DNA of 64,000 bases from Obelidium mucronatum (Eukaryota; Chytridiomycota; Chytridiomycetes; Chytridiales; Chytriomycetaceae), in contig JAIVFH010000071.1 in the NCBI GenBank assembly GCA_025765595.1, forward strand, positions 115,368-179,367. Reading direction: 5' to 3'. The position numbers and the translations under genes are program-made. A model generated the notes under the pieces. That model had not been told where the DNA came from, did not search any database, and saw only the letters and a program-made list of their open reading frames with translations. This document shows, piece by piece, positions 1 to 64,000 of the stretch; within the stretch, counting starts at the first letter, position 1; each line of letters opens with the position of its first letter.

Positions 1-2717
<2,717 letters not shown>

Positions 2718-2896
2718 ACAATTACTAGTTGTTTTTGTTAACAGAAATAAACGATTTTGATGTATATAGCCAGATGGAAATAGACAAAATCTCTGATATC
2801 TAACACTTCTTGCTTTATCAAACAGTTGACGTCCTTTCGAATAATAGTCAGACCGTTTATTGGACGCCTTACGAATGGTAGTCAAACCGTTTCATA

Positions 2897-4020
2897 TCAA
2901 TCAACATTCACAATGATTTTTCCCATGGACGCGTTGCTTTCTAAATAACGATGTGCTTCTTGAATATTGTGCCAAGAAAACTCTCGGTCGATCACTGAGC
3001 AAAGTGTCTTGGTACCATTGAACCAAGGAATAAATACGTTTTCTTCCACTTGATTCTTGAGGTCTCGAATATAAGGGAGATCTCTTGAGCGCAGGGTGCT
3101 TCCTCTGATTGTAAGTCTTTTGCGGAGAATGGAAGCGATATTTGACTCCTTGATGACGGGGCCACTCAAGAAAGCAAGCATCACCATGCGTCCATCCAGA
3201 GCAAGACTGGCCAAGTTTCCATTCCAGTGTGTGGCTCCAACAAAGTCAACAAGGACATCAACTCCTTTTCCATCTGTCGCGCTTTCCACTTCCTTTGGCC
3301 AGTCTTGAGTTTTGTAGTTGAAGGCATGTGTTGCGCCTAAACCTTGGCAGTATTCCTTTTTTTCGTCAGAGCCCACAGTCACAATGACATTCTTTGCTCC
3401 GAAAGCCTTGGCCAATTGAACCGCCGCCGACCCCACACCTGACGCGCCGGCATGAATCAACACATTATCACCCTTTTTGATATCGCAGTTGAGTTTGAGG
3501 GCTTGGAATGCAGTGAACCAGACCTAATACAAACATCGTGTGGTAGTTCAGCTTCGACATAAACAGAAACACACAAACAAACAAACAAACAAACCTCAGG
3601 CAGCGAAGCAGCCACTGCAAAGCTGATATTGTCAGGGATACGCATAGCTACTTGCTTATCCACTACAACATACTCGGCATAGGCACCCCCGTAAATCAAA
3701 CCAAAGACGCGATCGCCCGTGGCCCATTTATCCTTCTTCTGCTCCTCCTCCTCCTCCTCCTCCTCCTCCTCCTCGTTTCCCGCAGAACCACTCCCACCAA
3801 CAGCTTCAACAGTTCCCGCAAACTCAACCCCCAGAATGTCTTGCGGGGCACCGGCTGGAGCCGGATAGGCACCGTTCCGTTGACTAATGTCCATCCGGTT
3901 CAAGCCAAAGCTGGCGACTTTCACAAGCAGCTGCGATGCGGATGGAGCTGGCTTTGGTACAGAGTTTCTGAGGACAAGAACGGAGGAATCACCAGGTGTT
4001 GAAACGACAATGGCCTGCAT
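2897..4020 (-). CDS. zinc-type alcohol dehydrogenase / quinone oxidoreductase family protein
   Basis: This is an MDR-superfamily NAD(P)H-dependent reductase of the quinone oxidoreductase branch; the substrate cannot be told. Exons are 3595-4020 and 3523 down to 2897 around a 71-bp intron, giving 350 residues. The N-terminal GroES-like half has GLNRMDISQRNGAYP and LGVEFAGTVEAVG. The Rossmann half has the nucleotide-binding HAGASGVGSAAVQLAKA, and there is no structural-zinc cysteine cluster, as in quinone reductases. An oddity is a run of 11 glutamates, encoded by a (CTC)n tract at 3741-3774, inserted between GGSGSAGN and QKKDKWATGDRV, in a loop where relatives have a short turn. It converges with beta-tubulin. 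Confidence 0.9.
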
Positions 4021-4385
4021 TACTATTTTCCAAAACTGTTTTTTTTTGTTTGTTTTGATTTGAAATTAAGCTCTCGTCGCTTCAATGCCTTAAAAATTGA
4101 AAAGCAGCCGTACGTTCACTTTGTAACATTCTAACTTTGAAGTCTTCACGTCATTGTCTGACAGATTTGCCTCAGGACTCTTCATTCGTTGTGAATACAA
4201 CTTGTACAACTATTGATTTAAAAAAAAACTGCGCTTTTTTTTTCACTGAGAGTGAAATCTGATATTGCCTGAATTCGTCAAGTTGGTCGCGGAAGAAGAC
4301 GCGTTCAAGGAGCTTTTGCACCTGTTGCAGTATTGAATTCCTCAAGCTTTTCTCTGGTAAATAAAATCTCTGAATCGATTGAATA
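4021..4385. other. intergenic, divergent promoter region
   Basis: This 365-bp gap lies between the reductase start (minus) and the SCAPER start (plus), so it should hold both promoters. It contains poly-A/T runs. A short open stretch without a start codon at about 4262-4336 reads LPEFVKLVAEEDAFKELLHL and then stops. It may be an untranslated or alternative 5' exon, but nothing supports a separate gene. Confidence 0.4.
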
Positions 4386-7300
4386 ATGATTCGTGAACAC
4401 CGCGTCGACTGGTGGGGCCAACTTCTTTCTTTCCTTTCTTCTTTCTTTGCTTCTCGCTGACGCGCGCGCTGCGCAGGTCGTTCCAGGGCGGGCCCGTGCT
4501 TCGCGACGACGGCTGGACGCTGATCCAGAGCGGGCGCCGCACGCAGCGGGACAGGGCCAGGGCCGCCCGCCCGCAGAAGCTGCCGCCGCAGCGGGCGCGC
4601 GCTGCTTCGCCGTCGCCCGAGAAGCCCACCCCAACTACAGCAACTACATCAACTACATCAACTACAACAGCCACAACAACAACAGCCCGCCAGACACTTG
4701 CGCAGAACACATCCACAGCTGCCCGCCGCAAATCATACTCAGAGGTGGTCACCGATGCAAAGTCGCCTGTCGGAGCTGGACTGTCGGCCAACCAATCTAT
4801 TCCTTCGCCGCATTCTATTTGGACCCAACTGGATAACACCACTTCGGGCTTCTTTTCGTCGGCCTCACTGTATAATCCGGATTTTACTCCAGAATCACAT
4901 CAACTTTTTAGCCCCAATGAAAACCTCTATGGAACTTCAATGTCAAACTTGGAGTCTTTTGCGTTCGTGATTTTCGAAAGGTTTCTGACGTGCCTGAATG
5001 CCAGAAGCAGAAATCTCACCCTTCAACGTTTTATTTGATAGGAGTCTGAATGAGGTTTTGGTTGAATGCAAGCTCCAACGCTCATCGGACCTTCAACCAA
5101 AAGTAAAGGCTCTTTTGCAAGATGCCCTCGCAACACTCGACGAAGTATTCACTTTTTTTCAGATTACAAGCTACCAGATTCTTAAAGAGATTAAAATAGA
5201 TTGAGAAGTCTTCCTTACCGTGTTCTTTGAGTGCATCGGTCCGGAATCATCTGTGGAACTCGACATCGAGCTTGGGACTGAACGAATTCGATTCAGATGG
5301 CAGCCTACCCACTGCTTTTGATAAAATTGTTCTTTTATCAAAGACCCAACACTATGGCTTCAACAGCCAGGTATTCTTTCGGGCAAATCAAACTCGAATC
5401 TTTAACGTTAACGTTATTTAGGCCGACTCTTCAGATGAAAACCTTCCAGTGTGGGATAGATCCGTCCCTTTAAGCACACGCCTTCCTCTAACGTATCCAT
5501 CAAACGAACTCCCTTTGAGGCTTTTGTCTCCGTTTTCACGAAAGTCTGTGACCATTGATGCTCTTGAGCTGAAGCAGGTATTTCGTTTCCAGATTATTTC
5601 GCCACAATCATAGTTTTGACGCGTATGAACAAAGTTGAAGGCACGGCGACTTCGTGAAAGCTTTCTGCAAGATCGCACTATTAAATTAAAGCACAAGGCT
5701 GGCAAGGTGGTGTTTTTATTTATTTATTTATTTTTGTTTTCAGCACAATTTTTTTTTTTAAACAAATGACTGAACTTCCAACAAATGTTCTGTTTGTAGA
5801 TCTTGACAGTTCGGTTGAACCAACAAGAGCAAACGAATCAATTAAAAGAAAGCATTAAAGGGAAACAAGCTAAAGCCGAGAAGGTTTTGTTTGTCCTTTT
5901 CTATTTGCCTTGTCTGTGTATATGTCTGATTTATCTGGGATTGCAGCAACGTGATTTATTCATTAAAGGAATCCAAGAAAAAGCGAAAGAAGAGAAACAA
6001 AAAAGCGAAGAAATCGCACTCATATCAGCGCTAAAGTATAGCCTCATTTTTTTTTTTCCTTTTCGTGCATCCTTAAACCGTCTAATCTCTCTCTACTTCA
6101 GTTTTGAAAACAAAAAAATTGAAGTCGCCCAAAGACATTTAGATTCAGAGGCTCGATTACAAGAATTGGAAGAAGAGAGGCTTCGAAAGCTTGCAGAAGT
6201 TGCTGCACTGCAAGAAGCTGCAATTGAACGTCGGCGTCTGCAAGAGGTTGAACGGCAAACAAAGTTGCTTAGAGAAGAAGAACGCAGGAAAGAGATGGAA
6301 GCAAGAAGAGAGTTGGAGCGCCAGGAGTGTATTGCTTTTAAAGAGGCAGCGCGACTTGCAAAGGTTTATTTTTTTTTCTGTTGGAAGTTTGAACTTGGGA
6401 CTAAATTCTCGTTTTACCTTTATAGTGCCAACGCATAACTCAGTTAAAAATCATGAAAGAAAACGAAATCAATGCAATGGTATGTCTTGACATCTGTTTT
6501 TAAAACGAATGTTCGTAACCTTTTTATAAAAAATAGCGCCAAGAGCTGAGCAAGAATTTCCAAAACAAACTAGAAAAGTGGACAACTCGATACACTGAGT
6601 TTCTTCAAAAAAAGAAGGAGCGCGCCGCTCAGGCAAATTTGAATGCAAAGGCAGTGGCTGCGAATGCCAAACGGACTATTCCATCCAGTGAATCAATCAA
6701 TAATTTACTTCTAGTTTCTATGGACGATGGTTTGTTGATGTCATCCATGATTGATCATATTGATGCTGATTATTGTCTTGTAGCAGAGAGACGGCCAAGT
6801 CGCGGACAAGCTGTTCAACGCCGCATTAAAAAACTGAAGAAGGTGAATTAAACTTGTTGCTGTCGGGTACAAAAAAAAATACTGACGTTTGAATGAAGCG
6901 GCTGCGGGAGGCCAGCCTCAATTACTCTTTTATTCCATCTTCAGCGTGCTTGCCTGCACTGTCTCATTCCATGCAATCTGTAATTTTAAAGCTACAAAAG
7001 CTTCTTGGCGGGGGGAATTTAGCGGAGAATGGGGCCTCTCTTGACACTTCGCTGAAAGCAATGATCGGAGAGCTAGGGGCTTCGGATCTCAGTGTTTTAG
7101 AGTCCTTCTGCAACAATGGAGGGGTTGCAAATTTATTTAATGTTTTAGTGTTGTTGGACGATGATGGGAACTTGATTTTGCCTACAAGGTTTGGCCACAT
7201 CCAAAGGCATTCGAGTATTCACTCTATTTTACTTCCGTCGTTGCAGAACTCTGCAAATGATTGTCAAGGTTCTATGTTTATTATGCCAGTCTGGAGTCAA

Positions 7301-8510
7301 CAAGGAGTATCTGATGCTTTCCATGGACGTGTGCATTGAGGAACTTGCCGAATTGACTGCTCGAGTCTTGTCCATGCAGGATTACAGCAATATTGACTGG
7401 CTTCACTTGTCGTCTGGCCTTCTTGAGCTTCTTCTTTCCCTTTTTACGTATTTGCCGGATGATTCTTCAATTTTGCGAAAAGCCAAAATTGATTTCCTTA
7501 GGTGATTTATTTTCCGCCCCCTCGTCTTTAACTTATGTTTGTTTTCTTCAGTTACGTTTTATCTATCGATCTTGTTGGATTTATGTGCAGGTTGTTTGCC
7601 ATCGTTTGTGGCCCTGTGACCAATTTCGAAGATCCTTTATTCTCGATTCTGTTAAATTCTTTTAATTTTATTGACGTGACCATTCGAATTCAGTTGAGTG
7701 TGTTGTTGTTTTTTTTTTTGTGCAACTTATGGATGTCCGTGTTTGTGGTTTTTAGGAAACTAGATGGTTCATTGTCGTCACTTGTACATGATGTGTTTCT
7801 TCAAGCAGATACAGCCTCGATTTTAACAATGCTGGTATCTCTAGTTCTTCATAATGGATTGACTTCAAGAACTGCAGCGTTGGAGCCGTCCTCTCTGCAA
7901 ACATTGGTTATTTCAATGACGGGTCTTCGAATTTTGAATTCTCTCTGTTCGTTGGATCTTTTGACTATGCAGGTAAGAATGCTTGAAGCTCAGTCCCCCT
8001 GCTAGACCTAAATCGCGGTTATTTTTTTTTTCCCTTCAAATCATTTTTTAGACTCTCTTGGCATCAGATGGCCTCCAACCACAATTTTTCCACTTGCTAG
8101 TGTTTTGGTTATGTTACTTTCTTCAATGGAACACCAGCAGTCCTCATCATCAACCACACGACCAACTATGTTCCAAACTCTTGCACGAACTCTTGATTCT
8201 ACTGGGAAATTCATGTATTGGTAACCAGGCAAACCAGTCGCTTCTCAGATTCGGCCAAGGCTTCATTTTATTCAAGATGGTTCTTGCATTGCCATTTGAA
8301 TATTTCTGTGATTCGGAATTACAGGCTGTATTGTTTCCTACTTTGATTGCCGCTTGCGCGGGGTGTCCTCTCAATTTGTCTGCGTTGAAGGAGGAATTGG
8401 ATGTTGATGTGTTGATGGATTGGTGGAACAAGGAAAAAATGAATTGTGGGGCTTTGCAAAAGTTGGGATTTTGTTTTCCGGGAGGGTTTTGGAGTAAGGC
8501 TGGTTTATAG
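4386..8510 (+). CDS. SCAPER-like protein (S-phase cyclin A-associated protein in the ER)
   Basis: This is a homologue of SCAPER, a large coiled-coil protein of the ER/cytosol linked in animals to cyclin A binding and ribosome-associated mRNA decay. It has about a dozen short exons. The first is inferred as 4386-4411 (MIREHRVDW), joined by a 65-bp intron to an exon at 4477 that carries DDGWTLIQSGR, matching the GWETVQ motif of animal SCAPER. Exons around 5940-6360 encode the charged coiled coil (QRDLFIKGIQEKAKEEKQKS, then NKKIEVAQRHLDSEARLQEL). The C-terminal helical region includes LHELLILLG and ALPFEYFCDSELQAVLFPTL, closely matching human LPFQYFSDPRLIKVLFPSL. The matrin-type zinc finger of animal SCAPER was not found. 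Exons between 5000 and 5700 are the least certain. Confidence 0.85.
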
Positions 8511-10844
8511 AAAGAGAGAGAGAGTGTGTGTGTGTGTGAGAAAAACAAAAGAACTTATAAATAATAATAATAATAATATTTTTTTTTTTTGGAAAATGCA
8601 ATAACAACGTGTACTTTCATGAACTGGTTCTTGTGGAACACAAGGTGTTTATGTAATAAAACTTTGATAAAGATGTTGTTGAAGTGATTGATTGATGAAG
8701 CACACACCTGGTAATTTGGAACACAAAAGTGTTATCCTATCGAAACTGGTTTCCAATTTGCGCTGTTTTTCCGAAATGTTGGGTAACGCCCTTAGAGGGC
8801 ATGTTCATTATGGAGCTTCCAAAACTCATGGAAGCCCACGTGCCTTAGTGGTGTTGGTCAAACATTTTTGTGGGTGGCATGCCAAGTCCCTTTAGATTGG
8901 CCTATTGGAACAATATTGTCAACTTCCTCTTTGATGATGACTGTATTCATGCTTTTCAAGAGTTTTGTTCTTTCTTTGCACAGTTTCAGGTTCTTTCTGT
9001 AGCATCTTGTTTCCAGATGGAAGTATCACTCTCTTGGACCTTTCTTGGCCAATTCCATACAGGACTTGCAAGTGACTTAGTTGAGTCCTGAGCTATTGTT
9101 GGTTTGTTTTCTTGTTGTCCTGATGTTTGGCACTCCTCCTTTTCACATAGATCCTTCAGTCTTAGGCATTCTTTGTTGAATGAGTGCATCTAGGTATAGA
9201 GGAAAAAGGCCTTTTGTTCTACAAGATGGCTGAAATGCTTGAGCTCAAATAGCTGAAGGGTGGTATTGCCTCAAGAACCACATAAAGTTGATTTGCTCAT
9301 TTGTTATTCAACCCAGAAGTAATAATGAAATCTACAATATGTGTTAGCGGGAAGAAAAAAGTGAGAAAAGACCAAAGAAGACATAGGGGCAACCTTTCTA
9401 GAAACCAACAAGAAAACCCCACCAAACACCAGAAACGGCAAGGGCATCAAGCACACTAGACAGAGGAATGATGGAATGGACAACAAGTCAGGAAGACAGC
9501 GACCTGGAAAAATGGAAGGATCTCAGCCAAAGACCCCAGGACCAAGACAAGCAAGCAAGACACAAGACGGAGGAAGGGAGGCCAGATGGCACTCTTTTCC
9601 CCATAGGGGTTTTTAATAAGGCCCGGGCCATCTGATGGTGGTAGTTTCTGGTGAGCTTGGGGATGGGAGGGGGAATTGGGAGCTGGGGAAGAAGTTGGAA
9701 AATTCAGTCTGCTACCTGCGCAAGGCTGGAGGGTTTGCTCTGTGGCAAGGTTGGAAACAGCAGCGTGGTTATTATGCCAAGTCTCCGTTAGAGGAATTTG
9801 TCATCATTTGTCATTCTGATTTATAATCAGTGAATTCTTTCTTACTTAATGTATTATTCCTTATCATTCTTGATTTTAATGTTTCTTATTCCTGTTATGA
9901 TGTCTTTGGTATTTTGCAAGTTTCCTTTCAATTATATCTGTTATCTGTATTTCTTATCTTTGGTTGGAAACTTGCTTAAATAGCAAGGTGTTTCCCTGGA
10001 GTTTAGAATTGTGTGGATACTGCTGTTCCACGGAATACTGTCGACAAAACAGGAACCAGAGGAGCTACAGCCTCCAAACTCAGGGAGCAGCTAGCCACTT
10101 TGACTGGAGCACTTGAAAAAGACTGTTTCCAAGAGGGAAAGGATTGGAACAGAAGTCGGTTGTAGCTACTAACCTCTGTCTACGGGTCCCAAACATGCCA
10201 GGACTTCACAGCTAGAATTGCAGAAGCTTTCATTGCTGTTTAGAGCATAGCTTGGGAGCCTGGCGAGACTATTGGAGCAGATGGTCCAGAATCGTGTGGA
10301 TACTGCTGTTCCACCGCACACTGTCAACAAAACAGGAACCAGAGGAGCTGGGGAGACTATTGGAGCAGACAGTCCAGAATCCTGTGGATACTACCTTCTA
10401 CAATTTTCTTCAGCCTATTCTCACTAGAGAATCAGTCAGGTTTGGCATTTGTAACTTACTCCAAAAAATCCATGCAAAAAGTCCGTATGCCTGCTTTTGG
10501 ATGCTCCAACCAACGCCTCATCATCTCGAGCAGAAGAGTCCATTTGCAAATCATGAAGGAGAAGACACACAATTAGAAGCATTGATCAGAACTTGATTGG
10601 CTTCCATCATCAAGGAGAAGACACGCAATCTCGGCATGTCCAAAAGAAAGTGGCATCAACCATTGAGTGATTTCCTTTGCTGCTTGGATCTGCTCTCCCA
10701 TCTTCCAACAATCTTTTTACGACACATGCAAATGGCGTCGTCTGGCAAGAAGTGTGATTTGAGCTAATAGGAATACCTTTTTTGCCGGAACAGCACATGA
10801 AGCATCTTGACCCATCTAAAACAGCTTCCAAGATCTCTTGAGGG
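8511..10844. other. 2.3-kb gene-poor stretch
   Basis: No convincing gene was seen. The first 120 bp hold GA/TG microsatellites, an (AAT)n run and probable SCAPER 3' end signals (AATAAA near 8657). From about 8700 there are only short frames with many stops and no recognisable domain. The base composition and the internal repeats near 10,000-10,400 look like decayed repetitive DNA, perhaps an old retroelement, but no protein motif supports a class. Confidence 0.4.
10003..10392 (+). repeat. imperfect internal direct repeats
   Basis: A unit containing TGTGGATACTGCTGTTCCAC and AAACAGGAACCAGAGGAGCT occurs at about 10011-10068 and again at 10295-10350. A related piece, GAGACTATTGGAGCAGA plus GTCCAGAATC, occurs at about 10263 and 10353. 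Together they make a degenerate repeat block in otherwise non-coding DNA. Confidence 0.6.
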
Positions 10845-12185
10845 ATGCTGAAACACATACGCTTTTTGATTATATTTATTGTTATCTGCTGCTCTGTTGA
10901 AACCATGACCAACAAGTTCGATGTGTTGCATGATAGAGTCTTTGCCGGTCTTGATAAAACTCCATCCGGCAGGGAAAGGCATACCCGACAATTAGCGCAG
11001 CTGGTAGAGGCCGCGAATGATCGCACAAACTTCAGTCAATTCTTGTATGACGATCCCAACATGATTCGTGCCGTACAAGAACTTGTCCCACCCTTGACAA
11101 TAGAGAACGAATCATACTGGGCTGAAGGCGTGGCCAGCGCCTTATGGGACCTGGAAGCGTATCAACAGCCTGAACAACACTCTCTCCTCGCTATCCTGAC
11201 CTGTGCATTACCTGTGATTGAATCATTGCCTCATGGATACACTCAGTTATCTCAAATCGCCTCCCGAAGCCACATTGAGTTGTGGGGAAGAGTTGCTGGA
11301 ATCCTCACGTCGAGAATCTTGGTGGATGTTGGACCAGGAGATGGGAAATACCGTGGAACTATGGTTGAGGATCTTGAGGATGAGCAAGTCGGCGCTGGCG
11401 CTTTCTTTCTTGCTACTCTTGTGGATACTCTCACTGCAAAGAACGCATTCCCTCCAGCTGCCGAGGCTGAGAATGGCATGTTTTTCAAGAACTCTGAATG
11501 GTTAGGGTCTTGGGGAGCTTTCATGCGAGGCTGGTTTCGCGAGTGTGGAAACAGGTTGGGCGATGACAATTTGGTTCGACTCCTCATTGCTTCAATTACG
11601 CCTGAAGTCTACCCAGAGAGTGAAAGCTATCCAATACCAGCAAAATCAACGAACTGGGCACTTATTGCGGCATGGACGCAGTCATCTTCCCAGATCGACA
11701 GGCTTCGTGATATTCTCCCACACCTCGTTCAGCGCGCAACTGAACACTTTGCGAACCCGTCTCTTGCAGATCCAGCTGTATTTTCTGTAGTCCACTCAAT
11801 TGCAGTCGGGGTGTTGAACCAAACTCCAGACAGGCAAAGCTTCTTGGACGAAAACTTACATGTGATAGTTTCTTCACTTGGCGAAGATGTATCGCCTTTT
11901 GACACAGGAAGACTCGTGGCCACTGTCTGGAGAGACCTCAAGGATAACTTTTGTCATGAATTCCCCATTGCTCTTGAAGCCGACTTTCCAAAGGACCTGG
12001 ATTCTGATTTGTATGAACGTGTGTCATTTGACTTGTTCACTATTGTATGCATTGGAATGGACGAATTCGGTTGGAAAGATGATATCGAGAAGGGATTCGA
12101 GTTTAGAAGGGGGTTGTGTGATGTTTGGGGCGAGTGGACAAGAAAGTTGGTTGATGACAAGTGGGAAGAATGCTTGCTTGCTTGA
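10845..12185 (+). CDS. hypothetical alpha-helical protein
   Basis: A single uninterrupted frame of 446 codons. I do not recognise the family. After a short hydrophobic N-terminus (IRFLIIFIVICC, possible signal sequence) the protein looks like a soluble helical-repeat (HEAT/ARM-like) fold, rich in L, A and acidic residues, with segments such as LPHLVQRATEHFANPSLAD and ESESYPIPAKSTNWALIAAW. An alternative start at 10905 (MTNKFDVLHD) would remove the hydrophobic stretch and is equally plausible, because the DNA just upstream is repeat-like. It is convergent with the gene at 12600-13622 across the hairpin array. The length and codon use say it is real; the function is unknown. Confidence 0.7.
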   Translation: MLKHIRFLIIFIVICCSVETMTNKFDVLHDRVFAGLDKTPSGRERHTRQLAQLVEAANDRTNFSQFLYDDPNMIRAVQELVPPLTIENESYWAEGVASALWDLEAYQQPEQHSLLAILTCALPVIESLPHGYTQLSQIASRSHIELWGRVAGILTSRILVDVGPGDGKYRGTMVEDLEDEQVGAGAFFLATLVDTLTAKNAFPPAAEAENGMFFKNSEWLGSWGAFMRGWFRECGNRLGDDNLVRLLIASITPEVYPESESYPIPAKSTNWALIAAWTQSSSQIDRLRDILPHLVQRATEHFANPSLADPAVFSVVHSIAVGVLNQTPDRQSFLDENLHVIVSSLGEDVSPFDTGRLVATVWRDLKDNFCHEFPIALEADFPKDLDSDLYERVSFDLFTIVCIGMDEFGWKDDIEKGFEFRRGLCDVWGEWTRKLVDDKWEECLLA

Positions 12186-12206
12186 AGATGCATGATTCTT
12201 ATATGC

Positions 12207-12592
12207 CTTCGGCGGAAGAGAACGAAAAAGAAAAAGAAAAAAGAATACATCGCCTGCGGCGATATGTCATCGCCTACGGCGATATGGACCGCCTTCGGCG
12301 GTAGAGATCCGCCTTCGGCGAAATGAAAAAGAAAAAACAATACATTGCCTGCGGCGATATGGACAGAAGAAATCCAAGGAATCAAATAGAAAAAACAATA
12401 CATCGCCTTCGGCGATATGGACCGCCTTCGGCGGAAGAGATCCGCCTTCGGCGAAAGAGAACGAAATGAAAAAAAAAAAAAAAAAAAAGTACATCGCCTA
12501 CGGCGATATGTCATCGCCTGCGGCGATATGTCATCGCCTACGGCGATATGTCATCGCCTGCGGCGATATGTACATCGCCTTCGGCGATATAG
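12207..12592. repeat. array of 14 short perfect hairpins (CGCCTNCGGCG)
   Basis: Fourteen copies of an 11-15 bp palindrome are packed into 386 bp between two convergent genes. The core is CGCC-T(T/A/G)C-GGCG, usually flanked as ATCGCC...GGCGAT or CCGCC...GGCGG. Units are separated by ATGT or GAGAT spacers and by A-rich runs. The middle bases vary (TTC, TGC, TAC) while both stem arms stay complementary. The array lies in the 3' region of both flanking genes. Confidence 0.9.
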
Positions 12593-12599
12593 CAGAAAA

Positions 12600-13622
12600 T
12601 CAACCCCAAAGACCAATTTTATTCCGTGAATAACACTGACTCAACTCCAACTCCAACAGCTTTTCCAACGCAGCAGTAAAGCTATCAGCAAAAAACGACA
12701 AATTTGAGACCAAGAAATCATCATCCATCTTCAAACTTGCACCATTGCGGGCAAAATCGCAATAACAGTGACCAAATGTATTGCTTCCATGAGTGCAATC
12801 AACGTAAAACCTTACGAGAAACTCTGACAAGTGGATACCAATCTTGATTCTCGTCAGGAATTCAAAGAAGGAAAAAAGAAGGAAAGGAAAAGAAGAAGAA
12901 AAAGAGGGGTAATATGCAAGAAAACGAAACAAACTCACCCCCATAAAAGGAACAAGATACTTTCGACTCGTGTCGAGCCTTTCCCGTGTCCACGAACCAA
13001 TTGTTTCAAAACAGTCATTAAACTCGAGAGATAGTTTTGGCCGGCCGTCGGGGTCGTCTTGTGCGGCAATCGGAGAGAATATGGAGGTGGGAAACACAGA
13101 CGAGTCATCTTCAATGGGCAGCAATGAATCAAAGACGGATTGAAGCGACAGACGAAACAGCTTGAAAAAGACGGCAATGTCAAAGGGCAGAATCGCAGGC
13201 TTGCACCCCGGCGGCGTGCTTGGCGCGGGCAGCACGCTCTCGCGCTGGATGCGGGCGGCGACGTCGTTGACGGACGGAGCGTGGGCGCGCGTGCTGGCGG
13301 CGGCGGCGGCAGCGGGGCGGCGCGCGTAGCACTCGCTGGGCAGGCGGCGCAGCGCGTCGACGGCCGTCAGCTGGCGCAGCAGCACGCGGCGTGCGACGGC
13401 GACCACGTGGCTCGGCGACTTGGTGTTCAGCGACTGCGACAGCGACAGCGGCAGCGCGTGCGGCCGCTGCGCAACGGCGCGGAACAGCACCACGCTAGCC
13501 TGCGCGTGCAGCGTCCGCGAGCATGCCGCCGCAGCCACGAACGCGCGGAAGTCGTCGGCGAGCACAAACCCCAGGATCGCGTACACCACGGGGCCCTGCG
13601 GCAGGCTGCTGAATGATGCCAT
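12600..13622 (-). CDS. hypothetical protein, F-box-like N-terminus
   Basis: Two exons (12939-13622 and 12600-12842) flank a 96-bp pyrimidine-rich intron that ends CTGACGAGAATCAAG, giving about 308 residues. The first 60 residues (LPQGPVVYAILGFV, DDFRAFVAAAACSRTLHAQA) have the spacing of an F-box helix bundle, but the match is weak. The middle is alanine-rich and encoded by GC-rich DNA (13,200-13,600), unlike the AT-rich second exon. The C-terminal part has no recognised domain. If the F-box is real, the protein would be an SCF substrate adaptor; treat this as a guess. Confidence 0.6.
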   Translation of the reverse strand: MASFSSLPQGPVVYAILGFVLADDFRAFVAAAACSRTLHAQASVVLFRAVAQRPHALPLSLSQSLNTKSPSHVVAVARRVLLRQLTAVDALRRLPSECYARRPAAAAAASTRAHAPSVNDVAARIQRESVLPAPSTPPGCKPAILPFDIAVFFKLFRLSLQSVFDSLLPIEDDSSVFPTSIFSPIAAQDDPDGRPKLSLEFNDCFETIGSWTRERLDTSRKYLVPFMGVSLFRFLAYYPSFSSSFPFLLFSFFEFLTRIKIGIHLSEFLVRFYVDCTHGSNTFGHCYCDFARNGASLKMDDDFLVSNLSFFADSFTAALEKLLELELSQCYSRNKIGLWG

Positions 13623-13885
13623 TTCTTTTATTCTTGACTTTAAGTTTTTGATTGTCTTCCCTTACTGATATTCTTGTGCTGTTATTGTATACATGATTGG
13701 AGAATAAAAAAGCTGTTACATAAGACCTTTTTATTTTCAGGGGTCTGTCAAAAACAGTCCACTGCAGACCCCTCTACGAAAAAATAACAGAAATTCAGCC
13801 AATCCTTTCTCAAAAATTTTGATTAAAGAATCTATAATTAATTAATTATTTTTTATTTATTTATTTTATTTTTTGGGGAAATGTT

Positions 13886-14411
13886 TTACAATGAAGTCAC
13901 AATCGCATCCAGCCTTCCAATCACCCCACGGATCTTCCACAGCACAACCGTACTTCCAAGCGCCAGCAACATGCACAACGCTATCGAAAGTATCATGATC
14001 GACAACACTGCAATATTGCGTCCAGTGAAACTCCCACCGCCATCGCTGCCACCGCGAGAGGATTGAAAAACTACTCGCTTGAGCCTTGAATTCTTGGAAT
14101 GCTCCTCTGCAGCAGCAGCAGACGTGTCTCCCACAACAGAAGACGATGAATTGATTGCATCATTGCTGTTACCGTTATTGTTATTGTTGCTATTCCTGTT
14201 GTTGTTTTCAAACGCTTCACTATTCGCTTTCGAAAGAGGTGACATTGTCAAGGTATCGTCGAAATTCATTGAATCAAAGTGATTGCTGCTGTTGTTATTG
14301 CTATTGTCTTCAAGTAGTAGCGACGATTCTCGATGCCGCGTTATGAGGTATTCCATATTCCGTAACGCATTCTCTCGATTAATGAATGATGTGAAAAAGT
14401 ACTAATTAATT

Positions 14412-14444
<33 letters not shown>

Positions 14445-15101
14445 GTCATGAGGTAAGTAGTTGAATAAGAAGAAAGAAAGAAAGAAAACAAGGAATACTC
14501 AACAGCTTTTGATGAGGTGGCAATAATGATTGCATTCGGGATAATGAGTGCAGTTTTTGCGCGTTCTACGAGTAAAATATCTTGGATTGGAAACTCAAAC
14601 TACAAACAGAGAGATTAGATATATAAAAAAAAATAAATACAATAAAAACACAAAGCCTACCGTTGTAATGTATCCAAAAATGTTTGCATGAAAACAGAAA
14701 AAGTTTGGCGTGAGATACATTTTCCCCTGATGCAGAATATGGTCTCCTTGGTAAGCACACAAGTGTTCTGATTCACATTTTTTTTTTTTGATTTGACGAT
14801 TCAATGAGTTGGGGACTTTGAAACACACACACACACACACAGCCAACAAAGACTCTCTCTCTCCTCTCGTCGCCTCACCGACAAACAGCGGCTCGTTCAC
14901 CGGCACCGACTTGAACAGCCGGTGCACCAGCTTCTCCCACACGGCGCTGCGGGCGTCCGCCGACGGCGTCGTCGACACGATCGAGGCGCCGTCGCCGTCG
15001 GGCAGCGGCTGGCGCGGCAGCCGCGACCGCATCGCTTCGCTGTCGGCGTCGGCGTCCGCAGCGGCGGCGGCTGCAGCGGCATCGGCGATCAACTGCTCCA
15101 T
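13886..15101 (-). CDS. GRAM-domain protein with C-terminal transmembrane segment
   Basis: Four exons (14879-15101, 14661-14767, 14504-14599, 13886-14401) join in frame to about 313 residues. After an Ala/Asp-rich start comes a complete GRAM domain spread over exons 1-4: LFKSVPVNEPLFVEHLCAYQ, GKMYLTPNFFCFHANIFG, then FPIQDILLVERAKTALIIPN, then YFFTSFINRENALRNMEYL. A poly-Asn linker follows, then one transmembrane helix (IAVLSIMILSIALCMLLALG) close to the C-terminus. GRAM domains bind lipids or proteins at membranes; GRAM plus a C-terminal anchor resembles the GRAMD/Lam family of membrane-contact proteins, though no VASt sterol-transfer domain is present. Intron 3 holds a run of about 30 T. Read frame by frame it can look like two genes; the splice phases and GRAM continuity show it is one. 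Confidence 0.85.
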
Positions 15102-15209
15102 TATTGGTTTCTCAACTTTGTGTAAATTGGAAAAACTTTTTAATAATAATAATAGTAATATTTCTTTATTCATATCAAAAAAAAAACTCAACCCCATCGA
15201 CGAGGGGCG

Positions 15210-17367
15210 TCAGTCTTGGTCCTCGGTGCTTTCATCGCCAGCTGCGGCTGCCGCCGCTGCATGCGTTTCCAAATGTTCCTCCAACGCCGCCATCAGCTTC
15301 CCGTTTTCCTCCTCAGCCACCTCCCGCTCAACAACATCAATTATGGCCTCAATGGCTTTGGCTGATGCTATGGACTCGGCCACTGATCCATGCGCTGGAT
15401 CATTGTCGTCCATCAGTCGAGACTGAATGGTTTGAAGCTTCAACTTCATGGTGGATAACCTTTCTTTGGGTGACTTTTTCCCCATATCTGACGAAGAAGA
15501 TGAAACTTCGTCAGAGGTGGTGGTGGTGGCGGCGGCGGATGCAGTAGCAGCAGCAGGTGCAGGTGCAGGTGCAGAGGCAGCAGAGGCAGCCACAGGAGGA
15601 ACAGAACCAGAAGTCTCAGAATCACTCGTTTCCCCTCCAGAACTAGCAGCAATAACTACTCCAACTTTGGCAGGAGGAACAGCACTCGAGCTTCGCTTCC
15701 CTGCTCCTGGTTCTTCCGCCACTTTAGAAGCCGCCGGAGGATTCGCAGTTTTACTCCTCCCTCGCCCTGGATTCAGGAAACCACCAAACCCACCACCACC
15801 ACCACCACCACCCCCATTTAATTTCCGCTGCCGCTTCTCTTCTTCCCGTTTTTTCCGTTTCTCAATCAAGGCTTGTTCTTCCTCCGCCTCCTTCTTTAAC
15901 CGCTCCAACAATTTCGCCATTTCAGCTTCTTCCCGCTTTTGCAGCTCCATCGCCAATTCAACATCCTTATCCCGAAACTCTGGTAAAATAGCTTCTCGAA
16001 CACATAGAGGACAAGTTCGATGCGCTTTGGAAGGAGTCGATCCGCTTGCTCCAGCTCCTGCTCCTCCTCCTGGAGATGTCTTGCTGTCGGGTGATGGGTC
16101 TTGGATGATTAACCATGGATCGATACAGTCAACGTGGAAAATGTGGAGACAGGCTAGCTCGCGGATTACATCTCCTGGTTCGAAATCGCAAAAACAGATT
16201 GCACAGTTTGTGGATGCGCCGGCTGGTAAATCTGCTTCCACGGCAGGTGTTGTTGTGCTTGCAGTTGGTGCTGCTGGTGCTGGTGGTGGTGCTGTCGTGT
16301 TGATTGAAGCGGTGGGCTTAATTGATGGTGTTTTTGTTGTTGTTGATGATGCCGGTGCTGTGACTTTTGTGTTGGTGGTGGTGGTTGCGGAAGAACCGTC
16401 AGTAGGCGCAATATATACTGGTGATTTCCCTTTAGAGTCCGTACTGGAACCACGAGATTCTGGGTCGTTTGCAATTGACGTGGCCAAGATGGACGAATGC
16501 TCTTCCTTCATCTCTGCTGTGTTTACAATCGCAGTCATACGTGTACCGCCTCCTCCTCCTCCTCCTTCTTCAAGAACTTTCTCCTCGTCATCCTTTTCAC
16601 GTTGTTTTTGGTTCTCCTCTTCTTCTTCTTCGGGAGAAACAGCCATCGCAGTCTTGAACACAAACGTACGCAAAGTAGACAACTCAGCCTTGGAGAGTCC
16701 ACCCATCAGATGGGCGGCGGGTCCAGTCCCACCATTGAGTTGGGCTCTTAAATAGCGACGCCGCGCAACACACACTAGACAGGCATAGATGAAGATGGGG
16801 AGTATAGTTGTGACGTAAAAGAAAATGATTTGGGCGACAGCGACCCAATACAGTTCTGGATCGTAGGCCTTGCACAGCGGGGCGGCAAAGACCCAGTACT
16901 GGCCGATAATAAACCACAGACTGCAAAAAACCCGCGAGTTGTTACTAAAAGCAAAACAAAACACACACACACACACACGCACATGTCGAACAGCGTCATC
17001 AGACTCCACAGCGCCCACACGATGGCCACGAGTCTGCTGCGGCGCAGCTCCGGGTTGTAGTTTTCGATGTAGAACTGCAGCGGGCGCTGCGGCAGCGAGT
17101 AGACGCAGTACAGCGCCAGCTGGCCGGCGAGGTACGTGCGCACGTTCGGCTCGCAGACGCGGCCGGCGCCGGCGTCGGCGGCGAGCGCGGACGCGGGCGA
17201 AAACAGCGCCAGGAACGAGGCGTTGAGCGCGATGAAAAACACATTGCCGATCCTGAACAGTGCGAAGGGGCTTAATAAGGGGCGGCGGCCCGCTCTCGGC
17301 GCTGCACTCACACGTCAATCACAAGCGCCTGCTTCGTCATCTTGGGCGCCCGCTGTGTCGTGGCCAT
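15210..17367 (-). CDS. multi-pass membrane RING-H2 E3 ubiquitin ligase
   Basis: Three exons (17312-17367, 16983-17252, 15210-16920) give about 678 residues. The N-terminal 200 residues hold several hydrophobic helices (VIGNVFFIALNASFLALF, YLAGQLALYCVYSL, VAQIIFFYVTTILPIFIYAC). After a low-complexity linker comes a RING-H2 finger, CAICFCDFEPGD...CLHIFHVDCIDPWL...CPLC, that would recruit an E2 at the cytosolic face. About 30 residues (Gly/Ala/Ser/Pro-rich) are inserted between the sixth and seventh metal ligands, where a RING normally has 4-48. A charged coiled coil and Ala/Ser/Thr-rich tail complete it. The transmembrane-plus-RING plan recalls plant and fungal ER/Golgi ligases; the substrate is unknown. 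A 435-codon plus-strand frame opposite exon 3 is a shadow. Confidence 0.85.
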
Positions 17368-17525
17368 GTTTTGTTTTGCGTTTCTGCGGTGCGGTGCGGT
17401 AAGAGGAGAAGGTGGTGGTGATGATGTGGCCAAGATTTGCAATCAATTTACTTTTTTTAAATATTATTTCGTGCAAATGAGTGCGCAAGTGAAAAAGAAC
17501 CTAAAAGAACATGCTTTTCGCAACA

Positions 17526-18926
17526 TCAATTCCGTTTCTTGAAATCAACTTGATCAAAAGACTCTGAAAACACTTGGCCCAAATACTCAATCATTGCAGT
17601 GGCAGACGTTGCTCTCCCCTTCATATCAAACGCCCTTCGCGATGCCTTGCGCACCAACACACAGGCTGCAGCACATGCCAACGCGACAAGACCAACACTC
17701 GTAACCGTTCCATCCATGGATTCAACGTCTACGCTTTTTTCATCCACGCTTGTGGATGAAGTATACAGCCCCTGCTTGTACCCCTTCGTCCAGGACACAA
17801 AAGTTGCGATGGATCCGGCGAGTATGTCCCCTTGCCCGCCACATCTTCTTGGAGACCCAGATTCTTTTACTCCAACCCCTAATTCATCAACAAGCGTATT
17901 TTAGAGGCCAAACACCAAAAAAAAAATACAAAGAGTACTGTAGCGTACAATTGGTGCCATCTGAAATAATATCCTCAGATCCTTTACAAACAACCATGAC
18001 CCCGCCCAAACTCTTGCTCAATTTCGAAACTCGGGTTGACAAATCCGGTTCCTCCGCAATATTCTATATTATTATTATTTCTTTTGAGACAAACTCCACA
18101 CTAAAAGGGATATTTGATGTCTCTTGCCTTACCATTTGTTTACACAAACGTTCAAACTCCACATGATTCGGAGTCAAGATGCAATTCAAATATCCAGTAA
18201 CCAATTCAGGTTCTTGTTGAACCAAAAACAGTCCATCCTAAACCAGAGAAAAGAAAAAAAAAAAAAAAAAAAAACTCTTAATAATTCTTACATAATAAAT
18301 AATAGATAAAAAAATACCGCATCTATAACAAGAGCAAGTTCCATCCGTCTCGCTTCCACAATAACTCGTTTTGCTTCCTCCAACTGTTGATCTTGTCGAG
18401 ACAATCCAGGCCCTACTACTACAACGTGAACGCGCTTCAAGACATTGATTATTGATTCGAATTGATTCGGTACACTATTTTTTTTTGTTTTAAAAAAAAA
18501 AAGAGTATGTGTAAGTGTGTGAGTGTTTTGATGACTTTTTTTTTTTTTGGTTTCCATACCCCAGTACCGGATGCACAATCAATTCAGGTGAATACGACTT
18601 CAATGCAGGTGCAGCGAGTGGATGGCAAATAATATGGCATATATCAGCTCCCTACCCAAGTCGAAAAAAAGAAACGACAAGCAGGCAAGCAAACATTGCA
18701 TAAGTATTCAAGAAACACCTCTACCACTCTAAAAAAAAAAAAGAAAAACAACCGTTCGCAATGCTGCAATCCCGGCGTAATACGGCGCTCCAGTGTACTC
18801 TTCACTTCCACCGACAATCAAGATGCGCCCGCTTTGTCCCTTGTGCAAGCCTGTGGATATAATTGGGTCGTAGAGCGGTGGAATTCGAGTTCGAATTGCT
18901 GTTACAATTGAACTTGTTCGAAGCAT
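17526..18926 (-). CDS. NAXD: ATP-dependent (S)-NAD(P)H-hydrate dehydratase
   Basis: This metabolite-repair enzyme converts hydrated, damaged NADHX/NADPHX back to NADH/NADPH using ATP. It starts [20 protein letters not shown]; the first exon (18753-18926) holds [20 protein letters not shown], the family signature. The second exon (18560-18651) has [20 protein letters not shown]. Later exons carry [13 protein letters not shown] and [12 protein letters not shown], and the C-terminus has [20 protein letters not shown], the ribokinase-like catalytic loop (GQGD). There are about six exons with small introns containing long A/T runs. The start is divergent from the host gene at 19183. Confidence 0.92.
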
Positions 18927-19264
18927 TGTATTTTATTTTTAATGGAAAAAAAAGAGACCTTGTTTCCTCTTATTTCTGATGCTACGCGTTTTTTTTTTCA
19001 CAACACAACGCCCCTTTCTTTCTCCTACCGCCGAAACGCGAAACCAATCCAAAAAATAAAAAATAAAAAATAAAAAAAAATAAAAACAAAAAAAAAACAA
19101 AAATAAATAAAAAAAAACACAAAGCCGCCTGCCGCTTTATAGCAACACAAATGAACGGATTCACTCAAACTACCCACGTGAAATGGTGAAAAATCTGCAC
19201 AGCAAAAAACACTTGCAAAAAATCGACGAGAACAGTTCCCGCAAAACTCCAACCAGTGTGTTAT

Positions 19265-19290
19265 CTACAGCAACGGAGGCGGCTCAGGTC
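19265..19290 (+). repeat. left terminal inverted repeat of the alpha-kinase transposon
   Basis: A 26-bp sequence starting CTACAGCAACGG and ending GGCTCAGGTC. It is the exact reverse complement of 22589-22614 and sits directly after the TTAT target duplication. Confidence 0.93.
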
Positions 19291-19345
19291 ACAAATAAAA
19301 TCTCCAAATTAAATTTTTTTGTCCCCCCAAAAAAAGGACCAACAA

Positions 19346-20949
19346 ATGTCAGTGGAGAGTCGTCTTCTTGAGCTCAAGGCTCTAAGAGACAAAAATATTA
19401 TTGATGAATCCGATTTTAAGGAACAGAAAGCTGCCATTCTGGCACAGGCTTTTGGGAGCTCAAGCGGTACAACACAAGGTACAGAAACACTGACACTGTA
19501 AGTGTTCATGACATTATTACACCACAACAGAGACGACTCTTTTGATGGACTTTCGAAACAAATACAGACTCAAGCCAGCAAGCAACAGAGCGGAAATGAT
19601 CCAGCAGCATGTGAATGCAGCAGTGAGAACATCCAGCTCTGCTAGGGCTGGAAACCCTCCATCAAAAACCAAGATAACCTTCATATTCAAGATTCATGAT
19701 AAGAAACCTGGCCCATCTGGAATAATGGATCATGTAGGGCTTTTTATTACTTCTGACTTTCGACAATGATCCTGATGTCAAAACTACAGCTTATCCTCTT
19801 TGATTCTGATGCCACCGTCGATGAAGTAAAGCAAGCCGCTTTCAATCACTTCAAATCAGAAGCAATGAATCGAGCGGATTTGGCAAAGTATGGTGTTCCA
19901 AAGCCGGAAGCTTGTTTTCTGACGGCATTCAATGGTTACACTCAAGATTTGTCCACATTTTGAAACGCCCGAGAATTAGCTGATACATTCAAGGCGTCAA
20001 AACGTGGAGCCGAAGGCAAAATGGGTTTTGTTTTTGACGTCAGCAAGCAAGAAAGTCTCAGAACCCTGTACTCCACCTCAAAAAGGGCTCGTGAAGATGT
20101 TGTATGGGTGTCATGTCGCTCTTATGACTTAAGTGTGTGTAAATTGGACTTCGAGGAGTGTGAATTTGAGGAAAAGACCCGAAACATCTCCATTGATCCA
20201 AAATCATTGGCCAAAGGTTCCGCAAGAGTGGCACACCCCTGTCAAGTTCAAGGTAGTGTTTTTGATTTGTCATCTCTTATAATTACTGAAACAGTCAAAG
20301 GCAGGGCTATCGATCTTGTTGCCAAAATTTACAAGGATCACGGTCAAAATACGAAGTATGTCCATCAATCAGATGCACAATGCTTGTGGGTTGCAAATCA
20401 GAGCTGGGTTGCGTTCTTAGAGCATGCCCGCACATGTGCAGATCAGGGACAGTCAGGAGCAGGTGATATTCTTGAAGCCATGGATGGGGTTTCTTTCGTG
20501 GATGGGAGTGTTTATGAATTGGAGGGCAGCTACTCGTTCCCTGTCGTTTTTGTGGAGCCTTGTATCCCTGGCACTTTCACAAAGTACCAAAGCAACGCCA
20601 AGTTTGGCCAGCAAACAACAGCAGCTCAAATCATGGATTGTTTTTCGCATTATAGTTGGACTCATTCTGACAAAAAGTACATGGTTGCTGACTTGCAAGG
20701 TGATAGCTTTTGATTTCTGCTTTTATCACTCTCCTGATTAAAACAATTGCTATCATTTTAGGCAATTTAAACGCAAAAATGTTGACAGATCCCCAAATAC
20801 ACTGCGAAGAGTTCGATTTTTCGCTGGGAAACTTGGGGGCGGATGGGATCAAAGACTTCTTCAAGCAACACAAATGTGGAAGTTATTGTGACGCGCTGGA
20901 TATTCAAAATAATCGTCCAGAAGATGATGATGAAGATGAAGAAAAGTAA
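19346..20949 (+). CDS. alpha-kinase (atypical Ser/Thr kinase), transposon cargo; one in-frame TGA
   Basis: The start is MSVESRLLELKALRDKNIID, a short SHOCT-like helical segment. Two introns are inferred: a 52-bp one after GSSSGTTQ, and a 59-bp one joining GPSGIMDH to LILFDSDATVDEV. A third (20701-20761) splits the DLQG motif. The C-terminal half is a clear alpha-kinase domain: SFPVVFVEPCIPGTFTKYQS, then SHYSWTHSDKKYMVADLQGN, LTDPQIHC and FFKQHKCGSYCDALDI. The last two supply the zinc-holding His, His-x-Cys and Cys of EF2-kinase/MHCK/TRPM7 relatives. An in-frame TGA at 19961-19963 separates the N-terminal part from the kinase part, which continues in the same frame (NARELADTFKASKRG), so this copy may be recently dead. 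It lies inside the transposon. Confidence 0.8.
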
Positions 20950-20960
20950 ATTGATTTATT

Positions 20961-22527
20961 TCAAATAGCAAGAATAAAGTCCTTCATTTTATACACGGTG
21001 TCCCAGGCATTCTGAATTGTGACTTTTGGACGTCCAATACGGGTAAAAGCAACATCCAAAGCTCTTCGCGCATCCATTGGAATGAAGTCGTCTATAAACG
21101 GCTCCTGTCGCAACTGCAATATTGCATCATCAACCCACTGCATGTGGGAAACTGCAGTGCCACAGTTGATTCCCCCAAAGTGCCGTGGGCAAGAGTAGCA
21201 CAAATGAGGTGCAACGTTTGGTAGAAGACAATGTCTTTGTGTTCGTCGATTCTATGTGGTTTTAGGCAAAAAAGGACGAGATAAAGAGGCTTACATTGTG
21301 GTTGACATGTTCGGCATAAGAATCCAGCAACTCTTGAACAACCGGAATCCAAATATACAAGAATATGATCCTATTTTATTGTTAGTGATTAAAACAAGGA
21401 CATCCTATATTTCACACTTGTCCATTTCGTCCGTTTCATCAAAGAGCTCCGTTTGATTGAATCCAGCTTCCAGTATTTCCGCAAGCAGATAGCCCTTAGA
21501 ACGGAGCCATCTTGTCCAAGCTGACTCTATCTTTGTGTTTCGAGTTGATGGAACAAAGCGGTGCACAGATTCAATATTGAAGCCTGTTTCGTGAATCTCG
21601 TGGAACGCAGCCTGCATGGCTGCAACATCAACAGTTTCTGTGCCGAAATCCGATCCAGTTGACATCGGAAATACTGATAGTATAGCGACTGGAAGTAAGA
21701 TATTGGAATAATATATTGTATTCAAACAGACATACCTTTGTGATTTTTCACCGCTTCCAAATAATAAAGCAACACAATGCGTGGATCATTGTTTGAAGTT
21801 GAAACACGCAGTCATATCCATTTCCCGCTCCAAAAGTCCTTGCAACCATGAATAGCCAAAAAGTACTTTTTCAACTTGTCGTGACCATCAAAAGCCCATC
21901 TCTCGTTGGGTCCCACTGACCATGCATATCTGCGTCCAAGTTTGTGTTTCTTTCGGTCAGCAACTCCATTTGGGTCAATTTCCTTCAAGAGCATCGAGAC
22001 GTGATCCCTAAATAAACAGTATATCAACCACCGAAGACCACATTAAAAATCTCACTCTTTCGCCATAATTTGGTGCTTTTCTCGAAGAACCCGTGTCATT
22101 TCGCGATATCCAAGACGTTGGTTTTCCCCTTGCAGCTCTTCAACGATTGCACTAATCACTTTGGCTTCTTGTACATCTTCTCCAACATGCTTGTACTCCG
22201 CCGTGCTCCGTTTTAGGCCCCAAGCCGCTAGACGGCGTTTTATTGTTGCTTTACTTATTGGTTTTATGTAGTGTGTCAGTTACGCTTTGTCCGAACTCAA
22301 AAGAACATCACTTACGAAACATTGAATCCATGATAATCCTTCATGTACATAACAATTTCATCATTCGAGCGCCCTTTCCAAAAGTATGATTCAATCAGTG
22401 GCCTTAGTTCGCTGTCGGAAGGAACGGGCTTGTGTTGGTTTCCAAAAAAGGGTCTCGACGTTGTACCCACGTTTTCGAAGCTGCTGCTGTTCGCGTCAAC
22501 GCGATTGTCGAAAACGGGTGAGAGCAT
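20961..22527 (-). CDS. integrase-core transposase with N-terminal helix-turn-helix
   Basis: A multi-exon gene whose introns include ones near 22040-22015 and 21740. The N-terminal part (LRPLIESYFWKGRSNDEIVM, then FNVSKATIKRRLAAWGLKRS) is a homeodomain-like DNA-binding helix-turn-helix. The catalytic core has GRRYAWSVGPNERWAFDGHD, IHGCKDFW, VSTSNNDPRIVLLYYLEAV and DFGTETVDVAAMQAAF. The first aspartate is probably in AFDGHD and the second in SDFGTET; the glutamate is not pinned down. This is the integrase fold used by Ginger transposons and related fungal and fish integrase-core genes. The exon holding ELLDSYAEHVNHN near 21290 may contain a frameshift. The C-terminal exon (HFGGINCGTAVSHMQWVDDA) ends at 20961. 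Confidence 0.75.
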
Positions 22528-22588
22528 TGGGTGGTGACAGTTGGTGCAAGTTGTTGTATGTTGTAGAACAAAGGAAAATATTTTTTTA

Positions 22589-22614
22589 GACCTGAGCCGC
22601 CTCCGTTGCTGTAG
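22589..22614 (-). repeat. right terminal inverted repeat of the alpha-kinase transposon
   Basis: The exact inverse partner of 19265-19290, directly followed by the second TTAT copy at 22615-22618. Confidence 0.93.
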
Positions 22615-22977
22615 TTATCTGTTGATGATTTTCAAAAACTTGATACTGAAGAAACAGAAAAACTAACCGTCGGAACCAAGGAAGTGACCAAAAAAGCAAA
22701 GAAACAGAGTATTCCAGGAAACAACAACAATGCCACAACACCTGCCAACTCTGTTCAACAAGCTGGAATGAACTTGTTGGCAATTAAACCATCGTTGTCT
22801 AAAAAGATCAATTATGATGTGATTGGTTTTTTGGAGGGTGTTGTTTCTTGTTGTCCTCCGTCGGCTTGACTCTGTCAATTCCCCGCGTTCTTTTAATTTC
22901 AAACTTTAAAAAAATATCCATGAAAAGTTGAGTAAACTGGTGCCATATTTGTATTTGGGAACAGCAACGATTTTTAT

Positions 22978-25243
22978 TTACATTCTAGTTTGTGCTGCTT
23001 TGTCTTTCCACATTTTCGCAACGCCTGCGTTCTTGGTAACACCAAGGCCTTTTTCGTACATGACACCTAATCGTGTTTGTGCAATTGCAAATCCTTGATT
23101 GGCAGCAAAAGTGTACAATTCAACGGCTTTCCTGAAGTTTAGGGCAACTCCTTCGCCATGCTCATACATGAGCCCCAAGTTGTATTGCGCTCTTGCGTCT
23201 CCTTGGTTTGCAGCGAGAGTGAACCATTCCACTGCTTTTGAGCTGTCTTGGGCAACTCCTCTGCCGTTTTCATACATGACACCCAGCTCTGCTTGTGCAA
23301 TTGGGAATTCTTGATTGGCAGCAAGAGTGTACAATTGAAAGGCTTTTCTGTAGTTAAGGGCAACTCCTTGACCATTCTCGTACATGAGTCCCAAGTTATA
23401 CCGCGCTCTTGCATGCGCTTGGTTGGAAGCAAGAGTGTACCACTCCAGAGCTTTGGAATAGTCCTGGGCCACACCTTTGCCGTTGTTGTACATGAAACCC
23501 AAGTTGCATTGCCCTTCTGCGTCTCCTTGGTTGGCAGCGAGAGTGAACCATTCCACCGCTTTTGAGTTGTCTTGGGCAACTCCTCGCCCGTTTGCATACA
23601 TGAACCCTAACTGTGCTTGTGCAATTGCAAACCCTTGATTGGCAGCAAGAGTGTACAATTCAACTGCTTTCTTGTAGCTTACAGCAACTCCTCGGCCATT
23701 TTCGTACATGAGCCCCAAGTTGAGTTGTGCTTTTGCGTGGGCTTGGTTGGAAGCAAGAGTATACCACTCCAGAGCTTTGGAATAGTCCTGGGCCACACCT
23801 TTGCCGTTGTTGTACATGAAACCCAAGTTGCATTGCCCTTCTGCGTCTCCTTGGTTGGCAGCAAGAGTGTACCATTCCACTGCTTTGGTATAGTTTTGCA
23901 CAACTCCTTGTCCGTGGTAGTACCTGTCTCCCAAACTGTTTTGCTCATTTGCATCTCCTTGATAGCCAGCAAGTTTGGGTGATTTTGATCCAGCTGGCTG
24001 GACTTTGAGTTGCTTTGACAGAATATCCGCACTCGCTGCCTGGCCACCAGGGGATTCAACAAGAATCGTATCAGAAAAAGAGGGCCTAGTATCCTCGCCA
24101 CCGGCCGCCGGTATAGATGTTTCAACGAGAGTTGTCTCAGTCTTATCCTTGGACAACGGAGATGCCCTTGCTGGGACATTGGGCGATACCGATAGAGCTG
24201 CGATTGACTCAGACAGAGAGAACGATCGGGGTCCGATATTTGGTAAATCTGCGTGCTCCAAGATGGTCTTGACAATCTCTTCAAAGGACGGCCGTTTAGT
24301 TGGGTCTTGGTCCCAGCAGGCTTGAATCAATGACCACTCCCACGAATCCTCAGGAATATGGTCCGGCTGGCTTTCCGGTCGTTCGCCGTCTTTAACCCAT
24401 GTTGAAATCATCTCTGGAAATTGAGCGTCGTCAAATGGTTGAACTTGTGAAAGAATCTCATAGACGATCATGGCAAAGGAGTAGACATCGTAAGCCGTGG
24501 TGGCCTGGTACTTTCGGCCAAACGATTCAGGTGGAGAGTATCGGATTGGTCCATGCGCTTGGCGAGAGAAGGTATGGGAAGCTAGGAGACAACGAGAAAT
24601 GCCAAAGTCCGTAATCTTCGCAAAGCCATCATAACCTACAGTACAACGGAAGAAACAGTGTCAAAAATGAAGTAACAAGAACCCCACCTCAAAATCACCT
24701 ACCAATCAGCACATTACGCGGATTCAAGTCAGCGTGAATAACCGGGTTCTTTTGGGCATGAAGGTACTTGAACGCCTGGGCAATCTGTAAAATCCAGCGC
24801 AACTTTATCTCCCGAGACACTGGCTCCTCCCCTTTCCAACAATAAAGACGACTGATGAGACTTGTTTCAGCACGTTCAATGATCAACATTGGATTGCCCT
24901 GTTCATCGACACTCACCCCGTAGAGCGGAGTGATATTGGGATGTCTCAGGGTGTGCCAGAGGGTAGCTTCGCTCTTGGCCATCTTGACGGCTTTGGGATC
25001 ATCAAGTCCCGTGATGGTCTTGATTGCGACAGGGATGGTTCCGTAGTAGCCAGTGTAAACCTCACCGAAGCCTCCTTTTCCAAGCGGCTGGTTCTTGTTG
25101 ATTGTGACGTCAGCGACTGGAATAAACCACACGTTGTCTTTGTACGCATCGGTCACTGTGAATGCAATTACGGATAGGGAAGGAGTTAGAAAGGCGTGAG
25201 GGAAGGGGCGGCAAGAGACACTCACTCTTGACTCTTTTTTCAT
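22978..25243 (-). CDS. TKL-like protein kinase with nine Sel1 repeats
   Basis: Two exons (24703-25243 and 22978-24635) give about 730 residues. The kinase domain shows GKGGFGEVYTGYYG, the ATP lysine in VAIKT, the catalytic loop HADLNPRNVL (Arg of HRD replaced by Ala), TDFG of the activation segment and APE-like SPPES. After a linker come nine Sel1/TPR-like repeats of 36 residues, each like ANQGDAEGQCNLGFMYNNGKG, a scaffold for protein binding. Kinase-Sel1 fusions are abundant in Mucoromycota and some chytrids and are probably signalling proteins. The start is uncertain: GTGAGT soon after the first ATG and a good acceptor at about 25160 suggest a possible upstream exon. Repeat units were recently duplicated (see findings). 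Confidence 0.85.
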
Positions 25244-25485
25244 TCAGTATTTATTAATAATAAATAAATACATGGCAGAGCGCCATCCAACTCCAAACAG
25301 CCATTGCAGATGCCAACCTGGCCATGAACGCAGCTCAGGGAAAGCTCGACAGAGCTTAAGGAGCCATTACCGCTGTTTGGAGAGCAGACCATCCAGATGG
25401 CAGAGAACTTTTAATTTTCGCACGCAATGTATTTTATTAAAAAAGGAGAAACAAAATATACTATAATCAATTCATCATCAGTAAG

Positions 25486-28400
25486 TTAGATTCCACCACG
25501 AGATGGCAGCCGTGTGTTGCCCATCAGGTATGTGTCGACTTCTCTAGCGGCCATTCTTCCCTCATTGATACCCCACACAATAAGTGATTGTCCTCTTCTG
25601 CAGTCACCAGCAGCAAACACCCCTTCAATAGAAGTTTGGTATTTGCTTGCATCGGTTTGAATGTTGGAGCGTACGTCCTTCTTGACTTGCAGTTGCTCAA
25701 TGATATCAGTTTCTGGTCCCAGGAAACCCATTGACAGGAACACCATGTCGGCTTCGTAGAATTGTTCAGATCCAGCAACCTCCTTCATCTCCCATCGACC
25801 AGCATCAGTCTTGGTCCATTCAACCTTGACAGTGTTGATTCCCTTCACGCGGCCGTTTCCGTCAGAAACAAACTCCTTGGACAAGATTTGGTATTCACGA
25901 GGGTCCTTGCCGTGAGCAGCCTTAACTTCAGAGTGTCCGTAATCAAGCTTAAACACTCTTGGATATTGTGGCCATGGGTTGTCGTCTCCACGAACATTTG
26001 GTGGTTGAGGCAACAGCTCAAAGTTGACAACAGACTTGGCACCGAAACGAACAGATGTTCCGATACAATCGTTACCAGTGTCACCTCCTCCAATAACAAT
26101 AACGTGCTTGTCCTTGACGTTCATGTATTGACCGTCAGCCAAGGATGAGTCCAACAAACTCTTCGTGGTAGATTGCAAGTACTCCATAGCAAAGTGGATA
26201 CCGTCCAAGTTACGGCCAGGAATCTTAAGATCACGTGGCCATGTAGCACCGACAGCAAGAACAAGAGCATCGTTGTCCTTTTGCAAGTCACGAGCATCAA
26301 TGGTCTTACCAACTTCAGCATTGGCAACAAAAGTGATACCCTCGGCAGCCAACAAGTCGATACGTCTTTGGACAATCTTCTTGTCCAACTTCATGTTTGG
26401 AATACCGTACATCAAGAGACCACCGTGTCTGTCATTTCGGTCATAGACAGTGACAGAGTGACCAGCCTTGTTCAACTGATCAGCGGCAGCAAGACCAGCT
26501 GGTCCAGATCCAATAACAGCAACACGCTTTCCAGTGCGGACAGTTGGTGGAGTTGGGACAATCCATCCTTCAGCGAAACCCTTGTCAATGATGGCACATT
26601 CGATAGACTTGATGGCAACTGGCATTTCATTGATTCCGAGGACACAGGAGCCTTCACATGGAGCTGGGCAGACACGTCCAGTGAATTCAGGGAAGTTGTT
26701 GGTCAACATGAGACGGTTGAGAGCCTCCTTCCAGCGGTCGTTGAAGACCAAGTCGTTCCACTTTGGAATAACGTTACCGATTGGGCAACCAGTAGAGTCA
26801 GATTGACAGAATGGAACTCCACCTATAATGAGAAACAAAACTTTTTAGCATCTGACAAAACTTTAAGAACCACAATAAAAATTAAAACTTACAGTCCATG
26901 CAACGAGCGGCTTGAACCTTTAACTCTGGAGCAGTCAAACGAGCATTGATTTCTTCAAAGTCCTTGACACGCTTGGACGCGTTACGGTAAGAGTCAGTCT
27001 TACGAGAGTAGAGCTTGAAACCCTTGACCTTGTCAACCTTTCTAAGCATGGCTTCATCTGGAACAGAGTCTTCGAGATCAAGGAGAACTGGCTCCTCTTC
27101 CTTCTTTGGCTCTTCAACAACAACAGCTTCAGCTGGCTTGGCGGCAGCAGCTTCAGCTTCGGCTCTTTCCAAAGCCGCCTTGTAGTCGTGTGGGTAGACC
27201 TTGACAAACTTTGGCAAGTAGGCCATCCAGTTGGACAAGACAGTCTTGGCAATCTTGGAACCAGTTCTGGCGTGGTGCTCTTCAATCAAGCGTCTGAGGT
27301 AGGTGACTTCCTTCAACTCGGCAACAGCGTTGAGTCCAACCATTTCCATGTTACACTTGGAAGCAAAGGTGGCGTCTTGGTCCAAGACGTAAGCAATACC
27401 ACCACTCATACCAGCAGCAAAGTTACGTCCGGTAGATCCAAGGATAACGACACGTCCACCAGTCATGTACTCACAACCGTGGTCACCGACTCCTTCAATA
27501 ACAACAGTGGCACCAGAGTTTCTGACACAGAAACGTTCAGCAGCGATACCAGCAATGAAAGCGTGTCCAGAAGTGGCACCGTAGAAGCAAGCGTTACCAG
27601 CAATAACGTTCTCGTGAGAGTTGAAGGTAGCAGCCTTAGGTGGGTACAACACAAGCTGACCACCAGAGAGACCCTTACCAACGTAGTCGTTGGCATCACC
27701 TTCCAATTCAATGGTAATACCCTTGCAAACAAAGGCAGCCAAAGACTGACCAGCAGAACCGTCAAGCTTGACGTGGATAGTGTCATCTGGCAAACCCGCT
27801 TCACCGTGAGTCTTGGACACGTGGTAAGAGAGGGTAGCACCAATAGTACGTTCAGTGTTAACGACAGTGAATGCCATGCTAGATTTAACTCCAGACTTGA
27901 TAGATTCCTTGGCGAGCTCAATCATACGAGTGTCAAGACGCGCCTCGAGGTTGTGGTCCTGGCCTTGGACATTGTGCATTTCAACTCCTGGAGCGTAGGT
28001 AGCAGCAAGAATTGGGCTCAGGTCAAGAGTTCTAGTCTTGTTGGTGAGAACAGCTGGGTCAACACGGAGTCTGTCAGCACGTCCAACCATTTCATTGATG
28101 GTGCGGTAACCAAGACGAGCCATGATTCCACGCAATTCCTCAGCAACATAGTAGAAGAAGTTGACAACGTGTTCTGGCTTTCCAGCAAACTTCTTACGGA
28201 GGTATTCATCTTGAGTGGCAATACCGACTGGGCAAGTGTTCAAGTGACACTTACGCATCATGGTACAACCCATGGCAATAAGAGGAGTAGTGGCGAAACC
28301 CCACTCTTCAGCACCGAGAAGACAAGCAATAGCAACATCACGTCCAGTCTTGATTTGTCCATCAGTTTGGAGAACAACACGTCCACGCAAGTTCTTGGCA

Positions 28401-31400
28401 ACAAGGGTCTGGTGAGTCTCAGTGAGACCGAGTTCCCAAGGAACACCAGCGTGCTTAATACCAGTCCATCTGGAAGCTCCCGTACCACCATCGTGACCAG
28501 AAATCAAAATGTGTTCAGCCTTAGCCTTGGCAACACCAGAGGCAATGACGGAAACTCCAACTTCAGACACCAACTTGACAGAGATTCTGGCGTCTGGGTT
28601 GGCACACTTAAGGTCGTAAATGAGCTGCTTCAAGTCTTCAATAGAGTAGATATCGTGGTGAGGTGGTGGAGAAATAAGACCAACTCCTGGGGTGGATTTT
28701 CTAGTCTTGGCAATGTCTCCAGTAACCTTGTGTCCTGGCAATTCACCACCTTCACCAGGCTTGGCACCTTGAGCCAACTTGATTTGAAGTTCGTCGGCAT
28801 CAGCAAGGTAGAAACTGGTAACACCGAATCTACCGGAAGCAACCTGCTTAATAGCAGAACGCAAAGAGGTTCCAGTGCTTGGGTCTGGAATGGTTGAACG
28901 CTCTGGGTCTTCACCTCCTTCACCAGTGTTGGACTTTCCTCCAAGTTGGTTCATGGCAATAGCAAGAGTGGAGTGGGCTTCCTTTGAAATGGAACCGTAA
29001 GACATGGCACCAGTACAGAAACGCTTAACAATTTCAGTCCATGGTTCAACTTCGTCAATGGGCACAGCGCTTTCCTGGGATCCAAAGTCAAAGTCGAGCA
29101 TTCCACGCAATGTGCAGTGCTTAATTTGTTCGTGGCAGTGCTTGGAGTAAGTCTCGTAAGAGTTCTTGTTCTTGTTTCTGACAGCATCTTGGAGGGATCC
29201 AACGTTGGTTGGGTCGTTGATGTGTGGTTCGGCTCCGTTACGCCAGTGGTAGTTTCCGGATTCTGGGAGAGTGTCGTCGTTGAAAGACACGGTGGCGCGA
29301 GTTGGCCAGGCAGTGTCGTGAAGTCTGAGAGCATCACTGGCAATCTCAGCAAAGTCGATACCAGCAATTCTGGATGGGGTTCCGTTGAAGCAACGAGAGA
29401 TGACGTTGGCAGAAAGACCAAGACATTCGAAAATTTGAGCAGCCTTGTAAGACTGAAGAGTGGAGATGCCCATCTTGGACATAACCTTCTTGATACCATC
29501 GTTGGCAGACTTAATGTAGTTCTTGAAGAGAGACTCGACAGATTGCTCAGTCTTGATAATGTTGTCACGCTTCAACTTGGCCATCAACTCGTAGGACAAG
29601 TATGGGTAAACTAAAGCACCATAGTGTTAAAAAGAAACCAGACGAACAACACAAACAAATCTACATACCAGCATCAGCACCGTATCCAACCAAGATACAG
29701 AACTGGTGAACTTCACGAGCTTCACCAGTTTCAACAATCAAAGAAACTCTTCCACGGAGCTTCTTTCTCAACAAGAAGTGGTGGACACCTCCAAGAGAAA
29801 TAAGGGAGGAGAGAGCAACACGAGATTGGCTGACTTGGACATCAGAGAGGATGACCAACAACTTTTCAGAGGAAGAAGAGTTCTCAATCAATTGGAGAAC
29901 ATCATTGCAGATACGGTCCAAAGTAACTTCGTACTCAGATTCACCAGCAGCCACAGGGTAGGTGGTGTCAATAGTGTGAACCTTCCAGTGGCCACGTGGG
30001 GTGTTATCACCGAACGACTGAATACCGTTCTTGATACAGTCCATGTCGAATGGAGACAAGATTGGGCTCTCGAGCTTCAAACGAGCAACCTGTTCTGGAG
30101 CCATGTCCAAAAGGTTACCCTCAGATCCAAGGTAGCAAGTAAGAGACATGACAAGAGTCTCACGGATTGGATCAATTGGAGGGTTGGTAACTTGAGCAAA
30201 GTGCTGACGGAAGTAGTCGTACATTGGACGTGGGGCGTTGGACAAGCAAGCAAGTGGGATATCAATACCCATGGAACCAAGAGCTTCCTTTCCGTCAGTG
30301 AACATTGGAACCAAAATCATGTTCAACTGTTCCATGTCAAGACCAAAGAGCTTCAAGCGTGGGTCTTGGAGAGTGTCCTTGCCATCAGCGTTGATGGCTT
30401 GGGCAATAAAGTCAGCCTTGGTTTGTGGCTTCCACCATTGTCTCAATTCGTTCATTGTGACCATTCCGTTCTTGATCCAAGCACCAAAGTCGTTGAGTCT
30501 AGAGACACGGCTCAAGGCTCCAACGAGTTCTTCTTCGGCTTCAGCTTCTTCGTCAAAGTTGACGACTCCCTTTTGCATGTCAACGACAAGCATACGACCT
30601 GGTTCCAAACGACCCTTCTTGACAATGTTGTCTTCAATACCTCCAAGGATACCGACTTCAGAAGCGACAATCATCAAGTCATCGCTGGTCATGACGTAAC
30701 GACATGGACGGAGACCGTTTCTGTCGAGACGGGCACCAACCTTGTGTCCATCACAGAAGGTAACAAGAGCTGGACCATCCCATGGCTCCATAACACAGGC
30801 AGCCCATTCGTGGAAGGCTTCCAAGTGGTTTGGCTCCGCAGTGTTAGAGTCGGCTTTTGGAGTCAAAGCCTCTGGAATCATAACAGCAACAGACTCTGGC
30901 AAAGACAAGTCCGAAGACATCAAGTGAAGAAGTTCGACAACGTTGTCGAGAGCAGAAGAGTCGGAACCGTTGGCTTCGATAATTGGGAATAATGGCTCGA
31001 GCGACTTAAGTGGCTCGTTTGGCATACCAGGCTTGACTTCTGGGGCAGTGATCATGGTTGGAGCTGGAGACAAAGTCTTTGGGATTTCCAAGACTCCTTC
31101 ACGGGAGCGCATCCAGTTCTTGTTTCCACGGAGGGTGTTGATTTCACCTGATCACACATATTTTTAATTTTCATGAAGATAACAAGCAATTTCAAAGAAA
31201 ACGTACCGTTGTGAGCAACCCATCTCATTGGGTGAGCACGGTCCCATGATGGGAAAGTGTTTGTAGAGAATCTAGAGTGAACGAGAGCAAAAGCAGACTC
31301 GAAGTTGACATCGTTCAAGTCAACAAAGTACTTGAACACTTGGATTGGGGCAAGCAAACCCTTGTAGACAATCAATCTGCTTGACAGAGAGCAGATGTAA

Positions 31401-32306
31401 AAGTTGTTGTGGCCCTCTTCTTCAGACTTGGAGCCGTTAAATGTGTGGGTGGCAACCTTTCGCAAAAGGTACAATTGACGTTCGAAAGCATTGTTGATTT
31501 GCTCTTCAGTTCCTTCAGCGGTAGAAGTAGAGATAATGAATGGCTGCAGAATGACTGGTTCTTGGGATTTTGAGACAGGACCCAAAATAGATGAGTCATG
31601 GGGCACTTCACGCCAGAAAAGGACAGAGAGACTTTGAAACAAAAAATTGGGGGGCGTTTCACAGTCAGCATAACATAACCAGAAAGATACGAGACATACC
31701 CCATACGGATGGCCATCTCCTCAATTTGGGCCTTCATTTCGGCCACTTTAGCTGCAACGGCAGCATCTTTTTGGTCATCGTCTTCGGCGGCTTCGACAGC
31801 TGGCGAGAAGAATACATTTCCGACAGCGTATTTTCCGGGCACAAGTTGCGCTTTGGCTTCGTGGGTAAGAGTTTGTTGGAAGAAACCGTGGGGAATAGAA
31901 AGCATGATTCCGGCACCGTCTCCATCACGAGAGTCAGCACCTTCAGCGCCACGATGGGTCATATTGCAGAGCATCGAGTGCGCCTGGTAGAGCAGCGAGT
32001 GCGAGGTCTAGGTAGTTGGTGCCGGGGAGTGGTGTTGGAAGTGAGTGGTGTAGATAGATTAGATAACTGTTTCGAAGTCATGACAGAGATATCTAGATAG
32101 AGTGCGCCTCAACATCTGGCCAACATTGCAGGCATCCATCGATCGCACACATAAGAGACGCTATCTGTCTCATGAGTGCGACTTCAGGCCGCAGATGGTT
32201 GAAGACTTCTTTATCTGGCGCCTCCTCTCCTCCCCCAGGCAGACACAACCACGCAACAGACACGAACCTTGCCCTTGATGTGAGACAGGAAACCAACACC
32301 GCACAT
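25486..32306 (-). CDS. GLT1: glutamate synthase [NADH], single-chain (GOGAT)
   Basis: This enzyme makes two glutamates from glutamine and 2-oxoglutarate, using electrons from NADH, and is central to ammonium assimilation. Six exons: 32268-32306, about 31702-31983, 31207 to about 31645, 29669-31147, 26893-29610 and 25486-26822. The product is about 2,050 residues, as in fungal GLT1. The first exon is only [13 protein letters not shown], which places the amidotransferase nucleophile at Cys2. The glutamine amidotransferase and central domains follow ([37 protein letters not shown]). The FMN synthase domain includes [15 protein letters not shown] and the 3Fe-4S cysteine segment [20 protein letters not shown]. 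The beta-type C-terminal part has two cysteine clusters and two Rossmann motifs ([26 protein letters not shown]). Large plus-strand frames opposite are shadows of strong codon bias. Confidence 0.95.
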
Positions 32307-32983
32307 TTGATTCTTTGTTTAGAGGTGAGTGAGGTTTTTGTTGTTGGTTTTTTGGGTGAAGAAAAAAGGTTTTGGATTTTTTTCTTTTTTGTTTTGTATC
32401 TGTCTGGCTGTCCAGAGATAAGATTGTTTTTTCCCTTCGTTGCTGCTGCGCCACCCAAAATCTGTATCGAGAATAGGAATAGATTATCAGATAAAACAAT
32501 CAACACAGATTCTATCGATAACCAAACACGCAAAATATATGAAGTGGCCAAACAGGATAATCAGTGACGATCCATGCTGCTCGTGTCCCTTCGTTTTCGA
32601 TGCCCAGGGAAGAACAAAGAACAGATCGGACTACACAAATCTGATGTCAGTCCTTCCAAGAATATCAATTCACTTGAGCGCCCATGAATCTGATTCATCA
32701 GGGCTCTTCCCTTGATCTTCTCCTTGTCTTGTCACTGATATCCTTATCTTTTCTCTCGTATCGGGCTCTTTCGGGACTGAATTTCCGAAGATTCCCGCAA
32801 ATCTGCAATCGAGATACCCCTGCCGATCTGAAACAAGCTTATAGATTGTACGCGTACTAGTTTTTTTTCGCATGGTAAAACTTGTTCTTTGGCAGTGATG
32901 AAATTTGAGAAGCTTGGCCGAGGTTGAAAAAAAAAACCTCATTGAATTCCCCAAGCATCATCGCGTCTAGCGGGATTTTTCGA
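32307..32983. other. intergenic, divergent promoters
   Basis: This 677-bp gap between the starts of glutamate synthase (minus) and the nucleoredoxin-like gene (plus) should contain both promoters. T-rich runs occur at 32340-32400. Short frames here lack recognisable content and I see no further gene. Confidence 0.4.
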
Positions 32984-34448
32984 ATGGACGACGACACACT
33001 CAGTCAATCCAGTCGCGCGCTTGTATTCTCGTCGTTAGAGCTCCATCTCTACGATAGCCAAGGTAAAAAAAAAAAGAATTCTCGGCCAAGCACTGCACAG
33101 CTGTACAACTGCTGTTATTGAATTATAATTGGCGAATTCTGAAGATTAATCAACTATTTTTGTTTTTCTTCTTTTAGATAGACAAGTTGAAACACTTCCA
33201 CAAATTGTCGCCTTTTATTTTGGCGCTTCATGGTCTCCAGCATGCACAGAGTTCCACCCGTACCTCTTGAACAGTTACTCCAAGCATAGCCAATCAGCAA
33301 GTATCGTCTATATATCTGCTGACCATTCTGAGGACGGTCATGACTCTATGCTGGCTGGAACTCAGTTCCTTCGCCTGCCATTCCCACTGTCAAAGCCCAC
33401 ATCAGACCACTTTCGAAACGTTCGAAAGGCATTGGGGATCGCAACTCTACCTAGCTTGGTAGTTTTGAACACGAGTACCAAAAGAGTGATTTCAGTGGAT
33501 GGGGTGAATGAAATCAACATTTTCGGCAGTTTGGCTTGGGAAAATTGGATCCATGGGAGCGATCCTTGGCCTGCTAGTTGGGTTATAGGAGCGAAAATGT
33601 TTTACAAGTCAGTGGAGCAGCAAGTGTTGAGGATTACGAGTTCAGTGTTGAGCTTTTTGGTTGGCAGACAGCGGCTGATTGGACCAGCGTCGGCATCGTC
33701 ATCAAATAATGGTATTGATTCCGATGCGGAAACTGGAACGTTTCGTGGTTTCCTGCGATTGGTGTTTGGAATTGAGCAACATCAATCACAACGACGTCAG
33801 CAACAGCAGCACCAACAACAAGGATCTCCTGCAGAAACGCTTGTGGATAATTTGCCTCCTACCATTCATCCAAGCCAGATGAATGCAGATGATTCGGAGG
33901 GAAGCATCATGAACGACAATGTTTCGATTCATAGTGCATCCACATCCAAAACTGGAATGTACGATGAACGCTTTAGATTTCCTCTGCCAACAGCGAACAG
34001 CGACTTGTCTGCATCCGCCTTATCGTTGCGCACACCCCCACCTTCACCGATCCCAATCCTCAAAAGAACATCTGGAGCAGGCGGCGCAGGCGGTGCTGAA
34101 AGCTTCATGTCAGCTTCTGGAATGTCTACAATCTCTTTGGATGCGTCCATGATTAATCTGAGCGACTCCATGCTGTCGGACTTTCGTGGAACGAGGCGAG
34201 ACTCTGTTTTCTCAAACTTGAGTCCCGATGCGTCCATGATCCATATGTCTGATTCCATGATGTCTGACTTTCGTGGATCTCGACGTAAGGTGTCGTTCTC
34301 GCAAGGGCTTGAGCAGTATTTGGAGGAAAGTGGAGCAAGTGGGAGTGCAAGTGGAAGTGGAAGTGCAAGTCAGACTGGATCCAGAAAGACTGTAGGAATG
34401 GGAGACAGCATGGTAGTGATTGAGCGTGGAGGAGTGTGGGACGAGTGA
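32984..34448 (+). CDS. nucleoredoxin-like thioredoxin-fold protein with altered active site
   Basis: Two exons (32984-33062 and 33178-34448) give about 449 residues. Residues 25-160 form a thioredoxin/tryparedoxin fold: IVAFYFGASWSPACTEFHPY, with GIATLPSLVVLN providing the cis-proline. The family's active site is WCPPC; here it reads WSPAC, so the first, nucleophilic cysteine is serine and disulfide reductase activity is doubtful. The C-terminal 250 residues are disordered, with Gln and Ser runs and two similar motifs, DASMINLSDSMLSDFRGTRR and DASMIHMSDSMMSDFRGSRR, that look like an internal duplication and perhaps a phosphorylated docking motif. Divergent from glutamate synthase. Confidence 0.8.
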
Positions 34449-34518
34449 TCAGCTGGGCAACAGAATCTCATATTTTATTTTATTGACACCTCAAAAAAAA
34501 AAAAAAAAGAAAACAATA

Positions 34519-36839
34519 ATGGGGCTTGTCATTGTTGTTGCCTCGGTCGTTTTCTTTTGGCTCAGCGTGCACACGTGTCTCGTCGCCGTCCGCTGGCGCC
34601 AGCGCGGGCGCCGCAGCGTGGGTGTTTGTGTGGCCGCTTTTGATTGGCTGACGCGCTTCGCTTCGCCTAGACGCCGGGCCCGCTCACGCTGACGTTCGCA
34701 GCGAGGGCGCTGTCGCTGCGGCTCGCCACGCCCGCCTTCAACGCACCGCTCGCCGCCGCCTTCGCGCCGCCCGCCGCCGCCGCCGCTGCGCGCCGCTGGT
34801 TTGCCGCCGGCGCGTGCTTCGGCTGCGCCGCGCTGGCCGCCAGCGTCGCCATGGCCGCGTGGTGCTGCGCCCACGTGCTGTGGCTGAGTCAGCCGCCGGT
34901 GAGTCATGCCGTGAGTCATGCGCCCGAGCAAGGCGCCGTGTGGCACAGCGTGTCGCTGGCCGCGAAAAACAGGTCGCTTGTGTATTCCAGCGGCCCCAAT
35001 CTGGAAAGCCCCACAAACGGCCGCTTTCTCGTGTCTCTAGTTGAGTCAAATCGCCACAAAAATACTCAATTCAACTCAACGGAAAAAAAATAATATATTC
35101 AAGATTCCAGGCGTGAATCTTCCTCTGTACGCGATTGGCTACTATTTCGCCGCCCTGCTGCTTGCAGGCGTGTTTCACGAACTGGGTCACGCGATAGCAG
35201 CCACAGTTGAACAAGTTCCAATGCGAAATGCTGGAATTTTCGTCTCAGTTATATTCCCCGGTGCATTTGTTGATTTGAATGAATCGAGTCTCATGCGGAG
35301 CTCTGCCACGGCCAGACTTCGGATTATTTGCGCTGGAGTCTGGCATAATTTCGTTTTTGCTGGTGTCAGTTTATTGGCACTCAGCACGTTACCTTATTGG
35401 CTCAGTTGGGGATACAGAGATTTACAAGATCTTGGACATGCACAAGATTTATGGAAGGGCGGTGTGGTTGCACTCGATATCGATATCAATTCTCCTCTCC
35501 ATGAAAGCGTCGATTCTGGAACGGTATTCATGAGTATTGATGATACACCCATCTTTGGGGGTGTCAACTCTTGGGAATCTGCATTGGTGGCGTCTTTGAC
35601 AAACAGCACTTTTACGCGCCAGGGATATTGCGTGAGCAAACAGGCTGTTTCCAGGAGTACGTTTTTTTCTTCCTATTTTTTCGTCTTGGACAGTTTTTTG
35701 GTGGTCTTTTTTTGACACTTCAAAAAAAGATGCACACATCTCCTGCTGTGATGTCAATGAGGAATATCCACTTGGTGAAACCTCAAGCATGTTCCAGTGT
35801 TTCCTTCCTCAAGAAACTGTGAATCAAAGGAGCTCAATACAATTATCAAACGATACAGTATGTTGTCCAACCTGTTGTCTTTTTTTTGTTGTCTTTTCTA
35901 ATCGGGAGACGTTAGCTAGAAAAATCCGCAAAAGCGTGTTTGAATCTAGACTCAGTTATACATACCGCCTCTACATGCACACTCGATTCGGATTGCTTGT
36001 TGGAATCATCGGACTCTCAATCAAACAGTATCTGCATGTCTGCATACATTCCAAACCGATACATTCGAATCGTTCGTTTGCATGTTCTTGATATCTGGAA
36101 AAGGAGAGATATTGTAACGCAGACAGTTGTGAAGGAACTGGATGCAGATTCGAATCCTACTGATTCAAATCAAATTGGAAATGGGCGTGTGGCGTCTGAT
36201 GGAAGCAGCCACCGCCGTCGTGCATTCACTGGCGGACTATCAAGTGCAAGTGGTACGGGTATTGGAAAACACCACTTGAAAATCCCAGTTCGAACAATTT
36301 TGTATTTGGGAGATCCACGAGAAATTTCAGAATCAGGTATTTCTACACATTTTTACATAAACTTGTCGAATAATAATTTCCTTTTTTTAACTTTTAATTT
36401 TTGCTTCCAGTTCGTGTGGGTTCGTTATATCCAAAGCTGCATATACTTCCTTTATCGTTACCCTACAAATTGGAGAGAATGCTGCAGTGAGTGTTTTCAC
36501 CTTCTTTGTGAATCTTTTTTATTTATTTATTCATTTCCCATCAGTTTCTTGATATCTTTCAACGTCGCTTTATCAATCATGAACATGATACCTGCTTTCG
36601 ATATGGACGGGTACCATGCACTATCTGCGCTTTTTGATGTTTTCATCGAGCATCATAGTTATACCACCACCAATGCTAGTGGTGGTGGCAGCGGCCGCGG
36701 AATGAGAAGCATGCTTGGGAGAATAGGAACGGCAAAGCTGCGAATATACAAGGACCGGAGTTTGAAATTAATTGGTAGGATATGTACATTTTTGTTTGGG
36801 GTTTTGATTGTTGTTTCAACGCTGGGTGCGATTCTTTAA
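34519..36839 (+). CDS. site-2 protease family intramembrane metalloprotease (M50)
   Basis: This polytopic zinc protease cuts membrane-tethered transcription factors (SREBP/ATF6 type) within the membrane. It has about seven exons. The first (MGLVIVVASVVFFWLSVHTC...) joins a GC-rich exon by a 50-60 bp intron. The catalytic zinc motif is HELGH in LLAGVFHELGHAIAATVEQV, followed by the membrane segments typical of MBTPS2 (ICAGVWHNFVFAGVSLLAL). A PDZ-like region holds TVFMSIDDTPIFGGVNSWES. The third ligand motif is in IMNMIPAFDMDGYHALSALF, where the Asp of MDG replaces the usual LDG. A cysteine-rich exon (SCCDVNEEYPLG) lies between, as in animal S2P. Internal exon borders near 35,650-35,950 are approximate. 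Confidence 0.88.
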
Positions 36840-36992
36840 AAAAAGATAATTTAAGGTTCCCCTTTTTTTTGCATTTTGTTTATTGTATATATGAATAATA
36901 CTATACCCGCTCTGTTTTTTTTTAAATATTATTTCATTGTTGTATCGTGTTTGTGTGAATTGGTTATTGAGAGATTATTTATTCAATGATTT

Positions 36993-38111
36993 CTAATAAA
37001 TGGGCGGTAAGATGATGGTAAATTCAATCACTTGTCCTTGTTTGGCGATGGCAAACAGCTGCAATAATTCTTCTTCGTCATCATCACCTGATCGCATATA
37101 AGCCAACCATTTAAACGCGCCATTGAAATCAGCAGCAATTGACTGAAAATCTCCAAAACGTAGCTTTTTACCCTCAGAAATCATTTCTGATTCAATTAAC
37201 ATTAGTTTAAAATAGTTGATGCCAAGCGAGTATACCACATTACCCTCAGTGAAATCTTCGTACGCCTCCAAACCGCCTTCTCGTTCCGTTTCAAACTCTT
37301 CCCCGCCATCACGCTCAACAGGGCGAATGACTTTAAACGCCACTGACTTTGCTAGAAAGGACGAGGCGTCGTCATACTGTTCCTCCGTAAAAGTCCTTTC
37401 GAAAGCTCTACAAAAGTCGATCCCAAACACAAACCCGTGCACGATACCATCCTTGAGTTTGAATTCCACCTCCAGGTCGTTGAATACTGTTTTGGGAATA
37501 GCTTCAGTATCCTCCAAGAGGAAAACTTGGAACTCGGGACAAAAATCGTCAAACTCAGTGTCAAGCGAGCGCATCAATGCAACCATGCTGGAAATGACTT
37601 TGCGCATTTGAAAAACGGCAGAGAAGTTGCCATCAGCCAGCGCGGCGGTTGCATCCATCAATTTTTTTAAGATCTCTTCGTCAGCGATACCATTCAGGCC
37701 CTTCGATATGTTCTCAGCCATCTCTCCCACCGTCCTTTTTGTGTGTGTGTGTGTGTGTTGTTTCAGGCGTATTTACCATTAAAAGTCAAGACCAAGAGAA
37801 CTGTCTTACCTGCCCCTGAGCTCAACAGTGTCCTTACCCCAAGCAGCCATCAGATTCGACAGAAGCCCAAAGGTGGTCAACACACGGAACTCAACCATGC
37901 CCCATCCCTGTCGACTTAGATCCAGAATGTCGACAGCCAAATGGGTCAGCAGTTGTGGATCTTCTGTCAGTACCAAGTCCACTGCTTCGGCATAGTCCAA
38001 GCCCTCGATCCATTCCTGGCCATTGATTGTTGCGACTCCCGTGAGAATTGCAAGCTTTGCAATCTCGATTGCAATCTCCTGGATGGCGTTGGGGACCCAA
38101 AAGATGTACAT
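36993..38111 (-). CDS. hypothetical protein
   Basis: Two exons (37810-38111 and 36993-37734) join in phase across a 75-bp intron with a (CA)n run next to its acceptor, giving about 347 residues. I do not recognise it. The N-terminal 100 residues are helical and acidic (MYIFWVPNAIQEIAIEIAKL). The C-terminal part looks like mixed alpha/beta with IPKTVFNDLEVEFKLKDG and ends EFTIILPPIY. There is no transmembrane segment and no signal peptide. It is convergent with the S2P gene and divergent, at 74 bp, from the gene at 38186, so those two probably share a promoter. Confidence 0.7.
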
Positions 38112-38185
38112 GTTTGTTTACGCTAAATTGATTGTTAGATAAGTCCACCCGTAATTTTTTTTTTCCACCCTTAACAACGTAAAAA

Positions 38186-39720
38186 ATGGCATCCAGTGAG
38201 TGTATATGTGTGTATTCAGATCCAAAGTAGTAACCAAATCATTACCCAGTCTACGCAAAACCAGACCTGGCAGCTGTACCAACGCCAGTGTTCGCTGCAC
38301 CCGACGCAAAGAAGCAGCACAAGGGGTTCAACAAGGTGCCAACGTTGTATAACTTCTTCACGGCCGCTACGGACGAGAAGGGAAACAAGCTGTACGGTCC
38401 TGAGGATGTAATCCGTCGCCGAGATATCATTTTCGACCAACGCCACGAAACAAACCCACAAATTACGGAGAGGGACACACCCCAAAAGATCCGTGACATT
38501 CGAATTAAACAAAAGAATCTCAGTGGAGGAGTTAATACGACAGCACCCAAACCTTCCTTGGATGCCGGGGTGTTTGTGCGGGCTTTTGGGTGCAAAACAA
38601 TTGGCCCCCAGGCGGGTAGTCAAATCTACGTATCGTCCGTATTGCCGGATATCTCGGAGCATAATGGGTCTGGAGAAAGAGGTCCTATTGCTTCCAATAT
38701 CAAGACATTTACTATCACTGGTGTTAGTGGGCCGGGTCGTCTGATTACGAGTTCAAAGAAGGGTGCCGCTGCCCACGTTATGGCTGCAAGAACAGATGGC
38801 TTCTTTGTGGCTTCCAACTCGAGTCCAAAGGAGGCTGAGATCTCCGACGATGATTTCAAAAAGAATGTGGTCCGCGCTAGAAATATGGCGAACGGCATCG
38901 AGCAAGAATACGCCACCAAACTCGCCGTCTACTTTGGAGTGAGAGGAGCTGCCGTGCAAAATTACAACGAGGAGTTGCGTTTCCACTACACGACAACTAA
39001 AGTCAATCAGTCCCTCGGAAATGGAAAGACAATGCTCACCAATCCCCTTCAAGATGCACAACGTATCGTTCTGCACGATTTTCATCAAACCATCGCTGCT
39101 CGATTCAACGCTGAACTTGCAGCTCACAATGCAAACGTCGCTGCCGGCATCCCTGATCCAGATCACAAGGCGAGAATGGCCGAGATATGCGAAATTTGCG
39201 AATTGGGCCAAGATGCCATCACGAACACGGGGGATTTCGCATCTTTGCTTTCTTTGAATCTCGATACTAAAGCGGGGTCTGCTGGATTACCGACAGCTGC
39301 CGATAGAGTACCTCTCCTGGCCAGCTTTGATGCGGACATGCGGTCATCAAATGCCTATCAGCTTGCAGCTAAAAACGCCTTTACAGCCGAAACGGTATCT
39401 GATTTATGCCTTTGAATTGAATAACTTTTTCGTGAATTCCAACTTTTTTTATTTTATTTTTTAAGAATGCTGTCTTGGATCAAATGACTGCGGCTAGGGT
39501 TCCCAATATACAGACCCTTCAAAGAATGCACGATGTCCATGCCCTTCCTGCTGGAGTAATAGCAAGGGAAGATGTCCAGTTTACCATGGCCCTCTCATTC
39601 AAGTCTGCTGGTAGCACAACTGTGGAAACTGCCACTAGCAAGAAAGAGGCAGACATCAAGAAAGCAAACTCCTACTCAACGACAGTAGACAAATCAACTG
39701 TTGAATACCAAGAATTGTGA
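38186..39720 (+). CDS. hypothetical protein
   Basis: Three exons (38186-38195, 38265-39394, 39466-39720) give about 464 residues. The first exon contributes only three codons and one base, ATGGCATCCA; the 69-bp intron after it ends CAAAACCAG, and phase is kept. The product is soluble, without recognised domain: TLYNFFTAATDEKGNKLYGP, a Gly/Ala-rich middle, RARNMANGIEQEYATKLAVY and the C-terminal STTVDKSTVEYQEL. A structural or phage-like role is conceivable from the composition, but nothing supports it. It shares a 74-bp divergent promoter with 36993-38111. Confidence 0.75.
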
Positions 39721-39766
39721 AGAATCGCCCCTATTTTTTCGCGATGTCAATAATAAAATCTGAAAA

Positions 39767-41045
39767 ATGACAACCAAGAGCTTATCAATGAACCAAGTCC
39801 CACCCGAAATCGTGGTGCAATTCCTTCTTGGCTTAGATCCTGTGCTCATCAGACAACTCGCCACTCTATGCAGATCCTTCTACCTGGCAATCAACTCTGA
39901 CTCATTTGCGCTGTTGAATCTAAAGCGGCTATACCCAATAACCAAACAATACAACACAATCAGCGTTCGAGACTGCAGGGTAACGAGCGATTTGCTCCTC
40001 TGGGACCGTTTTCATCAACGACAACTCCGCCATATCTCCATCAAACCACACTTTCCAGTCGTGAACGAGGACAAGTGGAACACGGCTGAATACATTGTCG
40101 ATTTCTCTTCCACCATTACTGAGTTAAAGGCCCAAGTAGTTACTCCATCTGTTCCTGTATCCTGGTTTCCGTTCATACAAGAACTAATTCTGGACAACAA
40201 CTGTTTACGGGGCCCGATCCCACCTGAATTGGGCGAATTAGCGAAACTTTCAACGCTCTCGTTGAGAAGAAACAAGCTATCCGGAACCATACCGTTAGCC
40301 CTTGGGAAGCTATCGAAACTATTTCGATTAGACCTCGCACAGAACAGGTTGACGGGATGTATCCCTCCCGGTCCGCACCTGTGGCCATTGTTTGAGAACT
40401 TGCAGTGGATTGATTTGTCGGATAACCAGTTGGAAGGCCGGGTCCCGGATGAATTGATGAATCTGACGTCGCCACGGCGGTATGTTGATCCGGATGTGGG
40501 CATGTGGCCGCTGTTTGAGCTTCGTTTGGCGAATAATCGGTTGTCGGGGAATTTTAGTGACACGCGACGTGCATGGGAGAATCGAGCAAAACTGAGAGTG
40601 TTGGATTTATCTGGGAATGCGTTTGACGGGCGGATTGAAGGATGGATTGGGGAGTTGGAAGATTTGGAGATTCTTGTGAGTTTTCTTTGGTGTGAAGTGT
40701 TTGTGTGTGTTGTATTGTATTCTAACCATCCTAATCATTCCAACAACAAACAAACGAACGAAAAAAAAGAACTTGTCTAACAATAAATTGACAGGCAATA
40801 TTCCCTCTGAACTGGGAAACCTCACACACTTGGTTGAGTTGAATCTGTCTGGAAACCAACTGACTGGAACCATCCCTGAGGAGCTGAATGGATTGGAAGA
40901 AACCATTCGTTTTCTGGACGTGTCTGGGAATTCACTTGAAGGGGAGTTACCAACGGCTCTGCATCAAGTCTTGGAAAAGAAGTCTGTATGGAAGTTTGTG
41001 AGAGATGAACAGTTGGGATACTATGATGCTGCTTTGTGGGATTGA
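39767..41045 (+). CDS. F-box-like protein with plant-type leucine-rich repeats
   Basis: Two exons (39767-40675 and 40770-41045) give about 394 residues. The N-terminal segment PPEIVVQFLLGLDPVLIRQL plus LCRSFYLAIN has F-box-like helices. From residue 135 there are about eight LRRs of the plant class, with LxGxIP: LRGPIPPELGELAKLSTLSL, LTGNIPSELGNLTHLVELNL, LTGTIPEELNGL. The intron falls exactly inside a repeat. It lacks a signal peptide and a kinase domain, so it is an intracellular binding protein. LRR proteins of this type are common in chytrid genomes. It starts only 46 bp after the preceding stop. Confidence 0.8.
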
Positions 41046-41220
41046 AGGGCTCCCCATGATATGTTCCTATCATTTCGTGTTGTTGCGTTACAAAAAAAAA
41101 CAGAATGAATGATACACATGGAATGACTTAATCCAAAATTATTATTATTAAATAGTTTATTAGTTCTACATATAGTTCCAGCGCACTCGACCAGATTTTG
41201 ACTCTGAATTTTCTTGTTCA

Positions 41221-43181
41221 TCAAGGACTTCTTTGAACAACAGCCCGACGACCACCTACAATCATATTCCACTCTTCCATACTCCCACGCTCTGTATTCT
41301 GCAGGATCGCATCAACAGCATTAGCAACCATCGCGTCTTCTTTTGGTACATAAACCGACACTGCGCCAGCGACTCCCGCCGTTTCACCAGTCACAAGGGG
41401 TTTAGGCGGCGCTTTCCATAATACTTCTCCTCGTGCTTTCCGTTCTTTGGCTGGCGCGGGGAGCTTCAACCGACAGTTGGTGCTACTGCTGCTGCTGCTG
41501 CTAGTGACAGTGCTCATATTCGCAGCCGAGAAACTTGAATCACAGCTTCCACTACTGCCACTGAAACTCGTGTTTGCTGAATCTAAAGTGGCAGTAGCAG
41601 CAGAAGCACAAGAACGAACGCCAAGCCGCGACTCTGTGACCTTTTTTTCACGTGCAAGTTGTTGTTGCTGTTTTGTCGAATTCAGGATTTTGGCAGACAT
41701 GCGGCGTTGTGCGAGGGTGATGGAGAGTGGTTGTTTAATTGATTTACGATGTTGTTGTTGTTGCTGTTGTTGGTTGTAGTGGTGACTGTTGCTGCTGTGG
41801 ATTGGTTTCTTTGGAATCGGTGATGGCATGGTTTCTCTCAAACTCTTTGAAATTATAGGAATCGCCGATGATGAGGAAGGGGAGGAACAAGAGATTGGTG
41901 CCAAAGAAGACGTGGTGCTAGTAGTCGCAGTAGTAGTAGTATTGTCATAGTTGCGGGTAGGTACATCAACCTTGTTGTTTTCAGTTCCATCCAAGGCCGC
42001 AAGCACTTCATCTGCAGTTGTTGATATCATGCTGAGTTCATTCAAGAAGTCGTTTTTTGCATCATCGTCAATGATTTCATTGGCTGTTGTTGTTGTAGTA
42101 CGCGTTGGTACAGTGGAGGCGGACAAAGGTCTGCTTGTTGTTGCTGGTCTGGGGGAATTGTTTAACGGAGTACTTGTGAGTGGAGTATGGAAACTGAAGG
42201 AGAATGAATCTCCGGAAGGATTTGGGTGTGCTAAGGACGACAGCATGTCTTTGGTTAAGGATTCATTTGGGGTTTCTTTGAGCCTTTTAAAGATAAAAAA
42301 GCAAGGGATATTCAGTTCTTTCTCAAAAGAAAAAAAAAACTTCAATAAGAGACTCACGATGAAGTCGCAGTCGCTGGAACAGCCGCAGCAGCAGTAGCAA
42401 CAGCAGCAGTGTTCTTGGTAATACACAAGCGACAGACAATATTGTCTGTAAACCCTTCTGGCAAACAAATCTTTTCGTCCCGGATTGGAATATTCAGTCT
42501 AATCTCCTGCTTTGTCTTGTTGTCGACTACAAGAACGATTCCAGATTTGAGCACCGCAAATCCTGGCGCGCTGACATCATCATCATCATCATTGGAGAAT
42601 TCAGTTCTGCCAATACAACAAAAGAATTTGCTTTGCCAGAGTGTCGGCAGTGGTGGGACCGCTTCTGGTACTATTTTGTCAGCTTCTGATATGTCGTGTT
42701 CTTCTTGCTTCAGTTGGGCTGCTAGAATCCTTTCAATTAGCTCTGATTTCTACAAAAAAAAAAAGATTCAAATCATGTTAAAAGCTATAATACGGAGGAC
42801 CATAATTGGAATATTTAAAATACGTACTTTTCCAGACTGTTTGAGATTGAGTGATTTCGCCAGCTTGACAAGGTCCAAACGCGACAGACTGTCTAAATCA
42901 CAGTCTTCACCTCCCCCTCTCTCCTCATTGGCGCCATTCTGCGATTCATTCTCCTGAATTTGGCTGTATTTTTGTGCAGATAGAATCGCAGCAACCAACG
43001 TGTCTTTCTGAGATGCATGGCATGAAGTTGAAATGAAAAACGTCATTAGAATCGCAGCAGTTTGTCACCAGACATTAGATACCTTCATTGTGCCATTTGC
43101 CTCAATATTCAGTCCGAGTAGAGCAGCTTTTTTCGCCAAATCTTTTTTGGTCAGCCGTAGCAGTTCTCTTTCGGTTTGCAT
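41221..43181 (-). CDS. SAP-domain-like protein, low-complexity C-terminus
   Basis: About four exons. The N-terminus has two SAP/HeH-like helix-extended-helix motifs: LLRLTKKDLAKKAALLGLNI and SLSRLDLVKLAKSLNLKQSG followed by KSELIERILAAQ, which bind DNA or act in chromatin attachment. The rest is disordered, with runs of Thr, Ser, Gln and Asn, KKP/KQP basic patches and a conserved-looking C-terminus (EEWNMIVGGRRAVVQ). The middle contains EIRLNIPIRDEKICLPEGFT. A chromatin- or RNA-associated role is inferred. The start at 43181 is 68 bp from the divergent gene at 43250. Confidence 0.72.
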
Positions 43182-43249
43182 TATTGTTTATTTTAGAATG
43201 TATATGTAAATAAACAAAAAAAAATTCCAATAAAAAAAAGAAAAAAAAG
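43182..43249. promoter_or_regulatory. 68-bp divergent promoter
   Basis: Only 68 bp separate the start of the SAP-like gene (minus) from the DNAJC28-type gene (plus). The gap is almost pure A/T (GTAAATAAACA, long A runs). Co-expression of the two genes is inferred. Confidence 0.45.
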
Positions 43250-44346
43250 ATGATGCTATCTCGCACGCGGCCGTTGCTGTCCCAGGCCAAGCCGAAGGCG
43301 CCAGGCGCAGTCCAAGTGCACGTCGAAGTCGAAGCGGAGAACGAGCTGCGCACCTCGCACGCATCGCTAGGCTCGCTGGTTGTATCTCCGCAGCGCTGTT
43401 TCGCTCGGCGACTGTCGAATGCGATTCGAGACACTAAAACAACAACAACAAAAACAACAAAAAACAACACGCGACACAGGCCGCGCACGCCGCCGCCGCC
43501 GCCGAACTGCCGCCGGCGCAGCTGAAGCGCTTTGTGATTGAAGCGACGCAGGCGGCGCGGCCGTCGACTTCGGCGTCGAACAACAAAAACAACAAAAACA
43601 ACAAAAACCAAAACATTCTCCGGGCGCAGCACGCGCGCGCCGACGCCGCAGCGTACCGCACGCCGGCGCAGGAGCTGTACCACGACTTCATGACAATCCG
43701 CCCCAACGACGACAACCTGGCGTCGCTCGTCGACCAGAAGATTGCGCGCGCCACTCGTGACGGCGTCTTCGACAACCTGAAGGGCGTCGGGAAGCCCATC
43801 GACTTCAACACCGAAGAGCGGCTGAATGTGTTTGTGTCCGACACGGAGCTGATTATGAATCGCATGATGAAGGCCCAGAATGCATTGCCGCCGTGGATTG
43901 CCAAGGGCCAGCTGATTGAGCAAGAGAAGCGTACTCTGGACAACGAATTGCAAGAGATTTATAACAGCTGTTTTCAATCCGTCGTGGTGTCGTCGTCTCC
44001 TTCTTTTTCTTCTTCTTTGTCCTCTTCTTCTTCTTCTCCTTTATCGTTCAACTTGAAGTCTCTTTCATCGTGGATCTCATCGCCATCCAATTCTTTTCCT
44101 TCTTCTTCGTCTACTGTTTCTAGTCCTCATAATGATTCAATCCCTCATACCAATTCAGGAACCACCACCCCACATCCATTCACAGAAACCAAGGATGCCG
44201 AATGGAAACGAAGGGGTTCTGAATGGGCACAACTCAAGGTTCCTCAAATCAATGCATTGATTAAGGAATACAATGTCGAGTCTCCGTGGAGTGCTGGAAA
44301 GAAGGTTCCTATTGAAATTGACAGTTTGCTGTCTAAATTCAAGTAA
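43250..44346 (+). CDS. DNAJC28-type (DUF1992) protein, probably mitochondrial
   Basis: The first exon begins MMLSRTRPLLSQAKPKAPGA, a basic, Ser/Arg-rich start like a mitochondrial presequence. An intron of about 100 bp (donor near 43380, acceptor ACACAG at about 43480) links it to AAHAAAAAELPPAQLKRFVI; it spans the (CAA)n run. The diagnostic DUF1992 domain follows: LVDQKIARATRDGVFDNLKG, VGKPIDFN, LIMNRMMKAQNALPPWIAKG, with a second conserved block (WAQLKVPQINALIKEYNVES, PWSAGKKVPIEID) at the C-terminus. Serine-rich sequence is inserted between the blocks. No J-domain is present. The family's biochemical role is not settled; in animals it has been linked to Golgi/mitochondrial trafficking. The exact exon 1 border is inferred. 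Confidence 0.78.
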
Positions 44347-45770
44347 ATAAAAAATGTGATTCTTTTGTGTGTGAGTGTTTTTAATGCATGGAAACAAAGG
44401 GGGCCGAACTCAAGATTCCTCAACCCAAGCATTGATCCTTTGTAGCCTCAGCTATAAAGCTACACACCCTTTTTCTCTGTGTGGCGACATTTTGCTGAGC
44501 CAGCATTATAATAAAGTGATGGCCCCCTATTTAATTGATTTTTCAACAGTCTTTGAACTTAGCTTCCAATAAAAACAGAATATTGGAAATCGCTCACCAC
44601 TATAATGAGTAGTTAAGGGTGTACACGGCCACTACTACTATTTCAGAAATCACGCACTTGATGAGCCCCCTAGTTAATTGATTTGTCAACAGACACAATT
44701 TTCTTTGAATTTAGTTTCCAATAAAAACAGAATATTGGAAATCCAGAATATTGGAAATTGCTCACCACTATAATTAAAACGTTGAATCACAAAGTGCGTA
44801 ATTTCAACCCATGTCGAGTTAGAACAATGAACAACCAGCAACCTTCCACTACTTATTGCACGAAAATGAAAGAGAAGATAATGTCCTTTATGAAGCAAAG
44901 ATTCCAATACAAATTGGTGAATATTACCATTCATCCTCCTTTGCCACCACATCCTTCTTCCCAAACGCAATTCTGTCAGCATTGCCATTTTCATCTTCAT
45001 TGTGTTCAAACAAGACAACAAATGTAGGGACAAAAGACATGTCTCCATTGGAATCCAATTTGACTGTTTCAGAAACCAAAACAAAGTCACCTGGGAGCAA
45101 ATGGGTAAGACGTTTGTTATTTTTGAGCTCCTTCAGATCAAAGTCCTTCTTTGAGCAGTCAAAAAGAGGAATGAATGGAACTCCCTCCCCAGTTAGATTG
45201 TATGGTCTATTGGCTGCTGGTGGACGTCTTCCGGGAGTTCTGGAAGGAGTGCTTGCATTGTTTTTTGGTGGTGGTCTCAATGGAGTGTTTGTTGCTCTTG
45301 AAGAGCTTCTGGCCTTTTAATGTAACAGTAATGTAAGTTTGATAGCAGGGTAAAGGATAAAGCAATACTTACAGTAGGTGCAACAAAAACGAATTCAATC
45401 GATGTCATCATGAGCGCCAAAATCAAATGGCTTTGGCATTGGTTCTGATCCAATTTGCTTCTTGAGAAAGTCGCAGAAACCCTCGGCATGTGCTGATGTC
45501 AACAAAGACCGACAGAAAATACTTCCAACCAAGAACAGTTGGAGGGCGGAAGACTCCATCAGTTCTATTGAGAACTTCACAAGGAAACAAGAAGGATGCA
45601 GGAATTTGCTTCTTCTCAAGAGTTGTCACGCCAAGGTAGTATCCGGATGAAAGAGAGAAAGAAATAAAGTTAGTCTCTATGCTTCCAATAACATAAAAAC
45701 ATTGGAAGATCCAATGCCTTCCAATAAAATAAAAACATTGGAATATCCAATAAACAAAAAAATTGGAACT
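44347..45770. other. transition into repeat-rich DNA with gene remnant on minus strand
   Basis: The stretch holds TTCCAATA...TATTGGAA palindromes at about 44570, 44707, 45683 and 45720, plus a duplicated segment of about 90 bp (44560-44610 resembles 44700-44765). On the minus strand, frames at 45640-45370 and 45320-44924 look like exons of one unknown protein (IPASFLFPCEVLNRTDGVFR; YNLTGEGVPFIPLFDCSKKD; GDFVLVSETVKLDSNGDMSF). Because it resembles material in the transposon region, it is probably a decayed transposon gene. I cannot name the family. Confidence 0.5.
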
Positions 45771-46676
45771 TCACCAGGTTTGCCAAAAAAAAACTTTCGG
45801 TAACTTGCAGGACTGAAAATCACGTATGTAGCATTCTTTCTTGGTTTCGATGCAGTGGTCTATGATTGCCTTTACACAGTGTAAGCAGTTTCTCCCTTTC
45901 AACACATTATTTCTTTCCAGGATAGGGATAAGTCTGTTCTTTTTAACCATTTCTTGAAGTTTGTATAGTGTTTCTAAGAGTGCAATAGGTCTTCTTGAGT
46001 ATATATCAGCACCCCAGTCTTGGTTCTTTGGGATTGGGTTTATGATTCCTTGCAGCCAACTGGTTGGGGAGTCCATGTATTCTCCACTTGTTTGAATCAT
46101 TTTTACTATAAGTTTCCAGCTTTCTCTTCCTCCCTTGGAGATTAATTCTTTGGTTATTCCACCACCCTTGGAGATTAATTCTTTGGTTATTCCACTGGTT
46201 CCTGGGGCTTTTTTGGTCCCAAGCTGTTCCAATGCTGTGACAACTTAAGTCCTGGTTGGTAGTGTTTTTAGTGCAATTTCGCTCATAAGGTCCATGTGCG
46301 TTTGGGCCACTTTGTCAATTGTTTCCATGACTTCTTGTTTCCCACTTGGGTCATATAGGTTTTCAGTTTCAGATGGCTCTTTGCATTTCATGCTGTCTGC
46401 TATTTTGGTGTGTGCCTGGATTCTTTCTGTGTTCCCCTTCCTAAGTTGCCATTTGTTTGTGATTTCCATTAGGTCAGCAATAAGGTTGTTTTTTGTTATG
46501 GCTATGTCGAGGGTCTGTTGGAATTTGATCCACTGTTCCTCTGTTGCTTTTTCTGTATCCACCACAATTCTGGCTTCCTTTTTGGGTTTGTTTGAGGTTT
46601 GGAGTATATGTTTTATTTCTATGTCAGCTAGGACAGGAGTGTGGTCAGAGTATCTATAGTTAAGCATTTTCATCAG
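45771..46676 (-). pseudogene. LINE retrotransposon fragment (endonuclease end and start of reverse transcriptase)
   Basis: On the minus strand, YRYSDHTPVLADIEIKHI is the end of an APE-type endonuclease domain (SDHxPV). About 140 residues later, APGTSGITKELISKGG and IINPIPKNQDWGADIYSRRP are reverse transcriptase motifs, so the order is that of a LINE ORF2. It is dead: there is an in-frame stop between the two parts (about 46243-46248) and the 5' side is cut at 46676 by the inverted repeat of the next element. A 30-bp unit encoding ITKELISKGG is tandemly doubled (about 46130-46190). The RT catalytic FADD segment is not in the window. Confidence 0.75.
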
Positions 46677-46928
46677 GTGTCCCCATAGCGAGCCAGACCT
46701 CGCGAGCCGCTAACGGGCCGCTTAGCAGGCCGCTTGCAACCTGTGGGCGACCTGCTTGCCAGCCGCTAACCAGTGGAAAGCCAGCCGCGTCGCAGTTAGT
46801 TCACAGGCCGCAAGCTAGTTGACAGCCAGTGGAGAGCCAGTTGAAAGCTAGTCCTAACTTTATTTCAAAAAAGGTAAGAAACAATGAGCAGAAAAGTTTT
46901 AAAACCATAATATATGTATTTAAAGTAA
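46677..46928 (+). repeat. left 252-bp terminal inverted repeat
   Basis: Starts GTGTCCCCATAGCGAGCC and ends near TATTTAAAGTAA. It is an inverted match of 52636-52887 with only scattered substitutions and contains imperfect GGCCGCTTAG/GGCCGCTTGC tandem motifs. Confidence 0.88.
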
Positions 46929-47019
46929 CTGAGGTGCGGTGGCAAGCCATCCGCTAGGACCTTTTTAGCTCTGAATTTTTTTTTAGAACTTTTAAAGAAT
47001 AGTACTGCATAAAACCAAG

Positions 47020-47480
47020 TCAATACTTAAGAACGAGCAAGAGCAAAAGCTCGTCTTTCCATTGATGGAAGGAATGTATAATATGATTGGCAGTATAATC
47101 CGGCAGTTGTACCAAATTAATGAGACGAATCATCTCGTCTTCAAATTTTTTAGGGGGCCAGAACTTTCTTGAATAAGCCATGGAAAGTTTTTGCACAAGT
47201 CTTATGGATATCAATGTCTTCGAGAGAAAGCTACATATAAAGTTTGAGGGTTATAGTTTGCACGGTCCAATTGAGCAATTTTGCTGGTGGCATCGTCATT
47301 CGGAAAACCAAGAGCCTTCGCTACAATCGGATAGCACACCAATTGCTTCTTCCAAGCCAAGTCCATGACTGCCTACCACAAGACAGCACATTTTTCAAGA
47401 TTCTTTGCAGTAGCCACTGGAGCAAAGAGTTGGCAAGACATTTGACAAAGTAGATTGGGAACTTGCAGCTGATTGCATCA
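47020..47480 (-). pseudogene. decayed coding remnant inside the 6.2-kb element
   Basis: The minus strand shows protein-like stretches in different frames (MDLAWKKQLVCYPIVAKALG with NYNPQTLYVAFSRRH, and WPPKKFEDEMIRLINLVQLP with HQWKDELLLLLVLKY) broken by stops. LYVAFSR recalls the end of a Pif1-type helicase, but this is far too little to name it. Confidence 0.35.
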
Positions 47481-47576
47481 ATGTCAGACTTAATAAATGC
47501 CCCCCAACACATTTGCGCTAGGATCCCCATGAATACAAGGTCTGAATACAAGTTTGTCCTTCTGGCACCAGACCTG

Positions 47577-47703
47577 TATCCAATAAAATAGGATTATTGG
47601 AAGGTACCAGTTTCCAATAAAATAAAGATATTGGAAAGGCCAATTTCCAATAAAATAAAAATATTGGAAAGACCATTTTCCAATAAAATAAAATATTGGA
47701 AAG
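47577..47703. repeat. cluster of four TTCCAATA...TATTGGAA palindromes
   Basis: Four consecutive units of 25-28 bp, each with the 8-bp arms TTCCAATA and TATTGGAA around an A/T loop such as AAATAAAAA, separated by 4-10 bp. Similar single units lie at about 44570, 44707, 45683, 45720, 48120, 49710, 49855, 50463 and 50501, and one at 48975 is split by a Helitron-like insertion. Confidence 0.85.
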
Positions 47704-48993
47704 ATGGAATCAAGGGAAAACAAACCTTTGGTAAAAACACAACAAAATTCAAGTTTGCCCATAGGCGGTGACCAGCAGCAACATTTGAGCCCCTCCAACG
47801 CTAGTCTCTCAGTCAAGCAGATGTTTCAGTGCCCAAACATGGGGGCTATTATCACAAGCTTCACAAGTTCTCAAATCTGCTTTTCCCACAACATCAATTT
47901 TTTCATTGAAACCTTGTCAACAATGGGCAGGTAAGCGCTTTGTATCTTGGTTTTTAGTGTGTGATTCAAAGAGGAGATAGATCCAAACATATGATCCACA
48001 CACAATAGGAGTGAATTGTATCTCCTTCAATCATGAGACCTGCAGCTGTGCCGCCGTTACATTGACTACAACACCATGAAGCAAAAAATGGGAATAGGTG
48101 TGCTGATAGGACTGGTCTGTTCCAATAAAATAAAATTATTGGAAGGCATGAAGACAGAATAAACAAAACATTCTGGGAAGCTGCACATGGCCATGATGAC
48201 CCAGTTTCTGCTGACGCATGTGTTTGAGTTGTCAAGGGCAGCGCAGCAGCACTGGGACCATGTTCACCAAGGCTGGTTTTTTGCTGTCGCAGAATGACGT
48301 CAAGGATTGTCCACAAGATGACAGCAGACCTGGCGGCTGGTGCACTTGGCACTGGAGTTTTTTCCATTGAAGCAAAAGCCGCGCAAAGTGCACTGATTGG
48401 TTAGTTCCACCAGAGTCACCTCTTAGTCACCTGCAATGATTAGCCTTTGCTGCACAACAAAGAACAAGGTATGGGTGGTTTGTACAGAGACTTTGGAGTC
48501 ACAGCTGCAGATTCAGCAGACATTGCTGCAGAGTAATTGTTAGTACCCATACTCCCTGTTGAGGTTGTCCAGTGCATCTATTTGTTTGTTGATCCGTGCC
48601 AGGCACCTGCATCAAGGACTTGACATGCCAGCGCAATACAGAGCCACTGCACAAGTTGGTGCTACGTTGGTGGTTGCCGTCCTTGTGCGCGTCGCCGCTT
48701 TCGGCATTGTGTAACACCACTTCCGCGGTGCCGTGTGATTCTGCATGAGTTTGGCGCACTGTTGCAGCTTGAGTTGCTCAACCTGGACTTGTGCAATGTT
48801 GAGGACACCATGCCTGTCGAGATTGCCTTTCTGCTGGTCCTGGCTTCCCTCAATCTGCACAGCTGCAAACCCCTCCCTTAAGTTTCTGAATTGGGGCTTT
48901 TTTAAAAGTTCAAGTATGTACTTGATCAAAGTCCAGGTTTGGTCAAGCTGCATAACAACTTATTAATTGTGAAAGGCTTCCAATAAAATAGAA

Positions 48994-49637
48994 TTGCAGG
49001 TTGCTTGTCAACCTGTCATGTTAAGGGGGAGTTTGAGGGGGTTGAAGGCCAATTCCTTGTAGTTCTATTTATAGAAAAGATGTTCCTACTTTGTTCAAAT
49101 GGTTTGAGGGTTAAGAAGGGGGTTTTTAATAGTTCTATTTTTAGAAAATGGACACGTTCAAGCTGTTGCTTCCCTGGCAATTAAAGGAAAATTGACTTGG
49201 AAACAAAGTAACTCCAGACAACACAACTGTCTCAAGAAGGGTTTTTTGACCTGAGTAATCATATTTTACTGATTTAATTTTCCGGCTGCTGCCATGTCAT
49301 GCTTGTCCACCTGAAAACCAGAATAAGCGTTTGTCTTATTGATTTCATCAACTAACACAAGCCAGATTAATGCCTAGTAAGCAGTACAGATTGCAGGTAG
49401 ACTCATGATGAGAATCAGTCTCCTTTTGGGTTGTTTGACATCTTCTGGTTAAGTTTGGAAACAAAGACGACAGTCTCTTTTAATTTTCTGGCAATCAAAA
49501 TAGAAATTCTGACTTATTGCAAACACCCTAGAAAGAAAATTTGTGTTTACAAGTTTTGTAATCCCATTAAGTCCTAATTTCTCTGGAGTTGCAACCTGCA
49601 CTGCGAAGAAGCAAAGTGACTGAGCGTATGTCTCTAG
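48994..49637 (+). mobile_element. Helitron-like non-autonomous element, copy A
   Basis: 644 bp from TTGCAGGTTGC to CTAG. The 5' end folds as CAGGTTG-CTTGT-CAACCTG. The 3' end has the inverted GCAACCTGC, then a CACTGC...GCAAAGTG hairpin 19 bases before CTAG. It sits inside a TTCCAATA palindrome: the flanks (CTTCCAATAAAATAGAA and TTATTGGAAG) join to an exact palindrome unit, so it inserted between A and T with no target duplication. Confidence 0.85.
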
Positions 49638-50740
49638 TTATTGGAAGAAGGGTTAACCCTAAACCCTAACCAACCTTTGCCATCTGGCTCTTTTTCATTC
49701 AGCTGACCTGCTTCCAATAAAATGAAGCTATTGGAAGGCGATCAGACACACTTACTTGTATTGTATTGGCAAAGTGGAAAATAACTTCTTTGTGACAACT
49801 TATGTGAAGCTGTGGTTTAATGTAAATGAGTCAGTATTTTCACTCTTTGAAGTTTCCAATAATCTTGGATTATTGGAAGACAACAGCATTTCACCCAGCA
49901 TGCTGCAGGCTCATTTGTATCCAGCTAACACCCAATCAACAGAATTTCAGCAAGCTTTGAAACAATGATGGAACCTATGAGTACTGGACACTCCAAAGGT
50001 GGGTGTCTGAAGCAGAGTCCTTTTACGGCCGCTTTTTTTAGGTAATTTAGCAGCAGATGAGACACTGAGGATGGCGCCATGTCCTTACTACAGCTCTGTT
50101 TGTTTGTTGTTCATGAGTCAGTGTGGCAGCTGCTGTTGTCTTGTTTTTTTGCACACAATTCAAATTGCTTGGTTTTCATTTATGATTTCACAGTGCTTGG
50201 CAGGTGCTTGGTTTGGGCGGGAAAAGTATAAAAGAAGACAAATCCCCCCCTCCAGAATTTCTCATCTGTGTACTTTCAACCAAACTCTTTATCATAATAT
50301 TTCAAATTTCTTCTCCATAACTCTTTGCCTATGCTTCAAACCATAACTCCATGGCAGAAGTAGAAGGCAGATTCCAATAGACGGTCTTGGTATTTGAACT
50401 TTGATTTGCCAACTGGCATGTTAAGTTTGAAATCTTCAGGACATTTTGGGAAGTGATTCCTTTTCCAATAAAAGTTGAATTGTTGGAAAACAAAGAATTC
50501 TTCCAATATTTTACTTTTATTGGAACTACAGATAAATATCAACTTGCTTGCATCACTGCTTTGACATAACTATTTTACTAAACAAAAAATTATTTAGATT
50601 GTTTGGTATTCAACTGAATTCTTTCAACGTAGGAATATTTGGGTGGAATGTATTTGGCTTCCTAGTTTGTCCTCATTTGAATGCAATCAAGATGAATGTT
50701 GACCAAATTGCTATTGCAGAAGTAGCAGAAGAAGTGATTA

Positions 50741-51537
50741 CCCTGCCTTGTAGAAGTGCAGATGGTTGAATGCTTGGATGAAGCTGCCAGAATTGTGGTT
50801 TTCGTCAGGAACACCAGTATGGAACGACAGCTTTTTGGTCCATTCAGTAAAATGACGTTTCGCTAATTCAAAAGTAAACGTCATTCCGCTGTATGTCGCA
50901 AAGAAGCACTTGTACTTCAAGAAGATCTATAGCAAAGTCAGAAAACGCAGATAACACTCAATAAACATGCAATCACCTTTTTCAGCTCCTCATTGTACAA
51001 ATGGAGCCCAACGTACGCATGTCCAGACTCCTTCTTGTCAGGGAAGTTGACCAACCCAGTCTCCTGCTTGACCGTTCCCGGGATCTTGTCCTTTCGTATG
51101 TTCCCTTCAGCCAACAGCTTGCAGTAGATGATCGCATACTTCATCACATCATCGACTTGCTTCTCCTTCACTCCTCCCGAACGTCCCGCTGGTCGAAACA
51201 CGATTGACAACTGCGTCGAAGTTGATTCCATTGAATCACGGTGGGAGCTGCTGGAGCCAGAGCTTGGAAGCATTGGAGTTGAATACAATTGCAACGACAG
51301 CGGGGTCACAACGGCAGGGCGAGCAAACACTGGTTGCGAGACTATCAATAGAAAGGCAGTTAGTACCCCTTCTCTGCTCAAACAAATCACAACACACTCA
51401 CTGCTTCCGGCTTTGATGTCAATCTGTCCAAAGACAGCTGTGTATTGAATTACAAACGATGATCGTCCAAAGCCATCTTCGTCAACAAGCTCCATGTAGT
51501 CGCAGCGGATACCCCTTGCCAGGAATGCTGCGTGCAA
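50741..51537 (-). pseudogene. multi-exon gene remnant of unknown family
   Basis: Three exon-like blocks with GT-AG borders: RGIRCDYMELVDEDGFGRSS with FVIQYTAVFGQIDIKAGS (to about 51400), then SQPVFARPAVVTPLSLQLYS... to KKESGHAYVGLHLYNEELKK, then KCFFATYSGMTFTFELAKRH... to GSFIQAFNHLHFYKAG. The last block resembles plus-strand DNA at 52375-52420 (GSFIQVFHHLHFYKAQ), so the 6.2-kb element contains an inverted partial copy. It is protein-like and spliced but unrecognised, probably a transposon-borne gene. The 5' side abuts Helitron-like copy B, which may have cut it. Confidence 0.5.
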
Positions 51538-52178
51538 GCCTTTTTATTTTGATTGCCAGAAAATTTAAAGATGCTGACTCTTGCTTGCCAAAAGAACTCT
51601 GATGATCTAGCTATTTGAACTCTTGATGAATAATAAAAAGAGGATGTCAAACAGATTCTCATCATAAAACTGCAATTGGTGCTGCTTACTTGGCATTAAT
51701 CTCTGAATTGTCTGGCCTTGAGCTGCTTCTTTTTGCCTTCTGTTTTTGGAGCTTCCATAATTAAATTTTGTGTGTTAGTTGGTGTTACTTAGGTGAAAAC
51801 CACTTGGAGTGACAGGACAGCCGGAAAATTGAATATTTAAAACATTAAAAAAACCCTACTTGAGACAGTTGAACGTTCATGGGTGAACTAGGAGAGATTA
51901 ATGGAACATAGAGCGACTTTGGTTTCCAAGTCACTTCTTGAGACAGTTGTGTTGTCTGGAGTTACTTTGGTTTCCAAGTCAATTTTCCTTACTTGCCAGG
52001 GAAGCAACAGCTTGAACATGTCCATTTCTAAAAATAGAACAATTAGCAAACCCCTTCATTACCCTCAAGCCTTTTGAACAAGGTAGGAAAAACTTTTCTA
52101 TAAATAGAACTACAAGGAATTTGCCTCTAACCCCCTCAAACTCCCCCTCAACATGACAGGTTGACAAGCAACCTGCAA
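51538..52178 (-). mobile_element. Helitron-like element, copy B, 3' truncated
   Basis: Read on the minus strand it starts TTGCAGGTTGCTTGTCAACC at 52178 and follows copy A through the TAGTTCTATTTATAGAAAAG and TTTTCTGGCAATCAAAAT blocks. The family 3' end (GCACTGCGAAGAAGC...CTAG) is missing, and the match stops near 51538 at the gene remnant. Confidence 0.7.
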
Positions 52179-52635
52179 CTTGCAAACAATGGTGAGCTCT
52201 AGTCTAAATTTTCCTTTGTTTTCTATTGTAGTCTTCCATTTTTATTTTTTGAATGACAGATGGACGCGTTGCAAAGCAAGTCCCACTATTCAAGCACAAT
52301 TCATTTGTGTTAAATTCAATGGAGCAAAGGTCCGGCTATGGGGACACTACCAGTTGTGTTGCAAGCCTATTCCGGCAGCTTCATCCAAGTGTTCCACCAC
52401 CTGCACTTCTACAAGGCTCAAGCCAGAGACGTATGTGGTGCTTCGGGCCTTTGCAAACAACCAACATGTCAAGAAGGCGTATTGGCGGGAGCCGCTTCAG
52501 GAAGGAAGTGCAAGCAAGAAGGCAAAGCACTGATTGGGGTATTTTTATTTATTATTTCTTCAATATTTTGTTATTTTTGACTTCGCGCATCCTTTTTTTG
52601 TTTTTGTTTATTGTTGGTACTTTGGATTTTGTTTA

Positions 52636-52887
52636 TTACTTTAAATACATATGTTATGGTTTTAAAACTTTTCTGCTCATTGTTTCTTACCTTTTTTGAA
52701 ATAAAGTTAGGACTAGCTTTCAACTGGCTCTCAACTGACTGTCAACTGGCTTGCGGCCTGTGAACTAACTGCGACGCGGCTGGCTTTCCACTGGTTAGCG
52801 GCTCGCACGCGGGTTGCCCACAGGTCGCAAGCGGCCTGCTAAGCGGCCTGTTAGCGGCTCGCAAGGTCCGGCTCGCTATGGGGACAC
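52636..52887 (-). repeat. right 252-bp terminal inverted repeat
   Basis: The reverse partner of 46677-46928, ending GGCTCGCTATGGGGACAC at 52887. It cuts into the minus-strand gene that runs from 53591. Confidence 0.88.
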
Positions 52888-53591
52888 GCTGCGTGACTTG
52901 AGAGGAACTTGATGATGTCACTTGGACCTAAAACAGAGTTAATACTCTGAGGATTTGAGGAAACAACAGCGGAAGAAAGGATCCACTTACCTAAAACATA
53001 GTGGTCTTTCCGATCCATCACATACGGAATTTCAACAAGCAGCTTTGTCGACTTGTCCGCAATAAGAGTGACTCCGATTTTGGCTTTCGGCGGTTCCGGT
53101 GCTGGACTTTCGTCGGCTTCATCTGCTGAATGTTGTTAGCCAAGCAATAAAAACATATCTCTCACCATCATCGTAATCCAAAGGAAAAGGCTGCGTATCA
53201 CTAATGCGGCTGCGGATAGAGCCAGACGACTGCGGCTGGCTTGACACTTGTTCGTCTTTGTCGTCATCTTCGTCTTCATCCAAGTCTTCGTCATCATTGC
53301 GAGCGTCCTGTCTATCAGACTCGCTTGAGGATGCATTGACATCATCGTCATCAGCGCCATTGTCTGCGTCACTTTCAGATTGGAGTCCCCGTTCGTCTGG
53401 TGAACTTACAGACCCTGTTGTGTGATTTAAATAATTGAAATTAAAGAAACCCTGTTTTAACAACGCTTACGTCTTCTGCGCCTTTCCATAGCGGTCACAT
53501 CGCGTTTAGCAGAGCTGGGCGTCTTGCTGTTGGTTTTGCGGGCGGGCTGTTTGGCCGGTGTTGGCGATGCTTGGCGCTTAGTCTTGGACAT
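52888..53591 (-). pseudogene. acidic/basic hypothetical protein, 3' end cut by the 6.2-kb element
   Basis: The start at 53591 gives a basic N-terminus (MSKTKRQASPTPAKQPARKT). An intron leads to a very acidic exon (GSVSSPDERGLQSESDADNG, runs of D/E), then PAPEPPKAKIGVTLIADKST with KLLVEIPYVMDRKDHYVLG. The last exon (GPSDIIKFLSSHAA) runs directly into the terminal inverted repeat at 52887. The Lys/Ser/Asp-rich plan resembles the N-terminus of transposon companion proteins, but no domain is recognised. Confidence 0.5.
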
Positions 53592-53965
53592 TAAAAATAA
53601 AGAAACATACCTGCAATCTTTGGACCAACAATTACAACATCATCCTGAGTTTTATTTTTGTGCATTCTTGACATTTGGAAGTTACAACCAATAGGCCTCC
53701 CCAGATATTGCCGTTTTTGATCAATTTGATCCCAATCCAGTGGATTTGTTGAAATCGGTGTTTTGACCCGTTGTACCCAGATATTCACCGGATTGGATCA
53801 AAATATTTCGAATCCAAATCCTGTCTAATCCAGACCAGATTCCACGAATACTTCACTTGAAAATGAATCCAGGTCTGACCCTGGATTCAAACCGGATTCA
53901 TCAATCAAGTGAATTAAAAGTGAAACAAATTAAACAATCCAATAAAATAGTAATTAATTAATATC

Positions 53966-55881
53966 ATGTCAGGAATTTTCCTATTGCTCCAGAACTTCCT
54001 CTACGACAGTGATGATAGCAGCGGGAGTGAGCAAGTTACTACTAGCTATTCTGGACCGCCAATCAATCCCATGGCTTCATGGATACATGATCTAGGGTCA
54101 GCTGATTGCCGTGGGCTCCGAGGGGAGGATCAAGAGAAGGCCATTCAATGGCGTGAACAGATATTCAACCCTGAGATCTACAGCTCTGAGGAGTTCTGTT
54201 GTGAGTTTTGAATCACCCGAGCCACCTTCGACTTTATCTTGGCACACATATCCACCAGCCTTGACAAGGGTCCTGATGATGATCCCAGAGGAAAACCACG
54301 TTCACCTGCGCGCGATCAGTTTGCTATGTTTATCTACTACGTTGCTACAGGTGATGCTTTGCGCTTAATTGCCCATATGTTCAGGTTCGGTGAGACCACC
54401 TGTGGGGATTCTGTTCGACAAGTAACTGCTGCTATTCCCGCATTTCATCGCATTGCCCAAGACTCATGAAGATTGGGAGCTTGTTGCAGCTGGGTTTGCA
54501 AGTCTAGCTGGGATGCCGAATGTTGGAGGTGCAGTTGATGGCTGCTACATACCATGCAAGGCACCCTCAGAGAGACCAAATCATCCTGGTGGACCATACA
54601 TGAAGAAGGACTTCTATTGTCACAAGGGGTTCTACTCCCACCTCTTGATGGCAGTCTGTGATGCTACAGGGAAATTTATCTTCATTGACGTAGGCAATCC
54701 AGGTGGCTGCTCTGATTCCACAGTCTATGAAAGGAGCGAACTTGGCAGCAATGTGGATACTCTTGTACCTTGTCATGTGGTCTTTTTGGGAGACAAGATC
54801 TTTGTCAACAAGGAGCATATGATCACACCATTCAAAAACATTGCTGGCCATGAACGGGATCATCGCTGGTGGAGATACTGCAAGCGCCACTGCCAGACAC
54901 AAGTGCCAATTGAAAATGCGTTTGGGCAGCTGAAGATTGCAGGTTGCTTGTCAACCTGTCATGTTAAAGGGGAGTTTGAGGGGGTTGGAGGCCAATTCCT
55001 TGTAGTTCTATTTATAGAAAAGTTGTCACTGTCTTGTTGAAATATTTAAGGGTTAATAAGGGGTTTCTTAATAGTTCTATTTTTCGAAATGGATACGTTC
55101 AAGCTGATATTTCCCTGACAATTCAAGGAAAACTGACATGGAAACAAAGTCACTCCATGTTCCATCAATCACTCAACTGTCTCAAGAAGGGCATCTTGAC
55201 CTGAGTGATCATGTTTTACATGTTTGAGTTTCCGGCTGTCCTGTCAGAAAATTAATGCTATATAAGCAGCCCCAATTGCAAGCATGATAAGAATCTGTCA
55301 GCAGTGCTGTTGGTGAAGCTGTTTATGGTGAAGCTGTTTAGGTGGTTGGTTAAAAATAGTTTCTTTTGGAAACAAAGAAGACAGCCGCTTTAAATTTCTA
55401 AAAAAAAAAGCCACTTTCTTGCAATATTATAAGGTTTTAAAATAAAACCTTTGCAATCCCAGTTCTGCTTTCAGGTGTTGAAATACCCTTATTTCTCTGG
55501 ATTTGCAACCTGCACTGCGAAGAAGCAAAGTGACTGAGAGAATGTCTAGTGAGATTCTGCCTCATGAAAGATGCGATGCATGCTGAAACAAGAGCTCTCC
55601 CAAACCTGATCCATGTTTGCTGCATTCTACACAACATCTGTGCGGCGCGAAACAATCCTTTGGAGCAGGAGGAGTTGGAAGATTTTATTGCACGTGAAAG
55701 GGAGGGAAATGAGGAGAATATGGAAGCAGAGTTGATGCACATGGCTGAGGATGATCCTTTGAATGAGCAATTCTTACTCCAAATGCATCCTATCTTTGAT
55801 TTGGATGTTGCACAGCTTTGCAATGACTATGAGGCTCGATCTCTTCTCCATGGATGTTGCAATGCGGTCTTGGTAGTCTAG
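53966..55881 (+). pseudogene. PIF/Harbinger transposase (DDE_Tnp_4), broken
   Basis: The DDE nuclease of a Harbinger transposon. Family motifs in order: IYSSEEFCCEF; FAMFIYYVATGDALRLIAHM; VGGAVDGCYIPCKAPSERPN (first Asp); GNPGGCSDSTVYERSELGSN (second Asp); VPIENAFGQLK (Glu); then, after an insertion, LMKDAMHAETRALPNLIHVC and CILHNICA. Three lesions are visible. A TGA at 54209-54211 stands where relatives have Arg (a CGA-to-TGA change is inferred). There is a one-base frameshift near 54450, before LPKTHEDWELV. Helitron-like copy C sits at 54937-55549. Precise removal of that insertion restores the frame across the Glu motif. The 3' end overlaps the convergent Myb-like gene. Confidence 0.88.
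54937..55549 (+). mobile_element. Helitron-like element, copy C, inside Harbinger transposase
   Basis: 613 bp, TTGCAGGTTGC...TGTCTAG. The flanks GGGCAGCTGAAGA and TGAGATTCTGCC join without duplication between A and T, and the join keeps the transposase frame. The 3' end has the slightly divergent ACTGAGAGAATGTCTAG. Confidence 0.88.
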
Positions 55882-57725
55882 AGTAGCTACTCCCTTCTTT
55901 TGGCTGGGTTTTGGAGATTTGATGGTGGGTGGTTTGATTTTTAAGGCTTCCTTCATCTTGGCCAGCTTGTCAGTAATGGCCTTGTTTTTTGCGACTTTGG
56001 CTGCTAGTTTCTTTGGAGTGGCAGCTGCGGCGGCAATTGCATTGACCTCATCCTCCCGTCCAACTCAACTACATCGCTGTCGCTGCACTTTGCTGCATTG
56101 TTGTAGTCCAAGAGATCTCCATCAGCAAAGCTTTGGTCCCCAAACAGGTGGTCGTAGGACAGAGTTGTGTTGCCCTCATCCTCAGTGTCAGCGTCATCCT
56201 GCTCTTCATTATGCTTGTCATCCTCGACACACTCAACAGCCAGAGAATTAGAAACGAAGAAATACAAGGTGGGGGACATACAGGACGCAAACGCAAGCCT
56301 CTGTTGATTGAGTCCCGTTGCTGATAAGCTCCTTTTGCAGCAACCGATTTGCCCATGATGTTCAGGAGCTCCCGAAAGTATGGCGGCTCTGGTTTGTCTT
56401 CTGCTGCTGCTCCTGTGCCTGTTCTACCTTGCAACATGTCCGCATGAGCACTTGCCCTGCCTCTCAACGCCTTCCACTTCGATCGACAGGAGTCTCCAGT
56501 CAGAGTGCTTACATCCGCATTTGTAATTTCAATCTTGAGATGTGTTGCAATCTTTAAGGACAAGTTAAGGTTAAATTAAATAAAGAGATAAACACCCCAG
56601 CAACTTAAATTTCCTGCGAAACACTCTTACTGAATATGTCTGCGTATTTCTCCTTGATGTAATCAAGGAGTGCTTGAGTTGTCGTGGCAAGCCATTTGAA
56701 TGGCTCGCGACGCGTTTTTGTAGCGACAGTCTTTACAGTCTTCATGGACTTCTTTGGGGCACCTTTGGCTGTCTTTGCTTGTTGCTTGTTATCGTCGTCG
56801 CTTTCCTTTTCTTCGCCATCGGAAATGTGGAGAATAAAGCCACTCTCACTCCCATCTTCGCGTTGGCGTTGCTCCCAGCGAACTTCATTCCTGATCGCTT
56901 CCTGCAGGTTGATCCGCGACTCCCGCAGTGGGACCCTGTGCAAGCGCTCTGCGTTCTTTGATCCATCCACGTTTGTTTTGCTGGGTTCTGGGTACAGCTG
57001 TGTGGTAAAACGCACCTTGAACATGTTGTTCACATTCTTGCGATCTATAACAGCAAAAAACAGAGCCTTAGCAATAAATATACACTTAAAGTCAAATAAA
57101 ACATTACCGTAGATGAATCGCGGCATTAGTTTTCTTGCTATCTCAAGGTCCAGCTCTTTTTCGTCAGGATACATGACACCAAACCCCACTTGTCCAGCCA
57201 GAGCTGCGAGGTCTTTGTCTGTAAGAAACTGAAAAGACTCGACAGTTTTTTTCAGTGTTGTTAAGACAATGGGGAAGTCCAGGTGTACAACAGTCATTAG
57301 CTGTTTGTCATTTTCTTTCAGTTGGTAGTTGTACACCACTGGTGCAAAGTTAGTATTCAACATACTTAAATAAGGCATGTTAGATATAGTGGGTAGGATA
57401 GTGTAGAATGATGAATAAACATTACATGATTATATGCGGCACCAGCTCTCGCATTGCATCTGCGCATGCATTGGGCGCCAATTTCGAGATGTTTGGGTAA
57501 AACACAAATTGTTGCCTTTGGTTTCTTCGAGTTAACTCCGTTGGAGAGGACCACCTGTGAGGCCGTGATTGCCTTGGTTTGTTCTGTTGCTTTAGTTTGA
57601 CCCCCCTGCTTCAATTTTGGTGCTTGTCGACGCGATCCTGGTTTGGCACACCGGCTCGGCCACGGTGCCTTGGTTGGATCCACGATTTCCTGAGGATTGG
57701 CTCGCAATCGTGTTAATGGGGACAT
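55774..57725 (-). pseudogene. Harbinger-associated Myb/SANT-like DNA-binding protein
   Basis: Minus-strand exons: an N-terminal basic block (MSPLTRLRANPQEIVDPTKA), then NYQLKENDKQLMTVVHLDFP, then DRKNVNNMFKVRFTTQLYPE. A Myb/SANT-like trihelix domain follows, built from FKWLATTTQALLDYIKEKYA and, across an intron near 56600, HLKIEITNADVSTLTGDSCR with SKWKALRGRA. The C-terminal part is acidic, then has a helical NKAITDKLAKMKEALKIK tail. A one-base shift near 56050 separates the acidic segment from the tail, so this copy looks damaged. Harbinger elements need such a Myb-like partner for DNA binding and nuclear import of the transposase; its position next to the transposase fits. The tail overlaps the transposase 3' end on the opposite strand. 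Confidence 0.65.
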
Positions 57726-58060
57726 AATATTAAAAATAAATAATAAGAGAAGAAAACACACAAACCACAATCAGCAATCAATGAATCATGCTTGCTGTTT
57801 CAGCAGGGAGGCCAACAAAGATTAATGCAGCGATAGGGGGATTGTTGTACAGGTGCAGTTTGACATTATTTTCGTCCCGCCAAAAGAGACTTCACAAAAA
57901 AATGGCAAAAATGCGCAGTTGGTAGTGAATGGGCTTTCTCATTCTCCTACTTTGCAGATACGCAGATGATGAATGGGCTTTCTCATTCTCTCTGATCTGT
58001 GTTTCTCACTGTCGACGCAAGGGGCGCAAAAACCAAGTTCGTAAATGTGAGTTTTGTTAT

Positions 58061-60248
58061 TTATTCATCCTCTTCTTCCTCATCCCCCTCTTCTTCCTCA
58101 TCCCCTTCCACTCCTTCACCATCATCTTTGTTGGCGTCTTCATCATCTTCCTCGTCATCCTTTTCTTGTTGTTCCCCCTCCGCTTCCATTTTGTCTTCGC
58201 TTTCGTTTCTAATAACTCTTTTCTTCTTTGAAATTCTGCTCTGGATGTCGGCGTTTCTCAAGTCTGCGAGACACCACATAATGAAATCCGCTTGGACAGG
58301 CTCGTGGAAGCGAATCAGGTGAGCGGTTTGATCGAACCACTTGGCACACTGTTCTGCCGCGGACATGTTAAACCTTCCCTTTCCATTTGCAGGCCCTCCG
58401 GACGTCAATTCCTTGAATTTTGCTGGATCGCAATGCTGTGTACAGAAGTTGTCCCTGTGCATCCGAAAGTGGAACCTGTCAACCACAAAAGTAACAGTCT
58501 TGTACAAGAACCTGATTCCAACAAAGATCGGTGGTAAGTATAAGAACAGAACACTATATAATGAAAAGAGCGCGTAATAATAAATAAGTAAGTGCACCTT
58601 TCATATATTGCGAATTTTCCTGCTACGTGTCGGGCGCGTAGGGATTGGAGCAAGCAGCAGGCTCTATCGTAGAAAACAAAGGTCGGTACTTCGCCCATTC
58701 GCGCAAAACAGTGGCATAAGAAGCGAGAAATAAAGGTAGAAGATTCAAAAGAGTACATCTTAGATATTCCAATGATCATGCCGCAGCTCCACACAGCCAT
58801 AAATATTCCAGGCAGGAACCGCTGCTTCAGACTGTACTTGAACCACTGATCCGCTACTAACTCTTTTTCTTGTGTATCAATATGCACTGTAGATGTTCGC
58901 GTTTTCTTGGACTTTCGTGTAGCTTTAAAGTCCTTGTTCCACTGTTTCCCAATGATTTCCTGGACAGTCGTGTTGTGAGAGCTGAGTCCGCAGGTACTCA
59001 AAACAGTGTCTGTCTTTTTTGCCTTGCAGCCAGAGATGATGCACTCATTCCTCAGCTGGGCATGCTGATGAGCAGAACAATGTGTTCACACCAAGAATAG
59101 GCAACACACAGCCAGGCACAGAACACAAGAGATGCCCCATGACTTTCCCATCCATTACACTGCCAGAGATTTCTTTTCCATTGTAAAACTGGTGGCACCC
59201 GTTGCAGCGGTGACACCATTTCTTGCTAAAGTAATCAGTCATGAACGTGACGTATTCCCGCATTCGCGGGCCTGATGTCATGAATAGAATCACCTGTTTT
59301 TGGTAAGTATGGACCCAGAAACAGGGAGTTGCTCCACACATGTGTTGTTTTGGGGGCCCAGGAAGGTCTGAAGTGAGTGAACCGCATATGTTCATAGTCA
59401 TCATTGGCAGGGATCTTGGAGATGTACTGCTGCAGTAGTAGCATGTGATACACGTAAAATCCTCGTTTGAAGATCACTGCGCTGTCTGGATCAGGCACTT
59501 TGATGGTTGGGAAGGCCAGTGAATATGTGCGCTGCTCACGATACAGCTTCACCCTATGTGCGAGGCATGAGTAAATAAGCAATATAGTATTTAACATGCA
59601 AGAAAATACCAACAGAAGGCCAGATGGCAGGTGCTTTAGCCAGAGATCCGCAAAAGGTGTGGTGACGTAGTACTGCTCATTGATCTTGAGGAAGCCAACT
59701 GACAGGATTGTTTCAAGCGGATACATCTCTATCAACTGCTTCTGTTTGTCTTCGCTCATGTACGCGACAGAATCCACATTGTTCCACATGCAGCATTTAG
59801 TGCAGTTGCCCTTGAACAGCAACACTTGGTATGGGCCTTCCATCCCCAACACCACTACTTGTGTGCTGCTGAAAGTCAAGTTTTCGGTGCACCTGTGGCA
59901 TTGCAAGAATGGAGCCACAAGGACAGATAGCTGGACAGATGCCTGGGCACTGGAATACTCTGTCAGCCAAGGTAAATACTTTTTCATTGGTCAAGGAAAA
60001 CTGCTTGGAGATGTGATCACAGATGGCCCTCATGCAGTTGTTGTTGTCATATAGTTTGACTGCGGACTTGTACCTATGTAGGAATGGCCCAGCACAACTA
60101 CCGCTCTTGCTTCATCTATGAAGGACATGTTGGTTGTTTTTACTTTTGTTGTTCTGTGCATTCCAGAATGCCACCATTCTTTGCAACTCATTTTTGATAA
60201 GTTTGGGTTCAGCCTGATGGGGAAAACCAACCAATTCAGTGGATTCAA
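58061..60248 (-). CDS. KDZ-type transposase with CxC5 and CxC6 zinc clusters
   Basis: Multi-exon minus-strand gene of the KDZ (Kyakuja-Dileera-Zisupton) transposon class known from fungi. The order is as in the family. First a CxC5-like cluster (QCHRCTENLTFSSTQVVVLG, NCTKCCMWNN). Then a helical part (VKLYREQRTYSLAFPTIKVP; intron in phase after HLPSGL). Then a CxC6-like cluster (CHRCNGCHQFYNG, VMDGKVMGHLLCSVPGC, LFCSSACPAEE, STCGLSSHNTTVQE). The catalytic region has FARMGEVPTFVFYDRACCLL, VDRFHFRMHRDNFCTQHCDP and NMSAAEQCAKWFDQTAHLIR with FIMWCLADLRN. A long Glu/Asp tail ends it. Most of the core is open apart from introns. The 5' exon junctions near 59,970-60,110 need a frame change that I could not resolve, so damage there is possible. 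Confidence 0.78.
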
Positions 60249-60539
60249 CTGGAAGTATTTTGGTTTAGTAATAGATTTAATTTAATTAAAGTAAAACCTG
60301 GGTTAACTGAGCCAAAGAAGACATCAACCAGTAGCATGCTTTTTTTTGAAGGGCAAAGTTCCTTCTTTTATACTTTTTTTGGAAGGGTGCATGCCTTTTT
60401 CATTTTCAAACAACTTTCATTACAAGGTCATTACAAGACAAAATATTCATTACAAGTGCCTTACTAAAACAAATAGTCATTACAAGCTCATTACAAGAAA
60501 AAAGTCATTACAAGTTAATAACAAGAAAAAAAGTATAAA

Positions 60540-60960
60540 ACAAACTGACAAAAACTTATTGCAATGCAAACTTTTTTTCTTACTATTTTTAAGTTTTTTT
60601 TAAGTTTTTAATAAATTTTTATTTTAGTTTAATAAATTTTTATTTTATTTTTATTTTTAGTTTTAATTTATTTTTATTTTATTTATTTTTATTTCTATTT
60701 TATTTTTATCTTTATTTTTATTTTATTTATTTTTATTTTTATTTTATTTATTTTATTTTATTTTTATGTTATTTTTATTTTTATTTTTATTTTATTTTAT
60801 TTTTATTTTATTTTTATTTTATTTTTATTTTATTTTTTTAATTTATTTTCATTTTATTTTTATTTTATTTTATTTTATTTTTATTTTATTTTAATTTTAT
60901 TTATATTTTATTTTTTTTTATTTTATTTTTTTGTTTTTTTTACAATTTTTAACTGTTTCT
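60540..60960 (+). repeat. TTTTATTTTTA-type low-complexity tract
   Basis: About 400 bp made almost only of T runs broken by single A's, built from irregular TTTTA/TTTTTA units (TTTTATTTTATTTTTATTT). It follows a block of dispersed CATTACAAG motifs at 60417-60520 and lies upstream of the KDZ gene start. Confidence 0.9.
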
Positions 60961-61112
60961 TTTTTATTTATTTATTTATTAACTGTTTCATTTGCTTTAT
61001 TTAGTAACTTGTATTTATTTCTTTGCTTTTTGATGATAAGTTTAGTTTTAATAGTTGAGGCTGGGCAGTAAGTTGGTTTCACTTGGTTTGGCCTAAACAA
61101 GGTTCCATTGGG

Positions 61113-61161
61113 CTGCAACCTGCACTGCGAAGAAGCAAAGTGACTGAGCGTATGTCTCTAG
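61113..61161 (+). mobile_element. isolated Helitron-like 3' end
   Basis: TGCAACCTGCACTGCGAAGAAGC...GTATGTCTCTAG, the 49-bp 3' terminus of the family, with no matching 5' end upstream. The sequence before it is unlike copies A-D, so it is either a truncated copy or the end of a different, longer relative. Confidence 0.75.
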
Positions 61162-61201
61162 TTACAAAGGTATGTGTTTGTTATAGTTTAGCGCTCACCT
61201 T

Positions 61202-62418
61202 CTAATTGCGAAAACGAGACCAATAGGAAGTTGCAACCACATGCGATCCCATCTTTGGGATCTTCACATCCTCGTTTCTTGCGTGCTCAAACAGCGGGGA
61301 CTTCAAGTTCCACCTGGAGAGCAAAAATTCAACGTTCAGGATCAACTTCAGTGTTGTGGTGGATGAGGAAGACGCGGAACCGCCCGTGGTATGGCCAGCA
61401 CTGTTCCTACCGGATCGAAACGTGGTGATCCCAGCGGAGCATGGGGAGGCAATTGTTTCCATGTTCAACATGAAAAACATGGGACCAGGATGTGGCATTC
61501 AGGGGAGCGACGATTTGTGGAGGCAGCGCAGTTGGCGGCGGAGGCAGATACTAGAAAGCGGAGAATCTCGCTGATTCTGGCAGATGGAATGGGAACAGCG
61601 AGTTGGGCGGTGAAGCGCAACCAGGACAGGTTTGTGGGAAGTGCTGTTGCAGGTTGCTTGTCAACCTGTCATGTTAAGGGGGAGTTTGAGGGGGTTGGAG
61701 GCCAATTCCTTGTAGTTCTATTTATAGAAAAGGTGTTGCTACTTTGTTGAAATGGTTTGGGGGTTAAAAGGGGTTTTCTTAATTGTTCTATTTTTAGAAA
61801 ATGGACAAGTTCCAGCCGCTATTTTGCTTAGAATTAAAAGAAAATGACATGGAAACCAAAGGCCGCTCCAGGTTCCATTGATCACTCCCAAACAAAACAC
61901 AAAGGTTCAACTGTCTTAAGAAGAGTTTTTAACCCATGTGATTATGTCACATTTTTTGAAGGGTCCTGAGTAATTATGTTTTACTTATTTAATTTTCCGG
62001 CATGCTTGTCCACCTGAAAACCAGAATAAGCTTTCCTCTAATTGATTTCATCAACTAACACAAATAATGGAGGCTCTAAAAGAAGGCAAAATAAGAATTG
62101 ACTCAAAGCCAGAGTAATGCCTAGTAAGCAGTGTGGATTGCAGGCAGACTCATGATAAGAATCTGTCTGCTTTTGGCTTGTATGATATCTTCTGGTCATC
62201 CCCCAAGATTTTAAAATTGGAAACAAAGAAGACAGCGTCTGTTGTAATCCCATAAAGTCCTAATTTCTCTGGAGTTGCAACCTGCACTGCGAAGAAGCAA
62301 AGTGACTGAGCGTATGTCTCTAGTGGTGGAGAAGTGGGGAGTTACCTTCAACATTAATCGCGATGCCACAGATCGTAATCGGAAGATACGGGAATCAGTT
62401 TTGCAAGCTTTGGGTTGA
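61202..62418 (+). pseudogene. unknown transposon-type gene split by Helitron-like copy D
   Basis: Plus-strand protein-like exons: NSTFRINFSVVVDEEDAEPP, VVWPALFLPDRNVVIPAEHG and EAIVSMFNMKNMGPG, then after a frame change RKRRISLILADGMGTASWAV to about 61646. After the insertion the frame resumes (VEKWGVTFNINRDATDRNRK) and stops at 62418. An inverted, uninterrupted relative of its last part is at 62716-63035. The family is not recognised. The downstream AT-rich sequence is part of the inverted repeat. Confidence 0.5.
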
Positions 62419-63035
62419 GCAATGTGCAATTATTTACTATCCATTTATTTAATTATTTATTAATAATAAACAGCTGTTTTCCTTATTTTATGCATTTTTT
62501 GTGATTTATTCTTGAGTTTTAGTGATGGTTGGGGGGTGGCAGCTTGTGAACCAGTGGCTTGCAGCTCGCGCCCCACATAAAAAGGTACAGAGCGGCCTGC
62601 CAACAGGCCGTGGCACAGGTCACAAGCGGCCCGCTAGCGGCTTGTCTGCAGGCCGCAAGCGGCCCGTGAGCTTGCAAGGTCTGGCTCGCTTCCCCAATTG
62701 ACAAGCCACTGGTTCACAGGCCGCTACCCCCCCAACCATCACTAAAACTCAAGAATAAGTCACAAAAAATGTATAAAATAAGGAAAATAGCTGTTTATTA
62801 TTAATAAATAATTAAATAAATTTATAGTAAATAAATGCACATTGCTCAACCCAAAGCTTGCAAAACTGATTCCCGTATCTTCCAATTGCGATCTGTGGCA
62901 TTGCGATTGATGTTGAAGGTAACCCCCTGCGTCTCCACCACAGCGCTTTCTGCAAGCTTTCCTGGTCAGCTCGCTGGTCCCATTCCATCTGCCAGAATCA
63001 GCCGGATTCTCCGCTTTCTAGTATCTGTTGCAAAA
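61548..63035. repeat. large inverted duplication with GC-rich centre
   Basis: The plus-strand sequence 61548-61646 joined with 62324-62560 matches the reverse complement of 62716-63035. The matched segment includes AGATACTAGAAAGCGGAGAA, GGAAGATACGGGAATCAG and the AT-rich stretch TTATTAATAATAAACAGCT. The about 155-bp centre (62561-62715) is GC-rich and carries GGCCCGCTAGCGGC-like motifs and TCTGGCTCGCTTCCCC, which resembles the tip of the 252-bp inverted repeats of the 6.2-kb element. It is foldback-like in structure. Confidence 0.75.
61647..62323 (+). mobile_element. Helitron-like element, copy D
   Basis: 677 bp, TTGCAGGTTGC...GTCTCTAG. The flanks GGAAGTGCTG and TGGTGGAG join to match the uninterrupted paralogue on the minus strand at about 62940-62965 (AGCGCTGTGGTGGAG). 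This gives a direct empty-site comparison with no target duplication. Confidence 0.88.
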
Positions 63036-63220
63036 AGGCTGAAAGTAACAGGCAAAAGTGGGATCAAAGAGAAAGTGATATCACCAAGTACAGAAGCACA
63101 TGCAATAAAGGAAAACCCTCTGACACCATTAAGGGATTTTTCCTTGCCAATACATTGGACCTACAGCGTTGTGTTGACTGTGACTGGCTGCTTTGCCCCA
63201 CCAGGCTGAACGCAAACCTA

Positions 63221-63306
63221 TTGCAGGTTGCTTGTCAACCTGTCATGTTAAGGGGGAGTTTGAGGGGGTTGAAAGGCAATTCCTTGTAGTTCTATTTTTA
63301 GAAAAT
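63221..63306 (+). mobile_element. Helitron-like 5' end, copy E, truncated
   Basis: TTGCAGGTTGCTTGTCAACC...TTCTATTTTTAGAAAATG, the first 86 bp of the family, preceded by A. It then switches to sequence (TTTTTGTGCATTCTTGACAT) also found at 53655-53690 next to the Harbinger transposase. Confidence 0.75.
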
Positions 63307-64000
63307 GTATTTATTTTTGTGCATTCTTGACATTTGAAGTTACAACCAATTGGGATTCCCAACTTTATGAAAACAAAGATAAAAATAAACAAAGTCTGGA
63401 GAATGATCAAAGCTGAAAAGATGGAAAGGGGGGTGTTCTTTGGGTACTATTTCAAACTAGGGAGCCTGGCTACTGCAACAAACAAAAAACACAAGTCAAG
63501 GAAGAAAAAAATGGCCTAATCCTGATGCTGGCCACCCAAAACCTGAACAGATTTGGCATATGCCAGGGTTACCCATACTAACATGCCAGGGTTACCCATA
63601 CAAACATGGCAAAAAAACACTTTGCAGAAATTTTTCTGTATGTGTTCTATTTTTCTTGCTAACAGCCCTAGACTTGAGAGGATATTGACTTAGGTAATAC
63701 ATGTTAATAATGGCTAGGTTAAGTTTGCTTCACCTCTAACCCAGCCCCATGACCATCTGGTAACATGACAGGTCAAACTGAACCCACTTACATATTAAGA
63801 GGAATAATAAAAGGAATTTAAGCTGGGGGGTGTGTTAGAAAATAAGCTGGATGCATTTCAGGGGGGCACAACAAATTAAATACTAAGAGGAATTAGTTGT
63901 ACATACTTTTATTATAAAAATAAATATGGAAAAATATAAGAATGGCAATGAAGCTTTTCAAAGAAGAAGAAAAAGGAAGGGGAAATCTAAAAACTTTCTG
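63307..64000. other. unannotated end of window
   Basis: AT-rich repeat-like DNA. It starts with about 50 bp similar to 53655-53705 and contains a 22-25 bp tandem doublet (CATGCCAGGGTTACCCATAC, about 63560-63605). A 61-codon frame at 63334-63519 has no recognisable content. No gene is called. Confidence 0.4.

Follow-up and report, generated by a model that had tools for sequence, protein, structure and literature searches.

A probable decayed IS3EU-type DNA transposon carrying an alpha-kinase gene in the chytrid Obelidium mucronatum

A 3.35-kb DNA transposon lies at positions 19266 to 22613 of the window, the stretch of 64,000 nucleotides of the Obelidium mucronatum (Chytridiomycota) genome that was analysed. 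It contains an alpha-kinase gene on the forward strand and an integrase-core transposase gene on the reverse strand (Table 1), which start 80 and 86 bp from the respective termini and converge with 11 bp between their stop codons (20949 and 20961); Pfam domains bear out the original prediction of both genes, and their convergence, close stops and near-terminal starts were read correctly. The termini (TACAGC...GCTGTA) belong to perfect inverted repeats of 25 bp (TACAGCAACGGAGGCGGCTCAGGTC), and the element is flanked by a 6-bp target duplication, GTTATC; six identical bases are expected by chance at about 2.6e-4 per element. A perfect inverted repeat had been predicted at this place with 26 bp and a TTAT duplication, but the 26th base (the outer C/G) was dropped because it is part of the GTTATC duplication. 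Alignment of the inverted repeats extends to 40 nt at 88% when flank bases are counted in.

Table 1. Coordinates of the features of the transposon and its target duplication in the window.
Feature	Position	Strand	Basis
Target duplication GTTATC, left copy, 6 bp	19260..19265		sequence
Left terminal inverted repeat, 25 bp, perfect	19266..19290	+	sequence
Alpha-kinase exon 1, start codon, weak SHOCT-like match	19346..19478	+	gene model, Pfam
Alpha-kinase exon 2	19531..19733	+	gene model
Alpha-kinase exon 3, with in-frame TGA (19961-19963)	19790..20699	+	gene model
Alpha-kinase exon 4, final part of kinase domain and stop codon	20762..20949	+	gene model, Pfam
Transposase exon 6, stop codon	20961..21251	-	gene model
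Transposase exon 5	21295..21370	-	gene model
Transposase exon 4, presumed catalytic second D and E	21418..21688	-	gene model, transposase alignment
Transposase exon 3, presumed catalytic first D, in-frame TGA (21812-21814)	21736..22007	-	gene model, alignment
Transposase exon 2	22056..22253	-	gene model
Transposase exon 1, start codon, most of Clr5 match	22316..22527	-	gene model, Pfam
Right terminal inverted repeat, 25 bp, perfect	22589..22613	-	sequence
Target duplication GTTATC, right copy, 6 bp	22614..22619		sequence

The kinase gene model, with exon borders set by eye from GT-AG and frame, encodes a member of PF02816 (E 6.7e-37, 127.8 bits versus a cut-off of 21.3) in which the conserved catalytic and zinc residues, presumably with these roles, are invariant. 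The presumed catalytic residues are likewise invariant across four kinase groups that have 21-33% identity to the window kinase. Eleven alpha-kinase chain sequences with solved structures show similarity to the window kinase as modelled by NCBI (E 8e-15 to 2e-7). The C-terminal half of the kinase domain can be aligned with those of myosin heavy chain kinase A, EF2 kinase, the TRPM7-type channel kinase and ALPK1, but the N-terminal regions of alpha-kinases of known structure differ from that of the window kinase, which is transposon-borne. The AlphaFold model was too poor for a fold search (pLDDT 31), and PADLOC gave no match to the kinase.

In the first 228 residues of the transposase model, Pfam recognizes a Clr5 domain (E 7.1e-9) and the integrase core PF24764 rva_4 just at its cut-off (E 7.4e-6, 26.2 bits versus 26); HTH_21, which is presumably an IS3-type helix-turn-helix, matches below its cut-off (21.2 of 28.1 bits). 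The rva_4 match of a relative, P0008, is well above cut-off at 49.9 bits, and the presumed catalytic D, D and E are invariant in four transposases. The AlphaFold model of a related transposase was too poor as well (pLDDT 42).

Each gene of the window element has an in-frame TGA at which its relatives have an amino acid (codon 170 of 477 in the kinase, codon 202 of 439 in the transposase), and this copy is therefore probably inactive. Both TGA codons had been overlooked when the sequence was first read. No intact copy of the element's own family was found. For the kinase, dN/dS between the window copy and C66 is 0.34 over 293 codons, and between the window copy and C126 it is 1.04 over 385 codons, which points to a recent absence of constraint. 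The kinases of C96 and C165 differ by 1 and 1 changes over 148 codons and by 0 and 1 over 111, too few to be informative, and the transposases of C22 and C367 show an absence of constraint (dN/dS 1.38 over 172 codons). Several element copies have decayed. Kinases of the C81/C15/C441 type form a family that is naturally uninterrupted.

The Obelidium genome was examined for related loci, and 14 alpha-kinase loci were found. At five of these a related transposase gene lies less than 10 kb from the kinase gene, against a chance expectation of about 0.12, and all five pairs are convergent. Such pairs occur in related families at C96, C81, C15 and C240, the last three known from their genes, with ends unseen. 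At C96 both genes lie between repeats of 56 bp (91% identity) that end in TACGG, are flanked by the duplication GATGAC and are of the same type as those of the window (TACGGCAACGGAGG.. versus TACAGCAACGGAGG..). Taken strictly, the closest family yielded no second copy in which the repeats of the window element enclose both genes; there C126 and C66 retain the kinase half without the transposase half. It is the related families that carry the pair, at C96 between like repeats. Three more loci are cut or truncated copies of kinase-carrying families, so that 8 of the 14 are kinase-carrying elements or their remnants. The flanks of the half-copies C280 and C165 do not match, and these were therefore treated as separate copies or decayed ends. 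Three host-type alpha-kinase loci (C630, C49 and C13) have no transposase match.

The gene content of these families varies. At C240 a TET/JBP dioxygenase gene lies between transposase and kinase in the orientation of the transposase; none was seen in the window, C96 and C81-type copies where the sequence was read. N-termini that look cysteine-rich by eye, with no Pfam match, were noted in the transposase of C240 and in the kinase of C81 type. Two complete related elements, C22 and C367, have a related transposase, TA..TA termini, a 6-bp duplication and another repeat sequence, with no kinase match, and the kinase is therefore dispensable for movement as such. C1 and C255 share the terminal repeat and rva_4 matches and have a RING-like convergent frame below cut-off; neither a kinase match nor their right end was found, and two C1 frames searched alone against Pfam had no match. 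A strict terminal-repeat pattern had 6 matches in the genome against 0 for a control; a looser pattern had 21 against 9, so that matches with three mismatches are mostly background.

Beyond this genome, two protein searches for kinase relatives (about 8,000 candidates scored in each) returned only Obelidium proteins, two and four respectively, and a search of about 8,000 candidates for transposase relatives returned six proteins, including three from Obelidium and one from Blyttiomyces sp. JEL0837, P0008, whose gene lies on an 11.6-kb contig. No relatives of either protein were found in viral contigs. When prokaryote genomes were scanned with the transposases, one contig with a transposase, L059, was found in a bacterial bin; 6.5 kb there gave no kinase match, and the contig is taken for that of a eukaryote.

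Members of the IS3EU superfamily are described as having TA..TA termini, usually 6-bp target duplications and an IS3-like DDE transposase (PMC10045372, available text). The window element shares all of these: TA..TA termini are present in all four elements readable at both ends (window, C96, C367, C22), all with 6-bp duplications, and the transposase has rva_4 at its cut-off, a sub-cut-off HTH_21 match and invariant D, D and E. The alpha-kinase sets it apart from IS3EU/GingerRoot elements at large, for which the available part of PMC10045372 mentions no kinase. The original prediction knew of no described element of this make-up, but according to the accessible text of Kojima 2025 (PMC12730594), the only earlier description of the combination that a literature search found, TET+ IS3EU families of rusts (Pucciniales) and Tuber all have a transposase and an alpha-kinase in opposite orientation, as in the window, C96, C81, C15 and C240. 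As described there, the rust elements share IS3EU type, 6-bp duplications and TA..TA termini with the window element, but they have a TET/JBP gene between transposase and alpha-kinase, as has C240, where the window has 11 bp between stops. Their inverted repeats are of 30 bp or more with ends TAYGG..CCRTA, compared with 25 perfect bp and TACAG in the window and the longer TACGG repeats of C96. The rust and Tuber elements are from Dikarya, whereas the window element is a decayed copy in a chytrid. New here are the phylum Chytridiomycota, the compact form without TET, and evidence that more than half of the alpha-kinase loci located in this genome come from such elements.

The window element is very probably a decayed IS3EU-type DNA transposon whose two genes, for an alpha-kinase and a DDE transposase, are each transcribed from one end towards the middle. 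The evidence consists of its termini, its 6-bp duplication, its pair of genes, the related convergent pairs elsewhere in the genome and the conservation of presumed catalytic residues in both proteins. This assessment covers identity and gene content, and the role of the kinase stands apart from it. By analogy with the family, the N-terminal Clr5/HTH region of the transposase would bind the repeats, and the enzyme would excise the element and reinsert it with a 6-bp staggered cut. The kinase might act in trans to help the element move or evade silencing, by phosphorylating a nuclear protein; its target might be either the transposase of the element itself or a host factor in chromatin, silencing or repair. 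That role is much less certain, and is suggested here tentatively.

Whether the kinases descend from one ancestral kinase is a closer question. Different IS3EU lineages may have taken up alpha-kinases independently, in the same place and orientation, a serious possibility that falls somewhat short of an even chance. The kinase groups are very divergent from the window kinase, with the low identities given above; the transposase tree places the kinase-less C22 with C240 and C81 at 100/100; and in the drawn kinase tree, which is weak (seven rows, with as many as 8 changes per column on a branch), the branches are very long and the window and C96 kinases are not set apart from the host-type kinases. 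Parallel capture of TET/JBP genes in similar positions is also deemed possible by Kojima (PMC12730594, accessible text). Against repeated uptake, the convergent order is identical at all five loci, kinase loss in C22 and C367 is as simple as gain elsewhere, and the same tree separates four element kinases from three host-type kinases, at 85/90, below the threshold of the tool.

It is very improbable that the kinase serves the host, in translation through EF2 or in the cytoskeleton, with the element as its vehicle. EF2 kinase and myosin heavy chain kinase A are among the best matches of solved structure, but the genome has its separate host-type loci and the decay of several element copies also speaks against such service. 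In EF2 kinase a further helical part follows the kinase domain, whereas the window protein terminates with that domain, a C-terminal position that would not favour an EF2-kinase-like make-up.

Assignment to Ginger, as originally predicted from a 4-bp duplication, was rejected as very improbable. Ginger1 and Ginger2 make 4-bp duplications; TTAT is indeed present on both sides of the window element, and the element has an integrase-like core in common with Ginger. However, perfect 6-bp duplications also flank C96 (GATGAC), C367 (CACTGG) and C22 (CTTTTT), the last of which is not compatible with 4 duplicated bp and one extra repeat base. TA..TA termini with 6-bp duplications, found in all four elements, are defining traits of IS3EU (PMC10045372, available text). 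A search of the genome for the empty insertion site yielded only the two flanks and the partial copies C122 and C40, none spanning the insertion point; joined flanks are silent on 4 versus 6 bp, because excision leaving one duplication gives an identical join either way.

The idea that the window copy alone picked up a host kinase gene by chance, as a passenger, is scarcely credible and was rejected: the closest family yielded no second copy with both genes, but the kinase halves at C126 and C66, the convergent pairs at C96, C81, C15 and C240, and above all the C96 pair between related repeats contradict it, and uphold the original view of a built-in gene.

The suggestion that such elements explain expansions of alpha-kinase genes is supported for the Obelidium genome, with its 8 of 14 loci. 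Since these lie in transposon families, counts of fungal alpha-kinases may partly tally transposons and not host signalling genes; alpha-kinases are described as highly expanded in rusts (PMC4469406, available text). The known range of kinase-carrying IS3EU elements is extended from Dikarya to Chytridiomycota, and occurrence in both suggests an old or recurrent partnership. It is conceivable, though doubtful at present, that the alpha-kinase is an ancestral, selected part of a fungal IS3EU lineage predating the chytrid/Dikarya split, with a nuclear role in countering silencing or controlling transposition; in that case a large share of the expanded alpha-kinase families in fungi, those of rusts among them, would stem from such elements. 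A transposon-encoded protein kinase, which at one locus adjoins a TET/JBP gene, would offer a testable case of phosphorylation by a mobile element of host chromatin or of its own transposase.

The window element is a decayed new member, in a new phylum, of a transposon kind described in late 2025. The original prediction had correctly seen a cut-and-paste transposon with a built-in alpha-kinase gene, a good observation, but it mis-measured the target duplication and assigned the wrong family (Ginger-type). The supposed 4-bp TTAT duplication and 26-bp terminal repeats are in fact a 6-bp duplication, GTTATC, outside 25-bp perfect repeats; the 26th repeat base was read because GTTATC begins with G and ends with C. 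Elements on three other contigs of the genome (C96, C367 and C22) also have TA..TA termini, with perfect 6-bp duplications of GATGAC, CACTGG and CTTTTT, respectively. The same rule thus holds in all four elements readable at both ends, which settles the window duplication as 6 bp rather than 4 bp. A 4-bp duplication plus one more repeat base is ruled out by CTTTTT of C22.

Coordinates of the element and of other features in the window and in stretches read around related loci (L019, L020, L054, L055)
Feature	Location	Remarks
Element	window 19266-22613	between 25-bp perfect inverted repeats starting and ending with TA
GTTATC, 6-bp direct repeat	window 19260-19265 and 22614-22619	flanks element on both sides
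Rejoined flanks	window 19183-19265 + 22620-22869	open frame of 110 codons, split by insertion
Protein kinase, then nine Sel1 repeats	window 22978-25243, minus	adjoins element
DDE_Tnp_4 transposase fragment	window 54426-55040	E 1.7e-18
Frame with weak CxC5 match	window 59235-59990, minus	below cut-off, E 0.0034
TET/JBP dioxygenase frame, C240	L054:6227-7027	PF12851, 34.9 bits, exactly the cut-off; 35.5 bits in another search
C1, C255 elements	L019:2629-5739; L020	
Frame beside C81 transposase	L055:9006-9500	
Frame beside C240 transposase	L054:2853-3458	

With exon borders placed by eye, the alpha-kinase gene (plus strand) has four exons, GT-AG introns of 52-62 nt and a 477-residue model, and the transposase gene (minus strand) has six exons, introns of 43-62 nt and a 439-residue model; their stop codons are 11 bases apart. 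The kinase carries a C-terminal PF02816 alpha-kinase domain (127.8 bits, E 6.7e-37) and, at its N-terminus, a weak SHOCT match below cut-off, and the transposase has Clr5 and integrase-core rva_4 domains, the latter only just reaching its curated cut-off. A single in-frame TGA interrupts each gene, at codon 170 in the kinase and at codon 202 in the transposase, where relatives read an amino acid, so the window copy is probably dead, judging from its sequence. The NCBI protein models skirt these sites: P0001 starts past the kinase TGA, and P0006 omits the stretch around that of the transposase.

No second two-gene copy of this family was present among the matches listed in the genome. The C126 copy, 94% identical, runs from the left end through most of the kinase gene and then stops abruptly, while C66 holds a comparable stretch at 91% identity that begins just within the repeat and is broken by an insertion; both lack the transposase. 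A truncated kinase resembling that of C126 is also modelled on a 7,187-bp contig (P0002), and C394 and C8, near-identical across 9.5 kb, each retain some 52 bp from the left terminus. The contig pairs C394/C8 and C1/C255 share 98-99% identity across several kilobases; both haplotypes may be present in places of the assembly, and locus counts may therefore be inflated. Between disrupted copies, with 3 and 5 codons containing stops skipped, kinase dN/dS was 0.34 for the window versus C66 (30 synonymous and 41 nonsynonymous changes, 293 codons) and 1.04 for the window versus C126 (8.5 and 32.5 changes, 385 codons), a pattern suggesting earlier constraint followed by recent neutral decay.

Related families occur in the same genome. 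At C96, a transposase 60% identical in alignment to that of the window and a convergent alpha-kinase (33%) lie between 56-bp repeats of 91% identity. About 6.3 kb between this kinase and the right end, whose frames were read as a copia-like element, is missing in the C165 copy, which a contig end cuts 128 bp beyond the kinase match; the other half of the family was found at the start of contig C280. An alpha-kinase of the P0003 type, 592 residues long, converges with a related transposase at both C81 (4.1 kb apart) and C15 (6.5 kb apart). C441 also has a P0003-type kinase, with 3.8 kb between it and the start of the contig, which leaves no room for a transposase at such distances. At C240, an IS3EU-type transposase whose N-terminus is rich in cysteines is followed by a co-directional TET/JBP frame and then by a convergent alpha-kinase; eight further TET-like matches in the genome were all below cut-off. 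Since element ends are unseen at C81, C15 and C240, these pairs are known as neighbours rather than as one repeat-bounded unit. Next to each of the C81 and C240 transposases lies a frame that, on visual inspection, resembles Ulp1/C48-type proteases; neither frame has a Pfam match. C1 and C255 have nearly the terminal repeat of the window element, rva_4 matches and a convergent RING-like frame (below cut-off), with no alpha-kinase match; a search for their right end found none.

The alpha-kinase search of the genome gave at least 20 matches in at least 14 loci. A related transposase lies less than 10 kb away at five of the 14 listed loci (the window locus C71, C96, C81, C15 and C240), convergent in every case. 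Chance alone would give about 0.12 pairs for 14 kinase loci and 21 transposase loci (20 with rva_4, and C240) in 48.3 Mb (Poisson 2e-7 for five observed; 5e-6 for at least four with the window left out; 2e-4 for at least three with C15 and C81 counted as one family), values that are rough because copies of one another are counted among the loci. C165, C441 and C126 are copies of pair-carrying families, truncated or cut by contig ends, bringing the transposon-family share to eight of the 14. The contigs of the other six (C630, C49, C38, C13, C17, C35) contain no transposase match; C630, C49 and C13, each read in part, are taken for ordinary host alpha-kinases. Kinase relics beyond the listed loci were noted at C66, C295 and C99. 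The kinase is a recurrent but optional component of these elements, because four of 20 rva_4 loci adjoin one (C71, C96, C81, C15:53752), and the complete elements of C22 and C367, like the C21 contig with its C15-like transposase, have no kinase match.

In a transposase tree of 10 chosen rows, the window grouped with C96 (99/95) and then with a Blyttiomyces transposase (98/97), and C240 grouped with C81 (89/85, below threshold) and then with C22 (100/100). A seven-row kinase tree placed four element kinases opposite three host-type kinases (85/90, below threshold, on very long branches). In alignments, D, D and E residues taken as catalytic are invariant across four transposases. Four kinase groups, 21-33% identical to that of the window, share without exception seven residues that we take to be functional: the lysine and glutamate of nucleotide binding, two aspartates and three residues of the zinc site. 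By family resemblance, the N-terminal Clr5/HTH region of the transposase would bind the terminal repeats, and the enzyme would cut at TA and reinsert the element with a 6-bp stagger in the DDE pattern. For the kinase, the reading that we favour, although we hold it to be somewhat less likely than not, is that of a helper in the nucleus whose targets would be the transposase or host proteins of chromatin or repair. It is favoured by the retention of the kinase, catalytic residues conserved, across divergent elements, by the movement of elements without it, and by the TET/JBP gene that accompanies it, both at C240 and in rust elements. A role in translation, as the original prediction proposed, is less likely but conceivable. 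EF2 kinase has a C-terminal part beyond its kinase domain; the domain ends the element protein, which again favours a nuclear helper.

The frame restored by rejoining the flanks has a BRF1-like match slightly below cut-off (23.8 of 25 bits). A search of the same genome revealed no empty allele; two longer places resembling this frame, at C122 and C40, match one side of the insertion only. Elsewhere in the window lie the DDE_Tnp_4 fragment, of a Harbinger-like type, and the frame matching CxC5, a cysteine cluster associated with KDZ transposases.

Excerpts of PMC10045372 give TA..TA termini and usually 6-bp duplications as hallmarks of IS3EU, and the main text of Kojima 2025 (PMC12730594) describes kinase-carrying IS3EU, so this kind of element is already known. 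That text reports TET+ IS3EU families in seven rust species and Tuber indicum, with 6-bp duplications in the rust elements, all families having a TET/JBP gene between an oppositely oriented transposase and alpha-kinase. Neither "chytrid" nor "Obelidium" appears in it, and its abstract names only lineages of Basidiomycota and Ascomycota; the C240 TET/JBP frame lies outside the fungal lineages so named. Literature searches (Repbase outside) found no published description of kinase-carrying IS3EU in chytrids, of the compact form without TET or of a chytrid TET+ example, and nothing on what proportion of a genome's alpha-kinases such elements carry. Alpha-kinases are termed "highly expanded" in rusts in a passage of PMC4469406, and this expansion may partly stem from kinase-carrying IS3EU elements.
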